This document shows, one piece after another, positions 1 through 64,000 of a DNA stretch of 64,000 nucleotides. The DNA is taken from positions 64,001 to 128,000 of the forward strand of contig NZ_FZTC01000009.1 of the NCBI RefSeq assembly GCF_900200035.1. Reading direction: 5' to 3'. Position 1 is the first letter of the stretch. Each line of letters begins with the position of its first letter. The translations under genes and the position numbers were made by a program. The stretch is from Klebsiella grimontii (GTDB lineage: Bacteria; Pseudomonadota; Gammaproteobacteria; Enterobacterales; Enterobacteriaceae). The notes below the pieces were generated by a model, which did not search any database, was not told the DNA's origin, and was given only the letters and a program-made list of their open reading frames with translations.

Positions 1-423
1 GCTACTTCCGAATCCTGGCGTGATAAAGCGACCGGTGAGATGAAAGAGCAGACCGAATGGCACCGCGTTGTGCTGTTCGGCAAACTGGCGGAAGTGGCCG
101 GCGAGTATCTGCGTAAAGGTTCTCAGGTCTACATTGAAGGCCAGCTGCGTACGCGTAAATGGACTGACCAATCCGGTCAGGAAAAATACACCACCGAAGT
201 TGTGGTTAACGTTGGCGGCACGATGCAAATGCTCGGCGGTCGTCAGCAGGGCGCAGGCGCCCCGGCAGGCGGCGGTCAGCAGCAGGGCGGTTGGGGTCAG
301 CCTCAGCAGCCGCAGGGCGGAAACCAGTTCAGCGGCGGCGCGCAGTCTCGTCCGCAGCAGCAGGCTCCGGCAGCCCCTTCCAATGAGCCGCCGATGGACT
401 TTGACGACGATATCCCGTTCTAA
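1..423 (+). CDS. ssb: Single-stranded DNA-binding protein SSB, 5' end cut by the window
   Basis: SSB coats single-stranded DNA as a tetramer and recruits replication and repair proteins through its C-terminal tail. The reading frame is open from base 1, so the start codon lies outside the window; about 140 residues are visible. They show the last part of the OB fold (the [14 protein letters not shown] region), then a Gly/Gln/Pro-rich linker typical of enterobacterial SSB, and the acidic tip MDFDDDIPF that binds partners. E. coli SSB has 178 residues, so roughly the first 38 are missing. A strong stem-loop with a T tract follows 30 bases after the stop. In E. coli ssb is followed by yjcB; here an accessory block of about 8.8 kb separates them. 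Confidence 0.97.
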
Positions 424-453
424 TCGCGATTAACCGTTGTGAAGTCAGTTCTG

Positions 454-478
454 AAAAAGCCCCAGCCCGGGGCTTTTT
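454..478 (+). terminator. Rho-independent terminator of ssb, probably bidirectional
   Basis: A perfect 10-bp stem (AAAAAGCCCC / GGGGCTTTTT) with a 5-base loop lies between the convergent ssb and transglycosylase genes. The A tract on one side and T tract on the other allow termination in both directions. Confidence 0.9.
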
Positions 479-509
479 CTATTTTGAAACGCGGTTTTTC
501 AGCGCTATT

Positions 510-2036
510 TCACCGTGAAGCGGGCGTGGCCGCAGCGGCTGGCGTAGCTGTCGCCAGCTGCTTGCGCGCCATTTCATCCACAATCAGCCGGTAAGCGATG
601 TAATATTTATAGATATTGCTGACATAGCTTACGGTCTCGGAACCGATCTTCTCGGCGGCCAGATACTCCACGTTGCCAAACCAGACGTTTGGATCAAAAC
701 CGCGTTTTTTGGTATCCGCCCGTAGCCGGGCAATGCGCGCGGGGCCCGCGTTATAGGAGGCGAACGAGAAAAGCGCCTTATCAAGCTGGGTCATCGGTTC
801 ATCGCCATAATAGCGGTCTATCATCCAGCGCATATATTTCACCCCGGCATGAATATTGGGGTCGAGCAGTTTAATATCGCCGACGTTCAGCTCCCTGCCG
901 GTGCCCGGCATTACCTGCATAACGCCAATTGCGCCGACGTGGCTACGTACAGACTGATTAAGCCGCGACTCCTGATAGCCCTGCGCCGCCATCAGCAGCC
1001 AGTCAACGTCGTAGCGATCGCCATATTTGCGGAAGATCTCCACCATGGTCAGAAATTTACGCCGCTCTTTTTGCGCTGCCGCGTTTTTAACGTATCGGGC
1101 ATCCTTCAGGTAGCGCAGCAGAATCGTATTACCCAGCTTGCTGCCCTGACGATTTTTGTTGATGAATTCATTAAGCAAGGCCAGCAGCTGCGGGCTGTTG
1201 TTGCGTACCGCCCAGCCGATATTGCCTTCGTTGCGCAGAATGATGTTTTGATGAACCTGAATGCTGGGGAAGACCTGCTTCCAGAACAGTGCCTTGTGGC
1301 GGTCGACGACGGTCAAGGGAATCAGGCCCGCGCTGAGCATCTCTATCAGATCTTCATCCTCCAGCGCTTCGGGCGCCGATGTGAGGGTGATGGGAGGCAA
1401 AGATTGCTGCGCAAAGCGCGCGTTGAGCGCAACCAGGCTCTCGTAATAGCTCGATGAGGTACGCACAAAGACCGTTTTACCGGAAAGCTGCTGCAGATTT
1501 TCCACTTTGGGGGAACCCGGGCCGGAAAGGAGCAGCTCCTGAACGTGAGAGTATATCGGCGCGGTAAAGGTCATCTCCTGCTGGCGGGCAGCGGTCTCCG
1601 TCAGGTTGGCGGCGATAATATCCCCTTTACCGGCGTTAAGCGCGCTGATGAGCTGGTCGCGGGCAACTGGCACAAAGATGATACGGACCTTAAGATGACG
1701 ATGTTTAAGCTTTTTCTCCTTCGCCAGGCTTTGGTTAAGGCTACGTTCAAATTCCATAAAAATATCGTGAGTGGCGCCACGCTGAGTGCCTTTGTTAATA
1801 AAGAAAAAGGTTTTGCTGAAGGTGGTTAATACGCGAATAGTTCGCCGGTCGAGCATTCCGGGTAAATCTCCCTTCCAGGGCTGTAGCATATCGTCAACGT
1901 CGACCTTCAGGGCCTCTCGTTCCTCTGGCTCTGACAGTTTGTTCTCAGCGGCGGCGTAAACGGAGGTGAAGCATAGCAGGGCGGCAAAGCATGCGAGCCC
2001 GCCGACAAGGTATCGATAGAACGATGAAGTGTTCAT
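510..2036 (-). CDS. MltF-like membrane-bound lytic murein transglycosylase
   Basis: Predicted periplasmic enzyme that cleaves the MurNAc-GlcNAc bond of peptidoglycan. The 508-residue product starts with a signal peptide (about residues 1-29). A solute-binding-protein family 3-like domain follows (about 65-300), then a C-terminal SLT domain (about 330-475). This is the MltF arrangement. The catalytic glutamate is probably E356 in QGYQESRLN, and the GVMQVMP and SYNAGPARI motifs of SLT domains are present. It stands alone, convergent with ssb. E. coli has no such gene here, and mltF itself maps elsewhere, so this is probably a paralogue rather than mltF. The C-terminal Ala/Thr-rich tail is variable. 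No regulator is adjacent. Confidence 0.85.
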   Translation of the reverse strand: MNTSSFYRYLVGGLACFAALLCFTSVYAAAENKLSEPEEREALKVDVDDMLQPWKGDLPGMLDRRTIRVLTTFSKTFFFINKGTQRGATHDIFMEFERSLNQSLAKEKKLKHRHLKVRIIFVPVARDQLISALNAGKGDIIAANLTETAARQQEMTFTAPIYSHVQELLLSGPGSPKVENLQQLSGKTVFVRTSSSYYESLVALNARFAQQSLPPITLTSAPEALEDEDLIEMLSAGLIPLTVVDRHKALFWKQVFPSIQVHQNIILRNEGNIGWAVRNNSPQLLALLNEFINKNRQGSKLGNTILLRYLKDARYVKNAAAQKERRKFLTMVEIFRKYGDRYDVDWLLMAAQGYQESRLNQSVRSHVGAIGVMQVMPGTGRELNVGDIKLLDPNIHAGVKYMRWMIDRYYGDEPMTQLDKALFSFASYNAGPARIARLRADTKKRGFDPNVWFGNVEYLAAEKIGSETVSYVSNIYKYYIAYRLIVDEMARKQLATATPAAAATPASR

Positions 2037-2642
2037 GGCGCGGTGCTCCGCAGGGGGATTTTCTTATTTTAGTCAATTCCACGCCGTTAGCATCCCCGGC
2101 GATCGCGTATGCGAGTCGGCTAGTCCGCTATTTTAATTATTCTATTAATTTACAATGACGATATTTATCGTGAAATAATAAACCCACACGCCCTAATTAA
2201 TTATGGAGATAATATGTCTGAATTGTGTTTTTTTAATGTGGATATACTTCAGTTATTTAACTGTTCTAAAAATAAAAAACGACTTTAGCTCTCTTATCTT
2301 TTTGTTTTTATTGATTTGTTAAAAATTATCCGTGCGGTGGATAATTATCCACTTGATAATAAATCTCATTTCTAATAACGTTGTGTGGCACAAGACTCCT
2401 ATTACTGCTGTTCGGCGAATGCTGTCAAAGAATAGCACGGTGCGTTTATTTCTTCATTTTTGCCAGAGTAATAAATCTATTTTGGCTGCTCATTATTTAT
2501 TGCTATTCCGCTATTTAAGCGGGAGGGCCCGGCTACGCCAAAAGCAGAGATACTGCGCTTGCATAAAAGTCATTACCGTTGTTTATCTGACTGATGAAGA
2601 AGACGTGCCCCGACAGCTAAAAAGAAAAACAGGGCATATTCC
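2037..2642. other. Intergenic region between divergent transglycosylase and FepA-like genes
   Basis: This 606-base AT-rich stretch separates two divergently transcribed envelope genes and should hold both promoters. A near-palindrome, ACGATATTTATCGT, lies at 2158-2171, and an inverted repeat lies at 2324-2346 (separate entry). An open frame at 2332-2646 has no plausible ribosome site or protein character and is not called as a gene. Confidence 0.6.
2324..2373 (+). promoter_or_regulatory. Inverted repeat and Fur-like site upstream of the FepA-like gene
   Basis: AATTATCC and GGATAATT form a perfect inverted repeat with a 7-base spacer (2324-2346), and the second arm extends into the palindrome GGATAATTATCC. 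Bases 2355-2373 start with GATAAT and match 12 of 19 positions of the Fur consensus GATAATGATAATCATTATC by eye. Fur control would be expected for a siderophore receptor. The site is about 270 bases before the start codon, so it may be some other operator. Confidence 0.35.
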
Positions 2643-4904
2643 ATGAAATACGATTCACACTACTCGCTGGCCGTACTAATCCCGATGGTCATCTGGGGAG
2701 GGACGCTGCCGGTTCAGGCCGCTGATGGCAGCATGCCAGACGATACGAAGATATCTGAAACGGCTGCGGTAAATGACGATGAAACGATGGTGGTCACCGC
2801 GGCGGCGCAGACGCTGCAAGCCCCCGGCGTATCGACCATCACCGCTGAGGAGATCCGTAAACATCCGCCCGCGCGTGATGTCTCCGAGCTGATTCGTACC
2901 CAGCCCGGCGTCAACCTCACCGGTAACTCCACCAGCGGCCAGCGCGGTAATAACCGCCAGGTCGATATTCGCGGCATGGGACCGGAGAACACCCTGATTC
3001 TGGTGGATGGTAAACCGGTGACCAGTCGTAATTCCGTGCGCTATGGCTGGCGCGGCGACCGCGATACGCGCGGTGATACCAGCTGGGTACCGGCGGAAAT
3101 GATCGATCATATCGACGTGATTCGCGGCCCTGCGGCGGCCCGCTACGGTAACGGCGCGATGGGCGGGGTGGTGAATATCGTCACAAAACCGGCCACCAGC
3201 GAGTGGCATGGGTCCTGGAATACCTATATGAACGCACCTCAGCATCGTAAAGAGGGCGCGACGAAGCGGACAAACTTCAGCCTCAATGGTCCGCTATCGG
3301 ATGAGGTCAGCTTTAATTTATGGGGAAACCTGAGCAAAACGCAGGCCGATGCCCAGGATATCAACGCTGGCCACGAAGCGGCGCGAACCGGTAGCTATGC
3401 GGGATCGTATCCTGCAGGGCGCGAAGGCGTGGTGAATAAAGATATCCACGGTAAGCTGCGCTGGGAATTTGCGCCGATGCAGGCGCTGGAGTTTGAAACC
3501 GGCTACAGTCGCCAGGGCAACCTGTATGCAGGCGACACGCAGAATACCAACACCAGCACGCTGGTGAAAAGTCTGTACGGGAAAGAGACCAACCGCCTCT
3601 ATCGCCAGACGTATGGCGTCACGTGGACCGGCGGCTGGGATAACGGCGTGACCAGCAATACCTGGGCGCAGTATGAGCACACCCGTAACTCGCGTATGAA
3701 TGAGGGACTGGCGGGCGGAACGGAAGGGATCTTCTCCAGCAGCGAATTCTCCGATATCGACCTGTCGGATGTGCTGCTGCACAGCGAGGTGAATATTCCG
3801 TTTACCCTGGGATTCGAACAGAATCTGACGCTGGGTACCGAGTGGAACCAGCAGCGGATGAAAGATGGCGTGTCGACCACCCAGTCGCTCTCTTATGGCT
3901 CCATTGACGGTATGTCGGCAACCGGACGCAGCCCCTATTCCAGCGCCGAGATTTTCTCGCTGTTTACCGAAGACAATATCGCGCTGACCGAGAGCACTAT
4001 GCTGACACCGGCCCTACGCTTCGACCATCACAGCATCGTCGGCAATAACTGGAGCCCCTCGCTGAATCTCTCGCAGGGGCTGTCGGATGACTGGACGCTG
4101 AAGCTTGGCATCGCCCGCGCGTATAAAGCGCCGAACCTTTACCAGCTCAACCCGAACTATATTCTCTACAGCAACGGCCAGGGCTGTTATGCCAGCAGCT
4201 CAGCCTGTTACCTGATGGGGAACAGCGATCTGAAGGCGGAAACCAGCGTCAATAAAGAGATTGGCCTTGAGTATAAGCACAACGGCTATCAGGCGGGGCT
4301 GACCTGGTTCCGTAACGACTACCATAACAAGATTGAGTCGGGCTACTCGGCGGTGGGGACGGCCAGCAATGGCACCACCAATATTTACCAATGGGAAAAC
4401 GTACCGAAGGCGCTGGTTGAAGGGCTGGAAGGTTCGCTGAATCTCCCGGTAAGTGAAACGGTCAACTGGAGCAACAACCTGACGTGGATGCTGCAGAGTA
4501 AGAACAAGACCACCGGCGATCGCCTGTCGGTGATCCCGCAGTTTACGCTGAACTCGACCGTCAGCTGGCAGGTACGCGACGATCTTTCGTTGCAGAGCAC
4601 TTTCACCTGGTACGGCCGTCAGAAACCTAAACGTTTCAACTATAAAGGCGAGGCGGTATCCGGCAGCGAATTAAATGAAGTGAGCCCGTACAGCATTGTC
4701 GGGCTCAGCGCGACCTGGGATGTGAATAAAAACCTGAGCCTGACCAGCGGAGTGGATAACCTGTTCGATATTCGTCACTACCGTGCCGGTAATGCGCAGA
4801 CAACGGGGAATTCGACGACCGGCGCTTATCTGTATGGCGCAGGGGCGGAGACCTATAATGAATCGGGCCGGACGTTTTATATCAGCGTGAATACGCATTT
4901 CTGA
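2643..4904 (+). CDS. FepA-type TonB-dependent catecholate siderophore (ferric enterobactin) receptor
   Basis: Outer-membrane receptor predicted to import ferric enterobactin or a related catecholate, powered by TonB-ExbBD. The product has 753 residues with a signal peptide (about 1-26, cleaving after QAA), a TonB box (DETMVVTAA, about 46-54), and a plug domain with the GVNLTGNSTSGQRGNNRQ and RGMGPENTLILVDGKP segments. A 22-strand barrel ends in the aromatic VNTHF. From memory the whole chain resembles E. coli FepA (similar length, same motifs). It is not beside ent/fep genes, so it is probably a FepA paralogue. The start chosen gives an intact signal peptide; the ribosome site is weak. A terminator follows. 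A short AraC regulator is convergent downstream. Confidence 0.9.
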   Translation: MKYDSHYSLAVLIPMVIWGGTLPVQAADGSMPDDTKISETAAVNDDETMVVTAAAQTLQAPGVSTITAEEIRKHPPARDVSELIRTQPGVNLTGNSTSGQRGNNRQVDIRGMGPENTLILVDGKPVTSRNSVRYGWRGDRDTRGDTSWVPAEMIDHIDVIRGPAAARYGNGAMGGVVNIVTKPATSEWHGSWNTYMNAPQHRKEGATKRTNFSLNGPLSDEVSFNLWGNLSKTQADAQDINAGHEAARTGSYAGSYPAGREGVVNKDIHGKLRWEFAPMQALEFETGYSRQGNLYAGDTQNTNTSTLVKSLYGKETNRLYRQTYGVTWTGGWDNGVTSNTWAQYEHTRNSRMNEGLAGGTEGIFSSSEFSDIDLSDVLLHSEVNIPFTLGFEQNLTLGTEWNQQRMKDGVSTTQSLSYGSIDGMSATGRSPYSSAEIFSLFTEDNIALTESTMLTPALRFDHHSIVGNNWSPSLNLSQGLSDDWTLKLGIARAYKAPNLYQLNPNYILYSNGQGCYASSSACYLMGNSDLKAETSVNKEIGLEYKHNGYQAGLTWFRNDYHNKIESGYSAVGTASNGTTNIYQWENVPKALVEGLEGSLNLPVSETVNWSNNLTWMLQSKNKTTGDRLSVIPQFTLNSTVSWQVRDDLSLQSTFTWYGRQKPKRFNYKGEAVSGSELNEVSPYSIVGLSATWDVNKNLSLTSGVDNLFDIRHYRAGNAQTTGNSTTGAYLYGAGAETYNESGRTFYISVNTHF

Positions 4905-4924
4905 TCAACCACCCAATCATCCGG

Positions 4925-4952
4925 CGGAATAATGAACTATTCCGGTTTTTTT
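4925..4952 (+). terminator. Rho-independent terminator of the FepA-like gene
   Basis: A 7-bp stem (CGGAATA / TATTCCG) with a 6-base loop is followed by a run of eight T within 20 bases of the receptor stop codon. Confidence 0.85.
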
Positions 4953-5178
4953 TATTTTAGCGTCAAGGACATTGGGTTCGGATATAAATTATGACAAAAT
5001 CTCCATGGCCTCTACACAATTAATTCAACATAGCAGCTTACACTGCTTCCTGTTGATCGGGTCTGCCTGATCCCAGAAACGATTAACGGTGGCATCCTGC
5101 CATTTCCATTCTAAAGTTGTTCCTCTTCCCCCTTCCATTCCCAACCGCAGCAATGCGGAGGAGGGGGAGCCTCTATCA

Positions 5179-5523
5179 TCATATATTCAGGATTTTGCGC
5201 AGCTGGGCTGGCGTCATCATATAGTACCTTTTAAAGGTGCGGTTAAAGGCGCTGATATCTTCATAGCCCGCCAGAATACAAATATCAACGATGCGAAAAG
5301 CCGGTTTAACCTTTAATAAATCAAGGGCTAATTGCATCCGCTGCTGGCGGATATAGGCCATTGGCGACATATTAAAATAGTGACGAAACAGGCGAAATAG
5401 GTGCCATTCGGAATAGCCGGAAAAGAGGCTCAGCGCCCGCATGGTGAGCTTCTTCTCAAGGTTGTTTTTTATCCAGCGCACCAGCTCGCTCAGCACTGAG
5501 CGCTGAATTTCATTTCGTGGCAT
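5179..5523 (-). CDS. Small single-domain AraC/XylS-family regulator, SoxS/MarA-like size
   Basis: The 114-residue product consists of little more than the two helix-turn-helix motifs of an AraC DNA-binding domain. The first is around residues 26-47 (SLFSGYSEWHLFRLFRHYF). The second is around 75-97 (ICILAGYEDISAFNRTFKRYY), followed by the family signature MTPAQLR. This size and layout match SoxS, MarA and RamA, which act as monomers and are controlled by their own level rather than by a ligand. The sequence differs clearly from the soxS gene at 11.7 kb in this window. It lies between the FepA-like gene (convergent) and bamK (divergent), so either could be a target, but nothing proves it. Confidence 0.85.
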   Translation of the reverse strand: MPRNEIQRSVLSELVRWIKNNLEKKLTMRALSLFSGYSEWHLFRLFRHYFNMSPMAYIRQQRMQLALDLLKVKPAFRIVDICILAGYEDISAFNRTFKRYYMMTPAQLRKILNI

Positions 5524-5969
5524 GATATCGACTCATTTCATTATGATGGCAATCTGGCTGCATAATTTATTCACTATCTCTTCATTTTATCTACGGGGTT
5601 ATAGGTTAGTTTGTGGCTGTTCCTGGTTTATCCCAGAGAGCATCATTCCTAACAAGATCTTTTTCCCCCTTTCAACCAATGCGAAAGGGGGCTTTTTATT
5701 TTTTTAATTAAAAAACAGGCGGTGTAGAATTTTAATGTTGCCTGGAAATGCTTATCTGACTGGGTGGGGGAAAGAAAGTTCCATTAAAAAATAATTTTTT
5801 CAACATTCTCACACATCCATTTTTTCTCCATTTTCTCGTCATAATTGCGTGCAATTCTGCGCCTCGTTCAGGTTATTTAAAACTGCGTCAGAATTTGTCT
5901 GGCGCACTGAACTGCATTATTCCCAGCAGGATATCTGCTATTGCCAAATATCTTTTAGACGACACCTCC
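5524..5969. other. Divergent AraC-bamK intergenic region
   Basis: This 446-base AT-rich region should carry the promoters of the AraC gene (minus strand) and bamK (plus strand). Its striking element is a strong plus-strand terminator at 5665-5707 that follows no recognised gene. A 61-codon open frame at 5522-5707 runs into the terminator and does not look like a real protein. Confidence 0.6.
5665..5707 (+). terminator. Orphan rho-independent terminator upstream of bamK
   Basis: A perfect 9-bp stem (CCCCCTTTC / GAAAGGGGG) with a 9-base loop is followed by a long T-rich tract. The orientation is plus strand, yet the nearest plus-strand gene upstream already has its own terminator 700 bases away. 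It therefore probably ends a short unrecognised transcript or an attenuated bamK leader. Confidence 0.8.
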
Positions 5970-8393
5970 ATGCTAAAAAAAACGAGTCTCATCGCCGGTC
6001 TATTGATTTCCCCTTTAACGCTTTACGCATCAACCGCCTATACGGTAGATGACATTCGTTTCGAGGGGCTACAGCGCGTTACCGTTGGCGCTGCGCTACT
6101 GAGCATGCCTGTTCATACGGGAGAAGAGGTTTCTAATGAGGATATCAGCGATTCGGTCCGCGCCCTCTATGCCAGCGGCAACTTTGAGAACGTGCAGATC
6201 CTGCGCGATGGCAGCACGCTGGTGGTGCAGGTTACAGAGCGGCCAAGCATCGCTAAAATCAGCTTTTCCGGGAATAAATCCGTTAAGGATGATGCCCTCA
6301 AAGAGAATCTGGCCGCCACAGGTATTGAAGAGGGCAGCGCGTTGGATCGCAATGCGCTCACGGAAATAGAAAAAGGGCTCCAGGATTTTTATTACAGCGT
6401 CGGGAAATATAGCGCTCAGGTTCACGCTGTCGTCACGCCGCTGCCGCGTAATCGCGTTGATTTAACCTTTGTATTTCAGGAAGGGGTATCGGCAAAAATC
6501 GCGCAAATTAATATTATTGGCAACCAGGCTTTTAGCACAGAAACGTTGCTGGACCAGCTGCAGCTACGCGACAGCGTTCCGTGGTGGAACGTGATTGGCG
6601 ATAAGAAATACCAAAAGCAAAAGATGGCGGCGGATCTGGAGACCATTCGTAGCTATTATCTCGATCGCGGCTATGCGCGTTTTACCATTAATTCGAGTCA
6701 GGTCAGTATTACCCCGGATAAAAAATCGCTGTATATCACGATCAATCTTAGCGAAGGCGATCGTTATAAAGTGACCAGTACGGTCGTGACCGGCGACATG
6801 GCGCAGCATAGCCAGGAAATTGAAGCGCTGGTGAAGCCTTTAGCGGGGAAATGGTACAGCGGCGCGGAAATTACGGCGTCTGAGAACAGCATTAAGACGC
6901 TACTGGGAAAATACGGCTATGCCTGGCCGCAGGTGAACACCGCGCCGGATATTGATGAGGCGAAAAAAAACGTCGTTTTGCATATTAACGTGGATGCCGG
7001 CCGCCGTTATTCGGTGCGTCAGATTCGCTTTGAGGGTAACGATACTTCCCGCGATGCAGTGCTGCGTCGCGAAATGCGCCAGATGGAAGGCGCGTGGCTG
7101 AATGACGAGAAGGTCGAGCAGGGAAAAACGCGGCTGGATCGTAGCGGATTTTTCGAAACCGTCGACAAGCAGATCGTTCCGGTTAGCGGTAGTCAGGATC
7201 AGGTGGACGTGGTCTATAAGGTGAAGGAGCGCAATACCGGCTCCTTTAACGTGGGTCTGGGCTTCGGTACCGACAGCGGCGTGAGCTACCAGCTTGGCGT
7301 CACGCAGGATAACTGGCTGGGGAGCGGCAATAGCGTCAGCTTCAACGGCACGCGCAACAGCTACCAGTCCTATATTGAGCTGGGGGCGACGAATCCTTAC
7401 TTCACCGTGGATGGCATCAGCCTCGGCGGCAAAATCTTCTACAACAGTTACGATGCTTCTGATGCCGATTCCGGCAGCTACAACCAGCAAAGCTACGGCG
7501 TTGGCAGTACGCTGGGGTTCCCGATTAGCGAGAATAACGCTCTTAACCTGGGCCTGGACTATGTCCATAACCGCCTGACCAATATGGACCCGGAGCTCAC
7601 CACCTGGCGCTATCTTAACTCGCGGGGTATCTATCCTGACGTCGTCACCAAAGATGGCGACAGCGGCGCCACCTATAGCGCCAATGACTATTTTGCCAGC
7701 GTTGGCTGGAGCTATAACAACCTCGATCGCGGCTTCTTCCCGCGCGCGGGGAATAAAAGCAGCCTGACCGCCAAGGTTACCGTGCCCGGTTCGGATAACA
7801 GCTATTACAAAGTCACTTTCGATACCACCCAATATATGCCGCTGACCGAGAGCAAAAGCTGGGTGTGGATGGAGCACCTGCGCGCGGGCTATGCCGATGG
7901 GCTGAACGGCAAATCGGTACCGTTTTATGATAATTTTTATGCTGGCGGATCGTCGTCGGTTCGCGGTTTTTCGTCGAATACGATTGGCCCAAAAGCGGCT
8001 TATTATCGTTGTAATGGTTCTGAAAGCAGCTACAGCGCCTGTCCGCTGGACTCATCATCCGATGCGGTTGGCGGTAATGCGATGGCGGTACTGAACAGCG
8101 AGTTTATTGTGCCGACGCCGTTTGTGAATGACAAATACGCTGACAGCCTGCGGACGTCGCTGTTCCTCGATGCCGGTACGGTATGGAGCACCTCCTGGCA
8201 AAATACCGCCCAGACGCTGGCGGCCGGGATCCCTGACTATGGCGATCCGTCGCATATCCGGATGTCCGCCGGGATTGCGGTGCAGTGGATGTCGCCATTA
8301 GGCCCGCTGGTATTCTCATGGGCCGAGCCGTTTAAAAAATACGATGGGGATAAAGCTGAACAGTTCCAGTTTAATATTGGTAAAACATGGTGA
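5970..8393 (+). CDS. bamK: Second BamA-family Omp85 outer-membrane assembly protein, BamK
   Basis: Omp85 protein predicted to insert beta-barrel proteins into the outer membrane, a paralogue of the essential BamA. BamK has been described in Klebsiella. From ATG 5970 the product is 807 residues, close to E. coli BamA (810). It has a signal peptide (about 1-21, ending YASTA), five POTRA domains (to about residue 420), and a 16-strand barrel. The barrel has the loop-6 VRGF motif, two loop cysteines in the BamA pattern, and the C-terminal aromatic signal (NIGKTW). An in-frame upstream start at 5895 would add 25 residues and spoil the signal peptide. It is not next to skp/lpx genes as bamA is, so it is an extra copy, intact and apparently functional. 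Confidence 0.92.
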
Positions 8394-8452
8394 TACCGGC
8401 GTTTAATATGCGCACAATAGCTTAGATATTTTTGATTTATTCCCAGTGTAAT

Positions 8453-8484
8453 ATTACAGGCTACTGCTGTTGGTAGCCTGTAAT
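8453..8484 (+). terminator. Terminator of bamK
   Basis: A perfect 12-bp stem (ATTACAGGCTAC / GTAGCCTGTAAT) with an 8-base loop lies 60 bases after the bamK stop, followed by a short T-rich stretch. Confidence 0.8.
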
Positions 8485-8712
8485 TTATTGTCAATATATT
8501 CTTATTTATGTATGCTCATGACTGGCGCTGCCGTTGATTATTATGACTAACCATTCATTGTTATAATGCAATATTCACGCTACATCTTAGTGAGTATAAA
8601 GCACTTTGAGTATTGTCTGATATCACATTATTAATCGATCGCCTTGCGGTTAGCTATGATGAATGCTATCAATAATAGAGTCATTAATCAGCAATGCACG
8701 CAAGGATAGAAA

Positions 8713-9102
8713 ATGAAATGGACTATTCATAATACTCTTGTCTGCCCACATTCCGGGGTGGCTTTTTCCTCAATTTCCAGCCTACGGTTTTTAAAGTTTA
8801 TTCTTTGGTATGAGGCCGACATTTTATTACTGCCGGGCGAGTCGATAAAACTCTACTCATCGAGTGTGTTAATCAACGAGCAATATCACGCGGTAAAAGT
8901 TTATAACATCACCCGATACGATGAGGCGCAGTGGGAGAAGCTGCGGGAGCGGCCTTCCTGCCCTTATCATTCTACCGCCACGACGGCAGACTCCTGCCGT
9001 TACCAGGCGCTCTGTGCCATAAAACGCTGCCCGAACGACTTTCCACGCGCAGTACCGGGGCTGCCGTCGGGGCAGCGCGATCTGGGCCAGCGGATGCGTT
9101 AA
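8713..9102 (+). CDS. Hypothetical protein with a cysteine-containing C-terminal half
   Basis: I do not recognise this 129-residue product. A good ribosome site (AAGGATAG) sits before the ATG, and the first two thirds have normal protein character. An N-terminal part reads MKWTIHNTLVCPHSGVAFSS. A hydrophobic stretch FLKFILWYEADILLL is followed by a segment with CPYH, SCRYQALC and KRCPND that could hold a metal or disulfides. The last 20 residues are low-complexity and run into GC-rich DNA, so the true 3' end may have been altered. It stands alone between bamK and the convergent yjcB. No signal peptide or clear membrane topology is visible. Confidence 0.55.
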   Translation: MKWTIHNTLVCPHSGVAFSSISSLRFLKFILWYEADILLLPGESIKLYSSSVLINEQYHAVKVYNITRYDEAQWEKLRERPSCPYHSTATTADSCRYQALCAIKRCPNDFPRAVPGLPSGQRDLGQRMR

Positions 9103-9181
9103 AACCTGGCGGCTACCTTGCCATCGCTGCGGTTTATGCTGGTGATGTATTTAGCTGTCGCAGAGGAGGGAATTGCTGCGC

Positions 9182-9217
9182 ACCTGTCCGGGCCAGGGCG
9201 TTACTGCCCGGACAGGT
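9182..9217. repeat. REP-type palindrome between convergent genes
   Basis: A perfect 12-bp inverted repeat (ACCTGTCCGGGC / GCCCGGACAGGT) with a 12-base loop shares the CCGGGC and CCGGACAGGT cores of the REP elements at 37.3 and 57.6 kb. It lies between the hypothetical gene and yjcB and may act as a shared transcript end. Confidence 0.7.
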
Positions 9218-9247
9218 ACACCGGCGCCCGGCCAGGGCGGGCGGACA

Positions 9248-9529
9248 TCAGGTCATCATCATCGGCCATTCAGGCGGAGTCTGGCTCATGACTTCAATCA
9301 TCACGTCCTTGATATTGCCCCAGATTTTCGCCACGTCCAGCAGCGTGATGCCTAACAGACCGGTGGCGAACCAGCAGGCCGCGGCCAGGCCCATACAGCT
9401 ACAAATCACCGCTAAACCGGCATAATCGCTTTTACGTAGCTGAATGTTTAACGAGCTGGCCAGAAACATCAGCACTGCGCTCACGAGCGGCCAGCGCAAA
9501 AGTACGACACTGGTAGTAATGGAAGCCAT
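9248..9529 (-). CDS. yjcB: Small inner-membrane protein YjcB
   Basis: Orthologue of E. coli YjcB, a 93-residue membrane protein of unknown function. From ATG 9529 the product is exactly 93 residues. It has hydrophobic segments around residues 8-25 and 40-67 and the conserved ending MNQTPP-like SQTPPEWPMMMT. The longer frame upstream (from 9613) adds a non-conserved 28-residue extension. A good ribosome site (GAGGATAGG) precedes the chosen ATG. In E. coli it directly follows ssb. A CRP-type site lies about 126 bases upstream of its start. Confidence 0.9.
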   Translation of the reverse strand: MASITTSVVLLRWPLVSAVLMFLASSLNIQLRKSDYAGLAVICSCMGLAAACWFATGLLGITLLDVAKIWGNIKDVMIEVMSQTPPEWPMMMT

Positions 9530-9654
9530 CAACCTATCCTCAACGAAATTTGGGAGCCTGTGACAACCGGGTGAGACTGACGATGGTACGGTGCTCTGGC
9601 TATCTTCAGGCAAACAAGATCGTAATGAAACAACGTTTTTGTTTCATCAACTAA

Positions 9655-9670
9655 TGTGAACTATATCACA
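9655..9670. promoter_or_regulatory. CRP-cAMP binding site, probable
   Basis: TGTGA-ACTATA-TCACA matches both half-sites of the CRP consensus exactly with the correct 6-base spacer. It lies 126 bases upstream of yjcB and about 400 bases upstream of pdeC, so yjcB is the likelier target. Confidence 0.7.
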
Positions 9671-9713
9671 CTTGTTCTTTTATTGACCAGCCCAAAAAAG
9701 GTCTTTTATGGCG

Positions 9714-9746
9714 CCTATTAACCATTCAAATAGCATGGTTAATAGG
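9714..9746. repeat. Perfect 12-bp inverted repeat, hairpin or operator
   Basis: CCTATTAACCAT and ATGGTTAATAGG are separated by 9 bases. There is no T tract after either arm, so a plain intrinsic terminator is unlikely. It may be a dimer-binding operator for pdeC or yjcB, or an RNA hairpin. Confidence 0.6.
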
Positions 9747-10073
9747 GAGGGGTAGGATTCTTCTTTCAGCGTGAAGGCCGATTATAAGGGATTCCCGGCG
9801 ACTTTTCTTTTTTATATAGGTTTATGTTCTACGGATTTTGTTACTTATTCCGGCTAATTATACGGATAAACCGAATAACATAGTGGAGCTAATCTCATTC
9901 TGTTGAGAATGTTTCTCCAGACTTCTATAAGCCAGTATTATTCATAATTCATCGTCATGAGGTTTTTACGTCAAAGCATGGGTTGCTGAGATGCCCTGAT
10001 TTATATCAAAGTAAGCAGAGTCATCGGGGTAGCTCACCTTGATTAAGGCGTATCGCATGGATAAGAAGCGGAA

Positions 10074-11678
10074 ATGAATCATAGCGCGCCACGTAAGGCG
10101 TTGAGAATATTTGGTATCGTGTTAGTCATTCTGCTACCGGTGCTGCTGGCGTTGTGGTTTGCGCAGATACGCGCCAAAGCGGAAACCGGCGATCAGCTGC
10201 GGTTGTTTTCTCGGCTGGCGCTGCAAAAAACGGAGTTGGTGATTCGTGAGGCCGACGAAGCGCGGGATAAAGCCCGTTTGTATCAGGGAGAGATATGTTC
10301 GCCGCAGCATCAGCAATATCTGCTCGGGATTGTTCGCGGCCTGCTCTATATCGACGATTTAATCTACGCCAACGGCACCCATTTTTTCTGCTCCACCACG
10401 GTACGCCGCCCGACGGGGTGGCGAATTCCGGCCGCAACCTATACCAAAAAGCCGGATATCGCGATTTACTACTACCGCGAAACGCCTTTCTACCCAGACT
10501 ACGCGATGAACTATATGCAGCGCGGCAACTATGTGGTGGTGGTGAATCCGCTCTCATACAGCGCGTTGATAACCAGCGACCGCAACCTCGCCTGGGGCGT
10601 TTTTGACACCAAAACCCGGCAGTTTTTTTCCGTCAGCAAGAATGCCGACCCCGCTGAGCTGCATCGTCTGATTCGCGCTGAAGAGGCTTTATTTCATCAG
10701 GATGGCCGCGTTTATACCATCGCCCATTCCAGCGTTCGCCCGATAGCCGTCATTATGTCGACCTCGCGCGTCAGCTATTATCAGAATTTTTATAACCAGG
10801 TCACGTTGACGTTACCGCTGGGGCTGATTTGCAGCGTATTGCTTTTACTGGTGTGGTCGCGCACCCGGCAGCAGTACCACTCTCCGCGTAAGATGCTGCA
10901 GCGGGCGTTGAGCCGTCGCCAGCTGTGCCTGCACTATCAGCCGGTTATCGATATTAAAAATCACCGCTGCGTCGGTACCGAAGCATTATTGCGCTGGCCG
11001 GGTTTTGATGGCCCGGTGATGAGCCCGGCGGAGTTTATTCCGCTGGCGGAAAACGAAGGGATGATCGCGCAGGTCACCGACTATGTGATAGAAGAGGTTT
11101 TTGCCGATCTTGGCGAGTTTCTGGCACGGCAGCCGCATCTGTACGTGGCGATTAACCTTTCCGCTTCCGATTTCCATTCTGCGCGCCTGATTGAGAACAT
11201 CAACGAGAAGATCCGCCGCTACGCGGTCAAGGCGGAGCAAATTAAAATTGAAGTGACCGAACGCGGGTTTATCGACGTGGCGAAAACGACGCCGGTGATT
11301 CAGGCGTTCCGCGAGGCGGGATATGAAATCGCTATTGATGATTTCGGTACCGGGTACTCCAACCTGAACAACCTCCATGCGCTCAACGTCGATGTCCTTA
11401 AGATTGATAAATCTTTTGTCGACATGCTGACGAGCAACACCACCAGCCACATGATTGCCGAGCATATTATCCAGATGGCGAACAGCCTGCGCTTAAAAAT
11501 CGTGGCTGAAGGCGTCGAAACGGCAGAGCAGGTCGCATGGCTCCAAAAGCGCGGCGTGCAATACTGCCAGGGATGGCACTTTGCGAAAGCGATGCCGCCG
11601 CAGGAGTTCATGCAGTGGCTGGCGAATGACCGCATCAGCCTCTGCCCTTATCAGCAGCCTTATCAGGCAGAAATTTGA
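10074..11678 (+). CDS. pdeC: CSS-motif/EAL c-di-GMP phosphodiesterase PdeC
   Basis: Orthologue of E. coli PdeC (YjcC), which hydrolyses c-di-GMP to pGpG and so lowers biofilm formation. The 534-residue product has a transmembrane helix at about 11-30 and a periplasmic CSS-motif domain with C75 and C106 as the likely redox-sensing cysteines. A second helix is at about 245-262, and an EAL domain follows from about 275. The EAL domain keeps the catalytic set: EALLRW (303-308), N361, E393, DD 422-423 in IDDFGTG, K443 and the VAEGVE motif, so it should be active. Its 3' end overlaps the convergent soxS by 16 bases. In Klebsiella yjcC responds to oxidative stress, which suits the neighbourhood. Confidence 0.93.
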   Translation: MNHSAPRKALRIFGIVLVILLPVLLALWFAQIRAKAETGDQLRLFSRLALQKTELVIREADEARDKARLYQGEICSPQHQQYLLGIVRGLLYIDDLIYANGTHFFCSTTVRRPTGWRIPAATYTKKPDIAIYYYRETPFYPDYAMNYMQRGNYVVVVNPLSYSALITSDRNLAWGVFDTKTRQFFSVSKNADPAELHRLIRAEEALFHQDGRVYTIAHSSVRPIAVIMSTSRVSYYQNFYNQVTLTLPLGLICSVLLLLVWSRTRQQYHSPRKMLQRALSRRQLCLHYQPVIDIKNHRCVGTEALLRWPGFDGPVMSPAEFIPLAENEGMIAQVTDYVIEEVFADLGEFLARQPHLYVAINLSASDFHSARLIENINEKIRRYAVKAEQIKIEVTERGFIDVAKTTPVIQAFREAGYEIAIDDFGTGYSNLNNLHALNVDVLKIDKSFVDMLTSNTTSHMIAEHIIQMANSLRLKIVAEGVETAEQVAWLQKRGVQYCQGWHFAKAMPPQEFMQWLANDRISLCPYQQPYQAEI

Positions 11679-11992
11679 TGGCGATAGGCGGTAGGCGTAC
11701 GGTCAAATTCGCGGCGGAACACCCGCGAGAAGGTCTGCTGCGACACGTAGCCGAGATCCATCGCGATATCAAAAATAGGGCGTTGGGTGGTTCTTAGCGC
11801 TTCCGCGGCGAGCAGCAGGCGGCGCTGGCGAATGTAATCTCCCAGCGTTTGATGCATCACGGCACGGAACATCCGCTGTAGATACCATTTCGAGTATCCC
11901 GATTTTCTGGCGACTATATCAATGTTAAGTGGTTGATCGATATGTTCATCAATCCATTCAATAAGCGTTTGGATAATATCCTGATGGGACAT
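11663..11992 (-). CDS. soxS: Superoxide-response transcription activator SoxS
   Basis: AraC-family activator of the superoxide and redox-cycling drug regulon (sodA, zwf, acrAB, micF and others). The 109-residue product holds two helix-turn-helix motifs (KSGYSKWYLQRMFRAV and LGYVSQQTFSRVFRREF) and the family ending DRTPTAYR. E. coli SoxS is 107 residues. It is divergent from soxR and controlled from the SoxR operator at 12048-12065. Its last 16 bases overlap the end of pdeC on the other strand, so strong transcription of one gene may interfere with the other. Confidence 0.97.
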   Translation of the reverse strand: MSHQDIIQTLIEWIDEHIDQPLNIDIVARKSGYSKWYLQRMFRAVMHQTLGDYIRQRRLLLAAEALRTTQRPIFDIAMDLGYVSQQTFSRVFRREFDRTPTAYRHQISA

Positions 11993-12047
11993 AAAGCGGC
12001 CTCTCTCAATTCTCGATTCGTCGTTTTGTCTGCGGGCGAGTATAATT

Positions 12048-12065
12048 CCTCAAGTTAACTTGAGG
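12048..12065 (-). promoter_or_regulatory. SoxR operator within the soxS promoter
   Basis: The perfect palindrome CCTCAAGTTAACTTGAGG is the SoxR box. On the minus strand it lies between TTTACC (-35, bases 12064-12069) and TATACT (-10, bases 12039-12044). The spacer is 19 bases, the over-long spacing typical of MerR-family targets. A perfect TATAAT on the plus strand (12041-12046) is the probable soxR -10, so SoxR binding also bears on its own promoter. Confidence 0.93.
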
Positions 12066-12076
12066 TAAAGCGCTTT

Positions 12077-12535
12077 ATGGAAAAGAAATCACCCCGCATC
12101 AAAATGCTGCTGACGCCCGGCGAAGTGGCAAAACGAACCGGCGTGGCCGTCTCCGCGCTGCACTTTTATGAAAGCAAAGGGCTGATCCACAGCCAGCGCA
12201 ACGCGGGCAATCAGCGGCGCTACCGGCGCGACGTCTTGCGCGCGGTGGCGATCATTAAGATTGCGCAACGTATTGGTATCCCGCTGGCAACCATCGGCGA
12301 CGCGTTCGGCGTACTGCCGGAAGGGCATAACCTCAGCGCTAAAGAGTGGAAGATGCTGTCGTCCCAGTGGCGGGAAGAGCTGGACCGGCGCATCCATACC
12401 CTGACCGCGCTGCGCGATCAGCTCGACGGCTGCATCGGCTGCGGCTGTCTGTCGCGCCGCGACTGTCCGTTACGCAACCCGGGCGATAAGCTGGGCGAAG
12501 AGGGGACCGGCGCGCGATTGTTGGAAGATGACTAA
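12077..12535 (+). CDS. soxR: Redox-sensing MerR-family regulator SoxR
   Basis: Homodimeric [2Fe-2S] sensor that activates soxS when its cluster is oxidised by redox-cycling compounds, superoxide or nitric oxide. The 152-residue product has an N-terminal MerR winged helix (about 12-80), a dimerisation helix (about 85-117), and the cluster ligands C119, C122, C124 and C130 in the same spacing as E. coli SoxR. All residues needed for sensing are present. It is divergent from soxS across a 84-base shared promoter region. A bidirectional terminator follows its stop codon directly. Confidence 0.97.
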
Positions 12536-12538
12536 AAA

Positions 12539-12575
12539 AACTAAAGCGCCACAACAGGGCGCTTTAGTTGTTTTC
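12539..12575. terminator. Terminator of soxR, possibly bidirectional
   Basis: A 12-bp perfect stem (AACTAAAGCGCC / GGCGCTTTAGTT) with a 7-base loop is followed by GTTTT and preceded by seven A. E. coli has the sRNA RyjA antisense to this area; no promoter for such an RNA could be confirmed here. Confidence 0.88.
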
Positions 12576-12793
12576 CGGTCTTGGTCTTTCGCTCTATCCC
12601 GCTGGTACGCAGGAGGGTTTCCCCCGACGTCGGCTCACCTCAGTATTGCGCAATCTTTGATGGAGGTTCCGGTTTGCGCCGACACTTTAAGTGTGGCTCT
12701 TTTCTCTGAATTTGCCTCTTCCGTTTGCCGAAAAATTCCCGTCATTCGCCGCCTGTTCCTATAGTTAATTTGAACAAACAGCGGGAGAGGCCC

Positions 12794-13462
12794 ATGTTAA
12801 CGGTACATCATCTCAATCAGTCACGATCGCAGCGCGTATTATGGGCGCTGGAAGAGCTGCAGCTGCCTTATCAGGTTGTCTCTTATCAGCGGGGAAAGGA
12901 TATGCTCGCCCCGGCGGAATTAAAAAGCGTTCATCCGCTGGGCAAATCGCCGGTTGTCGAGGATAACGGCCATATTCTGGCGGAATCCGGCGCCATTCTG
13001 GAGTATTTACAGGAAACCTATGATAGCGCCCGGCGCTTAAAGCCCGAGTCGGTGGAAGATAAGCTGCAATATCGTTTTTGGCTGCACTACGCCGAGGGTT
13101 CGCTAATGCCCCTGCTGCTGATGAAGCTGGTATTTGCCAGCCTGGGTAAACCCCCGGTGCCGTTTGGCATGCGCACGTTGGGCAATGCGTTGGGCAAAGG
13201 GGTGCAAAAGGCGTGGCTTAACCGTCAGCTGGAAACCCATGCCCGCTTTATTGAGGCGCACCTTTCCCGCCAGCGCTGGTTTGCCGGCGCGGAGCTAAGT
13301 ATGGCCGATATTCAGATGAGCTTTCCGGCGATGGCGCTGCTGGCGCGCGGCGGCGTGGATGATTTACCGCATCTGACGCAGTGGGTTCAGCGCGTAGAGC
13401 AGCGCCCGGCCTGGCAGAAGGCGATTGAGCGCGGGGGGCCGTTTACCTTACCCGGCGAGTAA
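12794..13462 (+). CDS. Glutathione S-transferase family protein
   Basis: Cytosolic GST predicted to conjugate glutathione to electrophiles. From ATG 12794 (ribosome site GGGAGAGG) the product has 222 residues. The N-terminal thioredoxin-like domain (1-80) has HPLGKSPVVEDNG, the cis-proline region that binds glutathione, and AESGAILEYL. The helical C-terminal domain has the SMADIQMSFP capping motif. The possible active Ser/Tyr in NQSRSQRV is near the start. The longer in-frame start at 12725 lacks conserved character. E. coli K-12 has no gene here; Salmonella and Klebsiella carry a GST at this place. Its position next to soxRS suggests a role in redox or xenobiotic stress. Confidence 0.88.
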   Translation: MLTVHHLNQSRSQRVLWALEELQLPYQVVSYQRGKDMLAPAELKSVHPLGKSPVVEDNGHILAESGAILEYLQETYDSARRLKPESVEDKLQYRFWLHYAEGSLMPLLLMKLVFASLGKPPVPFGMRTLGNALGKGVQKAWLNRQLETHARFIEAHLSRQRWFAGAELSMADIQMSFPAMALLARGGVDDLPHLTQWVQRVEQRPAWQKAIERGGPFTLPGE

Positions 13463-13535
13463 ACTATTACTAAAGCCGATGACCGACGAAAATTGCTATC
13501 AGCGCAATACAAAAATGTTACCGGATTGCGCATGG

Positions 13536-13551
13536 ACGATAACGTTTGCGC
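13536..13551. promoter_or_regulatory. PurR-like operator, distal
   Basis: ACGATAACGTTTGCGC matches the reverse form of the PurR consensus (ANGNAAACGTTTGCGT) at all but two of its defined positions. It lies about 300 bases upstream of ghxP, with a second copy nearer the gene. Confidence 0.6.
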
Positions 13552-13724
13552 ATCGGCTGGTTATTTCCTGAACGTCATAAGCGAAATTTAGCGAAATACG
13601 ACAAACTTCAGTTGAAAAGGCCCGTCTAAAGGCTGGATAATCGTTTGCCTTTTTATTTTGCTCATCATTTCCTCTGCTAACAGGGGGGAGCAAAGTCATT
13701 CTTCACACCGTATTGGATGCGCGG

Positions 13725-13740
13725 AGTTAAACGTTTGCTT
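13725..13740. promoter_or_regulatory. PurR-like operator, proximal to ghxP
   Basis: AGTTAAACGTTTGCTT keeps the central AAACGTTTGC core of PurR boxes. It is about 110 bases upstream of the ghxP start, a suitable place for repression by hypoxanthine/guanine-bound PurR. Confidence 0.6.
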
Positions 13741-13850
13741 TTCACAGCCCCTGGCGCTGCGATGTAGCACAAGGAGATCGCGTTTAACTGGCAGTGGATG
13801 GTCCACCACGCATCCAGACGAACGATAAAAATTCTCAGGGGAAGTTTTCT

Positions 13851-15200
13851 ATGTCTACGCCTTCTGCGCGTACCGGCGGTTCATTGGACGCCTGGTTTAA
13901 AATTTCTGCTCGCGGCAGCACCGTGCGTCAGGAAATCGTTGCCGGTCTTACCACCTTTCTGGCGATGGTCTATTCCGTCATTGTGGTGCCGGGTATGCTC
14001 GGTAAAGCGGGTTTCCCGCCGGCAGCGGTATTTGTCTCCACCTGTCTGGTTGCCGGCGTCGGCTCGCTGGTGATGGGCCTGTGGGCGAACCTGCCGCTGG
14101 CGATTGGCTGCGCCATCTCGCTGACCGCGTTTACCGCCTTCAGCCTGGTGCTGGGTCAGCAGATCAGCATTCCGGTCGCGCTGGGCGCGGTCTTTCTGAT
14201 GGGCGTGCTGTTTACGGTGATTTCCGCAACCGGTATTCGTAGCTGGATCCTGCGTAACCTGCCGCAGGGCGTGGCGCACGGCACCGGGATTGGTATCGGC
14301 CTGTTCCTGCTGCTGATTGCCGCCAACGGCGTGGGCCTGGTTATCAAAAACCCGCTGGATGGTCTGCCGGTGGCGCTGGGTCATTTTGACAGCTTCCCGG
14401 TGATTATGTCGCTGATCGGGCTGGCGGTGATTATCGGCCTTGAAAAACTGAAAGTACCGGGCGGTATCCTGCTGACGATTATCGGCGTCTCGATTATCGG
14501 CCTGATCTTCGATCCTAACGTCCACTTCACCGGGATTTTCGCCATGCCGTCGCTGAGCGACGATAAAGGCAACTCGCTGATCGGTAGCCTGGATATCGTG
14601 GGCGCGCTGAACCCGGTCGTGCTGCCAAGCGTGCTTGCGCTGGTGATGACCGCGGTGTTTGACGCCACCGGTACTATCCGCGCGGTGGCCGGTCAGGCGA
14701 ACCTGCTGGATAAAGACGGGCAAATTATTAACGGCGGCAAAGCGCTGACCACCGACTCCCTGAGCAGCGTTTTCTCCGGCCTGGTGGGCGCGGCGCCGGC
14801 GGCGGTGTATATCGAATCGGCTGCCGGTACGGCGGCGGGCGGCAAAACCGGCCTGACGGCAGTGACCGTTGGCGTGCTGTTCCTGCTGATCCTGTTCCTC
14901 TCGCCGCTCTCCTATCTGGTTCCGGCATATGCCACCGCTCCGGCGCTGATGTACGTCGGCCTGCTGATGCTGAGCAATGTGGCGAAAATCGATTTCAACG
15001 ACTTCGTCGACGCGATGGCGGGCCTGATTACCGCGGTCTTTATCGTGCTGACCTGCAACATCGTGACCGGTATCATGATCGGCTTTGCGGCGCTGGTGAT
15101 TGGACGCCTGGTGTCCGGCGAATGGCGTAAGCTAAACCTGGGTACGGTGATCATCGCCGCGGCGTTGGTTATCTTCTACGCCGGCGGTTGGGCGATTTAA
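13851..15200 (+). CDS. ghxP: Guanine/hypoxanthine permease GhxP (YjcD)
   Basis: High-affinity proton symporter for guanine and hypoxanthine in the inner membrane, AzgA-like branch of the NCS2/NAT family. From ATG 13851 (ribosome site CAGGGGAAG) the product is 449 residues, the same length as E. coli GhxP, and nearly identical to it in remembered sequence. It has about 12-14 membrane spans, the [14 protein letters not shown] motif around residue 270 and the [14 protein letters not shown] segment, both part of the substrate site. An in-frame start at 13794 is unsupported. Two PurR-like sites upstream suggest repression when purines are plentiful. A terminator follows. Confidence 0.96.
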
Positions 15201-15216
15201 CTTTTCCTGCTAACAA

Positions 15217-15246
15217 CGGGCGGCTTTGGCCGCCCGCTTAATTTTT
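15217..15246 (+). terminator. Terminator of ghxP
   Basis: CGGGCGGC / GCCGCCCG stem with a 4-base TTTG loop, then CTTAATTTTT, starting 17 bases after the stop codon. Confidence 0.88.
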
Positions 15247-15346
15247 AAGCCACATCCTGTTTCCTTTTGCGTTAATCTGAGTAGCGTATTATGCCGAGAC
15301 ATGACGCCTCAGATGTAAAAAAAGAAACGCAGCAAACAGGGAACAC

Positions 15347-16993
15347 ATGGAAATATTCTTTACCATACTCATCATGACCCTCGTGGTCTCTCTCTCCGGG
15401 GTGGTTACACGCGTACTGCCCTTTCAGGTTCCACTCCCCTTAATCCAAATCGGCATCGGCGCGCTGTTGGCCTGGCCTACCTTCGGATTGCATGTCGAAT
15501 TCGACCCTGAACTCTTTCTGGTTCTGTTCATTCCGCCGCTGCTTTTTGCCGACGGCTGGAAGACGCCGACCCGCGAGTTCATTGAGCATGGGCGAGAAAT
15601 TTTCGGTCTGGCGCTAGCGCTGGTGGTGGTGACGGTGGTCGGTATTGGCTACCTCATCTACTGGATCGTTCCGGGTATTCCGCTGATTCCGGCTTTTGCT
15701 CTGGCGGCGGTACTGTCGCCAACGGATGCCGTGGCGCTGTCCGGGATTGTCGGCGAAGGGCGCATCCCGAAAAAAATTATGGGGATTTTGCAGGGCGAGG
15801 CGCTGATGAACGATGCCTCCGGCCTGGTCTCCTTGAAGTTTGCCGTTGCGGTGGCGATGGGCACGATGGTCTTTACCGTCGGCGGCGCGACGGTGGAGTT
15901 TTTCAAGGTGGCTGTCGGCGGTATTCTCGCGGGCTTCGTGGTCAGCTGGCTGTACGGGCGCTCGATGCGCTTCCTCAGCCGCTGGGGCGGCGATGAACCG
16001 GCGACGCAAATTGTGCTGCTGTTCCTGCTGCCGTTCGCTTCTTACCTGATCGCCGAGCATATCGGCTTTTCCGGAATCCTGGCGGCGGTCGCGGCGGGGA
16101 TGACCATCACGCGTTCCGGGGTGATGCGCAGCGCGCCGCTGGCGATGCGCCTGCGCGCCAACAGCACCTGGGCGATGCTGGAGTTCGTGTTTAACGGCAT
16201 GGTCTTCCTGCTGTTGGGCCTGCAGCTGCCGGATATTCTCTCCACTTCGCTGGTGGCCGCGGAAGCGGATCCCAACGTCGAAACCTGGATGCTGTTTACC
16301 GATATCATCCTGATTTATGCCGCCCTGATGCTGGTGCGTTTTGGCTGGCTGTGGACGATGCGCAAACTCAGCCAGCGTTTCCTGAAAAAGAAACCGATGG
16401 AGTTCGGCTCCTGGACCACGCGCGAGCTGCTGATCTCCTCCGTCGCCGGCGTCCGCGGGGCGATTACCCTTGCCGGCGTGCTGTCGATTCCCCTGCTGCT
16501 GCCGGACGGCAACGTCTTCCCGGCGCGCTATGAGCTGGTGTTCCTCGCTGCCGGGGTGATTCTGTTCTCGCTGTTCGTCGGCGTGATTGTGCTGCCGATT
16601 CTGCTGCGGCATATCGAGTCGAGCGATCATGTCCAGCAGCGCAAAGAGGAGCGTCTGGCGCGGGCGGCAACCGCGGATGTGGCGATTGTCGCGATTCAGA
16701 AAATGGAAGAGCGCCTGGCTGCGGATACCAAAGAGAATATCGATAATCAGCTGCTGACCGAGGTCAGTTCCAGGGTCATTGGTAACCTGCGTCGTCGCGC
16801 CGATGGGCGCAACGATGTTGAAACCTCGATGCTGGAAGAGAGCCTCGAACGCCGGTTCCGTCTGGCGGCGCTGCGCTCAGAACGCGGGGAGCTGTACCAC
16901 CTGCGCGCTACCCGGCAGATCAGTAACGAGACGCTGCAGAAGCTGCTGCACGACCTCGACCTGCTGGAAGCCCTGTTAATCGAAGATCGCTAA
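15347..16993 (+). CDS. yjcE: CPA1-family Na+/H+ antiporter YjcE
   Basis: Predicted monovalent cation/proton antiporter of the inner membrane. The 548-residue product matches E. coli YjcE (549) in length and motifs. About 12 membrane spans fill residues 1-420, including LSPTDAVALSGIVGEGRIPKK with the acidic residue typical of CPA1 transporters and the NDASG ion-binding motif around residue 151. A charged cytoplasmic C-terminal domain (about 425-548) is rich in Arg and Glu and predicted helical. The ribosome site is AGGGAAC. It is a single-gene unit with a stem-loop downstream. In E. coli the next genes are yjcF and actP; here a 13.6-kb accessory block follows. Confidence 0.93.
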   Translation: MEIFFTILIMTLVVSLSGVVTRVLPFQVPLPLIQIGIGALLAWPTFGLHVEFDPELFLVLFIPPLLFADGWKTPTREFIEHGREIFGLALALVVVTVVGIGYLIYWIVPGIPLIPAFALAAVLSPTDAVALSGIVGEGRIPKKIMGILQGEALMNDASGLVSLKFAVAVAMGTMVFTVGGATVEFFKVAVGGILAGFVVSWLYGRSMRFLSRWGGDEPATQIVLLFLLPFASYLIAEHIGFSGILAAVAAGMTITRSGVMRSAPLAMRLRANSTWAMLEFVFNGMVFLLLGLQLPDILSTSLVAAEADPNVETWMLFTDIILIYAALMLVRFGWLWTMRKLSQRFLKKKPMEFGSWTTRELLISSVAGVRGAITLAGVLSIPLLLPDGNVFPARYELVFLAAGVILFSLFVGVIVLPILLRHIESSDHVQQRKEERLARAATADVAIVAIQKMEERLAADTKENIDNQLLTEVSSRVIGNLRRRADGRNDVETSMLEESLERRFRLAALRSERGELYHLRATRQISNETLQKLLHDLDLLEALLIEDR

Positions 16994-16999
16994 ACTTTT

Positions 17000-17038
17000 C
17001 CCGGTTCCCCGATGGCCTTCGCCGCTCGGGGAACCGGG
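17000..17038 (+). terminator. Terminator-like hairpin after yjcE
   Basis: A 12-bp stem (CCCGGTTCCCCG / CGGGGAACCGGG) with a 15-base loop follows the yjcE stop. The T tract after it is short, so termination efficiency is uncertain. Confidence 0.7.
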
Positions 17039-17178
17039 ATTTCACGATGCGCTAGCCGATGAACCCGCAACATTATGTACGCTATCATCACGGATTTTAT
17101 TTGCCTGTGCGAAGAAAGGGAGTGCCTGGCAGATTAGAAGATCTGCGTAATTGCAGAGTAGTGAATAAAATAAAGGCG

Positions 17179-18066
17179 TTATCTTTTTAGAAACTGGATG
17201 AATTTTTTAGAGGTTTCAGAAAGAATGCCAAAATGAGTATAAATAAAGAAATCTCTTATGAAAATGGTATTTTCAATTGCTAGCGGTTTAATTAGGCCGG
17301 CGGTAAGTTCGAGGTGATATATCGGGGCTGGCATCGAGGTTAATAAATCACTGTTGCATATGAGGGATTTTATCGCGGATGATGAAGAGCATTCGATAAT
17401 CGGTTTTGGCGGCGTCATGTTATTATCATGATAGACTTCGGTTAATATCTGCATAGGGGTGCTATCATTTGGCGGCATAATCCACGAATATTCTTCAGTG
17501 TCCTGTAATTTCAAGTTTTTTTTGCCCTGTAACGGATGGTTGCTACGCGAAATAATCTGTATGCTATCCGTGAAGTTTATTTTTCCACGCTCGATGATTT
17601 TATCATTATGCGGCAACGGGCCGCATATGGCGATATCGATGCCATGAGTTAATAATGATTTAAAAAGCTCTGAATCTATGCGATCCTGGATCTTAATATA
17701 AATATCAGGAAAGGCCTGATGGAAGTTGTTTACTTTCTCGATAAAATGGCTGGATAGAAAACTGGATACGCAGCCAGCTCTGACTATTCCTTTCCCTGAA
17801 CCATTAATAAGATCCAGTTCCTGGCGCGCTTTTCGCTCGGTGTTCATTAAGGTAATGGCATGAGGTAAAAAGGCCGTGCCCAGCTCGCTCAGTGAGACCC
17901 CATGCTTATGCCGTTCAAATAGCGTGGCATTCAAATCTGACTCAAGGCCGGATAACAGTCGGCTCAGGCCAGATTGCGTTATTCCAAGTTTGCTTGCCGC
18001 AAGAGTGAGGTTACCCTCTGAGGATACCATGATAAATGCCTGTATTTGCTTCATTTTTATAGACAT
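17179..18066 (-). CDS. LysR-family regulator of the adjacent AEC-ThDP-ADH cluster
   Basis: LysR-type regulator, 295 residues. The N-terminal winged helix-turn-helix (about 5-64) has the pattern LAASKLGITQSGLSRLLSGLESDL. An effector-binding domain follows from about 90, with the two-lobed periplasmic-binding fold that usually senses a pathway metabolite. It is divergent from the transporter gene at 18372, the classic arrangement for a LysR regulator of the facing operon. The inducer is unknown; a substrate or intermediate of the ThDP enzyme is the natural guess. The gene is clearly more AT-rich than the core genes around it, which suggests horizontal acquisition. Confidence 0.9.
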   Translation of the reverse strand: MSIKMKQIQAFIMVSSEGNLTLAASKLGITQSGLSRLLSGLESDLNATLFERHKHGVSLSELGTAFLPHAITLMNTERKARQELDLINGSGKGIVRAGCVSSFLSSHFIEKVNNFHQAFPDIYIKIQDRIDSELFKSLLTHGIDIAICGPLPHNDKIIERGKINFTDSIQIISRSNHPLQGKKNLKLQDTEEYSWIMPPNDSTPMQILTEVYHDNNMTPPKPIIECSSSSAIKSLICNSDLLTSMPAPIYHLELTAGLIKPLAIENTIFIRDFFIYTHFGILSETSKKFIQFLKR

Positions 18067-18371
18067 GTCAAATACTCATTAAACGGTACGTTTTCGCATT
18101 GTATATCAATTTTATTCTATATTACTATCAATGGAAATTATGTAGACAGCATCAAGAAAATAAATTTTCCTGAAAGTGATGGGTAATTATTCATTAAACT
18201 AATTAATTGCTCATTGTAATCTTATATTCATGCCTGACGCGTAAGAATACAATGTGTGCCTGCGAGAGAAGTATCATGGCGATAGCGGGAAGGAGTCCTT
18301 AGTAAGAGTTTTAATCTGTTCGGTTTTAAATCACATATACCTGAAAATCGGTTCTGAAGAGAAATGACACT
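18067..18371. promoter_or_regulatory. Divergent promoter region of the LysR/AEC cluster
   Basis: This 305-base AT-rich region lies between the LysR gene and the operon it probably controls. It includes several LysR-compatible A/T-rich dyads (for example around 18185-18215) and GAAAAT / ATTTTC near 18155. No single operator can be singled out. Confidence 0.4.
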
Positions 18372-19310
18372 ATGACAAATAACAGTATTCTCTTAATTCT
18401 TGGTGCCATCTTACCTGTAATAGTAACCGTTTTGCTTGGTTACATCAGCGGTAAGCGAAAAGATTTTGCGTGGGAGCAGGCTGGCGCGATAAATAAACTC
18501 GTCATGCTCTATGCTCTCCCCCTTAGTATTTTTAGTAATATGGTGATGACCCCGCGTAGTATTGTTATGAATATGGGGCCCGTTGCCGCCGCGATTATCG
18601 TTGCGCTAATTGTAAGTTTTTTAATTCCATTGCTTGTTGCGCGTTATATCTGCAGGCGGGATCTCTCTTTAAGCACGCTGCAGGCGCTGGCGATTGGTTC
18701 TCCTGCCGTTCCTTTTATTGGGACATCGGTGCTGGCTTTTTTATTTGGCACGGTAAGCGCATCGCTGATTACGGTATCAAGCATTACGCAAAACGTTTTT
18801 CAACTTCCGCTGGTTATGATATTAATGTCGTATGCTTCCGGCGACAAAAATAATACATCGTTTATCTCTAGCGTGATTAATGCTATTAAACAGCCGGTAG
18901 TCTGGTCGCCGGTTCTGGCTCTTATTCTCGTGATAATGGATATCCATATTCCCGAGACCGTGGCCATGCCGTTAGGATTATTGGGTAAAGCAACCGGGGG
19001 ACTGGCGCTGTTCTCGGCGGGTATTGTGCTCTATGCGCGTAGTGTAGTGATTACGCTGCCTACTATTATTACCGTTATAGCCAGAAATATTATCGTTCCC
19101 GGACTGTGTTATTTCGCGCTGGTCGGCCTCGGTTTCTCAATGGAGCAAATTAAAGAAGTCGTATTGACGATGGCTATTCCAGTGGGATCGATTGCTATCA
19201 TTATTGCAATGCAATATAAAACGGGTGAACAAGAAATGGCCTCGACCATGGCGTTGAGTATTATTGCCTCGATCCTGACCATGGGTGGATTCATCCTGTT
19301 AACCTTTTAA
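18372..19310 (+). CDS. AEC-family transporter
   Basis: Predicted inner-membrane transporter of the auxin efflux carrier family, which in bacteria includes carriers for malonate, malate and similar carboxylates (MdcF type). The 312-residue product has about ten membrane spans in the 5+5 arrangement. The first half includes MLYALPLSIFSNMVM and the second KATGGLALFSAGIVLYARS, the conserved crossover region. The gene is first in a plus-strand run with the ThDP enzyme (30-base gap) and the alcohol dehydrogenase. By context it moves the enzyme's acid substrate or a product. The substrate cannot be read from the sequence. Confidence 0.85.
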   Translation: MTNNSILLILGAILPVIVTVLLGYISGKRKDFAWEQAGAINKLVMLYALPLSIFSNMVMTPRSIVMNMGPVAAAIIVALIVSFLIPLLVARYICRRDLSLSTLQALAIGSPAVPFIGTSVLAFLFGTVSASLITVSSITQNVFQLPLVMILMSYASGDKNNTSFISSVINAIKQPVVWSPVLALILVIMDIHIPETVAMPLGLLGKATGGLALFSAGIVLYARSVVITLPTIITVIARNIIVPGLCYFALVGLGFSMEQIKEVVLTMAIPVGSIAIIIAMQYKTGEQEMASTMALSIIASILTMGGFILLTF

Positions 19311-19339
19311 TTATGCAGATAGAATAATCAGGTGAGAAT

Positions 19340-21049
19340 ATGCAATTAATTAATATATCTGCCGCGGAAATGATATTATATCGTTTGCAGGCGCTTGGCG
19401 TTGAATTCATCTTTATCAATTCAGGAACGGATTATCCGCCGATGGTTGAGGCCTACTCTCGCTTAAAAAGCGAAGGGTGTTTGGTTCCTGAATTTGTTGT
19501 TTGCCCGCATGAAAACGCCGCGATTGGCATGGCCCATGGATACTATCTGGCAACCGGTAAAGTGCAAGCTGTGATGGTGCATACGAATGTCGGGTTGGCT
19601 AATGCCGCATGCGGGATTATTAATCTTGCCAATAGTAATATACCGGTAATCATTTTTGGCGGGCGCACGCCCATCAGTGAACATTCTCATTTCGGCTGTC
19701 GGAATACGCCTATCGGCTATGGCCAGGAAATGCGCGATCAGGCCGCGCTGGTTCGTGAATCGGTTAAATGGGATTTTGAATTGCGTTATGCCGATCAGGC
19801 CGGGGAACATGTCGATCGCGCCTGGGCGATTGCGAACTCTTTGCCCAAAGGACCGGTTTATTTAAGCTTGCCACGCGAGCCTTTGTGCGAAACTTTTGCC
19901 ACCGACTCGGCCGCCCTGAACTGCCGCCCCTCCCAGCAGCCGATAAGTTTTTCCCCGGCTCCGGACTCGCTGTCAATGGCTGCCACGCTGATTGCCAACG
20001 CCAGGCACCCGGTTATCTTCTCGCAAAGAGGCGCAAGGACCCGGCAAGCCTTCGACCTGATTAGCACCTTCGTCGAACAGTGGGCGATTCCGGTGGTGGA
20101 ATATTGGGGGACCGAGGTGACCATTTCCGCTGCCCATCCGATGTATGCCGGCAATGAGCCAGCTTACTGGTTGTCAAAAGCGGATGTGGTCATCGTCATT
20201 GACTCGCAGGCGCCCTGGATGATTGAGAGTATGAACGTTAATCCGGACTGCAAGGTTATTCAAATTGGTCCCGACCCGCTCTTCTCACGCTACCCGGTTC
20301 GCGGGTATCAATCTGATGTTAACCTGGCTGGTGAAACGGATACGATATTCAAATTACTGGATAATGCATTAAAACCTTATCTGGAGGAGAAAAGCGCGAG
20401 CGTCGAGGAGCGCTATTCCCATGTCGCTGCGCATAATAAAAAAGAAAGAACCACAAGAGATAACGTTGTTGATTCCGCAAACGCAGGGCCTATCGGCAAG
20501 CCATGGTTAAGCTATTGTCTGGGAGCGCTGGCTAATAAATACAACGGTAAAATCACATCTGAATTAACCACATTACCGCAGTTCGCCAACTTCATTCAGC
20601 CGGAAAGCTATTATCAGGAAGCACTCTCCGGCGGACTGGGTGAAGCATTCCCTATCGCCCTGGGATTACAGCTAGCCAATCGCGATGAATTAGTGATCGC
20701 CGCCGTTGGCGATGGTTCTTATCTGTTTTCCAATCCCGCGGTATGCCATCACATTGCCGAGGTAATGAAGCTTCCCGTGCTGGTTGTCGTTGGCAATAAC
20801 GCTGGATGGGGCGCGGTGGCCGGTGGAACGCTGGCGCTATATCCGGACGGCTATGCGGCGAAAATGGATAAGGTTCCGGCGACATCATTTACGTTATCGC
20901 CCGATCTGGCAGCTATCGCTGCATCAAGCCGCGCGGCCGCGATGAAGGTAGATCGCGCTGAGGACTTACTCGATACCCTGGAGGAAGCCGTCAATATTAT
21001 TCGTACTCAGAAGCGTTCGGTGCTGGTTGACGTCATTCTCGGGAAATAA
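19340..21049 (+). CDS. ThDP-dependent 2-oxoacid decarboxylase-like enzyme (benzoylformate decarboxylase/acetolactate synthase superfamily)
   Basis: The 569-residue product has the three-domain fold of ThDP enzymes. The N-terminal Pyr domain carries the cofactor-activating glutamate, E58 in VCPHENAAIG. A His at position 81 (MVHTNVG) stands where benzoylformate decarboxylase has its catalytic H70 and acetolactate synthase does not. The central domain lies at about 200-345. The C-terminal PP domain has the ThDP/Mg signature GDGS (457-460) to NN (486-487). This favours a decarboxylase acting on a 2-oxo acid over acetolactate synthase, but the substrate is unknown. The gene sits between a carboxylate-type transporter and an aryl-alcohol-type dehydrogenase. 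The ribosome site is AGGTGAG. It is not ilvB-like in context: no small subunit is present. Confidence 0.82.
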   Translation: MQLINISAAEMILYRLQALGVEFIFINSGTDYPPMVEAYSRLKSEGCLVPEFVVCPHENAAIGMAHGYYLATGKVQAVMVHTNVGLANAACGIINLANSNIPVIIFGGRTPISEHSHFGCRNTPIGYGQEMRDQAALVRESVKWDFELRYADQAGEHVDRAWAIANSLPKGPVYLSLPREPLCETFATDSAALNCRPSQQPISFSPAPDSLSMAATLIANARHPVIFSQRGARTRQAFDLISTFVEQWAIPVVEYWGTEVTISAAHPMYAGNEPAYWLSKADVVIVIDSQAPWMIESMNVNPDCKVIQIGPDPLFSRYPVRGYQSDVNLAGETDTIFKLLDNALKPYLEEKSASVEERYSHVAAHNKKERTTRDNVVDSANAGPIGKPWLSYCLGALANKYNGKITSELTTLPQFANFIQPESYYQEALSGGLGEAFPIALGLQLANRDELVIAAVGDGSYLFSNPAVCHHIAEVMKLPVLVVVGNNAGWGAVAGGTLALYPDGYAAKMDKVPATSFTLSPDLAAIAASSRAAAMKVDRAEDLLDTLEEAVNIIRTQKRSVLVDVILGK

Positions 21050-21148
21050 TACCTGACTGGCGGCCGCCGCCTTGTTGCTGGCGGTGGTATGCCAGAGATG
21101 ACGACGCGTTCTCTTCTGGCTTTGGGGAAGGTTAATTAAGGAGATTGT

Positions 21149-22276
21149 ATGACCGAGCATTGCGCTTTACCGGGATCGTTTAAGGCTGCCGTTGTCCGTC
21201 AGCCGGGCGGCCCTTTTGAACTGGAAACCGTCCAGTTAAATTCGCTTCAGCCTCATGAGGTCGTTGTTCGTATCGTGGCGACGGGGATGTGCCATACCGA
21301 TATGGTTGCCCGCGATCGGCTCTATCCGATCCCGCAGCCTATCGTGCTGGGCCATGAAGGGGCAGGAGTGGTGGAGGCCGTCGGGGCGGAAGTACAAAAA
21401 GTGGTCCCCGGCGATCATGTCGTACTGACATTTTTATCCTGCGGCGCTTGCCGTCCTTGTCTTGAGGGCGTGCCGGCCAGTTGTCAAAACTTTAATGCCC
21501 TGAATTTTTCCGGCCAGCGTAGTGATGGCAGCCATGCGCTATGCCACCATGGCAACCAAACGCTGCACGATCGCTTTTTCGGCCAGTCATCTTTCGCCGC
21601 GTTCTCCGTGGTCGATCAGCGTAATCTTGTTAAGGTTCGCCCGGATGCGCCGCTGGAGCTGCTTGGGCCGTTGGGTTGCGGTATCCAGACCGGCGCCGGA
21701 GCGGTGTTGAATGCATTAAAAGTAGCAGCCGGAAGCTCTTTTGCCGCCTTTGGCGGCGGAACGGTGGGATTAAGCGGCGTCATGGCTGCCTACGTCGCCG
21801 GGGCAACAACTATCATCGTCATTGACGTGGTTGAGGAGCGCCTGGCATTAGCGCGTGAGCTGGGTGCAACGCATGTGATTAACAGTAAGAAAGAAGATCC
21901 CGTTGAAGCTATCCGGCATATCACTGGCGATGGCGTTGACTTTAGCCTGGAGTCTACCGGGCGGCCTGAGATTGTCCGCGCCGCCGTTGAGGCGCTACGC
22001 CCACGTGGTATGTGCGGTATTGTCGGCGCCTCAAAAACCGGGACCACGTTCGCGCTGGATATGAATGATGTGATGCAAAACTGCAAGGTATTGCGCGGCA
22101 TCGTTGAGGGCGACAGCATCCCGGATATATTTATCCCGCAGCTGGTAGAGCTGTATGTGCAAGGGCGTTTCCCCATTGATAAGCTGATACGTTTTTATCC
22201 CTTCGAGGAGATTAACCAGGCTGCTCACGATAGCGAGTGTGGGAAAACCATTAAACCCGTTATTCGAATCGGATAA
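21149..22276 (+). CDS. Zinc-dependent alcohol dehydrogenase, aryl/benzyl-alcohol type
   Basis: Medium-chain NAD(P)-dependent dehydrogenase, 375 residues. Catalytic zinc ligands are visible as C48 (GMCHTD), H69 (GHEGAG) and C177 (LGCGIQTGAG); structural zinc ligands as C98, C101, C104 and C112. The Rossmann motif GGGTVG begins at about 202, and the acidic residue after the second strand (VIDVVEE) suggests NAD. The LNFSGQRSDGS segment resembles benzyl-alcohol dehydrogenases (XylB/AreB type). It probably interconverts an aldehyde, formed by the upstream ThDP enzyme, and the alcohol. The ribosome site AAGGAG is strong. About 100 bases separate it from the ThDP gene. Confidence 0.87.
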   Translation: MTEHCALPGSFKAAVVRQPGGPFELETVQLNSLQPHEVVVRIVATGMCHTDMVARDRLYPIPQPIVLGHEGAGVVEAVGAEVQKVVPGDHVVLTFLSCGACRPCLEGVPASCQNFNALNFSGQRSDGSHALCHHGNQTLHDRFFGQSSFAAFSVVDQRNLVKVRPDAPLELLGPLGCGIQTGAGAVLNALKVAAGSSFAAFGGGTVGLSGVMAAYVAGATTIIVIDVVEERLALARELGATHVINSKKEDPVEAIRHITGDGVDFSLESTGRPEIVRAAVEALRPRGMCGIVGASKTGTTFALDMNDVMQNCKVLRGIVEGDSIPDIFIPQLVELYVQGRFPIDKLIRFYPFEEINQAAHDSECGKTIKPVIRIG

Positions 22277-22290
22277 AGGCAGGCTAGCGC

Positions 22291-22325
22291 AGCATACCTG
22301 CCGAGCTTTTGGCGAAAGGTATGCT
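22291..22325. terminator. Hairpin between convergent ADH and LysR genes
   Basis: A perfect 9-bp inverted repeat (AGCATACCT / AGGTATGCT) with a 17-base loop lies in the 60 bases between the two convergent stop codons. It lacks a T tract, so it may be a weak or factor-assisted terminator. Confidence 0.45.
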
Positions 22326-22336
22326 TCCCACAAGAT

Positions 22337-23233
22337 CTATCCAGCGATATCGTCGCTCAACCAAAATGCCTTACTACATTCCAGCCACGCCCGCGCGCTG
22401 TGCGACATATACACGCCTTCCCGCCAAATCATTCCCAGCTCCCAGCGCAGCTCGCTCTGTAATGGGATCCAGCAAAAGCTCCGCGGGTCGAGACGCTGGC
22501 AAATCGGTTCCGGCAAAATCGCAACGCCAATCCCTGTCTGCACCATGGCGGCCAGAAAATCCCACTGTCCGCTGCGCACGGCGATGCTCGGCTTGACGTC
22601 ATGTTGAGCAAATAGCCGCATCAGCTGCTGGCTGAGGGCGAAATCCTCGTTGTAAATCACCAGCGGATACGCGGCGAGCGCTTCTGGCGACAATGACGCA
22701 ATGCTTTCCCACTGCGCCGTCCTCGGCGTCAGCACGCAGAGCGGATGGCTGAACAGAGATAGCGTGGTCAGGCCGCTGGCCTCGTCAACCGGGAGCGCCG
22801 TCATGGCTAAATCCAGCTCGCCGTTGCTTACCGCTTGCTGCACGGTCAGCCCGCCAAATTCGGCGATTTTCAGTTCGACGCCCGCATAGCGCTGGCGAAA
22901 GCGGCTAATTGGTTCAGCCATCAGCATCCCGACCATCGGTGGGATGCCGAGGCGCAGCACGCCTTTATGCAGATGATTTATATCGCTTAGCTCCGACTCC
23001 AGCTGATGAAATTCGCCAAGAATAGCCTGCCCGCGCTCGAAAACCACCCTTCCGGTATCGGTCAGCAGCAGCCTGCGCCCGTCGCGGATCAGCAGGGTGC
23101 AGCTCAGCTCATCTTCCAGATTTTTTAGCATTTTGCTGATGGTGGGTTGCGTGACGAATAGTTTTTCCGCCGCGCGGGTAAAGCTTTGCTGGCGAACGAC
23201 CTCGACAAAATAGCGCAGCGTTCGAATATCCAT
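22337..23233 (-). CDS. LysR-family regulator divergent from the CidA/LrgA-LrgB pair
   Basis: LysR-type regulator, 298 residues. The winged helix-turn-helix (1-62) has FTRAAEKLFVTQPTISKMLKNLEDEL and the effector domain spans about 90-290. It is divergent from the cidA/lrgA-like gene with a 103-base gap. This is the layout of CidR-type regulators, which in Gram-positive bacteria sense acetate or pyruvate metabolism and activate cidAB. The ribosome site AGGGAA precedes the ATG. By neighbourhood it controls the two membrane genes rather than the alcohol dehydrogenase cluster, with which it is convergent. Confidence 0.88.
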   Translation of the reverse strand: MDIRTLRYFVEVVRQQSFTRAAEKLFVTQPTISKMLKNLEDELSCTLLIRDGRRLLLTDTGRVVFERGQAILGEFHQLESELSDINHLHKGVLRLGIPPMVGMLMAEPISRFRQRYAGVELKIAEFGGLTVQQAVSNGELDLAMTALPVDEASGLTTLSLFSHPLCVLTPRTAQWESIASLSPEALAAYPLVIYNEDFALSQQLMRLFAQHDVKPSIAVRSGQWDFLAAMVQTGIGVAILPEPICQRLDPRSFCWIPLQSELRWELGMIWREGVYMSHSARAWLECSKAFWLSDDIAG

Positions 23234-23336
23234 AATTATTCCCTGAGACTATACCTGTGATGATTTTAATTCATTTCTGCCGGGGCTGGCGGCTCTCTAT
23301 ACTACCCGCCTGTCTTCTTTTTATGGAATGCCGCTC

Positions 23337-23747
23337 ATGGCCTTTGCGCTGGCTCGCGTGACGCCTTGTATTATGCAACGCCTGCAGGTACCGGTTCAGG
23401 TCCTGATCTACGCCGGAGTGTTTGTCTGCGCTGAATATTTAGTTAACTGGCTGCATCTGCCGCTTCCGGCGAATCTGGTCGGCATGCTGATGCTGCTGGC
23501 GCTGATTGTTTGCCGCATTATCCCCCTAAACTGGGTACGGGCCGGCGCCCGCTGGCTGTTGGCGGAGATGCTGCTGTTTTTCGTGCCGGCGGTGGTGGCG
23601 GTCGTTAACTACGCGCAGTTGCTGATGGTTGATGGCTGGCGCATCTTTCTGGTGATTGGCTTAAGTACCATGATGGTGCTGGGCGCAACGGCGTGGGTGG
23701 TTGATAAAGTATATCGCTATGAAGTGAGTAGGATGAAACATGAGTGA
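23337..23747 (+). CDS. CidA/LrgA family holin-like membrane protein
   Basis: Small inner-membrane protein of the CidA/LrgA family, about 136 residues with four predicted membrane spans. The family signature around PLPANLVGMLMLLALI is clear. Family members form holin-like oligomers and act with LrgB/CidB in murein hydrolase control or in metabolite (pyruvate, by-product) transport. The ATG at 23337 is preferred because GGA lies 9 bases upstream; an ATG at 23328 would add three residues but has no spacing to a ribosome site. The last 8 bases overlap the lrgB-like gene, so the two are translationally coupled. Confidence 0.88.
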   Translation: MAFALARVTPCIMQRLQVPVQVLIYAGVFVCAEYLVNWLHLPLPANLVGMLMLLALIVCRIIPLNWVRAGARWLLAEMLLFFVPAVVAVVNYAQLLMVDGWRIFLVIGLSTMMVLGATAWVVDKVYRYEVSRMKHE

Positions 23748-24429
23748 TTTTCAGCTAAGCGTCCTGTGTCTTCTGGTCACGCTAGGCCTCTATTTTTCCA
23801 ACAAGCGGCTTTATCGTCGCTTCCATAAACTGCCCTTGATGCCGCTAGTTTTTACCCCGATTCTGCTGGTCATATTGCTGATTTTCGGTCATATCTCTTA
23901 TCAATGCTATATGGGAGAGGCCCACTGGCTGCTGTGGCTTCTGGGGCCGGCGACGATCGCTTTTGCCGTACCGGTGTATGACAATCTGGCGATCATTAAG
24001 CGCCACTGGATGTCGCTGACTGCCGGAGTGACGACCGCATCGGTTGTCGCGGTCACCAGTTCGGTGTGGCTGGCGCGACTGTTTACCTTGCCCGATGAGA
24101 TCCAGCGCAGCCTGGCGGTACGTTCGGTTACCACGCCCTTCGCGCTGGCGGCAGCCAAACCGCTGGGCGGCCAGCCTGATTTAGTCGCTCTGTTTGTCGT
24201 GGTTACCGGGGTATTTGGCATGGCGGTGGGCGATGTGCTGTTTCTGCGTCTTTCTATCCGCGAGGGGATGGCCAAAGGGGCAGGGTTTGGCGCGGCATCG
24301 CACGGCGCTGGTACCGCGCGTTCTTATGAACTGGGGCCGCAGGAGGGTGTCATCGCCAGCCTGGTGATGATGCTTTCCGGGGTAGTCATGGTGCTGGCGG
24401 CGCCGTTGGTACGCTGGGCGCTGTTCTGA
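23740..24429 (+). CDS. LrgB/CidB family membrane protein
   Basis: Partner of the preceding LrgA-like protein, 229 residues with about six or seven membrane spans. The conserved family regions SVTTPFALAAAKPLGG (about 128-143) and GAASHGAGTARSYELGPQEG (about 185-204) are present. The pair resembles YohJ-YohK of E. coli and CidAB/LrgAB of Gram-positives. It is likely an operon of two, controlled by the divergent LysR gene. Function in Gram-negatives is uncertain (murein hydrolase modulation or small-acid transport). Confidence 0.9.
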   Translation: MSDFQLSVLCLLVTLGLYFSNKRLYRRFHKLPLMPLVFTPILLVILLIFGHISYQCYMGEAHWLLWLLGPATIAFAVPVYDNLAIIKRHWMSLTAGVTTASVVAVTSSVWLARLFTLPDEIQRSLAVRSVTTPFALAAAKPLGGQPDLVALFVVVTGVFGMAVGDVLFLRLSIREGMAKGAGFGAASHGAGTARSYELGPQEGVIASLVMMLSGVVMVLAAPLVRWALF

Positions 24430-25036
24430 CATCATTGAGCTCTTTTTGGCAGATGAGCCTGATGAGGGGTGATTTTTTGAATGCTTCTAATGACGAAGTT
24501 TAGCACTATGCGTTATTTTTCTTTTAGCGGTAATAATTCAATCAGTTGCGTGGATGATAGCATTTGGATGCGCTGGTGTTTTATTCTTAAATGTGTTCAC
24601 GAATATTCTTAATGACTTTACGTTTTATTTGTAACTAAATGTGTCATTTTTGAAGGCATTTATTTGTTATTTGAATTTATATTAATTGTGATATTTTTTA
24701 TGTGAATATGTGAGATTTATAATCACCTGATTTTATTTGATTATTTTTAAATTATATTTAATGGTTATTAATGTGAACTATTTATGATCCTGAAGGACAC
24801 CTTATCTCATTCTTGAGGATTTCCCTGCGTTGAGTTATATTTGGGCTGTGAGCTTTTATTAATGAATGGATTCATGTGGAAGTAAAGCTCTTGTATTTTA
24901 GTGAATATAATGCAAGCGATTCATTCCCCTAAAATATACCGACGGTAGTTAAGTTGGTATCCAATCTCATTCGCTAATATATGCCCATAAACAATTGATG
25001 GATTGATTGTTCATCTGGATAAATAGGGGAATACAA
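24430..25036. other. AT-rich leader region upstream of the fimbrial operon
   Basis: This 607-base stretch is strongly AT-rich and has no plausible gene. It should contain the fimbrial promoter. I searched by eye for a fimS-like invertible segment with flanking inverted repeats and a nearby recombinase gene and saw neither, so phase variation by inversion is not supported. Confidence 0.5.
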
Positions 25037-25573
25037 ATGAAAACCAATGTGAAAACGTTAGCTAAAATCCTGGCCTTATCTGCAGGATGCTCTCTGGTTG
25101 CAATGTCTCATGCGGATAACACCATAAAGTTCACCGGAACCGTTGCCGATACGACTTGTACCGCTACTATCGATAATGGCGTTACAGCTATTGAAATGGG
25201 CACTGTTTCGGTAGCAGATTTAAAAGCTAACACCTATAGCGCAGCAAAGAGTTTCTCTTTCACTTTGACCGGCTGCCCTACGGATGCTGGTGCACTGACT
25301 AAAGCCAAAATTACCTTTGGTGGTGAAGCAGATTCTTACAATAGTGATTATTTTAAAAACCAGGCTTCAGTGTCTCCAGCTACCAATGTTGCTGTCGCTA
25401 TTTTTGATAACGCCGGAAATTTACAGAAGAACAATACCGAAGGTTCTGATGTGGATATTTCCACTGGCGAAGCCACCGTTCCGTTTACCGTAAAAATGGC
25501 TAAGTCTGGCGCCGCCGACCCAACTAAAGGTCCGGTAAGTACAACAGTAACTTATAACGTCACCTATTATTGA
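25037..25573 (+). CDS. Fimbrial major subunit (type 1 pilin family)
   Basis: Predicted structural pilin of a chaperone-usher fimbria, 178 residues from ATG 25037 (ribosome site AGGGGA). A signal peptide ends at about residue 24 (SHA/DN). The mature protein has the pilin disulfide pair (C in DTTCTATI and in LTGCPTD) and the C-terminal penultimate-tyrosine motif VTYNVTYY used for donor-strand exchange with the chaperone. A longer in-frame start at 25007 is unlikely. It is first of five genes in one orientation, and an attenuator-like hairpin follows it, which fits higher expression of the major subunit. Confidence 0.9.
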   Translation: MKTNVKTLAKILALSAGCSLVAMSHADNTIKFTGTVADTTCTATIDNGVTAIEMGTVSVADLKANTYSAAKSFSFTLTGCPTDAGALTKAKITFGGEADSYNSDYFKNQASVSPATNVAVAIFDNAGNLQKNNTEGSDVDISTGEATVPFTVKMAKSGAADPTKGPVSTTVTYNVTYY

Positions 25574-25592
25574 TTAAGTGATAAATACATAA

Positions 25593-25618
25593 AGGGAAAG
25601 CAACTGCTTTCCCTGTTT
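25593..25618 (+). terminator. Attenuator-like hairpin after the major pilin gene
   Basis: A perfect 9-bp stem (AGGGAAAGC / GCTTTCCCT) with a 4-base loop and GTTT after it lies between the pilin and chaperone genes. A weak terminator here would lower transcription of the assembly genes relative to the pilin. Confidence 0.65.
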
Positions 25619-25628
25619 GGACACGGTT

Positions 25629-26315
25629 ATGAACAGATTATTATGCTTTGTCTTATTTTTTTTCTGCATTTCAGTATCGCAGGCGAGCGTGGTCGTTGGC
25701 GGTACGCGAGTTATTTTCGATGGAACAAAAAAGACCACGACGGTATCTGTTCAAAATAAAGATAATGTAACAAATATAGTGCAATCCTGGATCTCTATCG
25801 TTGATGATACCTCACCTGCGAAAGATTCATTTATTACTACCCCCCCTCTGTTCAGATTGAAAGCGGGCGAGCAGGGGTTTGTTCGCATTCTCCGCTCGGG
25901 TAAACCCCTACCGGAAGATCGGGAATCTATGTTTTGGCTCAACGTTAAAGGGATTCCGGCCATGGACAACGAACCAGACAAAAACATGGTGCAATTTGCA
26001 ATTAATTCCCGGATTAAGCTTATTTATCGGCCCGCAGCCCTAAAAAACGCGATTCCGGAAAATTTCTCTGAAAAACTGCAGTGGTCCAGTGAAGGAAGAG
26101 AAATCAAGGTGAAAAATAACTCTCCATTATATATGAATTTCTCCGCAATTTATATTAATGGCAAGGCGCTACCTGAGGCGTGGTTTGTCGCTCCTTATTC
26201 AACAATAAAAATACCGGTAGCAAGTGCAACTTCGTCTGGGAAAAGAGAAGTCACATGGAGTGTGATCAATGATTATGGTATGTCAGGGCCGAAATATACC
26301 GCCATCATCCAATAA
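25629..26315 (+). CDS. Fimbrial periplasmic chaperone (PapD/FimC family)
   Basis: Periplasmic chaperone that folds and caps pilin subunits, about 228 residues from ATG 25629. It has a signal peptide (to about SQA/SV) and two Ig-like domains. The FGL/FGS-type F1-G1 region includes the conserved FWLNVKGIP motif and SRIKLIYRP; the lysine of IKLIYRP anchors the subunit carboxylate. An in-frame TTG at 25617 is a poorer start. The 3' end overlaps the usher frame by 47 bases. Confidence 0.9.
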   Translation: MNRLLCFVLFFFCISVSQASVVVGGTRVIFDGTKKTTTVSVQNKDNVTNIVQSWISIVDDTSPAKDSFITTPPLFRLKAGEQGFVRILRSGKPLPEDRESMFWLNVKGIPAMDNEPDKNMVQFAINSRIKLIYRPAALKNAIPENFSEKLQWSSEGREIKVKNNSPLYMNFSAIYINGKALPEAWFVAPYSTIKIPVASATSSGKREVTWSVINDYGMSGPKYTAIIQ

Positions 26316-28860
26316 CGTAAGATGGAATCATGCATTTTCATTGAAAAGCAGCTATGTCGCCATCCTCTGCTGTCTTGGCGCATTTCCGTTATCGACTTCC
26401 GCTGGGGAATATTTTAATCCCCACTTACTTGAAGTCAATGAAACCGGCGCATCAGTCGTAGATTTATCCTATATTTCCCAGGCAAGCGTGCCTCCCGGTA
26501 AATATAACCTCGATGTCTATATTAACGAAAAATTTATTACCTCTGAATCTATCGTTTTTAAGCCGCAAAATGAAGGTGATGGCGCTTCTGCTCAGCCTTG
26601 TATCAGCGTAGCGCACCTAAAAGATTGGTCGATTAAAGTTGAAGACTACCCTGCGCTCACGGTGGCGGGCTCTGAATGCGCAAAATTGTCTGCGATCCCG
26701 GGATGGGAGACCTCGGTCTTGCTTCCACGCCAGCGAATCGATTTTACATTACCGCAGGTCGCCCTGCGGCACCGTCCGCAGGGTTACGTCCCGGAAAGCC
26801 TGTGGCAGCAGGGTATCACTGCCGGGCTGCTAAATTACAACATTTCCGGGCAAAAAACCGATCCGCGGCACGGTGGTGAATCGACATCCAGCCAGTTTGT
26901 CAGCTTGCAACCGGGGCTGAACGTAGGGCCGTGGCGTTTACGTAATTACAGTACCCTTAATCATAATGAGGACGGCAACCAGTGGGACTCCGTCTATAGC
27001 TATATTTCTCGCGATATCCACGCCCTGAAAGGCCAACTGATATTAGGGCAGACTTATACTTCATCAGGCATCTTTGACAGCATTAGCTTCAGCGGTTTGC
27101 AGTTGAACTCTGATAAAGAGATGCTGCCGGACAGCATGAATGGTTTTGCTCCCGTGATAAAAGGGATCGCCCGTACTACGGCGGACGTTACAGTCTATCA
27201 GAACGGATACAGCATCTATAAAACCACGGTCTCTCCTGGAGCATTCGAGATAAACGACCTTTACCCCACCGGGAGCGCGGGCGATCTCTTTGTTAAGGTG
27301 AAAGAATCTGATGGTAGTGAACAGAGCTTTGTTGTGCCTTTTGCCTCGCTGGCGATTCTGCAGCGAGAGGGGCAGGTAGAATATGCTTTCAGCAGCGGGA
27401 AAACTCGCTCCGGAAGCTCAGGCGGAAAAGAATTCAATTTCCTGCAGTCTACCGTCGCCTGGGGGGCATTGAGCAACGTCACGCTGTACGGTGGTTTTCA
27501 GCAGCTGGAAGATAAATATAGCAATGCGCTGCTGGGGGCCGGGTTTAATCTGGGTTCTGTCGGCGCGCTCTCATTTGATGCTTCCCAGTCTTGGGCTGAG
27601 ATAAAAGAAAACCCGGAAGCGGATAAAACCTCTTCCAGCGAGGGGCAGTCTTACCGCGTGCGGTTTAGTAAAGACTTTCCATTAACGGGAACCAACTTTT
27701 CCGTCGCAGGGTATCGCTATTCAACGCATGGTTATTACTCTTTGCAGAATTTCATCGATAACGCCACAGCTAATAGCAGCTGTTGTTCATCAAACGGGCG
27801 GACGAAAAATCGCTTTGACGCCTCGGCCTCGCAGATTCTCTCAGGCTTTGGTTCACTCTCCCTGTCGCTGGTAAGCGAGTCTTACTGGGATGATTCACGT
27901 ATGGAGTCACTGGGTGTCAGTTACAGCAATACCCTTGGGCAGGTGTCATATTTCATCAACTACTCCTATAACCGAAATGTGCAAAGCTCCAGCCAGAACA
28001 GCGACAGTTCGCCATCCAGCGATAATATTATCTCGCTCACGGTGAGCGTACCGTTTGGCGCGAATACCTCAGCCAACTACAACATGAACAGCAGCCGGAT
28101 GGGGGACACTACCCACAGCCTTGGTTTGAGCGGCGCGGCTTTTGCGGACCGATCTCTGAACTGGAATGTGCAGGAAGGGTACAACGCCAGCGACAAGAGC
28201 ACCTCAGGCAACGTCAACCTGAACTACCAGGGGTCTAAAGGCGAGGTGGCCGCCGGATATGGCTATGACAGCTATAGCTCTCACTATAATTACTCGCTGC
28301 GCGGCGGGATGCTCGCGCACTCCGGTGGAATAACGCTATCCCGTTATCTTGGAGAGAGCGTGGCGCTGATTGAAGCCCCCGGCGTCAGCGATGTGGCGGT
28401 ACGCGGCCAGACCAACGTCATGACCGATTCCGCCGGATACGCTGTCGTGCCTTTTGTCCGGCCCTATCACGAAAATAGTCTCTCCCTTGATGAGCAGCAG
28501 GTCTCAGGAGCGGAAATTGATAACATCGTCAGAACGGTGGTACCGACGCGTAACGCTATCGTCAAGGTTAAATATGATACCTGGATTGGCTATAAGGCAA
28601 TGATGACCCTGCGCTTTGGTAACAAAGAAGTGCCTTTTGGCGCGATCGTTTCACTGAGTGATGAAAGCCAGGATGCTAAAGAGAGCAGAAGCGCTATTGT
28701 GGGTGATGCCGGGCAGGTTTATCTGACGGGTCTACCAGAAAAAGGCCGCATGTTGGTGAAATGGGGCGATGAACAGAATTCCCAATGCCGTTTTAATTAT
28801 GATTTTTCAGGCAATAAATCAACCGACGATATTATTTTTTATCAGGCGAACTGTCGATGA
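26269..28860 (+). CDS. Fimbrial outer-membrane usher (FimD/PapC family)
   Basis: Outer-membrane pore that assembles and secretes the fimbria, 863 residues as drawn. It shows an N-terminal chaperone-binding domain (EYFNPHLLEV, about 47-160), a 24-strand barrel with an internal plug (PVIKGIARTTADVTVYQNG, about 292-310), and C-terminal domains ending in a cysteine pair (SQCRFNYDFSG and the final NCR). The true start is uncertain. The first ATG (26269) overlaps the chaperone gene by 47 bases and puts some 25 extra residues before the hydrophobic signal segment, so a later non-ATG start near 26339 is possible. Length fits the family (about 830-880). Confidence 0.9.
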   Translation: MIMVCQGRNIPPSSNNVRWNHAFSLKSSYVAILCCLGAFPLSTSAGEYFNPHLLEVNETGASVVDLSYISQASVPPGKYNLDVYINEKFITSESIVFKPQNEGDGASAQPCISVAHLKDWSIKVEDYPALTVAGSECAKLSAIPGWETSVLLPRQRIDFTLPQVALRHRPQGYVPESLWQQGITAGLLNYNISGQKTDPRHGGESTSSQFVSLQPGLNVGPWRLRNYSTLNHNEDGNQWDSVYSYISRDIHALKGQLILGQTYTSSGIFDSISFSGLQLNSDKEMLPDSMNGFAPVIKGIARTTADVTVYQNGYSIYKTTVSPGAFEINDLYPTGSAGDLFVKVKESDGSEQSFVVPFASLAILQREGQVEYAFSSGKTRSGSSGGKEFNFLQSTVAWGALSNVTLYGGFQQLEDKYSNALLGAGFNLGSVGALSFDASQSWAEIKENPEADKTSSSEGQSYRVRFSKDFPLTGTNFSVAGYRYSTHGYYSLQNFIDNATANSSCCSSNGRTKNRFDASASQILSGFGSLSLSLVSESYWDDSRMESLGVSYSNTLGQVSYFINYSYNRNVQSSSQNSDSSPSSDNIISLTVSVPFGANTSANYNMNSSRMGDTTHSLGLSGAAFADRSLNWNVQEGYNASDKSTSGNVNLNYQGSKGEVAAGYGYDSYSSHYNYSLRGGMLAHSGGITLSRYLGESVALIEAPGVSDVAVRGQTNVMTDSAGYAVVPFVRPYHENSLSLDEQQVSGAEIDNIVRTVVPTRNAIVKVKYDTWIGYKAMMTLRFGNKEVPFGAIVSLSDESQDAKESRSAIVGDAGQVYLTGLPEKGRMLVKWGDEQNSQCRFNYDFSGNKSTDDIIFYQANCR

Positions 28861-28867
28861 GTAATCT

Positions 28868-29461
28868 ATGAATAGACACCCTATTTTAACGGCGGGAATG
28901 AAGTACGCTTCACGGGCGAGGAATATCGCTCTTTTGGTATTATGCTGTACTATTCAGCTCTTCGTGAGCGCTGCGGCCTGGGCCTATGATGCCAATAGCA
29001 CCGTGAATTTTAATGTTACCGGCACGATAGAAGAACCCTCCTGTGAGGTGTCGATAAAACCGTCTGAAAATATCGACTTAGGTACGGTATCTTATCAACA
29101 TATGACCGGAAAAGCGGGCGCTAATAGCGAAAACGTCCCTGTTTATCTTCAGTTTGAAAATTGCGCTCAAGGTACAGCCTCGGTCACTATTACCTTCAGC
29201 GGCTCGGGGTATGATAGTACTTATTCAATGATATATAAAAATGCCCAGACCGATAGTAGCGGAGCGAAAGGCGTTGGTTTACAGCTATTTAGCCTCAAGG
29301 ATTCAAAGTCTCTGGGGCCAGGTGATCAATATATCTACACATTCAGTGACGGCGAGGGCGGTCACACTTTTGACATGATTGCCAGAATGTATACCCCCTA
29401 TGGCCAGATAACTGCCGGGGGCGTAATTTATGCCGCGACATTTAATGTGTCTTACAAATAA
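28868..29461 (+). CDS. Fimbrial minor subunit
   Basis: Pilin-fold protein of 197 residues, placed between usher and adhesin, the usual position of an adaptor or minor subunit (FimF/FimG role). A long N-terminal region ends in a signal peptide (about 1-39, ending AWA/YD). The mature part has the disulfide pair (EEPSCEV and FENCAQ) and the C-terminal alternating beta-strand AATFNVSYK. The gene starts 7 bases after the usher stop. Confidence 0.87.
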   Translation: MNRHPILTAGMKYASRARNIALLVLCCTIQLFVSAAAWAYDANSTVNFNVTGTIEEPSCEVSIKPSENIDLGTVSYQHMTGKAGANSENVPVYLQFENCAQGTASVTITFSGSGYDSTYSMIYKNAQTDSSGAKGVGLQLFSLKDSKSLGPGDQYIYTFSDGEGGHTFDMIARMYTPYGQITAGGVIYAATFNVSYK

Positions 29462-29483
29462 TGCATAACGTGCAGGGAAAGAT

Positions 29484-30587
29484 ATGTTTAAGACTATTTT
29501 ATTACTACTGGCGTTAGGCTTCCCTATTTATGGCTGGTCATGCGATACGGGCACTAATTATGGCGATGTGTCGATGACGAATCTACCTGAAAAAATATTG
29601 ATTAATGCGGGAAGCTACTCGGCAGGAACGATTCTTTATGATTCAGGGCAAATAACGCGTTCGCAAACCAGCGTGCTTAACTGTCAAGGGAATATATACG
29701 CTCAATTTGCATGGTCTTCCGGGAATATCGTCTCATCTGTTAGCGATGGAATATATTCGACTAACGTACCAGGTATCGGTCTGCGGGTAAAAGTGTGGTT
29801 AAATATTACCGGGGAATATAATGGCGATTCTGATGATTTTAATGCCGATTATAGCCAACATTATATCGGTGATGCAGACATGTATTTGGGAAAACCAACT
29901 GGATTTCTTGATAGTTGGGCCAGCACAAATTATACGCCAAAATATCAGCTGCAGCTGGTTGCTACTGGCGGAGCGATAGCCAGCAATAGCGCCCTGACAT
30001 TGAAGGATCCCGTCTCATCGGTTTCGATTAGAGATGACAATAAGTTGATGGTTATTTCCCAACTGCACGTGAGCGGTACGACAAAAATCCAGCTGACGCC
30101 GATGGGCTGTACAGCGAGCACAACCGCGCTGAATTTTCCGATGGGCTCAGTTAACTCGAACGCGTTCAATCTCTCTGCTAAAGCCGGTTTTGCTCAGCAA
30201 ACGCTTACCCTGAGCTGCGAGCCAGGAACCAACGTGACGATGCGTATTACGGCGACAGAAGCGGAAGGTGATAACCCTGATCATACCGTGATTGCGTTAA
30301 CGCCAGGCGACAATGTCGCGACCGGCGTGGGGGTGCAGTTGAATATCAACGGCGCGCCGCTATCCGTAAACAATTCTACATACAGGGTCTTCGATGCCGT
30401 CAACAGAACGACGGTGACGAATCCCGGCGCAGAGGCTGGTTATACGATATTCGCCGATCCTGCTAACACCGGTGGAGCTGCGGCATCGAACCAGCTGGTA
30501 TTTTCGACTAACTATTATAAAACCGGCTCTGAAATAACACCGGGAACGGCCAATGCCAGCGGAACGATAACCTTTAGCTATAATTAG
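29484..30587 (+). CDS. Two-domain fimbrial tip adhesin
   Basis: Predicted tip adhesin, 367 residues. A signal peptide (1-18) is followed by a lectin-like N-terminal domain (about 19-205) with few cysteines, then a pilin domain (about 206-367) with the disulfide pair C209/C245-like (PMGCTAST and TLSCEPG) and the donor-strand-exchange ending GTITFSYN. The two-domain plan is that of FimH and similar adhesins, but the N-terminal domain is not recognisably FimH, so the receptor is unknown. The ribosome site CAGGGAAAG is strong. It ends the operon and is convergent with actP. Confidence 0.85.
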   Translation: MFKTILLLLALGFPIYGWSCDTGTNYGDVSMTNLPEKILINAGSYSAGTILYDSGQITRSQTSVLNCQGNIYAQFAWSSGNIVSSVSDGIYSTNVPGIGLRVKVWLNITGEYNGDSDDFNADYSQHYIGDADMYLGKPTGFLDSWASTNYTPKYQLQLVATGGAIASNSALTLKDPVSSVSIRDDNKLMVISQLHVSGTTKIQLTPMGCTASTTALNFPMGSVNSNAFNLSAKAGFAQQTLTLSCEPGTNVTMRITATEAEGDNPDHTVIALTPGDNVATGVGVQLNINGAPLSVNNSTYRVFDAVNRTTVTNPGAEAGYTIFADPANTGGAAASNQLVFSTNYYKTGSEITPGTANASGTITFSYN

Positions 30588-30595
30588 AGTAAAGC

Positions 30596-30621
30596 GTTCC
30601 CCGACCATCGGGCCGGGGAAC
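30596..30621. terminator. Hairpin between the adhesin gene and actP
   Basis: GTTCCCCG / CGGGGAAC stem with a 10-base loop lies between the two convergent stop codons and may terminate both transcripts. T tracts are weak on both sides. Confidence 0.65.
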
Positions 30622-30629
30622 CGGTGTGA

Positions 30630-32590
<1,961 letters not shown>

Positions 32591-32731
32591 CGTAGCGTCT
32601 CCAGAGGTTCCCTTTTGTCATTCACGCGCCGGTCGTCGGCAACACTCATCCGCCCGGCAGCTAACTGTCGGGAATCAGCCTGTTTACCGCATTCCTGCTA
32701 CCTGAAATCCTTCGGGAGTATGTATTTATGT

Positions 32732-32753
32732 CCTCTCCCCCGAAGGGGAGAGG
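32732..32753. repeat. REP-like palindrome between acs and yjcH
   Basis: A perfect 9-bp stem (CCTCTCCCC / GGGGAGAGG) with a 4-base CGAA loop lies in the 182-base gap of the acs operon. Such a stable hairpin may protect the acs mRNA end or reduce downstream expression. Confidence 0.65.
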
Positions 32754-32772
32754 GTGTAGGGGATCGGTTGGT

Positions 32773-34731
32773 TTACGATGGCATCGCGATGGCCTGCTTC
32801 TCTTCGAGCAGTTTTTCCACCACGCCCGGATCGGCAAGCGTTGAGGTATCGCCGAGATTACTGGTATCGCCCGCGGCAATTTTGCGCAGAATACGGCGCA
32901 TAATTTTGCCCGAACGGGTTTTCGGTAAGGAATCGGTCCAGTGCAGCACGTCCGGCGTCGCCAGCGGTCCGATCTCTTTACGTACCCAGTTGCGTACCTC
33001 GGCGTAGAGCTCCGGCGTCGGTTCTTCGCCATGGTTGAGGGTCACGTAGGCATAGATGGCCTGGCCCTTAATGTTATGCGGAATGCCGACCACCGCCGCT
33101 TCGGCGATTTTCGGATGCGACACTAGCGCCGATTCAATTTCGGCGGTACCCAGACGGTGGCCGGAAACGTTCAGCACGTCATCGACGCGACCGGTGATCC
33201 AGTAGTAGCCATCTTCGTCACGGCGCGCGCCGTCGCCGCTGAAGTACATATTTTTAAAAGTGGAAAAATAGGTCTGCTCGAAGCGTTCGTGGTCGCCAAA
33301 AAGCGTGCGCGCCTGACCCGGCCAGGAGTCCGCGATCGCCAGGTTGCCCTCGGTCGCACCTTCCAGCGGCGTGCCTTCATTATCTACCAGCACCGGCTGG
33401 ACGCCGAAGAAGGGACGCGTGGCGGAGCCGGCTTTTAGCTCGATGGCGCCGGGCAGCGGGGTGATCATAAAGCCGCCGGTTTCGGTCTGCCACCAGGTAT
33501 CCATTACCGGGCACTTCTCGTTGCCGATTTTCTTCCAGTACCACTCCCAGGCTTCCGGGTTAATCGGTTCGCCGACGGAGCCGAGTATGCGCAGGGAAGA
33601 GCGGTCGGTACCTTCGATAGCCTTATCGCCTTCCGCCATCAGCGCGCGGATCGCCGTAGGGGCGGTATAAAGAATGTTGACCTGATGCTTATCCACCACC
33701 TGGCACATGCGCGCCGGGGTCGGCCAGTTCGGTACGCCTTCGAACATCAGCGTCGTCGCGCCGCAGGCCAGCGGGCCATACAGCAGGTAGCTGTGACCGG
33801 TGACCCAGCCGACGTCGGCGGTACACCAGTAGATGTCGCCCGGATGGTAGTCGAACACGTATTTAAAAGTCGAGGCCGCATAGACCAGGTAGCCGCCGGT
33901 GGTGTGCAGCACGCCTTTTGGCTTACCGGTGGAACCGGAGGTATACAGGATGAACAGCGGATCTTCGGCGTTCATCTCTTCAGGCTGGTGTTCCGCGCTG
34001 GCTTTCTCAATCAGATCGCTCCACCACAGGTCGCGCCCTTCCTGCCAGTCGATTTTGCCGCCGGTACGCTTGAGCACCACCACATTTTCGATACTTTTGA
34101 CGTTCGGATTCTTCAGCGCGTCATCGACGTTCTTCTTCAGCGGGATCGCGCGACCGGCGCGCAGCCCTTCATCAGCGGTGATCACCAGGCGGGAGTTTGA
34201 ATCGATAATACGTCCGGCGACCGCTTCCGGCGAGAAGCCGCCGAAAATCACCGAATGGATAGCGCCGATGCGGGCGCAGGCCAGCATGGCCACCGCCGCT
34301 TCCGGCACCATCGGCATATAGATAGCGACAACATCGCCCTTTTTAATGCCGAGATCGAGCAGGACGTTGGCAAAGCGGCAGACATCGCGGTGTAGCTCGC
34401 GATAAGTGATGTTTTTGCTCTGGCTGGCGTCATCGCCCTCCCAGACGATGGCCGTCTGGTCGCCGCGCTCCGCCAGATGGCGATCGAGGCAGTTAGCGGC
34501 GAGGTTCAGCGTGCCGTCTTCGTACCATTTAATCGAAATATTGCCCGGCGCGAATGAGGTGTTTTTCACGCGCGTGTAGGGTTTCATCCAGTCAAGGATT
34601 TTGCCCTGCTCGCCCCAGAAGGCATCAGGGTCGGTGACGGACTGCTGATACTGCGCCTGGTACTGTTCCGGGTTAATCAGGCAACGTTCCGCAATAGTAG
34701 CGGGAATAGGGTGTTTATGTATTTGGCTCAT
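32773..34731 (-). CDS. acs: Acetyl-CoA synthetase Acs
   Basis: AMP-forming enzyme that converts acetate, ATP and CoA into acetyl-CoA, used to scavenge low acetate. The 652-residue product equals the E. coli enzyme. ANL-family motifs are present: the P-loop [12 protein letters not shown] (about 262-273), the ATP/AMP site [10 protein letters not shown] (about 411-420), and the C-terminal [11 protein letters not shown] whose lysine (about 609) is the site of inhibitory acetylation. First gene of acs-yjcH-actP, separated from yjcH by 182 bases with a REP-like hairpin. In E. coli the operon needs CRP. Confidence 0.97.
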
Positions 34732-35142
34732 GGCTTTTTTTCTCCTGTAGGTTGTTAAATATATGTCAAATAAACGTTAATAGTAGGGGCTTTGGCGGCT
34801 TTGTTTGCTATTTGGGGGGCAGATCACGCAATAAATAAATTGAATGAAAAGCAATCAAATGAAACTTTGAGGTGAAATAATTTCAGAAATGGATTTATAG
34901 AAATTGAATATATTAAATATTTTTTATAACAAATACTTATGCAACATAAGGTGGGGATATTAGCGGGTTTATGCATAAAATCAGAGTAAACCGCTGTTCT
35001 TAAAGACTTGCGCAGCATGCCGTGCAAATGATACTGATATTGCGCGTTAAATAACCCTATAAAGCAACGCAACACAATTCATACCCCTTTCAGTGGGCGC
35101 CATTACCTCCTGGAATGGTGCCTTTCATTGAGGAAGTCTGTA
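34732..35142. promoter_or_regulatory. Divergent acs-gltP regulatory region
   Basis: This 411-base AT-rich region holds the promoters of acs (minus) and gltP (plus). On the minus strand TGCGTGATCT (34821-34830) and the bases after it resemble the CRP site of the E. coli acs promoter and lie about 90 bases before the acs start. In E. coli the nrf operon intervenes between these genes; nothing of it remains here. An open frame at 34824-35075 is not a gene. Confidence 0.45.
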
Positions 35143-36456
35143 GTGAAGAAAAAAACAAAAGTCAGCCTGGCCTGGCAAATTTTGCTGGCCCTGGTGCTGG
35201 GCATACTTCTGGGCAGTTACCTGCATTACCACGCCGAAAGCCGTGATTGGCTGATCTCGAATCTGCTGACCCCGGCGGGCGATATCTTTATCCATCTGAT
35301 TAAAATGATCGTCGTACCGATCGTTATTTCGACCCTGGTGGTCGGTATTGCGGGCGTGGGCGATGCGAAGCAGCTGGGCCGTATCGGCGCGAAAACCATT
35401 ATCTATTTTGAAGTGATCACCACGGTGGCTATCGTGCTGGGGATTACCCTGGCCAACGTCTTCCAGCCGGGGAGCGGGATCGATATGTCGCAGCTGGCGG
35501 CGGTGGATATTTCAAAGTATCAAAACACCACGGCGGAAGTGCAGAGCCACGCGCATGGCCTGATGGGCACGATCCTCTCGCTGGTACCGACCAATATCGT
35601 GGCCTCGATGGCGAAAGGCGACATGCTGCCGATCATCTTCTTCTCGGTGCTGTTTGGTCTCGGCCTCTCCTCGCTGCCCGCCACCCACCGCGAACCGCTG
35701 GTTACGGTGTTCCGCTCTATCTCTGAAACCATGTTCAAAGTGACGCACATGGTGATGCGCTATGCGCCAGTCGGCGTGTTCGCGCTGATCTCGGTGACCG
35801 TGGCGACCTTCGGCTTCGCTTCGCTGTGGCCGCTGGCGAAGCTGGTGATTCTGGTTTACTTCGCGATCCTGTTCTTCGCGCTGGTGGTTTTAGGCATCGT
35901 GGCGCGGGTGTGCGGACTGAGCATCTGGACCCTGATCCGCATTCTGAAGGATGAGCTGATTCTGGCCTACTCTACCGCCAGCTCCGAGAGCGTGCTGCCG
36001 CGTATTATTGAGAAGATGGAAGCCTATGGCGCGCCGGCGTCGATCACCAGCTTCGTGGTGCCGACCGGCTACTCGTTTAACCTCGATGGCTCAACGCTGT
36101 ATCAGAGCATTGCGGCGATCTTTATTGCCCAGCTGTACGGTATCGACCTCTCCATCTGGCAGGAAATTACCCTCGTGCTGACGCTGATGGTGACGTCGAA
36201 AGGGATTGCCGGCGTGCCGGGCGTCTCCTTCGTGGTGCTGCTGGCGACGCTGGGCAGCGTGGGCATTCCGCTGGAAGGTCTGGCCTTTATCGCCGGCGTT
36301 GACCGGATCCTCGATATGGCGCGTACCGCGCTGAACGTGGTGGGTAACGCGCTGGCGGTGCTGGTTATCGCCAAGTGGGAACATAAATTTGACCGCAAAA
36401 AAGCGCTGGCGTATGAGCGTGAAGTGCTGGGCAAATTTGATAAAACGGCGCAATAA
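35143..36456 (+). CDS. gltP: Proton-glutamate/aspartate symporter GltP
   Basis: Inner-membrane DAACS-family symporter for glutamate and aspartate. A GTG at 35143 with GAGGAA 9 bases before it gives 437 residues, exactly the E. coli GltP length. A TTG at 35128 would lengthen it by five residues. Family motifs are present: the serine-rich TASSESVLPR loop (about 275-284), GYSFNLDGST and the VPGVSFVVLLATL region that hold the substrate. Eight helices and two hairpin loops are expected. It stands alone and ends at a strong terminator. Confidence 0.96.
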   Translation: MKKKTKVSLAWQILLALVLGILLGSYLHYHAESRDWLISNLLTPAGDIFIHLIKMIVVPIVISTLVVGIAGVGDAKQLGRIGAKTIIYFEVITTVAIVLGITLANVFQPGSGIDMSQLAAVDISKYQNTTAEVQSHAHGLMGTILSLVPTNIVASMAKGDMLPIIFFSVLFGLGLSSLPATHREPLVTVFRSISETMFKVTHMVMRYAPVGVFALISVTVATFGFASLWPLAKLVILVYFAILFFALVVLGIVARVCGLSIWTLIRILKDELILAYSTASSESVLPRIIEKMEAYGAPASITSFVVPTGYSFNLDGSTLYQSIAAIFIAQLYGIDLSIWQEITLVLTLMVTSKGIAGVPGVSFVVLLATLGSVGIPLEGLAFIAGVDRILDMARTALNVVGNALAVLVIAKWEHKFDRKKALAYEREVLGKFDKTAQ

Positions 36457-36464
36457 AACAGCAG

Positions 36465-36491
36465 GCCCGGTGACATCGCACCGGGCTTTTT
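36465..36491 (+). terminator. Terminator of gltP
   Basis: GCCCGGT / ACCGGGC stem with an 8-base loop directly followed by five T, starting 8 bases after the gltP stop and just before the convergent yjcO end. Confidence 0.92.
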
Positions 36492-36492
36492 C

Positions 36493-37176
36493 TTATCGTT
36501 TACTGATCCTGTCGAACTCTTCACAGCCGGTATCAAACCCCTCCTGACAGCTGACGTTGAGCCAGTGCAGCGCTTTTTGCTTGTTCGGTTCGATAAAGCC
36601 TTTTTCTCCCTGCTGGAAAAGCATCCCGGCCCAGTACTCGGCGTAGCCGGTGCGGGAGAGGGCGGAGCTCTCTTTGAAATACTGCGTCGCTTTTGCGTCA
36701 TCCTCCGGCGGATGAACGCCGCTGGCGTAGATCAGCCCCAGCAGCATCTGGGCATCGACGGCGGAGTCGCTTTCCGGATCCTGGGCGGCATGCTGTAACA
36801 GGGAGATGGCGTGCGGATAGTTCGGCGTACCGGCCTGCTGATTTACCAGCACCCGGGCGAGGACTATTTCTCCCGCCCTGCTACCTGTCTGGATGGATTT
36901 TTCCGCCAGCGCTTTCGCCTGGAGATAGTCGGCCTGCTGCGGGTTACGGATTTTGAGCTGGGCCAGCAGCGCCAGCGCATCGCCGTCGCCGTTGTCCGCC
37001 GCTTTCTGCGCCCAGTATTCGGCCTGCGGAAAATCGCCGAAGCTAACGTAGGTATCCGCCAGGTAATACTGCGCGCGCGGGTCGCCCGCTTCGGCCTGCG
37101 GTTTGTATTGGCTGCCGGGTTCCATGGCGCCTGCGGCGACGCTTGCCATCACCAGCAGTAAAAAGAGGTATTTCAT
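36493..37176 (-). CDS. yjcO: Sel1-repeat protein YjcO
   Basis: Orthologue of E. coli YjcO (229 residues; 227 here). It has a signal peptide (1-16) and a series of Sel1-like helical repeats, visible as AQYYLADTYVSFGD, DALALLAQLKIRN, AQMLLGLIYASGV and AEYWAGMLFQQGE. Such repeats form protein-binding scaffolds, here in the periplasm; the partner is unknown. It lies alone between convergent gltP and the fdhF region. Confidence 0.92.
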   Translation of the reverse strand: MKYLFLLLVMASVAAGAMEPGSQYKPQAEAGDPRAQYYLADTYVSFGDFPQAEYWAQKAADNGDGDALALLAQLKIRNPQQADYLQAKALAEKSIQTGSRAGEIVLARVLVNQQAGTPNYPHAISLLQHAAQDPESDSAVDAQMLLGLIYASGVHPPEDDAKATQYFKESSALSRTGYAEYWAGMLFQQGEKGFIEPNKQKALHWLNVSCQEGFDTGCEEFDRISKR

Positions 37177-37292
37177 TTTTTATTATCGGTAGAGGACATA
37201 GTGAGCAGTATAAAGGCAGGTGAAGGAGAAGAAAACGACGGGAACTTGTGGGGAATACTTATGTTTTACCCGAAGAGTCGTGCCGTCTGTTT

Positions 37293-37368
37293 CCCGGGGG
37301 CGGCGTAAACGCCTTGCCCGGGCTACGGATTCTGTAGCCCGGACAGGTGCGAAGCGCCGCCTCCGGGG
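37293..37368. repeat. BIME: two inverted REP units between yjcO and fdhF
   Basis: A REP unit (GGCGTAAACGCCTTGCCCGG and on to GGCTAC) is followed by its inverted partner (GTAGCCCGGACAGGTGCGAA and on to CCTCCGGGG). It lies just past the 3' end of fdhF, the usual place of such elements. Confidence 0.8.
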
Positions 37369-37379
37369 AGGCGGCCTGA

Positions 37380-39527
37380 TTAGCCCAGCGCGCTTTCGCG
37401 CAGACGGGTTTTCAGCTTGTTGTACTCGTCAATCACGTACTGCTCGGCGGCCCGCTGGTCGGCAATCGGCTCAATGTTGACGGCGCAGTACTTGTACTCC
37501 GGGGTTTTGGTTATCGGGCTCAGGTTCTCAGAAACCAGCTCGTTACAGGCGCCAATCCACCACTGGTAGGTCATATAAACCGCCCCTTTATTTGGGCGAT
37601 CGCTGACCTGCGCGCGGGTGATGATTTTGCCTTTACGCGAGTTCACCCACACCAGCGCTTCATCCTCAATGCCTAAACGCTCGGCATCGGCGGTGTTGAT
37701 CTGCGCGTAGCCCGGTTCATCCGCCAGCGCGGCCAGCGCCGCACAGTTGCCGGTCATCGAACGACACGAGTAGTGGCCGACTTCACGCACCGTCGACAGC
37801 ACCATCGGATACTCGTCGGTGAGCTTGTCAATCGGCGTGACCCAGTCGCAGGTGAAGAACTGCGCCAGACCGTTCGGGGTATCAAACTTCTCTTTAAACA
37901 GATAAGAGGTCCCCTGGTCAGCGTCGGACTCATCGCGGCATGGCCACATCACGTAGCCCAGCTCGCCCATTTTCTCGTAGGTGGCGCCGTAGAAATCCGG
38001 GCACAGATGACGCAACTCGTCCCAGATCTCCTGGGTGTTGTTGTAGTGCATCTTATAGCCCATACGGGTGGCGATTTCGCTGATGATCTGCCAGTCGGTT
38101 TTCAGGTCCCACTTCGGCTCTACCGCTTTAAAGAAGCGCTGGAAGCCGCGGTCCGCTGCGGTATAGACGCCTTCATGCTCGCCCCACGAGGTGGACGGCA
38201 GGATGACGTCGGCCGCTGAGGCGGTTTTGGTCATGAAAATATCCTGGACGATAACCAGTTCCAGATCGTCGAAAGCCTTACGCACGGCGGACAGCTCGGC
38301 GTCGGTCTGGAGTGGATCTTCCCCCATGATGTACGCTGCCCGCACTTCGCCGTGCGCCGCGCGGTGCGGCAGCTCGCTGATGCGATAGCCGGTATGTTCC
38401 GGCAGGCTTTCAACGCCCCAGGCTTTGGCGAACTTCTCGCGATTTTCCGGGAACTTGACGTACTGATAGCCCGGATAGGTATCCGGCAGCGCGCCCATAT
38501 CGCAGGCGCCCTGAACGTTGTTCTGGCCACGTACCGGGTTAACGCCGACGCTCGGCTTGCCGAGGTTGCCGGTCAGGATCGCCAGGCTGGTCAGCGAACG
38601 CACGGTCTCCACGCCCTGATAGAACTGGGTCACGCCCATCCCCCACAGGATCGCGGCGGACTTTGCGTTGGCGTACATGCGGGCGCAGGCGCGGATCTCC
38701 TGAGCGCTGACGCCGGTAATCTCTTCCACCGACTCCGGCGTATAGCCTTCGACGATTTTGCGATACTCTTCGAAGCCCTCGGAACGGCTGGCGACGAAGG
38801 ATTTATCGTAGAGATCCTCTTCGATAATGACATGCCCGATGGCGTTGAGCAGCGCGATGTTCGAGCCGTTTTTCAGCGCAATGTGCATATCGGCGATGCG
38901 CGCGGTTTCGATTTTACGCGGATCGCAGACGATGATTTTCGCCCCATTGCGTTTGGCGTTAATCACGTGATTCGCCACAATAGGGTGTGAATCTGCCGGG
39001 TTGTACCCGAAGATAAACACGAGGTCGGTGTTGTCGATCTCGGTGATGGCATTACTCATAGCGCCGTTACCGACCGATTGGTGCAGACCTGCAACCGAAG
39101 GGCCGTGTCAGACGCGAGCGCAGCAGTCAACGTTATTGGTACCAATAACGGCGCGCGCGAATTTTTGCATCACATAGTTGGTTTCATTACCCGTCCCACG
39201 GGACGAACCGGTAGTCTGAATCGCGTCCGGGCCATACTTCTCTTTAATGGCGCTGAGACGAGTGGCGACGTAGTCGAGCGCCTCATCCCAGGAGACGGAT
39301 TCCAGTTTGCCGCCGCGCTGGCGACGGATCATGGGGGTTTTTAGGCGCGGGGTCAGGATCTGGGTATCGTTAATAAAGTCCCAGCCATAATAGCCTTTCA
39401 GACACAGGGTACCCTGGTTGGTTTTCCCCTGTGCCGCCTCAGCCCGGACGATTTTGCCGTTATCGACCACCAGGTTAATTTTGCAACCTGATGCGCAATA
39501 CGGGCAAACCGTGACGACTTTTTTCAT
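37380..39527 (-). CDS. fdhF: Formate dehydrogenase H, selenocysteine- and molybdenum-containing
   Basis: Catalytic subunit of the formate hydrogenlyase complex; oxidises formate to CO2 in fermentation. The frame is interrupted by an in-frame TGA at codon 140 (39108-39110). This is the conserved selenocysteine codon (CARV-U-HGPSV), not a mutation; read through, the product is 715 residues, the E. coli length. The N-terminal CPYCASGC plus C-G-T-L-C-LKG cysteines bind the [4Fe-4S] cluster, and the rest carries bis-MGD molybdopterin sites (for example GQNNVQGACDMGALP). A SECIS hairpin lies right after the TGA, and a sigma-54 promoter upstream. The other hydrogenlyase genes (hyc) are elsewhere, as in E. 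coli. Confidence 0.96.
39072..39110 (-). promoter_or_regulatory. SECIS element for selenocysteine insertion in fdhF
   Basis: Eleven bases after the UGA an upper stem-loop (39080-39096) forms from GGUUGCAGGUCUGCACC with a bulged U and a GGUC loop, the SelB-binding features of E. coli fdhF. Pairing in the lower stem extends toward the UGA. Confidence 0.92.
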
Positions 39528-39580
39528 CGGTCTTGCTCCAGTTAATCAATTGGCGCACACGCGCTATCGCGCCATCAATA

Positions 39581-39596
39581 TGCATCTTCTATGCCA
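39581..39596 (-). promoter_or_regulatory. Sigma-54 promoter of fdhF
   Basis: On the minus strand TGGCATAGAAGATGCA has the GG (-24) and GC (-12) at the correct spacing, close to the consensus TGGCAC-N5-TTGCA. Transcription would start about 45 bases before the fdhF ATG. This agrees with known FhlA/sigma-54 control of fdhF. Confidence 0.82.
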
Positions 39597-39667
39597 TGTT
39601 TTCATTGTGGGTATCGACTGATAATACGTCGTTTTTTTGGGCGAAATGATGACGAAAAGCAGGCTAT

Positions 39668-39681
39668 CGTCAGTTTTGACG
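39668..39681 (-). promoter_or_regulatory. Candidate FhlA upstream activating site
   Basis: CGTCA-GTTT-TGACG is a perfect dyad about 100 bases upstream of the inferred fdhF start point, the distance expected for FhlA binding. A CGAAATG half-site at 39642-39648 is nearby. Assignment is by position and symmetry only. Confidence 0.45.
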
Positions 39682-39725
39682 TGTCGATGAAAATACCGCG
39701 CGACGGACGTCACGCGGCGTGAGGG

Positions 39726-41189
39726 TTATTTTTTGGCTACCGGCGCCTGGTAGCCGCCGCCTAGCGTTTTGATCAGCTGAATACTCTGAACTACACGCCG
39801 GGAATCGAGTATCAGTAACGACATCTCTTCCGCCAGCACCGGCAGTCTGGCTTCGGTCGCCAGCAAACGGCTGCTAAGCCCGCGTTTATAGGCCGCTTCG
39901 GCGGCGGCTTGGGTGTAGCGGAAAGCGCTGACCCGCTCAGCCTGCATTGTGCGCTCATCGTTCAGCGTTTGCAGGCGCGTGCCGTTGATAGCGACATCGC
40001 GCACGGCGTCGAGCACCGACTGGTTATAGCGCTCAATCAGCATGTTGCTGGAGGCGCGGGTGCTCTCGAGGTTCGCATTCAGGCGTCCGCCATCAAACAG
40101 CGGCAGCGTCAGGCCAGGAATAAAGTTGATCTGCTTGCTGCGGTTTTCGAACAGTTTATCCAGGTGAATGGAATCGACGCCGAAGAACGCTTTGATATCA
40201 AAGCTCGGGTAGAACAGGGCGCGCGCGGCGTTCACCTGATTCAGCGAAGCCTGGACATACCAGCGCATAGCCTGTAGATCCGGACGTCGGGCCAGCAAAT
40301 CGTAGGAGAGCGTAGCTGGAATACCGGTTTGCACCCGCGGCAGAGATACGGGCTTGATCGCAGGGAGATCGCCAGCCCCCGCGCCGATCAGGGCGCGCAG
40401 AGTTTCACGAGTTTCGACGATCTGCCCTTTTACCGCGGCGATCTGTTTATCGACCGCCAGCACCTGCGCTCGGGCGCCGTGATAAGGCACCTGCGCCTCC
40501 AGGCCATGGGCAACCTTACTCTGGTGCGCTTCTACCGCATACTCAATGACTTCGCGGGTTTGTTGCAACAGGTCGAGCATCTGATAGCTGGCCTGCATGC
40601 TGTAGTAAAGCTGAGCGACGCCGGTGGAGATCGCCAGCTCTACGGTGGCTGTCTCGGCGACGGCGGCGTTTTGCGCGCCGATAGCCGCAGCAACGGCAGA
40701 ACGGTGGACGCCCCATAAATCCAGATCCAGACCGGCGAGCAGCCCAACGGTGCCCTCGGTATAGTAGGGGCCGTCCATCGGCATGAGCCGACTGTCGGAT
40801 TGGTCGGCGAACGGGCCAAGGAAACCATTGGTCGAAACGCGCTGGCGGTTGAGCATCCCCATGGCGGCAACCTGAAGCTGCGTACCGGCTTCCAGCAGAT
40901 CGGCCTGCGATTGCGCTTTTTCTTCACGCAGTTTCGCTTCGGCAAGCGTGTGTGACCCGGAAAGCGAGCGCTGAATTAAGGCGTCCAGCTGCGGGTCATT
41001 GAACTGACGCCACCACTGCGCCTGCGGCCATCCCTGGCTGGCGAGATGGATATCGCTGGCCAGCTTAATCTGCTCTGGCTGCAGCTGTTGATGCGGCGTG
41101 GAATCTTTGCGCACCAGCGCGCAGCCGGAAAGCGCCGTAGCGCTACCGAGCAGGCCGCAGAGTAGTAAGCGTGAAAGGTTACGGGTCAT
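39726..41189 (-). CDS. mdtP: Outer-membrane efflux channel MdtP
   Basis: TolC-like outer-membrane factor of the MdtNOP efflux system. The 487-residue product matches E. coli MdtP (488). It has a lipoprotein signal with lipobox LSGC (Cys about 23) and two outer-membrane-efflux-protein repeats made of long helices and barrel strands (RRPDLQAMRW and PSFDIKAFFG are typical). It is last of mdtNOP and overlaps mdtO by 4 bases. E. coli MdtNOP has been linked to puromycin, acriflavine and sulfur-compound tolerance. Confidence 0.94.
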   Translation of the reverse strand: MTRNLSRLLLCGLLGSATALSGCALVRKDSTPHQQLQPEQIKLASDIHLASQGWPQAQWWRQFNDPQLDALIQRSLSGSHTLAEAKLREEKAQSQADLLEAGTQLQVAAMGMLNRQRVSTNGFLGPFADQSDSRLMPMDGPYYTEGTVGLLAGLDLDLWGVHRSAVAAAIGAQNAAVAETATVELAISTGVAQLYYSMQASYQMLDLLQQTREVIEYAVEAHQSKVAHGLEAQVPYHGARAQVLAVDKQIAAVKGQIVETRETLRALIGAGAGDLPAIKPVSLPRVQTGIPATLSYDLLARRPDLQAMRWYVQASLNQVNAARALFYPSFDIKAFFGVDSIHLDKLFENRSKQINFIPGLTLPLFDGGRLNANLESTRASSNMLIERYNQSVLDAVRDVAINGTRLQTLNDERTMQAERVSAFRYTQAAAEAAYKRGLSSRLLATEARLPVLAEEMSLLILDSRRVVQSIQLIKTLGGGYQAPVAKK

Positions 41190-43231
41190 AGTTGAGCGGC
41201 TCCTTGCACTTGCTCTTCGGCTGGCGTCAGCGCCGGGCGAGTCCAGTCCGGTAAACGGGCCATTTGCTGCATGACGCGTTGCTCCTGTTGATATAGCGTG
41301 GGTGAAATGGCGGTGTCGATAAGCTCGATGACCGGGGGCGTGCTGGCTGCGGCGGCCAGCCCGGCGGCGTATTTTTCCAGGGCATCGGCAAAACGCCCGG
41401 CCCGCTCCTGCAATAGCGAATTATCCAGCGCCTGGGCGTCATTCCAGGCGGCATCCCAGGCGTAGAGGATTTCGCGCCCCTGCTGAATAACCGCCTGGCT
41501 ACGTTTCACCAGCAGCAGACGCTGGTCATCGTCAAGCTGGCGCTCCAGCGCCACCCGCTCGCAGATCTCTTCGCAGCTATTCAACGCCGCATGAACGCCG
41601 ACGCGCAGTTGCAGATAGGTTCGCTGAGCGGCGGCTTCCTGCTGGCGCGGAACGCGGAGCAATTTGCCAAGCAGACCCAGCGCGCCCGCCAGCTTTTGCG
41701 GCAGAGTTTTCGCTTCGCTTTCCGGCCAGATAAAGGTGTAAAGCACCGCTGAAACGACGATGCCAATCATAATACCGAAGGCGCGATCGCGGATTTCCGC
41801 CAGGTCGTAAATCGGACCGAAGGCATTTTCCAGCGTCGCCAGCGCGAAGGTGACCACCATTTGCGTACCGATGTATGAAGAGCGTTCTGAGCCGGTGGCG
41901 ATCCATGAAGCGATGAGAAAAACCGGCGCCAGCACCAGCAGCAGTTCAACGATATTATCCAGCCAGGGCATCACAAAAATGGTCATCAGCAGGGCGAGAA
42001 CCGCGCCGCAGAATGCGCCGCCGAAGCGCAGGGTCATTTTCTGATACGACGAGCCGAGATTGGGGTTAGCGACGATGATGCAGGTCAGCATGCAGGTGTG
42101 AATCCCTTCCCAATCGACGCCGGAATAAAAGACGTAGCAGATCATGCACGCCAGCAGCGTTTTCAGGGCGTAACGAATATAGTTCGGATTAGTGAAAGCA
42201 TCCGGCGCCATGGAGGGTGGTTTGGTTGCAGGCGTGGGCGGCGTGTCCGGGTCCATTTGACCCAGCTGTCGCAGAATCTGACAGGCATTCTCCAGCCCGC
42301 ATTCGCGTGCCGCAGCGGTCTCTTCAGCGCTCAGTTGCCACTCGCTATGCCAGGTCTCCCCGTCGCTAATGGCGTTTTTCAGGGCGGCGATTTCGCTTTG
42401 CAGCTTTTGCCGTAGAGAATCGATTGTCTGATTTTTGGCAAAGGCGGCGGCGTCGTAGCGGTTCAGCGTGGCGTAAAGGTAGGTCACCGTCGTGACGCAG
42501 GTTTGCAACCATGCGCTTCTTGCTCGCCAGTCGGCATCATCGGCCATACAGAAGACGTTCAGTTTTTGCAGCGCTAACGCTTCCTGTTCAATGCGCTTTT
42601 CAGGTAGCGGTTCGGCGGATTGCGTCAGGCGGCTGGCGGCGTCATCAAGCCGCGCGCACAGGGCTGCGCGCATCTGATCCGCCGCGCGGGCGGGAAACCA
42701 CAGGACGCCGATCAGTACCATCAGCAGCGTCGGGTAGAGTCCCACGACGATACACCATAGCGTCAGACGAACGACGACTTCGGGGTAATCGAGCATTCCG
42801 GGGAAAGATTGCCCGTAGATTGAAACAATCGCCACGGCGAAGAAGACCAGCCCCAGGCGATGGGCGCGCATCATAAACATACAGCCCAGCAAAATTACGC
42901 CAGCGACGATCAGCCGCACGAGCGGATAGCTATAAGACCATTTGTAGATCAGAAATAAGCTGCCGATTTCCATCGCCGTGGCCACCACGAACAGGATCGC
43001 CACGAATTTGGTATAGAAGGCGTTGGACTGGATACCGTAAAACAGCACCGCCAGCGAAAGCGCCAGAAAGGGGATCTCGAAGGTCATTGAGATCAGCACC
43101 ACCAGCAGGCAGCCAACCCAAAGCTGCATGGTTTGCGGCACTCTGCCGGGGCGCTCTTCGCTTAATTCCTCGCGAAAAAAAACCAGCGCTTTGACCAGCG
43201 GCAGCGGCAGGTAATTAAGCGCGTTCATCAT
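41186..43231 (-). CDS. mdtO: Inner-membrane efflux protein MdtO (FUSC family)
   Basis: Inner-membrane component of MdtNOP, 681 residues (E. coli 683). Two blocks of transmembrane helices (about 35-175 and 350-490) flank a cytoplasmic helical domain, the FUSC/aromatic acid exporter layout seen also in AaeB. The segments LGSSYQKMTLRFGGAFCGA and RDRAFGIMIGIVVSA belong to the second block. It overlaps mdtN and mdtP by 4 bases on either side, so the three are translationally coupled. Confidence 0.93.
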   Translation of the reverse strand: MMNALNYLPLPLVKALVFFREELSEERPGRVPQTMQLWVGCLLVVLISMTFEIPFLALSLAVLFYGIQSNAFYTKFVAILFVVATAMEIGSLFLIYKWSYSYPLVRLIVAGVILLGCMFMMRAHRLGLVFFAVAIVSIYGQSFPGMLDYPEVVVRLTLWCIVVGLYPTLLMVLIGVLWFPARAADQMRAALCARLDDAASRLTQSAEPLPEKRIEQEALALQKLNVFCMADDADWRARSAWLQTCVTTVTYLYATLNRYDAAAFAKNQTIDSLRQKLQSEIAALKNAISDGETWHSEWQLSAEETAAARECGLENACQILRQLGQMDPDTPPTPATKPPSMAPDAFTNPNYIRYALKTLLACMICYVFYSGVDWEGIHTCMLTCIIVANPNLGSSYQKMTLRFGGAFCGAVLALLMTIFVMPWLDNIVELLLVLAPVFLIASWIATGSERSSYIGTQMVVTFALATLENAFGPIYDLAEIRDRAFGIMIGIVVSAVLYTFIWPESEAKTLPQKLAGALGLLGKLLRVPRQQEAAAQRTYLQLRVGVHAALNSCEEICERVALERQLDDDQRLLLVKRSQAVIQQGREILYAWDAAWNDAQALDNSLLQERAGRFADALEKYAAGLAAAASTPPVIELIDTAISPTLYQQEQRVMQQMARLPDWTRPALTPAEEQVQGAAQL

Positions 43232-44259
43232 TGCGGCTCGAGAGTGGCGACCGCCGATGCGCCGATGCGGAACATCTCTGCGTCGGGTTTATCCACCATG
43301 ATTTTTACCGGGAAACGCTGGGCCACGCGAACCCAGTTAATCGAACGGGAAACCCGCGGCAGACCGCCCAGCACCAGACCGCCGTCGTCAGGCAGTACGC
43401 CGTAGCCGACGGAATCGACTTTACCGGCGAAGGTTTTGCCGCTGTCGCTCATCAGGCGAATAGTCGCGGGTGTACCGGTGTGGATGTTTTTCAACTCCGT
43501 TTCGCGGAAGTTGGCGATGACGTACCAGTGGCGGGTATCAATCAGGGTAAAGAGCGGACGCATAGCGGAGGCAAACTGGCCGATGGAGGTTTTTAATGCG
43601 ACCACCCGTCCATCGAACGGTGCGCGAACCGTGGCCATTTCAAGATGTAGTTTAGTGAGCGCGATATCTGCTTCAACGGCGACTCGCTGGGCAACCAGCG
43701 CATCGATGCCGCTGACCGCGCTGGCGGCCTGTTGCGCCTGGAGCAATACCGCATTAAGGTCGGCTGCGGCGGCGCGCTGCGCCGTTCTGGCGCGATCGAC
43801 ATCCTCTGCGGAAACAAAACCTTCCTTGAGCAACGGCTCGGTGCGGCGCAGGGTATCGCTGGCCTGTTTAGCCGCCGCGCGGGCTTTGGCGACCGTCGCC
43901 TGAACGGAGTCAGCGCCATATTTTTGCGCGTCTACGCTGCGCTGGGTGAGCATAATCTGTTTATCCAGCGCGGCAAGAGAAGCTTCGGCCTTCGCCAGGT
44001 TCATTTCATAGGTCCGGGGATCGATGCGAAACAGCAGATCGCCCTGCTTGACCTGCTGGTTATCGCTAACCGCCAGTTCGACAATGCGGCCGCTGACTTC
44101 CGGAACCACATCAATCGTATCCGCTGAAGCGTAGGCGTCGTTAGTAGCGGGCGCGCTATCCAGTCGCCAGATGACAAAGAGTAAAACGACGACGGCCAGT
44201 AGTACCAGAAGCAGAGCCGGTAATTTATTGCGAGGAATTTTTTTCGACGAACTTTCCAT
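43228..44259 (-). CDS. mdtN: Membrane fusion protein MdtN
   Basis: Periplasmic adaptor (HlyD/EmrA type) that links MdtO to MdtP. The 343-residue product (E. coli 343) has one N-terminal membrane anchor (about 12-30). A lipoyl-like half motif follows (VVPEVSGRIVELAVSDNQQV, about 51-70), then a helical hairpin (about 85-190), the second lipoyl half (TVRAPFDGRV) and beta-barrel domains. It overlaps mdtO by 4 bases and follows ytcA closely. Confidence 0.94.
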   Translation of the reverse strand: MESSSKKIPRNKLPALLLVLLAVVVLLFVIWRLDSAPATNDAYASADTIDVVPEVSGRIVELAVSDNQQVKQGDLLFRIDPRTYEMNLAKAEASLAALDKQIMLTQRSVDAQKYGADSVQATVAKARAAAKQASDTLRRTEPLLKEGFVSAEDVDRARTAQRAAAADLNAVLLQAQQAASAVSGIDALVAQRVAVEADIALTKLHLEMATVRAPFDGRVVALKTSIGQFASAMRPLFTLIDTRHWYVIANFRETELKNIHTGTPATIRLMSDSGKTFAGKVDSVGYGVLPDDGGLVLGGLPRVSRSINWVRVAQRFPVKIMVDKPDAEMFRIGASAVATLEPQ

Positions 44260-44278
44260 GAGTGCATCTCAATAGGGG

Positions 44279-44554
44279 TTAGAAAAATACCAGCCAGAAC
44301 AGCATGGAGTAGAGAGCAAAGAGGGCGGTATAAATAACGCCTGCAAGCGCTGGCATTTTATATTTGAGCAGAATAACCCGCCGCGTGATGAGCGTAAGGA
44401 TGACTCCGGCAATAATGCAGAAGAGCCATCCAGGATAATAGGCGCCAATGACCGGAATTGCCGGAGATAATGTACATCCCGTCAACAATGCGGCCGGAGT
44501 GAGCCAGCATATATTTTTTAGCTGCATCACAATACTGGATTTAACCGTTTGCAT
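44279..44554 (-). CDS. ytcA: Small membrane lipoprotein YtcA
   Basis: Orthologue of E. coli YtcA (91 residues). From ATG 44554 the product is exactly 91 residues; a start at 44566 would add four and has no spacing to its ribosome site. A lipobox LLTGC (Cys about 27) is followed by the conserved SPAIPVIGAYYP and two transmembrane helices. It lies 19 bases before mdtN and is probably the first gene of the ytcA-mdtNOP operon (DUF1656-like small partner as in aaeX-aaeAB). Confidence 0.9.
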   Translation of the reverse strand: MQTVKSSIVMQLKNICWLTPAALLTGCTLSPAIPVIGAYYPGWLFCIIAGVILTLITRRVILLKYKMPALAGVIYTALFALYSMLFWLVFF

Positions 44555-44774
44555 AATGAAATACATCCTGTCTATTGCGAAAAATATCCCGTGTGAATGT
44601 AAAACAGGAAAAAGAGGTCACAGTATCCCCATTTTTAATTGAGAGTGAAATGTCTTTATTAATCATCCGCATTCATAACTTATTTATATTTTTTATTGTT
44701 TTTAGGTGTTTATATTTCCCTCATGGATGTATTCGCTTCCGGAAAAGAATAGAAATTTCCGGAAGCGAGCCTGA

Positions 44775-46760
44775 TTAATTAGGCGTAACGATATTCACCC
44801 ACAGTTCAAATTGATCGAGCGTGGAGAAGATTTCATCCAGCTTTGCCGCATCGCCGGTGACTTTGGCTTTCCCTGTTTTCAGCAGATCGGCCATTTTGGC
44901 CTGGCCGGTCAACACGTCGTGCAGGTCAGCACGGCTGATAGTGAAGGATGCATCGGGCTTCTGCTGAGAAGCCTGGCGATAGTTGAGCACGCTATTGTTC
45001 AGCGTCAGATTCAGGGTTTCGCCTCGATCAAGATTGAAATTCAGGCTGATATTTTTGCCTGCCGCTTTCTCGCTATCCAGACGGACTGCCATGTAATCAA
45101 ACAGCATTTCGACCGTCATACCCTTGATGGTGTCGGGTGAATTTGAGGTATTGTGGGTGAGTTTATGCACGCCTTCGCGCAGCTCTTTCGCGCCGGTTAA
45201 GTAGAAACCGCGCCAGGTTGCGGACTCCGCCTGATAACCCAATTGCTCAAAGGAATTCGCTTGCAGATCTTTTGCCGCCTGGTTTTGCGGTTCGGCGGCA
45301 ATCACCTGCTTGAGCAGTTCTGACGTCCAGCGATAGTCGCCCTTGTCATAAGCTTTTTGCGCCAGCTCAATTGCCTGTTTTGCGCCGCCCAGCGCTTCGA
45401 CGTAGCGTTTACCCATATCGACCTGGCCGTAGGGGTTGAGGTTGGCCGGGTTGCCGTCAAAGTAACCGAGATAGAAGTTATAAACCGCGCGGGCGTTGTG
45501 GCTTACGGAACCATAGTAGCCGCGGCTGGCCCAGTTATTCTCCAGCGCTGGGGGCAACTTAATCATGTTGCCGATTTCGTTCATCGTATAGCCCTGATTA
45601 GCCAGATGGAGCGTCTGGTCATGGATATACTTGATGGTGTCGCGATATTTGCCGATATAGTCGTTAATGTGCTGGTTACCCCAGACCGGCCAGGTATGCG
45701 GCATAAACAGTACTTCAGCCTGACTGCCCCACATATCGAGCGTTTCATTCAGGTAATCGGTCCATTTACTGGTATCGCGCGTTTTAGCGCCGCGCAGGGT
45801 GTAGAAGTTATGCAGCGTATGGGTGGTATTTTCTGCGGTACATAATGCTTTAAGCGCCGGGATATAGAAGTGCATTTCTGATGGCGCCTCGCTGCCCGGC
45901 GCCATTAAAAAGTCAAATTCCAGGCCATCGATATTCAGTTTTTCACCGGTTTTGGTTATCGATTTGGTCGGGGCGATGATCGTTGGGTTGCCCGCGCTGA
46001 TGGTGACGCCCAGACCATTGCCGATATTGCCCTGAGCGTTATGGGGTAGCAACAGACCATAAGAGTAGAGAACCCGACGGTTCATAATATTCCCGGCCAG
46101 CACGTTTTCGCTGATGGCTTCTTCCATAAACCCGGCTGGAGCAATAACCTGCACTTTGCCTGTTTTAACATCCTCTTCGCTGACGATACCTTTGACGCCG
46201 CCATAGTGATCGGTGTGGCTATGGGTATAGATGACGGCAACAATAGGTTTTTGCGGGCGATGCTGATAGTAGAGGTCGAGGCTGGATTTTGCGGCTTCCG
46301 GGCTGACAAGGGGATCAACAACGATGATACCCGTATCGCCTTCAATAAAGGTAATATTGGAAATATCCTGGCCGCGGACCTGATACATGCGTTCGGTGAC
46401 TTTAAACAGGCCGGAAATACCGTTGATTTGCGACTGCCGCCACAGGCTGGGGTTCACCGTGTCGGGGGCTGGCGCATTGATATCGAATTTATAATCCTCC
46501 CCCCGATAATAGGTTTTCCCATCAGCATTTTTCAGAATACCTTGATTGAGAAGCGGGGCGATAAATCCCCGCTGCGCATCATCAAAGTCCTGACGGTCGT
46601 TAAAGGGTAGCGACTGGGTATATTTCTGGTTAATTTGCTGCGTATATTGCGTGGCTGGCTGGGCGGTCTCGCTCGCAAAAGAGGTGTTAACTAATAACCC
46701 TGTTGCGACAGCAATGGCAATAAAAGTCCTGTTCAAACGGAATAACTGCAAGTTATTCAT
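44775..46760 (-). CDS. yjcS: Linear primary-alkylsulfatase YjcS (metallo-beta-lactamase fold)
   Basis: Periplasmic enzyme predicted to hydrolyse linear alkyl sulfates such as SDS to alcohol and sulfate. From ATG 46760 the product has 661 residues, the E. coli length. The first in-frame ATG (46772) lies on top of the ribosome site GGAGA and is not the start. A signal peptide (about 1-29) is followed by a metallo-beta-lactamase domain with the dinuclear zinc motif [10 protein letters not shown] (H180, H182, D184, H185), a helical dimerisation domain, and an SCP2-like C-terminal domain (about 530-661). It is oriented with the ytcA-mdt genes downstream. Confidence 0.93.
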
Positions 46761-46999
46761 ATAAATCTCCATTTATCATTTGCATTGTGAATCTATTTAG
46801 TTAAAAGAAGGGCTGCTTTATTTCTTTCCCATAATAAGATGGTTTTTTATGTTTATAGAATAAGAAATGTGAGATGGGCACCTCTTTTTATGAGGTATTT
46901 GTGCGGATTGCGATAGGGTGATTAATGAAGTTATTACATTCAATTATGATTTATAAAATCAGGGGCATTTAACTGCATATGATTTATGGTCATATTATG

Positions 47000-47030
47000 G
47001 GCCAGATACCGATATGAGCGGCATCTGGCC
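47000..47030 (-). terminator. Terminator-like hairpin after alsK
   Basis: GGCCAGAT / ATCTGGCC (8 bp, 15-base loop) starts 13 bases past the alsK stop. The following bases are not T-rich, so it may be a REP-like 3' end rather than a classical terminator. Confidence 0.5.
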
Positions 47031-47042
47031 TGACGTTAAATA

Positions 47043-47969
47043 TCATACTGTAACAGGAAGGGGTAAATAACGGCTGCGTGCCAGCGCCGCCGCGCCCTGG
47101 GCGCCGTTAAACGCTGATGATGACGCGGCGATAAAGCGTACGGCCTGATACGGCAGCGGACGGCGAACGTAGGTTTTGACCATCGCGATTAAGGCATCGC
47201 GCGGGAAGGCGGGCATATCCATCACACCGCCGCCAAGAATTACCGCGTCGGGATCGAACAGGTTGACGCTGGTGGCGATAGCGCGGGCGGCGTGGTTTAG
47301 CAACGTCTGGACAAACGGCTCCTGCTCGGCGTGGACGAACAGTTCGCCCAGCTCGTACGCTCGCGGCTGCTGTTCATACCAGCGCTTGAGCGCAATGCCG
47401 GAGCAAACGGTTTCCAGACAGGCGGGGTTGCCGCAGGCGCAGGTGAGGGCGTCATCGCCCAGCGGAATATGCCCCAGCTCGCCCGCCACGCCGTGCGCGC
47501 CGGTCCACGGCCCGCCGTTCAGCCAGACCGCGAAGCCCATACCGGTGCCAAGATAGGCCGCCAGCACCTCCTGCTCCTGCAGGCCATTCTCCTGTACATC
47601 AAAAGAGAGCTGCAGATTCACATCGCGCGAAAACTCCACCGGGCAGCATAGCGCTGCTTCCAGCCGGTCGGCCAGGTTGTAGAGGTCGTCGGCGGCGAGA
47701 GGTAGATTGGGCGTTGAGATAATCGTCCGCTTGTCTTTTGCCACCAGCGCCGGGAACCCCATCACCAGCCCGCAGCAACGGGCGTCGTGCAGGGTCAGCT
47801 GCTGCTGCAACAGGTTTTTAATGCCATTGACCAGGCCGTCGGCGCTAATCACGTCCGCGGTGCGCCGCTTTTCGCAGTGCAGCGCTTCGCCCTGCGCGGT
47901 TTGCAGGCAAAGGCGGATATGGGTCGCGCCCATATCCACGCCCGCAACAACGTTACGCTGTTTTTGCAT
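47043..47969 (-). CDS. alsK: D-allose kinase AlsK
   Basis: ROK-family sugar kinase that phosphorylates D-allose to D-allose 6-phosphate. From ATG 47969 the product is 308 residues (E. coli 309). Motifs are the N-terminal phosphate loop [10 protein letters not shown], the sugar site [12 protein letters not shown] and [11 protein letters not shown], and the ROK zinc site [10 protein letters not shown] with H in GHIP. An in-frame start at 48032 would overlap alsE by 80 bases and is not favoured. It overlaps alsE by 17 bases as last gene of the als operon. Confidence 0.94.
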
Positions 47970-48648
47970 GAGGCAGTACCTCGTGTTTCGCCGCCAGGAT
48001 CTGCTCGACCATGATCTGCCACGCATCTTCAATCTTCTCGGCGTGATTAAAGAGGCCTGAAGTGCCGACGATAAAGACGTCCGCGCCCGCCGCCATCAGT
48101 TTTTGATAGGTGGCTTTATTGCAGGAGCCATCGATTTCGATCTCGTAGTTCAGCCCTTCGCGCTCGCGCCAGGCTTTCAGTTCGCCGATTTTTTCCAGCA
48201 TCTCCGGGATAAACGGCTGCCCGGCGAAGCCCGGATCGACGGTCATCACCGTGATTTTGTCGGCTTTATGAATGTAGTACTTCATGGCCTCGACCGGGGT
48301 TTCCGGGTTGAGGATCAGCCCGACCTTCATGCCGTGGCGGCGGATCTCTTCGATCAGACGGAAGGCCTGGCCGTTAATCGTTTCCGGATGCAGGGTGATA
48401 AAATCCGCCCCCGCCTGCGCCAGCTGGCTAATGTAGTCCTGCGGGCGGGTGACCATCAGATGGCAGTCCAGCGGCTTGCTGGCCAGCTTTTTCACCTGGC
48501 CGACGAAAAACGGCGACAGGGTCAGGTTCGGTACAAAATGACCGTCCATAATGTCGATGTGAAAATAGTCTGCGTGCTGGTCGATAAACTCGATCTGTTC
48601 TTTGAATTTCAGCAGATCCATACACATTAAAGAGGGAGCAATTTTCAT
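47953..48648 (-). CDS. alsE: D-allulose-6-phosphate 3-epimerase AlsE
   Basis: TIM-barrel epimerase that converts D-allulose 6-phosphate to D-fructose 6-phosphate, the last step of allose use before glycolysis. The 231-residue product equals E. coli AlsE. It resembles ribulose-phosphate epimerase: metal and catalytic residues sit in [12 protein letters not shown] (about 32-43), [19 protein letters not shown] and EIDGSCNK. It follows alsC by 10 bases. Confidence 0.95.
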
Positions 48649-48658
48649 TATAAATTCC

Positions 48659-49639
48659 TTACTTACTGATAAGACGGTCGAGGGCGACAGCCGCGATGAT
48701 TAATCCGCCCATTACCACCAGCTGGTAGTAGGTTTGTACTTGCAGAATGTTCAGTCCGTTATTGATGGTGCCGATAATCAGGCCGCCGATGACCACCGAG
48801 AAGATGCGTCCTTTGCCGCCGAAGAAGCTGGTGCCGCCGATGATGGCGCTGGCGATGGCGTAGGTTTCAAAGCCCATCCCCGCCAGCGGTTCCGCCGCGC
48901 CGAGACGCGCGGTGGAGACCACGCCCGCCAGCCCGGCGCAAACGCCGGAGATAATGAACACCAGCAGCATGTGGAATTTGACGTCGATACCGGAGTAGAA
49001 AGCGGAGTTCTTGTTACCGCCCAGCGCGTAGATGTTGCGGCCCACGCGCATGCGGGTGGTCAGGAACCAGAGGATCACCGCCACAATCAGCGAGAAAATC
49101 ACCGGAACCGGTATACCCAGCGGCGTGGCGGCGAAGAAGTTAACGAAATCAAACGAGAAGCCGTATACCGAGTTGGCATCGGAAATCACCAGGGTGATAC
49201 CGCGAAAGATAGCGTTGGTGCCGAGGGTGATAATGAACGGGTGCAGGCCGGTCCAGTTGACCAGGCAGCCGTTGATGGCGCCCAGCGCGCCGCCGACCAG
49301 CACGCCGCCAATCAGCGCCGCGAGGAACGGATCGACGCCCGCCAGCATCAGCTTAGCGGTGACCATCCCGGAGAGCGCGAGGATCGCCCCGACCGACAGA
49401 TCGATCCCGGCGACGAGGATCGCGAAGAATTCGCCCATGCCGATCAGGACGGTAACCGAACTTTGGACGAAGATCTGCGTAATGTTGTTGGTCGTCAGAA
49501 AGTACTCTGACGACAGGGTGCCGAAGATCGCGACGATAATGGCGAGGATAAAAAAGGTGCCGTATTTATCCCAGAATAGCGCGAAGTTAAACGGTTTTTT
49601 CTCGTCCATATCGCCTTTCACTCTTGTGGTAGTGCCCAT
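48659..49639 (-). CDS. alsC: D-allose ABC transporter permease AlsC
   Basis: Membrane subunit of the high-affinity allose importer, 326 residues, same length as E. coli AlsC. It is a RbsC-family permease with about ten spans and the conserved GIDLSVGAILALSGMV (about 78-93) and IGGTSFFGGKG (about 266-276) segments. It overlaps the end of alsA by 22 bases. Confidence 0.95.
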   Translation of the reverse strand: MGTTTRVKGDMDEKKPFNFALFWDKYGTFFILAIIVAIFGTLSSEYFLTTNNITQIFVQSSVTVLIGMGEFFAILVAGIDLSVGAILALSGMVTAKLMLAGVDPFLAALIGGVLVGGALGAINGCLVNWTGLHPFIITLGTNAIFRGITLVISDANSVYGFSFDFVNFFAATPLGIPVPVIFSLIVAVILWFLTTRMRVGRNIYALGGNKNSAFYSGIDVKFHMLLVFIISGVCAGLAGVVSTARLGAAEPLAGMGFETYAIASAIIGGTSFFGGKGRIFSVVIGGLIIGTINNGLNILQVQTYYQLVVMGGLIIAAVALDRLISK

Positions 49640-51150
49640 GCCATAATCTCCTCTTCGCTCAAGTCGTCGCGATTGGTCAGGATTTGCGTCAGTCGCCCTT
49701 CGCAGAACACGGCAATGCGGTCGCAGACGGCGATAATTTCAGGTAGTTCGGATGACACCATCAGGATGACTTTTCCGTCATCGGCCAGCTGGCGCATCAC
49801 TTTATAAATTTCGGCTTTCGCGCCGACGTCGATACCGCGCGTCGGCTCGTCAAAAATGATCACTTCGGGGCTGCAGCACAGCCATTTGGAAATCAGCACC
49901 TTCTGCTGGTTGCCGCCGGAAAGCTCGGTGATGTTCTGATCGACCGAATGGCACTTCAGCGCCAGCAGCTTGCGCTGCTCTTCCGCCGTTTTGCGTTCGT
50001 CGCCTTCGCGGAACAGCCCCATGGCCCCTTTGTAGCCGCCGCGCTTCAGGCTCTGGCTGACCGCCATGTTCTGAGCGATGGAAAAATTGGGGAAAAAGCC
50101 GTTTTCCCGGCGGCTTTCGGTGATGTAGCCCATCCCTTTTTTTAAGGCGTCCAGCGGCGAGCGGGGGGAGATCGCTTTGCCATTGAGATAAATTTCACCG
50201 CCGCTACGTTTATCAACCCCAAACAGGCAGTCCATGAGCTCCGTGCGCCCGGAGCCGACCAGCCCAGCAAAACCGAGAATTTCGCCGCGATTCACGCTAA
50301 ACGAGATATCGCGTACCTTTTTCTTGTCATGGCTGGTAACGTTTTTCACTTCGAATACCGTCTCGCGGACGATATTGCCGGTGCTCTCTTTCATGGCGTT
50401 AAAGCGGTTTTGCAGCTCGCGACCGACCATCAGGCGTACGATGTCGTCGTTATTCACTTCGCTGACCATTCCGCTGCAGACGCTGCTGCCGTCTTTCATC
50501 ACCGTGTAGCGGTCGCAGATGCGGCGTATTTCCGCCAGCTTGTGCGAGATATAAACAATGGCGGTGCCCTCTTTACGCAGCTGGTTCATGATCAGGAACA
50601 GATAGTCCACCTCTTTGTTGGTCAGCGAGGAGGTCGGCTCATCCATGATCAGCACTTTGGCGTCGAGCATCAGCGTTTTGGCTATTTCCAGCATCTGCTT
50701 ATGGCTGATGGAGAGATTCGCCACCTTTTCGTCTAAATCGATCTTCAGCCCGACGCGCAGCAGCATCATTGCCGCCCGCACGCGCATCTCTCGCCAGTCG
50801 ATGACGTTAACGCCGCAGACTTTTTTCGTCAGATGACGGCCAATATATAAATTCTCCAGCACCGTTAATTCATCAATGACGCTGAGCTCCTGATAAATAA
50901 TGCCGATGCCGAGCTGGGCCGCTAATTTATGGTCCAGCTTGTCGTAGTTGACATTATTAATGGTAATGGTGCCTTTGGTCGGTTCATGGATTCCCGACAA
51001 TACTTTCATCAGCGTTGATTTACCGGCACCATTTTCCCCTAATAACGCATGTATTTCGTGCGGGTAAATAGTTAAATCAACCGATTTTAATGCGTGAACC
51101 GGGCCAAAGGATTTGCCGATCCCCGCCATTGAAATATATGGCGTGAGCAT
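49618..51150 (-). CDS. alsA: D-allose ABC transporter ATP-binding protein AlsA
   Basis: Duplicated sugar-type ABC ATPase, 510 residues (E. coli 510). The first half has Walker A GENGAGKST (about 38-46), an ABC region LSISHKQMLEIA and Walker B VLIMDEPTSSL. The second half has a modified Walker A (GLVGSGRTE), the signature LSGGNQQKVLISKW and Walker B VIIFDEPTRGIDVG. Both halves being needed is typical of RbsA-type importers. It lies 65 bases after alsB, with a hairpin in the gap. Confidence 0.95.
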   Translation of the reverse strand: MLTPYISMAGIGKSFGPVHALKSVDLTIYPHEIHALLGENGAGKSTLMKVLSGIHEPTKGTITINNVNYDKLDHKLAAQLGIGIIYQELSVIDELTVLENLYIGRHLTKKVCGVNVIDWREMRVRAAMMLLRVGLKIDLDEKVANLSISHKQMLEIAKTLMLDAKVLIMDEPTSSLTNKEVDYLFLIMNQLRKEGTAIVYISHKLAEIRRICDRYTVMKDGSSVCSGMVSEVNNDDIVRLMVGRELQNRFNAMKESTGNIVRETVFEVKNVTSHDKKKVRDISFSVNRGEILGFAGLVGSGRTELMDCLFGVDKRSGGEIYLNGKAISPRSPLDALKKGMGYITESRRENGFFPNFSIAQNMAVSQSLKRGGYKGAMGLFREGDERKTAEEQRKLLALKCHSVDQNITELSGGNQQKVLISKWLCCSPEVIIFDEPTRGIDVGAKAEIYKVMRQLADDGKVILMVSSELPEIIAVCDRIAVFCEGRLTQILTNRDDLSEEEIMAWALPQE

Positions 51151-51178
51151 AGAAAATTTCCTTCATTACCTCTGGGTG

Positions 51179-51209
51179 AATTCCCCTCTCCCAAAGGAAA
51201 AGGGGATTT
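51179..51209 (-). repeat. Intercistronic hairpin between alsB and alsA
   Basis: AATTCCCCT / AGGGGATTT (9 bp, one mismatch) sits just past the alsB stop. Such hairpins after a binding-protein gene commonly stabilise its mRNA and reduce downstream expression. Confidence 0.5.
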
Positions 51210-51215
51210 ACAGAC

Positions 51216-52151
51216 TTACTTCGTCACCAGAATGGAATCCACCAGCGTAAACTGCGGGGCTTTATCCAGCGGGATCACCTTGCCGCTCTTCTCGGCATCG
51301 ACCATCAGCTTCAGGCCCGTCGCGCCGATATCCGCCGGGTTCTGCGCGATAGTCGCGGTCATCTGTCCGGCTTCGACCATTTTGCGCGCTTCCGGAATAC
51401 CGTCGGTACCGACCACCAGCACCTTGCCGGTTTTACCCGCGTTGGCGACGGCCTGGGCGACGCCCATCGCCATGGTGTCGTTGGCGCAGTAAATCGCTTT
51501 AACATTCGGGTTACGCTGCAGCACGTTCGTGGCGACGTCCAGCGCTTTAATACGGTCCCAGTCGGCGGGCTGGCTGGCAACCAGCTTGATCTGGCTCGCT
51601 TTTTTGAAGGCTTCGGTGGCGCCATTGCGGCGAGCTTCACCGGAGGCGTTACCGGCTTTACCTTCGATAATCGCCACTTCGCCGCCTTCCGCACCCAGCT
51701 TGTCGATAATAAAAGCCGCGCCCTTCGCCCCAACCGCCACGTTATCGGTGGTGACGAAAGCCTCGACGTTGCCGCCGGCTTTCTTCAGGTTATCCATATC
51801 GATTTTTTCATCGAGGTTGACCAGATAGATGCCCTTTTTCCAGGCTTTAGCCACCGGCATCACCAGGTTTACCGAGGAGAGGGGCGCAAAGGCGATACCT
51901 TTGTAGTTTTTGTTGCTCAGGTCTTCAAACAGCTGCAGCTGCGACTGAAAATCGCCTTCGGAAGGGGAGGCAAAAATATCGACGCTTACGCCCAACGTTT
52001 TGGCTTCGTCTTCTATGCCCTTTTTCATATCCACCCAAAACGGATTGGATAGGGTTTTTAAGACCACAGCATAATCGGCGGCGGCAAAGGCGCTGGTGGA
52101 TAACATTACGCCCATGAGCGTGCCGCTGAAAATTTTCAGATATTTATTCAT
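51216..52151 (-). CDS. alsB: D-allose periplasmic binding protein AlsB
   Basis: Periplasmic receptor for allose (and weakly ribose), 311 residues as in E. coli. A signal peptide (1-23, ending AFA/AA) is followed by a two-lobed type I binding-protein fold with KTLSNPFWVDMKKG near the start and the hinge-region CANDTMAMGVAQA (about 222-234). First structural gene after alsR on the same strand. Confidence 0.96.
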   Translation of the reverse strand: MNKYLKIFSGTLMGVMLSTSAFAAADYAVVLKTLSNPFWVDMKKGIEDEAKTLGVSVDIFASPSEGDFQSQLQLFEDLSNKNYKGIAFAPLSSVNLVMPVAKAWKKGIYLVNLDEKIDMDNLKKAGGNVEAFVTTDNVAVGAKGAAFIIDKLGAEGGEVAIIEGKAGNASGEARRNGATEAFKKASQIKLVASQPADWDRIKALDVATNVLQRNPNVKAIYCANDTMAMGVAQAVANAGKTGKVLVVGTDGIPEARKMVEAGQMTATIAQNPADIGATGLKLMVDAEKSGKVIPLDKAPQFTLVDSILVTK

Positions 52152-52210
52152 GGCAGTATTCTCAGTGTAGGATACAGTTATATTGATCCCACCAACGTGG
52201 GATCGGTTTT

Positions 52211-53098
52211 TTATTTAAGCGCGCCGGGTGAAAAGAAATTAACAATCGCGCCGGTTTTTTGCATATTTAAATTCGCTTGTTCAATATTCAGCTGGGCAAC
52301 GGAAACAAAAAAAGCATCTAATAATGTGAGTTGTAATATACGCGCTGAGGCGTTACGGCCTAATAAAGGCGTCTCTGGTGCTGGCGAACAAATAATAAAA
52401 TCAGCTAGTTTGGCAATCGGTGAATGATAGCTATGGGTGATACAAATAATTTTTGCGCCGTTCTTTTTCGCCAGCTCCACCGCCGATTTGATATCGCTGG
52501 TGCGCCCGGAGTGCGAGACCACCAGTACCACATCGCCTTCCTTCAGCAGCGAGGCGGACATCATCATGATATGCGCGTCCGGGTAGGCCTGGCAGCGCAC
52601 GCCGATGCGTAAAAACTTATGCTGCACGTCCGCGCAGATGGCGTTTGAACCGCCTGCGCCATACAGGTCACGCTGGTTGGCCTGGGCGAAAAAGCGCGCC
52701 GCGCGATGAATTTCGTCGACGTTAACGATCGACTGGCCTTCCATAATGGTGCGCAGGGTGATGTTAAACACCTTATTCACCACATCCTGCGGCGCTTCAT
52801 CAAAAGAGAGCTCAGTCGGCAGGACCTGCTCAGACTGCGAGAAATAGGCTTCCAGCGCGCTGCGCAGATTACGAAAACCGCTAAAACCAAGCAGTTTAGA
52901 GACCTTAACGATCATGGCCTCAGACACCGACAGCGCCTCTGCGACGTCCTTAATGGCCGGCGCATCGCTCAGATTGCCGGGAGTAAGCAACCATTCGACG
53001 ATGCGGCTTTCATTTTCGGTCATCCCTTCCTGCTTCATGCGAAGCCAGGGGGCAAGGCCGATACCGTTGGGGAGCGAACTGGATTCTGACTGACTCAT
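52211..53098 (-). CDS. alsR: HTH-type regulator AlsR (RpiR)
   Basis: RpiR-family repressor of the als operon and of rpiB, released by allose or a phosphorylated product. From ATG 53098 (MSQSES) the product is 295 residues (E. coli 296). It has an N-terminal helix-turn-helix (about 25-95, with DVAEALSVSEAMIVKVSKLLGFSG) and a C-terminal SIS domain that binds sugar phosphates (HSGRTSDIKSAVELAKKNGA). It is 59 bases before alsB and divergent from rpiB. The long inverted repeats in between are candidate operators. Confidence 0.94.
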   Translation of the reverse strand: MSQSESSSLPNGIGLAPWLRMKQEGMTENESRIVEWLLTPGNLSDAPAIKDVAEALSVSEAMIVKVSKLLGFSGFRNLRSALEAYFSQSEQVLPTELSFDEAPQDVVNKVFNITLRTIMEGQSIVNVDEIHRAARFFAQANQRDLYGAGGSNAICADVQHKFLRIGVRCQAYPDAHIMMMSASLLKEGDVVLVVSHSGRTSDIKSAVELAKKNGAKIICITHSYHSPIAKLADFIICSPAPETPLLGRNASARILQLTLLDAFFVSVAQLNIEQANLNMQKTGAIVNFFSPGALK

Positions 53099-53167
53099 CG
53101 CTTTCTCATTGTCCATAAAATGAAGACGTCACTATATCACCACAGGCAAAACAGAAAAGATACAATC

Positions 53168-53215
53168 AACTTCACAAATTTTATATTTTTATAAAGTATT
53201 GTCTGTTGTGAAGTT
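53168..53215. promoter_or_regulatory. Long inverted repeat, candidate AlsR operator
   Basis: AACTTCACAA and TTGTGAAGTT are perfect inverted copies whose start points lie 38 bases apart (28-base spacer). Its place next to alsR and the size of the arms fit a dimeric or looped repressor site. Confidence 0.5.
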
Positions 53216-53257
53216 TTGGGTGGGCGGATTTTTCGTTTTTTGATTTGTTATTTATTA

Positions 53258-53291
53258 AATATCAATAAATTATATGTTTTATATTGATGTT
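53258..53291. promoter_or_regulatory. Second inverted repeat in the alsR-rpiB region
   Basis: AATATCAATA and TATTGATGTT (9 of 10 matching in inverted order) flank 14 bases. It may be an additional AlsR site for rpiB, but AT-rich DNA makes chance pairing easier. Confidence 0.35.
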
Positions 53292-53462
53292 TTTAACGGC
53301 GTGATTGTTTGAGGCAAAAGAACACTGACGCTTGATTTGTGAAATTACAGCGTGTAGAACAGGCCCTGGCTGCGGTGTTTTTGACGCTTATTTGGCCGAT
53401 AAATGCCGTTTAAATCACAACATAAAGCATTTCCGTAAAGTGAATAACAGGCGAGGCTAGGT

Positions 53463-53912
53463 ATGAAAAGGATTGCAATTGGCTGCGATCATGTCGGGTT
53501 TATTCTGAAAGACGATATTGTGTTGCATCTGCGTCAGCGGGGAATGGAGGTGGTGGATAAAGGCGCATGGTCAATGGAACGCACCGATTATCCGCGCTAT
53601 GCCAGCGCCGTCGCTCAGGCGGTTGCCGCCGGCGAAGTTGACGGCGGGATTCTGATCTGCGGCACCGGCGTCGGCATCTCCATCGCCGCCAATAAGCACC
53701 CGGGCATTCGCGCGGTGGTGTGCAGCGAGCCTTACTCCGCGCAGCTTTCACGCCAGCATAATGACACCAACGTTCTGGCCTTTGGCGCCAGGGTGATCGG
53801 CCTTGAACTGGCGAAAATGATCGTTGATGCCTGGCTGAGCGCCGAATTTGAGGGCGGACGCCATCAGGGCCGGGTAGACGCCATCGGCGCGATTGAACAG
53901 CAGCGGATTTGA
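53463..53912 (+). CDS. rpiB: Ribose-5-phosphate/allose-6-phosphate isomerase RpiB
   Basis: LacAB/RpiB-family isomerase that interconverts ribose 5-phosphate with ribulose 5-phosphate, and allose 6-phosphate with allulose 6-phosphate. It thus links AlsK to AlsE. The 149-residue product equals E. coli RpiB. The catalytic Cys is in ILICGTGVGISIAANK (about residue 66), and the phosphate-binding and general base residues lie in CSEPYSAQLSRQHNDTNVLAFG. The ribosome site GAGG is 6 bases upstream. Divergent from alsR. Confidence 0.96.
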   Translation: MKRIAIGCDHVGFILKDDIVLHLRQRGMEVVDKGAWSMERTDYPRYASAVAQAVAAGEVDGGILICGTGVGISIAANKHPGIRAVVCSEPYSAQLSRQHNDTNVLAFGARVIGLELAKMIVDAWLSAEFEGGRHQGRVDAIGAIEQQRI

Positions 53913-53981
53913 GATTCCTCCGCTACTCGCCGCGATAGCCCTTGATTAACGTAGAGCCAGCCCCCTGATGAGACTGGCTTT

Positions 53982-54314
53982 ATGAAACGTTACTCTACTG
54001 CTTTGCTTTTCTGCGCTCTTTCCTTCGCCAGCCAGCTGGCGCACGCCGATATTATTGACGACGCGATCGGCAATATTCAGCAGGCCATTAATGACGCTTA
54101 TCAACCCAACGGCAGCCGTTCCGATGACGATGATTATGATGATGGACGCTATCAGGGCAGCCGTCAGCAAAACGCCGATCGCCAGCGGCAGTATGACGAT
54201 CAACGGCGACAGCTGGAAGATCGTCGCCGCGAACTTGATGAGCGTCAGCGCCAGCTGGACCGGGACCGCCGTCAGCTGGAAAGCGACCAGCGCAGGCTGG
54301 ATGATGATTATTGA
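53982..54314 (+). CDS. yjdP: Secreted coiled-coil protein YjdP
   Basis: Orthologue of E. coli YjdP (109 residues; 110 here), function unknown. It has a signal peptide (1-22, ending AHA/DI), an acidic patch (SDDDDYDDG), and a long Arg/Gln/Glu/Asp-rich region (about 62-108) with repeating RRxLxxRxRxLDxxRR heptads, a probable single helix or coiled coil. It is a small unit between rpiB and the convergent phnP. Confidence 0.9.
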   Translation: MKRYSTALLFCALSFASQLAHADIIDDAIGNIQQAINDAYQPNGSRSDDDDYDDGRYQGSRQQNADRQRQYDDQRRQLEDRRRELDERQRQLDRDRRQLESDQRRLDDDY

Positions 54315-54317
54315 TGC

Positions 54318-54344
54318 GGCGCGACCCGCGGCCTTCGTCGCGCC
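54318..54344. terminator. Hairpin between yjdP and phnP
   Basis: GGCGCGAC / GTCGCGCC (8 bp, 11-base loop) fills the gap between the convergent stop codons. No strong T tract follows. Confidence 0.5.
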
Positions 54345-54347
54345 CGG

Positions 54348-55106
54348 TTAATCCAGCACAATCTCCATACCGTCAAATCCCGCTTCAAATCCCGCAGGCA
54401 GAGAATTTTCCATCATCCACGCATCGAACTGGTGGCTGATATGGGTAAGGATCACCCGCGGGCAGCCAATCACCTGGTTAATGGCCCGCACGGTGTTGAG
54501 ATCGCAGTGGTTGCGCGGGGGCTGCGGGCGCGGCTCGTGGCTACAGTCGATGATGATAAGCTGCGGTCGGTTGTTAAGCAGGAACTTGAGGGTTTTTTCC
54601 GGCAGGGCGGCGGTGTCGGACAGCCAGGCGACCCGGCTATGGGCCGATTCCAGCAGGTAGCCGAAAGTGAGCTTTGAGTGGTTCAGCGGCAGCGGCGTAA
54701 CGCGCAATCCCTGAAGTTCAAACATCACGAACGGCTCAACGGTATGGCTGAAATCCAGCAGGCCCGGATGCCTGAACAGGTCATCGCAGCCCTGTTCATC
54801 GGGCGGGCCGTAAACCGCAATAGGTTCGCCCACTCCCCAGCGCAGGGGGAACAGGCCCTGCACGTGATCCATATGATAATGGGTGAGCAGAAACTGCTGA
54901 AAGCTGCCGGCGGGCCACCGCTCCAACAGATCCGGCAGCCCGGCATCGAGCAGCGTCACCGCGTTGTTGAACTTCACCGCCGCGCTACAGGGGCGACGGC
55001 GATGCGCGTCGTCGGCGCGGGCGCGGCGGCAGGCGCGGCAGTCGCAGCCGAAAACCGGCACCAGCTGCGCGCCGCCGGTGCCGGTCAAGCGGATCGTCAG
55101 GCTCAT
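54348..55106 (-). CDS. phnP: Phosphoribosyl 1,2-cyclic phosphate phosphodiesterase PhnP
   Basis: Metallo-beta-lactamase-fold enzyme that opens 5-phosphoribosyl 1,2-cyclic phosphate, the C-P lyase product, to ribose 1,5-bisphosphate. The 252-residue product equals E. coli PhnP. It has the structural zinc Cys cluster [15 protein letters not shown] (about 19-33) and the metal motif [10 protein letters not shown] (about 75-84), plus later metal residues in WLSDTAAL and [10 protein letters not shown]. It is last in the phn operon, only 14 bases after phnN; the phnO gene found between them in E. coli is absent. Confidence 0.95.
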
Positions 55107-55120
55107 GTTTTCTCCTCGTC

Positions 55121-55684
55121 TCAGGCAATTTGCTGCTCGTGTCGATTGCCGTGAACGCGAATCAGCGAGACCAGCGCATCCACCGACTGGCTCAGACGGC
55201 CATCGTTATTCAGGGTCAGACACGCGCTCGGCGTATAGCGCGCCGCGCGTTCCAGCCGCTGGGCGATTTCCGTCTCGTTCTCCCTTCCACGCTGCTCCAG
55301 GCGCTGTCGCAGCACCTCCGGCGAGACCTGCAAACAGATGGGCAGCAGGGCGTCGGCATAGCGCGCCTGCGCCTGCGCGAGGTGGGCGCGGGAGCCATTA
55401 GCGACCACGTCAAACCCGGCGTGCAGCCACAGGTCAATCTCGATGCCGATGCCGTAGTAATTATTGTTAGCGTGCCAGCTAAGGGCAAACAGATGCTGCT
55501 CGGCGCGGGTAAAAAACTCATGTTCGCTGAGGGCGATATGGTTTTCACAACCCGCGTTGTGCGGGCGGGTAATGTAGCGGTGCGCCACCAGCAGCTGGGG
55601 ATGCTCCCGCTGGCGCAGCGCCGCCAGCAGGCTGTCTTTACCGGAGCCGGACGGACCGACCAGCCAAATCAGTTTTCCTGTCAT
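55121..55684 (-). CDS. phnN: Ribose 1,5-bisphosphate phosphokinase PhnN
   Basis: Guanylate-kinase-like P-loop enzyme that phosphorylates ribose 1,5-bisphosphate to PRPP, closing the phosphonate pathway. It has 187 residues (E. coli 185) with Walker [10 protein letters not shown] (about 10-18) and the kinase lid rich in arginine. It overlaps phnM by one base. Confidence 0.94.
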
Positions 55685-56820
55685 CAGAAGACCCTCTTGC
55701 CTTGCCGCCAGACGCGATCAATATGGATATGCTCGCCGCGACGGTGCGCCAGCACCAGATCCGCCCGTTTACCTTCGGCAATCACCCCGCGGTCATGCAG
55801 CCCCAGCGCCTGCGCCGGGTTTTTGCTTACCAGGCGAATGGCCTGCGCGAGGGTAAAGGCGTTGCCCCCGTCGTCGGCGATGCGGAAAGCGGCATCCAGC
55901 AGGCTGGCGGGATAATAGTCGGAGGAGAGAATATCCAGTAGGCCGCTGGCCGCCAGCTGGTGAGCGGCGACGTTGCCCGAGTGGGAACCGCCGCGCACGA
56001 TATTCGGCGCGCCCATCAGAACGTTCATGCCGTGCCGGCGCGACGCCTCCGCGGCAGCAAGGGTGGTGGGAAATTCGGCGATGGTGCTGCCAAGTTGGCG
56101 TGATTCGAGCACATGTTCGCAGGTGGCGTCATCGTGGCTGGCCAGCGCGATATTGCGCTCGCGGCAGATAGCGGCGATGCGCTGCCGGTTGGGCTGCGAC
56201 CAGGCTGCCGCCAGCGCCATCTGCTCCTGTTCGAAGTTGTCCATCTGTTCGTTGGTCAGATGGTATTTGCCCTGATAGTAGTCGCGATATTTGCTGAGGT
56301 CGGCGTACTGGCGCTGGCCGGGGGAGTGATCCATCAGAGAGACCATGCTCACCGGCTCGCGGCCTACCAGCTTCTCAAACAGCGGCAGGGTGGTGTGATG
56401 CGGCAGTTCGCAGCGCAGATGCAGTCGGTGTTCGGCGCGGTTGAGGCCGCGCTTTTGCGTCTCTTCGACGGCGTTGATCATTTTTTCCAGGTTTTCCAGA
56501 CGGTCGCCGCCGTCGCGCACATCGCCAATAGCCACGGCATCGAGCACGGTGGTGATGCCGCTGGCGACCATCAGCGCGTCGTGGCTGCTCATCGCCGAGT
56601 GGGCGGGCCAGTCCACCTTGGGTCGCGGGGTGAAAAACTTGTCCAGGTTGTCGGTATGCAGCTCGATAAGCCCGGGCAGCAGCCAGCCGCCTTCGCCGTC
56701 AACCGCCTCCGCTAGCCGGCTCTGGTTTTCGGCAAAGGCTGAGATTCTGCCGTCGTGAACTTCCAGCGAACCGTTAACCACCTCGTCTTCGAGGACCAGC
56801 TTTACGTTATTAATAATCAT
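55684..56820 (-). CDS. phnM: Alpha-D-ribose 1-methylphosphonate 5-triphosphate diphosphatase PhnM
   Basis: Amidohydrolase-superfamily enzyme that removes pyrophosphate from the triphosphate intermediate made by PhnGHIL. The 378-residue product equals E. coli PhnM. Metal sites are visible in [11 protein letters not shown] (H about 55), in [12 protein letters not shown] and in the GGSHSGN region. It overlaps phnL by 4 bases. Confidence 0.95.
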
Positions 56821-57503
56821 GCTGAAATCCCCATCGGGTGCAGGCGGTCGGCGACCTGGTGGCGCGTGGCCTCGTCGTGGAAAATACCGACGATCGCCGC
56901 GCCGCGGGCTTTGGCTTCGTGAATCAACGCCACCACCGCGGCGCTGTTGTTAGCGTCCAGCGAGGCGGTGGGTTCGTCGAGAAGCAAAATCGGGTAGTCG
57001 ACCGCGAAGCCGCGGGCAATGTTGACCCGCTGCTGTTCGCCGCCGGAAAAGGTTGAGGGGGCGAGGTGCCACAGGCGTTCGGGGACGTTCAGGCGCGTTA
57101 GCAGGCGGGCGGCTTTCGCGGCGCTCTCTTCGCGCGAGGCGCCCAGTTCGAACAGCGGTTGCATCACCACGTCGAGGGCGGAGATACGCGGGATCACCCG
57201 CAGAAACTGGCTGACCCAGCCGATGGTAGTTTTGCGCACCTCCAGCACTTTGCGCGGCGTGGCGGTAACCAGGTCGACCCATTCGTCGCCGTGGCGAATA
57301 TGAATGTGGCCGCTATCGGGGAGATAGTTGGCGTACAGCGAGCGCAGCAGGGTCGATTTGCCGCTGCCGGAGTGGCCGTGCAGCACCACGCATTCACCGG
57401 CATTCACGGTCAGCGAGGCGTCGGCGAGGACCGGCAGACGGACGCCGTGCTGCTGGTGCAGAACAAAGGTTTTATGGATGTTTTCAACGCGGATGGCGTT
57501 CAT
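56817..57503 (-). CDS. phnL: C-P lyase complex ATP-binding protein PhnL
   Basis: ABC-type ATPase that works with PhnG, H and I in attaching phosphonate to the ribose of ATP. From ATG 57503, preceded by GAGG, the product has 228 residues (E. coli 226). Motifs are Walker [10 protein letters not shown], signature [15 protein letters not shown] and Walker [13 protein letters not shown]. No membrane partner is present, as usual for PhnL. It is separated from phnK by 197 bases filled with REP units, the only real gap in the C-P lyase genes. Confidence 0.94.
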
Positions 57504-57530
57504 TTTTAGCCTCATCGTGCCTGAATTTCC

Positions 57531-57690
57531 CCGGATCGCGGCGTAAACGCCTTATCCGGGCTACCTGATGCATTAACTCACGAAGCGCGACCGGGGATTC
57601 CCGGAGGCGGCGCGTTGCGCCTGTCCGGGCTACCGGCCCGCAGACGGCCCGGCACCCGTAGCCCCGGTAAGCGCAGCGCCACCGGGGAGT
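57531..57690. repeat. BIME: REP units inserted between phnK and phnL
   Basis: At least three REP-type units are visible: one with GGCGTAAACGCCTTATCCGG (near 57540), a second ending CCTGTCCGGGCTAC, and an inverted partner starting GTAGCCCCGGTAAGCGCAGC. They sit between stop and start codons of two co-transcribed genes and may form stable mRNA hairpins that lower expression of the phnL-M-N-P part. Confidence 0.8.
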
Positions 57691-57700
57691 GGACCTATGT

Positions 57701-58459
57701 TCAGTTCTGCAACACCGACGACACCAGCAGCTGGGTGTAGGGGTGATGGGGATCGTCGAGCACCCGGTCGGTTAAGCCGCTTTCCACCACCTGTCCTTGT
57801 TTCATCACCAGCAGACGGTTAGCCAGAAGGCGGGCGACGCCGAGGTCGTGGGTCACAATCACCACCGCCAGGTTTAGCTCCACCACCAGGCCGCGCAGCA
57901 GATCGAGCAGGCGCGCCTGCACTGACACGTCCAGCCCGCCGGTGGGCTCATCCATAAACACCAGCTTCGGCTGGGTCACCAGATTGCGGGCGATTTGTAG
58001 ACGCTGCTGCATACCGCCGGAAAAGGTGGTGGGCAGGTCGTCAATGCGCGAAGGCGGGATCTCCACCTCCTGCAACCACTGCTCGGCGGTGGCGCGAATA
58101 TCACCGTAGTGCCGCGCGCCGGTCGCCATCAGGCGCTCGCCGATATTCCCCCCCGCCGACACCTGGCGGCGCAGTCCGTCCATCGGATGCTGGTGCACCA
58201 CGCCCCATTCGGTGCGCAGCAGGCGGCGGCGATCCGCTTCGCTCATCGCGTACAGCGAACGGTTCTGATAGCGCACGTCGCCCTGCTGCGGCGTCAGGCG
58301 GGCGGAAATCGCCTGTAGAAGGGTGGTTTTCCCGGAGCCGGACTCGCCGACGATACCCAGCACCTCTCCCGGCCACAGTTCAAACGAGACGTCGCTGAAG
58401 CCTTTGCCCGGCGCGTAGAGGTGGGTCAGATTATTGACCGCCAGTAACGGATGACTCAT
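57701..58459 (-). CDS. phnK: C-P lyase complex ATP-binding protein PhnK
   Basis: ABC-type ATPase that docks on the PhnGHIJ core complex and supports the C-P lyase cycle. From ATG 58459 the product is 252 residues, as in E. coli. Motifs are Walker A GESGSGKTT (about 37-45), signature FSGGMQQRLQIARNL and Walker B LVFMDEPTGGLD. A longer in-frame start at 58507 would overlap phnJ by 52 bases and is not favoured. It overlaps phnJ by 4 bases. Confidence 0.94.
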   Translation of the reverse strand: MSHPLLAVNNLTHLYAPGKGFSDVSFELWPGEVLGIVGESGSGKTTLLQAISARLTPQQGDVRYQNRSLYAMSEADRRRLLRTEWGVVHQHPMDGLRRQVSAGGNIGERLMATGARHYGDIRATAEQWLQEVEIPPSRIDDLPTTFSGGMQQRLQIARNLVTQPKLVFMDEPTGGLDVSVQARLLDLLRGLVVELNLAVVIVTHDLGVARLLANRLLVMKQGQVVESGLTDRVLDDPHHPYTQLLVSSVLQN

Positions 58460-59304
58460 TTTTTCTGCTCCTCGCTCTGCTGGCGGCAATAATCGGTATC
58501 GGAACAAACAAACATCCGTTTGCCGCTGTCGTCGAGCACCACTTCATCAAGATAGCTATGGCGCGAACCGCAGATGGCGCAGGGTTCATCCCACTCCTGA
58601 ACGGTAAACGGATGATCGTCGAAATCGAGGCTTTCTACCGGGGTGTACGGCGGCACCGCGTAGATGCGTTTTTCACGTCCGGCGCCGAACAGCTGGAGGG
58701 CGGGCATCATATGCATCTTCGGGTTATCGAATTTCGGAATCGGCGACGGGTCCATTACGTAGCGGCCGTTGACCTTCACCGGATAGGCGTAGGTGGTGGC
58801 GATATGGCCGAAGCGGGCGATATCTTCGTACAGCTTCACCTGCATCACGCCGTACTCCTCCAGCGCGTGCATGGTGCGGGTTTCGGTCTCGCGCGGCTCG
58901 ATAAAACGCAGCGGCTCCGGGATCGGCACCTGGAAGATCAGGATCTGATCTTCAGTCAGCGGCGTTTCCGGGATCCGGTGGCGGGTCTGGATCAGCGTCG
59001 CGTCTTCGGTGCGCTCGGTGGTCGCGACGCCGGTGACGCGTTGGAAAAACTGGCGAATCGACACCGCGTTGGTGGTGTCGTCGGCGCCCTGGTCAATCAC
59101 CTTCAGCACGTCATTTTCGCCGATGACGCTGGCGGTAAGCTGGATACCGCCGGTGCCCCAGCCGTAGGGCATCGGCATCTCGCGACCGCCGAAGGGCACC
59201 TGGTAGCCGGGGATGGCCACCGCTTTCAGGATGGCGCGGCGGATCATGCGTTTGGTTTGCTCGTCGAGATAAGCAAAGTTGTAGCCGGTCAATGCGTTAG
59301 CCAC
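58456..59304 (-). CDS. phnJ: C-P lyase radical SAM subunit PhnJ
   Basis: Catalytic radical-SAM enzyme that breaks the carbon-phosphorus bond of ribose 1-methylphosphonate 5-phosphate, releasing methane from methylphosphonate. A GTG start at 59304 gives 282 residues (E. coli 281). The longer ATG frame (from 59436) lies inside phnI and is not conserved. Cluster and catalytic cysteines are C242, C245, C267 and C273, in the same spacing as the E. coli enzyme (PCAIC and CSDTDYC). It overlaps phnI by 8 bases. Confidence 0.95.
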   Translation of the reverse strand: MANALTGYNFAYLDEQTKRMIRRAILKAVAIPGYQVPFGGREMPMPYGWGTGGIQLTASVIGENDVLKVIDQGADDTTNAVSIRQFFQRVTGVATTERTEDATLIQTRHRIPETPLTEDQILIFQVPIPEPLRFIEPRETETRTMHALEEYGVMQVKLYEDIARFGHIATTYAYPVKVNGRYVMDPSPIPKFDNPKMHMMPALQLFGAGREKRIYAVPPYTPVESLDFDDHPFTVQEWDEPCAICGSRHSYLDEVVLDDSGKRMFVCSDTDYCRQQSEEQKK

Positions 59305-60361
59305 GTTGATTCTCCCGTTGCAGGCGTTTAAGCAGCGCCAGTTCGGCCTGGAAATCGACATAGTGGGGAAGTTTAAGGTGCGAAACGAAACCGGCCGCCT
59401 CGACGTTATCGGCATGCGCCAGCACAAACTCTTCATCCTGAGCGGGGCCCGCCACTTCTTCGCCGTACTCCGGCGCCTGGAGCGCGCGGTCCACCAGCGC
59501 CATCGCCATCGCTTTACGCTCGCTCATGCCGAACGTCAGGCCGTAGCCGCGGGTAAAGTGCGGCGGTTCATCCTCAGGGGCGACAAAGCCGTTAACCATT
59601 TCGCATTCGGTCATCAACAGTTCACCGATATTGACGGTGAATCCCAGCTCTTCGGGAGCGATCTCCACCGCGACGTAGCCGCTGCGAATTTCACCGGCAA
59701 ACGGGTGGTTGCGCCCGTAGCCGCGCTGGGTGGAGTAGGCCAGCGCCAGCAGATAGCCCTCGTCGCCGCGCGCCAGCTGCTGCAGGCGCGAAGAGCGCGA
59801 GCAGGGATAGACCGGCGGATGGCGGGTGATATCGTCGGGCTGCGCGTCGGTATCTCGTTCGGCTTTCGCCAGTTCTTGCTGAACCAGCAGATTAAAAACG
59901 TGCGGCGCGGCTTCCTGCGGCGCGCTATCGGTCGCCAGCGGCGGCGTTTCGCCGTTGGCCAGCAGGGTAAAATCGAGCAGGCGGTGGCTGTAATCGTAGG
60001 TTGGGCCGAGCAGCTGGCCGCCGGGAATATCTTTATAGACCGCCGAAATACGGCGCTCAAGGCGCATTCCGGCGGTGTCGACGGGCTCGCTGACCGCCAG
60101 CCTTTGCAGCGTGGTGCGGTAAGCGCGCAGCAGAAAAATCGCTTCGACGCTATCGCCGCTGGCCTGCTTCAGCGCCAGCGCCGCCAGCTCCCGGTCGGCG
60201 ATACCGCCTTCGGTCATCACCCGGTCCACCGCCAGATTAAGCTGCTGGCTAATCTGGTCAACGCTGATTTCAGGAAGCCGTCCATCGCCTCGGCGTTTCT
60301 GTTCCTGTAGGGCGTGAGCGGCGACGATCGCCTTCTCGCCGCCTTTGACGGCTACGTACAT
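59297..60361 (-). CDS. phnI: C-P lyase core subunit PhnI
   Basis: Core subunit with nucleosidase/transferase activity, which displaces adenine from ATP so that phosphonate is attached to ribose triphosphate. The 354-residue product equals E. coli PhnI. Conserved segments include YVAVKGGEKAI at the start and RGYGRNHPFAGEIRSGYVAVEI (about 213-234). One-base overlap with phnH (TAATG-like junction) indicates tight coupling. Confidence 0.95.
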   Translation of the reverse strand: MYVAVKGGEKAIVAAHALQEQKRRGDGRLPEISVDQISQQLNLAVDRVMTEGGIADRELAALALKQASGDSVEAIFLLRAYRTTLQRLAVSEPVDTAGMRLERRISAVYKDIPGGQLLGPTYDYSHRLLDFTLLANGETPPLATDSAPQEAAPHVFNLLVQQELAKAERDTDAQPDDITRHPPVYPCSRSSRLQQLARGDEGYLLALAYSTQRGYGRNHPFAGEIRSGYVAVEIAPEELGFTVNIGELLMTECEMVNGFVAPEDEPPHFTRGYGLTFGMSERKAMAMALVDRALQAPEYGEEVAGPAQDEEFVLAHADNVEAAGFVSHLKLPHYVDFQAELALLKRLQRENQRG

Positions 60362-60945
60362 TAGCAGACCTCGACATGGGTGGTGCGCGGGATAGCCAGC
60401 AGGCGTTCGCCGCAGGTGAGGATCAGATCGATGCCCAGCGGGAACGGATGCGGGCGCTCGGTCAATTCTTCAATAATGCATTCCGGCAGCTGCGGGGCGA
60501 TCATCCGCTCTTCGGCGATCCCCGCGCCGGTCAGCCGCAGCATCCGGCCGCCGCTCAGGCTGGCAAGCTGGACCACCAGCGTGACGCCGGTTTCCGGGGC
60601 GACGACGGTTCCGGCGGAAAGCACGTTAAGCTGCTCGGCGCTGATGGTGTCGCTGGCGACGGCGAAGATCGCCTGCTGCGGCTGCTCAACCAGCGGCGCG
60701 CCGGTATGAAAGCGCAGATTCTGGCCGACGAGATCGTTATGCAGCGCCGGAGCCAGCCAAACCGGCGTGTCGTGATCCACCAGCGTCAGCAGCAGGCTGG
60801 TGGAGGCGACGTTCAGCGGCTGCCAGCCGTGCTGAAGCTGTTGCAGGGAGACAATCACTCCCGGCTCGCTCATCGCTTTCAGCAGGCGGCGGAAACTGTG
60901 CTGGGCGTCCTGCACAGCCAGGGTAAAGGCGGGTTGTAGTGTCAT
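60361..60945 (-). CDS. phnH: C-P lyase core subunit PhnH
   Basis: PLP-transferase-like fold subunit without a cofactor, required for the PhnGHI ribosylation step. It has 194 residues, the E. coli length. Conserved parts are [24 protein letters not shown] at the start and [20 protein letters not shown] near the end. It overlaps phnG by 4 bases. Confidence 0.95.
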
Positions 60946-61394
60946 GCGTTATCTCCGCGAACCAGAGTAAAGAAGTCGACCCGGCTGGCGTTGACTTCGG
61001 CGCGTCGGGCTTCAATGCGCACGCTACGTTGTTCTTCCAGCGGGGTTATCAGGGTTTCCATCAGGGTGTGAAAATGGTGTGGCGACTGCATCAGGGCATC
61101 GATAGCCGCGCAGCGTTCAGCGTGCGGACGGTCGCGGCCCAAAATCCAGCTATAGCCGAGCGTTCCGTCGGCCAGGCGAATGGCGGCGCGGGTTAAGGTA
61201 GCGTCTCCGGCAAAGAACCGGTCGCCGATGCCGCCCATACGCGCCTGCAGCTGAACCAGTCCGGTTTCCGGGGCGCGAATCAGCTCATACTGCGGCGCGA
61301 GCTGCAGGGTCTGCATCCGCGCCGCCAGTTCTTGTGGTTCACTGTGGGCCAGCACGGACATCCAGCGCTGGCGGATAGCGGTATCAAAGTGCAT
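60942..61394 (-). CDS. phnG: C-P lyase core subunit PhnG
   Basis: Small core subunit, 150 residues as in E. coli. Characteristic segments are [11 protein letters not shown] (about 8-18) and [21 protein letters not shown] (about 63-82). It forms the (PhnGHIJ)2 complex. It begins one base after the phnF stop codon, so PhnF is made from the same message. Confidence 0.95.
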
Positions 61395-62120
61395 TCAGTG
61401 CTCCATGGTGAATTCAATCATGTCGGCGCGGGTCAGGCTGACGGAGTACTCCGTCGCGTTCTGCTCGTCCTGGCGATGATTCAGGGTGCGCACGCACAGC
61501 AGCGGCGCCATGTTGGGAATGCCGAGAATAGTGCTCTCTTTGGCCTGCGCGCGGCGGGCGCTGATTTTGGTGCGTACGCGGGTCAATTCGATATCAAGCC
61601 GGTCGCGCAGCAGGTCATGGAGAGAGCCGTGGGTAAAGGTTTGCAGAACCGGCCACAGTCGCAGGTCGGTAAAGTAGTGGTCTATCAGGCACAGCGCGAC
61701 GCCGTTAACGCGGCGCAGGGTGCGCAGGTGGATGACGTTATCGCCTTCATTAATGGCAAAGGCTTCGGCAACGTGGCTGCTGGCCGGGCGTAACACCGAC
61801 AGCAGCTTCTCGCTGGTCGGATGGCTGCCCTGTTCGAGAAGATTCTGGCTAAAGCGGGCCTGGGCGTTGAGCGGATAATCGATCGGGCGCATCAGAACCA
61901 GCACGCCGACGCCCTGGCGGCGCTGGACCCAGCCGCGTTCGACGAGCTGATCGATGGCCCGGCGCAGGGTATGGCGGTTAACTTCAAAGCGGGTCGCCAG
62001 CTGCTGCTCGGCGGGAAGATAGTCGCCGCAGCGGTAGTGGTGGCGAAGCTCTTGCTCAAGTTTGGCGGCAATTTCCTGATATCGTGTCGGGTAACTGGTC
62101 GGATGTCTGGATAAGTACAT
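61395..62120 (-). CDS. phnF: GntR/HutC-family regulator PhnF
   Basis: Predicted transcription regulator of the phosphonate operon, 241 residues as in E. coli. It has an N-terminal winged helix (about 15-80, with LATRFEVNRHTLRRAIDQLVERG) and a UTRA effector domain (about 95-240) that probably binds a phosphonate or phosphate ester. Here it is the first gene of the phn operon, because phnCDE are absent upstream. A convincing Pho box was not found before it: repeats resembling CTGTCAT occur near 62185-62215 but with imperfect spacing. Confidence 0.93.
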   Translation of the reverse strand: MYLSRHPTSYPTRYQEIAAKLEQELRHHYRCGDYLPAEQQLATRFEVNRHTLRRAIDQLVERGWVQRRQGVGVLVLMRPIDYPLNAQARFSQNLLEQGSHPTSEKLLSVLRPASSHVAEAFAINEGDNVIHLRTLRRVNGVALCLIDHYFTDLRLWPVLQTFTHGSLHDLLRDRLDIELTRVRTKISARRAQAKESTILGIPNMAPLLCVRTLNHRQDEQNATEYSVSLTRADMIEFTMEH

Positions 62121-62277
62121 GTCAATCGAGCCTCACTATGGACATGAAGGAGTTTCCCTCTGAGCGTGGGCCGATCCTGACGGTTTTTTGTTACATTTCG
62201 GTTAACTCATGATGACCGGGGGATGAAGAGTTAATGCCGGTGGGATGACAGGGGGAGGGGGAATGAACGCACGGATG

Positions 62278-62310
62278 CCCTCACCCCGGCTCTCTACCGG
62301 AGGGTGAGGG
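62278..62310. repeat. REP-like palindrome between phnB and phnF
   Basis: CCCTCACCCC / AGGGTGAGGG form a 9-of-10 inverted repeat with a 13-base loop just past the phnB stop. It marks the place where E. coli carries phnC, phnD and phnE. Confidence 0.6.
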
Positions 62311-62324
62311 GAGGAAGGTAAGCG

Positions 62325-62759
62325 TTAAGGCTCTTTCACCACGTTGACCATCCACGGGACGCCAAAGCGGTCGATGACTTTACCGAAGCCGTGCGCCCAG
62401 AACGTTTCCTGCCAGGCCATCTCTATCTGGCCGCCGTCGGCGAGGCCGTCAAACCAGCGTTTACCCTCGATAACGTCTTTTGGGTCGAGCACGATGGTAA
62501 ACCCGGCGTAGCGCTCCATTTTGCTGGAGGGGCTGTCGCTGAGCATCAGGATGCCATCCGCGATGCGCAGGCTGGCGTGGGCGATACCGTCGGCAGCCAG
62601 GTGCTGGCCGGAAGGGCAGCCATCTTCGGCGTCCTGGCTATTCTGCGGCATTTCACCCCAGGTGATTTTGTGGAGCAGCTCAGCGCCCAGCGCCTGCTGG
62701 TAGAAAGCGATGGCGGCAGCGCAGTTGCCGCTAAAAGCGATATAGGGACTTAAGGGCAT
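62325..62759 (-). CDS. phnB: VOC-superfamily protein PhnB (YjdN)
   Basis: Glyoxalase/VOC-fold protein of 144 residues (E. coli 147), close to the 3-demethylubiquinone methyltransferase-like family; its role is unknown and it is not needed for C-P lyase. ATG 62759 is chosen because GAGG is 8 bases upstream; ATGs at 62765 and 62789 are less well placed. The conserved SPYIAFSGNCAAAIAFYQQALGAEL start and KRWFDGLADGGQIEMAWQETFW end are clear. Confidence 0.9.
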   Translation of the reverse strand: MPLSPYIAFSGNCAAAIAFYQQALGAELLHKITWGEMPQNSQDAEDGCPSGQHLAADGIAHASLRIADGILMLSDSPSSKMERYAGFTIVLDPKDVIEGKRWFDGLADGGQIEMAWQETFWAHGFGKVIDRFGVPWMVNVVKEP

Positions 62760-62887
62760 AAGCATTACCTCAGGTAACGAATATTCCATTAAGCGTAGAA
62801 GGGGATTGCGGAATTAAGCCAGGCGGCAGCGACGGGTAAAGTGAGTACGAATGCGGGAAGACTGGCCAGAGCGCGGAAAAAATATAT

Positions 62888-62914
62888 TTCCCCCGACGAT
62901 AGGCGTCGGGGGAA
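62888..62914 (-). terminator. Terminator of phnA/yjdM
   Basis: On the minus strand TTCCCCCGACG / CGTCGGGGGAA (11 bp perfect, 5-base loop) is followed by ATATATTTTTT, a few bases after the yjdM stop. It implies that phnB has its own promoter. Confidence 0.88.
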
Positions 62915-62919
62915 TAAAA

Positions 62920-63255
62920 TCAGTTCTTTTTAACAAATTCGGATTTTAGCTTCATTGGGCCAAAACCATCAATTTTACAGTCAATATTATGATCGCCTTC
63001 CACCAGGCGGATATTTTTAACTTTAGTACCAATTTTTAGCATCGAAGAGCTGCCTTTAACCTTCAGATCTTTTACTACGGTGACGCTATCGCCGTCGGCC
63101 AGTAAATTGCCGTTGGCGTCTTTGACAATCAGCGCGTCGTTATCGTCCACAGGCTCGGCATTGTTCCATTCGTGGGCGCATTCCGGGCAAACAAACATGC
63201 CGTTGTCTTCATAAGTGTATTCAGAATGGCATTTTGGGCAGTGGGGCAGTTGCAT
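62920..63255 (-). CDS. yjdM: Zinc-ribbon protein YjdM (PhnA)
   Basis: PhnA-family protein, 111 residues as in E. coli. A zinc ribbon is formed by CPKCHSEY (about 6-13) and CPECAHEW (about 23-30). An SH3-like C-terminal domain follows, with [21 protein letters not shown]. Despite its old name it is not phosphonoacetate hydrolase and its function is unknown. The E. coli neighbours crfC and yjcZ are missing between it and proP. Confidence 0.93.
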
Positions 63256-63795
63256 GACGTTCCTCGCGATTACTGGGTAAAACAGGACGTTGGTCCTTTA
63301 AATGGCGGCTGATAGCCGAAAGTGATGCTGATTATAGCGCAATCCCGCACTTTTGTCGGGCCTTTTTTATGACACTTCCCAGCGGAGAAAGAGAATATAT
63401 ATTGTGGGGATAGGCGGGGTTATTTCCTTAAAAACCGCCAGTTATTTCCGGAAATGTATCGCTAAGTTCCAATATTCATTGAACTTATTGGTTTGAGATG
63501 ACTCTGTTTAAGGGTAGGTAAATTTTTGTGAAGTTGATCCCAAATTTAAACGCTGTTAGGGTAAAAAGGCGAGAACGCAAATTCACTACACTTATTAGCG
63601 GCACCGCTTATTTGATTATGGCCAGAGCAGGCGTCAACAGGTTCGGTTGTACGGACTGTCAGCAGACAGTGCAGGCAAACCTGCTACGCTTGAAATGTGG
63701 AGCACAGCAATTCGCCGCTCCCAACGCATGACGCGAATGACCTTGTCATTCGGCGGAGATTCGTGCGCTCAAGGCGAGAGCAAAAGAGGAAAATT
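63256..63795. promoter_or_regulatory. proP control region
   Basis: This 540-base region ends at proP. The part from about 63510 resembles the E. coli proP upstream region by eye, with its P1 CRP site (separate entry) and GTTAGGGTAAAAAGG after it. P2 (RpoS/Fis) should lie closer to the gene but could not be placed with certainty. An open frame at 63528-63731 is not called. Confidence 0.6.
63527..63542 (+). promoter_or_regulatory. CRP site of the proP P1 promoter
   Basis: TGTGA-AGTTGA-TCCCA keeps a perfect first half-site and a degenerate second half (TCACA in E. coli, where CRP represses P1). The flanking bases agree with the E. coli proP site. Confidence 0.65.
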
Positions 63796-64000
63796 ATGCT
63801 TAAAAGGAAAAAAGTAAAACCCATCACGCTTCGGGATGTGACCATCATTGATGATAGCAAACTGAAGAAAGCGATTACCGCAGCGTCGCTGGGTAACGCG
63901 ATGGAATGGTTCGATTTTGGGGTTTATGGTTTTGTTGCGTATGCCCTGGGTAAAGTCTTTTTCCCCGATGCCAACCCCAGCGTGCAGATGATCGCCGCGC
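63796..64000 (+). CDS. proP: Osmoregulatory proline/glycine betaine symporter ProP, 3' end cut by the window
   Basis: Proton symporter of the major facilitator superfamily that imports proline, betaine and ectoine under osmotic stress. Only the first 68 codons are present. They read MLKRKKVKPITLRDVTIIDD, then the first membrane span preceded by SLGNAMEWFDFGVYGFVAYAL, the metabolite:H+ symporter signature of E. coli ProP (500 residues). AGAGGAAA precedes the ATG as ribosome site. Confidence 0.95.
   Translation, partial: MLKRKKVKPITLRDVTIIDDSKLKKAITAASLGNAMEWFDFGVYGFVAYALGKVFFPDANPSVQMIAA

Follow-up and report, generated by a model that had tools for sequence, protein, structure and literature searches.

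The closest described system is the bzfRABCD cluster for benzoylformate in Pseudomonas sp. LLC-1, which is reported to contain a LysR regulator, a benzoylformate decarboxylase (BFD), an MFS carrier, an aldehyde dehydrogenase and a porin, in a strain that lacks genes for mandelate racemization and oxidation (PMC7760541). The cluster analyzed here lies in a 64,000-nt stretch of Klebsiella grimontii (GCF_900200035.1, contig NZ_FZTC01000009.1, positions 64,001-128,000 of the forward strand), hereafter the window, to which all coordinates refer. The two clusters share a LysR regulator, a ThDP enzyme with a histidine of the BFD H70 type, a predicted carboxylate carrier, and an aldehyde redox enzyme. 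They differ in the carrier (MFS in bzfRABCD, AEC in the window), in the ThDP enzyme (MdlC-type BFD versus a member of the PRK08327 family), and in the presence of a benzyl-alcohol-type dehydrogenase in place of the aldehyde dehydrogenase and porin. Of the bzf-type combination of LysR, MdlC-type BFD, carrier and aldehyde dehydrogenase, only the LysR regulator and a carrier are present in the cluster analyzed here; a bzf-type cluster itself is found in one Klebsiella genome (L103). On our best reading, the window module would work like the Pseudomonas cluster, with little-studied parts.

We propose, with a probability of about one half, that the cluster is an inducible module for 2-oxo-acid uptake and decarboxylation, the likeliest substrate being an arylglyoxylate, either benzoylformate itself or a relative hydroxylated on the ring. 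In this scheme the LysR regulator would sense the acid or a product, the AEC transporter would bring the acid in, the PRK08327 enzyme would convert it to an aryl aldehyde and CO2 via a ThDP-bound intermediate, and the dehydrogenase would interconvert aldehyde and alcohol with NAD(H). In genomes that carry the cluster without an adjacent dehydrogenase, other cellular enzymes would presumably take the aldehyde. Among the open-access papers listed by our literature search, none treats the cluster or a reaction for PRK08327; those matched for the phrase "thiamine pyrophosphate-requiring" contain it in gene-name lists only. If these proteins are arylglyoxylate decarboxylases, the family could be named, a gap in the breakdown of aromatics and lignin fragments closed, and Klebsiella annotations corrected.

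Gene layout, regulator, transporter and dehydrogenase

All four open reading frames are present as the sequence-only reading had placed them, a LysR gene divergent from three plus-strand genes (Table 1). The 99 bases it gave between the ThDP and dehydrogenase genes are exact, but the 30 bases between the AEC and ThDP genes count as 29. Inspection of the neighboring genes agreed that no acetolactate synthase (ALS) small subunit, aldehyde dehydrogenase or CoA ligase adjoins the cluster, which is flanked by yjcE on one side and by a CidR-like LysR gene and cidAB on the other. The DNA had been called AT-rich; this is true of the LysR and AEC genes and their intergenic DNA but not of the ThDP and dehydrogenase genes, when each is set against the 54% GC of the window. 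A repeat search of the cluster edges gave nothing convincing, and promoter and terminator scans were near shuffle level (13 versus 8.6, sd 2.8, and 7 versus 6.1, sd 2.6, respectively).

Table 1. Features of the cluster and its left edge (window coordinates).
Feature	Position	Strand	GC	Basis or remark
Inverted repeat, terminator-like stem, just 3' of yjcE, left of the cluster	16999..17039			14 nt, 100% complementary (I4)
LysR-family regulator	17179..18066	-	41%	Pfam HTH_1 and LysR_substrate
Divergent LysR/AEC spacer, putative regulatory region	18067..18371		33%	305 bp
AEC (auxin efflux carrier) family transporter	18372..19310	+	45%	Pfam Mem_trans
ThDP enzyme, NCBIfam NF006203/PRK08327, 569 aa	19340..21049	+	52%	profile score
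Zn-dependent NAD(P) alcohol dehydrogenase (ADH), benzyl/aryl-alcohol (XylB/AreB) type, 375 aa	21149..22276	+	56%	phmmer

The LysR gene is divergent from the AEC gene in 6/6 enterobacterial carriers of the cluster, across a spacer that is longer in the window (305 bp) than in the five others (about 180-200 bp). The sole yield of an operator search in this region was a short shared candidate block, TACTCATT, which stands beside the LysR start in all six aligned carrier sequences and in two of them (L060 and K. pneumoniae L029) falls inside a LysR-type T-N11-A dyad. The regulator is probably a sensor of the imported acid.

AEC family membership is clear from Pfam Mem_trans (PF03547; 121.7 bits, gathering cut-off 25.7), and the nearest named model, YfdV (NF007384), scores 129.5 bits, under its cut-off of 404. 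This is the most conserved gene of the LysR-AEC-ThDP unit, with 83-85% identity in the other carriers. Transport of small carboxylates is known from the AEC family, and the protein is a probable carboxylate importer, the inward direction being likewise probable.

The closest solved relatives of the dehydrogenase by phmmer are 5tnx (463 bits) and the benzyl alcohol dehydrogenase 1f8f (439 bits; AreB/XylB type), both full-length matches that share its two zinc sites. Its sequence carries the motifs GMCHTD, GHEGAG and GPLGCG of the catalytic zinc and the four-Cys motif CGACRPCLEGVPASC of the structural zinc; the earlier reading, a likeness to benzyl-alcohol dehydrogenases with both zinc sites kept, is borne out. 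As no aldehyde dehydrogenase is adjacent, the enzyme probably works in the direction of reduction.

Family and active site of the ThDP enzyme

The ThDP protein matches NF006203/PRK08327 ("thiamine pyrophosphate-requiring protein") over its full length with 717.3 bits (cut-off 456); nothing in its sequence sets it apart from the family, and the model name assigns no reaction. It falls well under the cut-offs of the models for the ALS large subunit (TIGR00118; 123.6 bits, cut-off 538), MdlC-type BFD (NF005485; 131 bits, cut-off 493) and 2-hydroxyacyl-CoA lyase (NF058623; 114.8 bits, cut-off 600). For comparison, a genuine NF005485 member in another Klebsiella genome (G153) scores 813 bits. Because the respective models score far below cut-off, we rejected the readings as acetolactate synthase and as sulfoacetaldehyde acetyltransferase, and the sequence-only reading of a cluster of carboxylate carrier, ThDP enzyme and ADH, distinct from ALS, is supported. 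A role in an acetolactate synthase or acetoin branch, for which one could cite the cid genes next door and the acetolactate-synthase name (ilvI) that one K. aerogenes record gives the gene, is accordingly hardly credible: besides the model scores, no small subunit adjoins, neither H81 nor the insert described below is found in the host's own ALS 3 large subunit or in four more of its ThDP paralogues, and K. pneumoniae has the cid genes at this very site without the cluster.

The residues E58, H81, GDG (457-459) and NN (486-487) are at the positions previously read, and E58, H81 and the GDG-N motif are conserved. H81, the counterpart of BFD H70 in the alignment, is present in 86/86 aligned family proteins (51, the window's included, plus 32 and 3 more distant ones). 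The first residue count, of the 51, did not include K. pneumoniae L029 (a duplicate strain), the 32 loci added later or the three rows at 28-31% identity, L067, L077 and L078; the second, covering the 3 distant rows and the 32 loci, found H81 in 35/35 and W293 in 34/35. The same column holds histidine in a true BFD and in BFD-like proteins, and threonine, serine or cysteine in five further ThDP enzymes that the host encodes. The comparison with BFD stands for this one histidine but fails for H281, where the window protein has no His and the family has a conserved PW, in an alignment of ~23% identity that is approximate in the loop. PRK08327 proteins also carry a family-specific insert of about eight residues, including G119 and R121; in the predicted structure, residues 110-133 have pLDDT <50. 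The window protein is about 21-25% identical to MdlC (1bfd) and 4-hydroxybenzoylformate decarboxylase (6qsi, 7orx), from which it differs in lacking H281 and in having the insert. We propose that it is an arylglyoxylate (2-oxo acid) decarboxylase.

The fold search does not separate functions, as BFD, ALS-type and lyase scores tie (Z differences <1). This equality, together with a 2-hydroxyacyl-CoA lyase as best PDB sequence match (97 bits) and genes for 2,4'-dihydroxyacetophenone (aryl ketol) dioxygenase near four relatives (L030, L031, L072, L076), would suit a C-C lyase or carboligase of the benzaldehyde-lyase, hydroxyacyl-CoA-lyase or acyloin type, making or splitting alpha-hydroxy ketones, with the dehydrogenase acting on the aldehyde or ketol. 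We consider that improbable in view of the low NF058623 score and of the family-wide histidine at the BFD H70 position, which the five other ThDP enzymes of the genome lack.

Conservation and transfer of the gene order

The divergent LysR-AEC-ThDP order recurs in 6/6 enterobacterial carriers, more than expected by chance (the count is without L061, taken as the same contig as L001). The three plus-strand genes had been read as one unit, and this holds for AEC and ThDP, together with LysR, but not for the dehydrogenase, which adjoins in 2/6 carriers, the window and Cedecea. That the dehydrogenase is an accidental neighbor, the functional unit being LysR-AEC-ThDP alone, is a somewhat doubtful idea and one compatible with the other readings; its absence from the locus in 4/6 carriers, its distance downstream and its GC above that of AEC speak for it, and against it Cedecea, the nearest relative, has the same gene order with dehydrogenase segments 75-86% identical to those of the window. 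A dehydrogenase homologue (E<=1e-90) is present in 5/5 Klebsiella genomes with the ThDP gene versus 1/15 without; the identity is 49-51% in the other four carriers, and at the two loci inspected (L181, L182) the homologue lies apart from the trio. Since these carriers are close kin, we conclude nothing from the homologues elsewhere. A benzyl-alcohol-type dehydrogenase does not accompany relatives outside (1/21 sister-clade loci, a class III ADH in L032).

PRK08327 genes occur in 5/20 Klebsiella genomes, the window's own included, and in about 8% of sampled alphaproteobacteria (30/367). In a quick tree, the window clade comprises Enterobacteriaceae and Neisseriaceae (8 rows, support 100) and joins a 21-row sister clade (support 99 for the combined 29 rows); both the tree and the neighborhood counts omit L070, which nearly duplicates L069. 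The suggested transfer is supported: in the K. aerogenes and K. pneumoniae records inspected, the trio occupies a different locus, and the nearest relative of the window copy is that of Cedecea (77%). The cluster had been said to be missing from this locus in E. coli; the host is a Klebsiella, not E. coli, and the absence was found in one K. pneumoniae record, in which 161 bases separate yjcE from the cid regulator. DNA identity to K. pneumoniae is 83% across the aligned 47% of window positions 10000-32000. For E. coli, the best 20 of 5367 megablast matches covered yjcE and nothing else, and a distant search gave no AEC plus ThDP match.

Neighborhoods of relatives and the candidate substrate

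The sequence-only reading had left the substrate open; neighborhood evidence can provisionally narrow it to aromatic 2-oxo acids. We counted genes within 7 kb of 21 sister-clade loci and 28 control stretches, with a search panel partly built from the counted loci and with related rows: aldehyde dehydrogenase genes were found near 10/21 versus 1/28 (p=0.00035), strict ring-pathway genes (pobA, pcaH, pcaB, pcaF or dihydroxyacetophenone dioxygenase) near 9/21 versus 1/28 (p=0.001), and TRAP/TTT/BCAA-type carriers near 13/21 versus 5/28 (p=0.0025). The ring genes are those for protocatechuate, 4-hydroxybenzoate or 2,4'-dihydroxyacetophenone. A 10-locus subset of the 21 retained 3 loci with aldehyde dehydrogenase (p=0.048) and 5 with ring genes (p=0.003). 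Among 16 annotated plasmid stretches, from 20 of the 30 listed plasmid matches, 11 have an aldehyde dehydrogenase and 5 an alpha-hydroxy acid oxidase. A wider ring-gene panel gave a weaker contrast (9/21 sister clade, 7/23 distant, 3/28 control; p=0.017), and hydroxy-acid redox genes were not significant (5/21, 3/23 and 1/28; p=0.072). The aromatic context is mostly missing from more distant family members (strict ring genes 1/23, aldehyde dehydrogenase 5/23), and in the full sample that includes the 10-locus subset 5/47 PRK08327 loci have an aldehyde dehydrogenase nearby. Outside the Enterobacteriaceae, two surveys, which divergent AEC proteins could escape, found 0/81 and 0/44 loci with an AEC gene close to the enzyme, so that the aromatic context is carried over from relatives of 42-52% identity. 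One of these, from the Neisseriaceae (52%), has a BenE benzoate carrier directly upstream.

The same logic of import, decarboxylation and redox exchange could apply to a non-aromatic 2-oxo acid, branched-chain or sugar-acid-derived, with a dehydrogenase that is simply broad. Hydroxy-acid oxidase, KPR-family reductase and generic aldehyde dehydrogenase neighbors are not specific to aromatics, and the combination of aldehyde dehydrogenase and hydroxy-acid oxidase suits non-aromatic acids as well. The mandelate-racemase-like (enolase-superfamily) neighbor at L080 scores best against sugar-acid dehydratase models, and the small carboxylates of AEC proteins would also fit. Set against the strict ring-pathway genes of the sister clade, BenE and the aryl-alcohol type of the dehydrogenase, we nevertheless regard a non-aromatic substrate as unlikely. 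Some loci have unrelated neighbors, such as the replication genes adjoining L033.

Returning to the arylglyoxylate reading, we tentatively suggest, as a possibility with clearly less than even prospects, that the PRK08327 proteins form a second lineage of arylglyoxylate decarboxylases, independent of MdlC. Their active site would hold a single His, with a conserved Trp close to where BFD has its other one, and an insert of their own would cover the substrate. This lineage may have spread in alphaproteobacteria, with one large branch in aromatic or lignin-fragment neighborhoods, and have been rebuilt in Klebsiella and Cedecea with an AEC transporter, plus a benzyl-alcohol dehydrogenase in two carriers, into a short import-decarboxylate-reduce module for which aromatic 2-oxo acids could be an electron sink.

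The idea that the host has a complete mandelate pathway found no support: a search with an alpha-hydroxy acid oxidase matched LldD alone. Nor was an obvious bzfC-like aldehyde dehydrogenase found there; the 11 matches at E<=1e-60 are all 33-39% identical, and the top one has an internal TAG. The 6.17-Mb Klebsiella host genome does encode a pcaH-type gene at 60% identity, and next to it lies another match, of 35%.

Layout of the cluster and its conserved unit

The cluster spans ~5 kb: a LysR gene points left, and genes for an AEC carrier, a ThDP enzyme and a zinc alcohol dehydrogenase (ADH) point right. It is flanked by yjcE on one side and a CidR-like regulator with cidAB on the other; in one K. 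pneumoniae record the same site is empty, with 161 bases from yjcE to the cid regulator. The cluster as described in the sequence-only reading stands with small corrections, its AT-richness being confined to the LysR gene, the divergent region and the AEC gene (41, 33 and 45% GC) and absent from the ThDP and ADH genes (52 and 56%). Chaperone-usher type fimbrial genes (ORFs read by eye) lie downstream of cidAB, and K. pneumoniae likewise has annotated fimbrial genes at the corresponding place.

Coordinates of the cluster and related features
Feature	Location	Strand	Remarks
LysR	window 17179-18066	-	
AEC carrier	window 18372-19310	+	
ThDP enzyme	window 19340-21049	+	
ADH	window 21149-22276	+	
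Fimbrial genes	window 25007-28860		
Cedecea ADH homologue	L005 9732-10885		
bzf-type set, Klebsiella G153	L103 5613-11145		LysR, MdlC-type benzoylformate decarboxylase (BFD), aromatic-acid-type MFS carrier, aldehyde dehydrogenase (ALDH)
Second BFD-like ThDP enzyme, own genome	L104 7131-9694 (C5, ~83 kb)		379 bits, cut-off 493

The trio LysR-AEC-ThDP occurs in the same divergent order in all six enterobacterial carriers (the window, Cedecea, Klebsiella G153, G242 and G401, and K. pneumoniae ATCC 13883, locus L001); the carrier protein is the best conserved (83-85% identity), followed by the ThDP enzyme (70-77%) and the LysR protein (59-72%). An ADH gene adjoins it in two of the six, the window and Cedecea. 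Since the Cedecea homologue aligns in two frames that overlap (at 75% and 86% identity), that gene is either broken or affected by a sequencing error. Conservation of the three rightward genes together, on which the sequence-only reading had depended, is thus half borne out: the ThDP and AEC genes are co-conserved, the ADH gene only partly so.

Full-length relatives of the ADH include 5tnx (463 bits) and the benzyl alcohol dehydrogenase 1f8f (439 bits), with far lower scores against class III ADHs (210 bits). The 15 nearest relatives listed from the plasmid collection are 57-68% identical, several Pseudomonas putida plasmids among them.

Distribution and acquisition

The DNA around the cluster is 83% identical to K. 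pneumoniae, which marks the host as a Klebsiella. Its genome (6.17 Mb) carries a single copy of the ThDP gene, its remaining matches being distant paralogues of at most 28% identity. Counting the own genome each time, the gene is present in 4/392 sampled family genomes (E<=1e-100) and, at E<=1e-60, in 5/20 Klebsiella genomes, 7/369 genomes of the class sample and 13/398 of the phylum sample. Among alphaproteobacteria sampled around one carrier it is found in 30/367 (E<=1e-100), three of these 30 already being among the phylum-sample matches. The AEC plus ThDP DNA had no match in the E. coli collection.

Annotated K. aerogenes and K. pneumoniae records (L028, L029) hold the trio at a different locus, without the ADH gene, between sitABCD (metal uptake)/"nitrous oxide-stimulated promoter" genes and SelT/hemin-uptake genes; their ThDP gene is labelled ilvI or thiamine pyrophosphate-requiring protein. 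The window ThDP protein pairs with that of Cedecea in the tree (77% identity, support 95) and is 70-72% identical to the other Klebsiella copies. The different locus, together with pairing with Cedecea rather than other Klebsiella, fits separate acquisition of the window cluster and the other Klebsiella trios.

Gene neighbourhoods of PRK08327 relatives

The ThDP enzyme belongs to the PRK08327 family; 748 records of the plasmid collection have a match. Of the best 30, 20 were examined; two are Klebsiella records and two others lack annotation, leaving 16 annotated non-enterobacterial stretches. ALDH genes occur in 11 of these 16 (two named succinate-semialdehyde dehydrogenase) and alpha-hydroxy acid oxidase genes in five; pobA-pcaGH, pcaF and 2,4'-dihydroxyacetophenone dioxygenase genes are also present. 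With an annotation-free protein panel (+/-6 kb around the ThDP gene), ALDH was found at 1/16 genome_contigs loci, 11/18 plasmid loci, 5/47 further genome-sample loci and 0/28 control stretches elsewhere in carrier genomes; outside the Enterobacteriaceae, an AEC gene was found at 0/81 loci.

In a quick maximum-likelihood tree, a short search, 21 rows join the enterobacterial and Neisseriaceae clade (support 99). We compared these, the next 23 loci and the 28 controls over +/-7 kb, with panel proteins partly drawn from the same loci, rows related to each other and some loci shorter than the controls: ALDH genes occur at 10/21, 5/23 and 1/28 (p=0.00035), strict ring genes at 9/21, 1/23 and 1/28 (p=0.001), a wider ring panel at 9/21, 7/23 and 3/28 (p=0.017), carrier genes at 13/21, 8/23 and 5/28 (p=0.0025), and hydroxy-acid redox genes at 5/21, 3/23 and 1/28 (p=0.072). 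Among the ten clade rows from genome samples rather than chosen plasmids, the counts are 3/10 for ALDH (p=0.048) and 5/10 for strict ring genes (p=0.003). The ALDH signal is concentrated among closer relatives of the window protein.

Of two Neisseriaceae loci (ThDP 51-52% identity), one has BenE and DUF819 genes close to the ThDP gene; at the other, the nearby genes encode an MFS carrier and a reductase of the KPR family. Genes of the KPR family (ApbA, 2-dehydropantoate reductase-like) are repeated neighbours of PRK08327 genes (L079, L003, L007, L081, L090, L165, L166, L168); D-mandelate dehydrogenases belong to this family, and these neighbours may act as 2-hydroxy acid dehydrogenases that supply the decarboxylase with substrate. 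Other neighbours include GST and FAA-hydrolase genes that resemble those of the gentisate pathway. Additional PRK08327-like matches near the main gene at some alphaproteobacterial loci (L119, L123, L165, L170) suggest that the family contains sub-functions. On a Pseudosulfitobacter plasmid (L033) the gene adjoins genes for plasmid replication and partition, and the annotation shows no pathway genes nearby.

A putative arylglyoxylate pathway

As the likeliest mode of action, we propose that the AEC carrier would take up an arylglyoxylate, the ThDP enzyme would decarboxylate it and the ADH would exchange aldehyde and alcohol, under control of the LysR protein. The earlier interpretation as an uptake, decarboxylation and alcohol redox cluster is partly supported. 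The host genome contains a pcaH-type gene, probably with pcaG beside it. Since a hydroxy-acid-oxidase query against this genome matched LldD alone, the 2-oxo acid itself probably enters the cell.

The closest described system is the bzf cluster of Pseudomonas sp. LLC-1, which uses benzoylformate despite missing mandelate racemization and oxidation genes (PMC7760541). In Rhodococcus, aryl-C2 lignin fragments (e.g. 4-hydroxybenzoylformate) have been described as a source (PMC9811514, PMC10795516). The window cluster is a case of known pathway logic with new parts. Klebsiella G153 carries both the trio and a true bzf-type set, with a BFD of 813 bits and an MFS carrier of 338 bits (under the cut-off of 419); it is the one genome among 20 Klebsiella with a BFD above cut-off. 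The second BFD-like gene of the own genome lies tail-to-tail with a LysR gene; the top-scoring model for the product of this LysR gene is AlsR, with a score under the AlsR cut-off.
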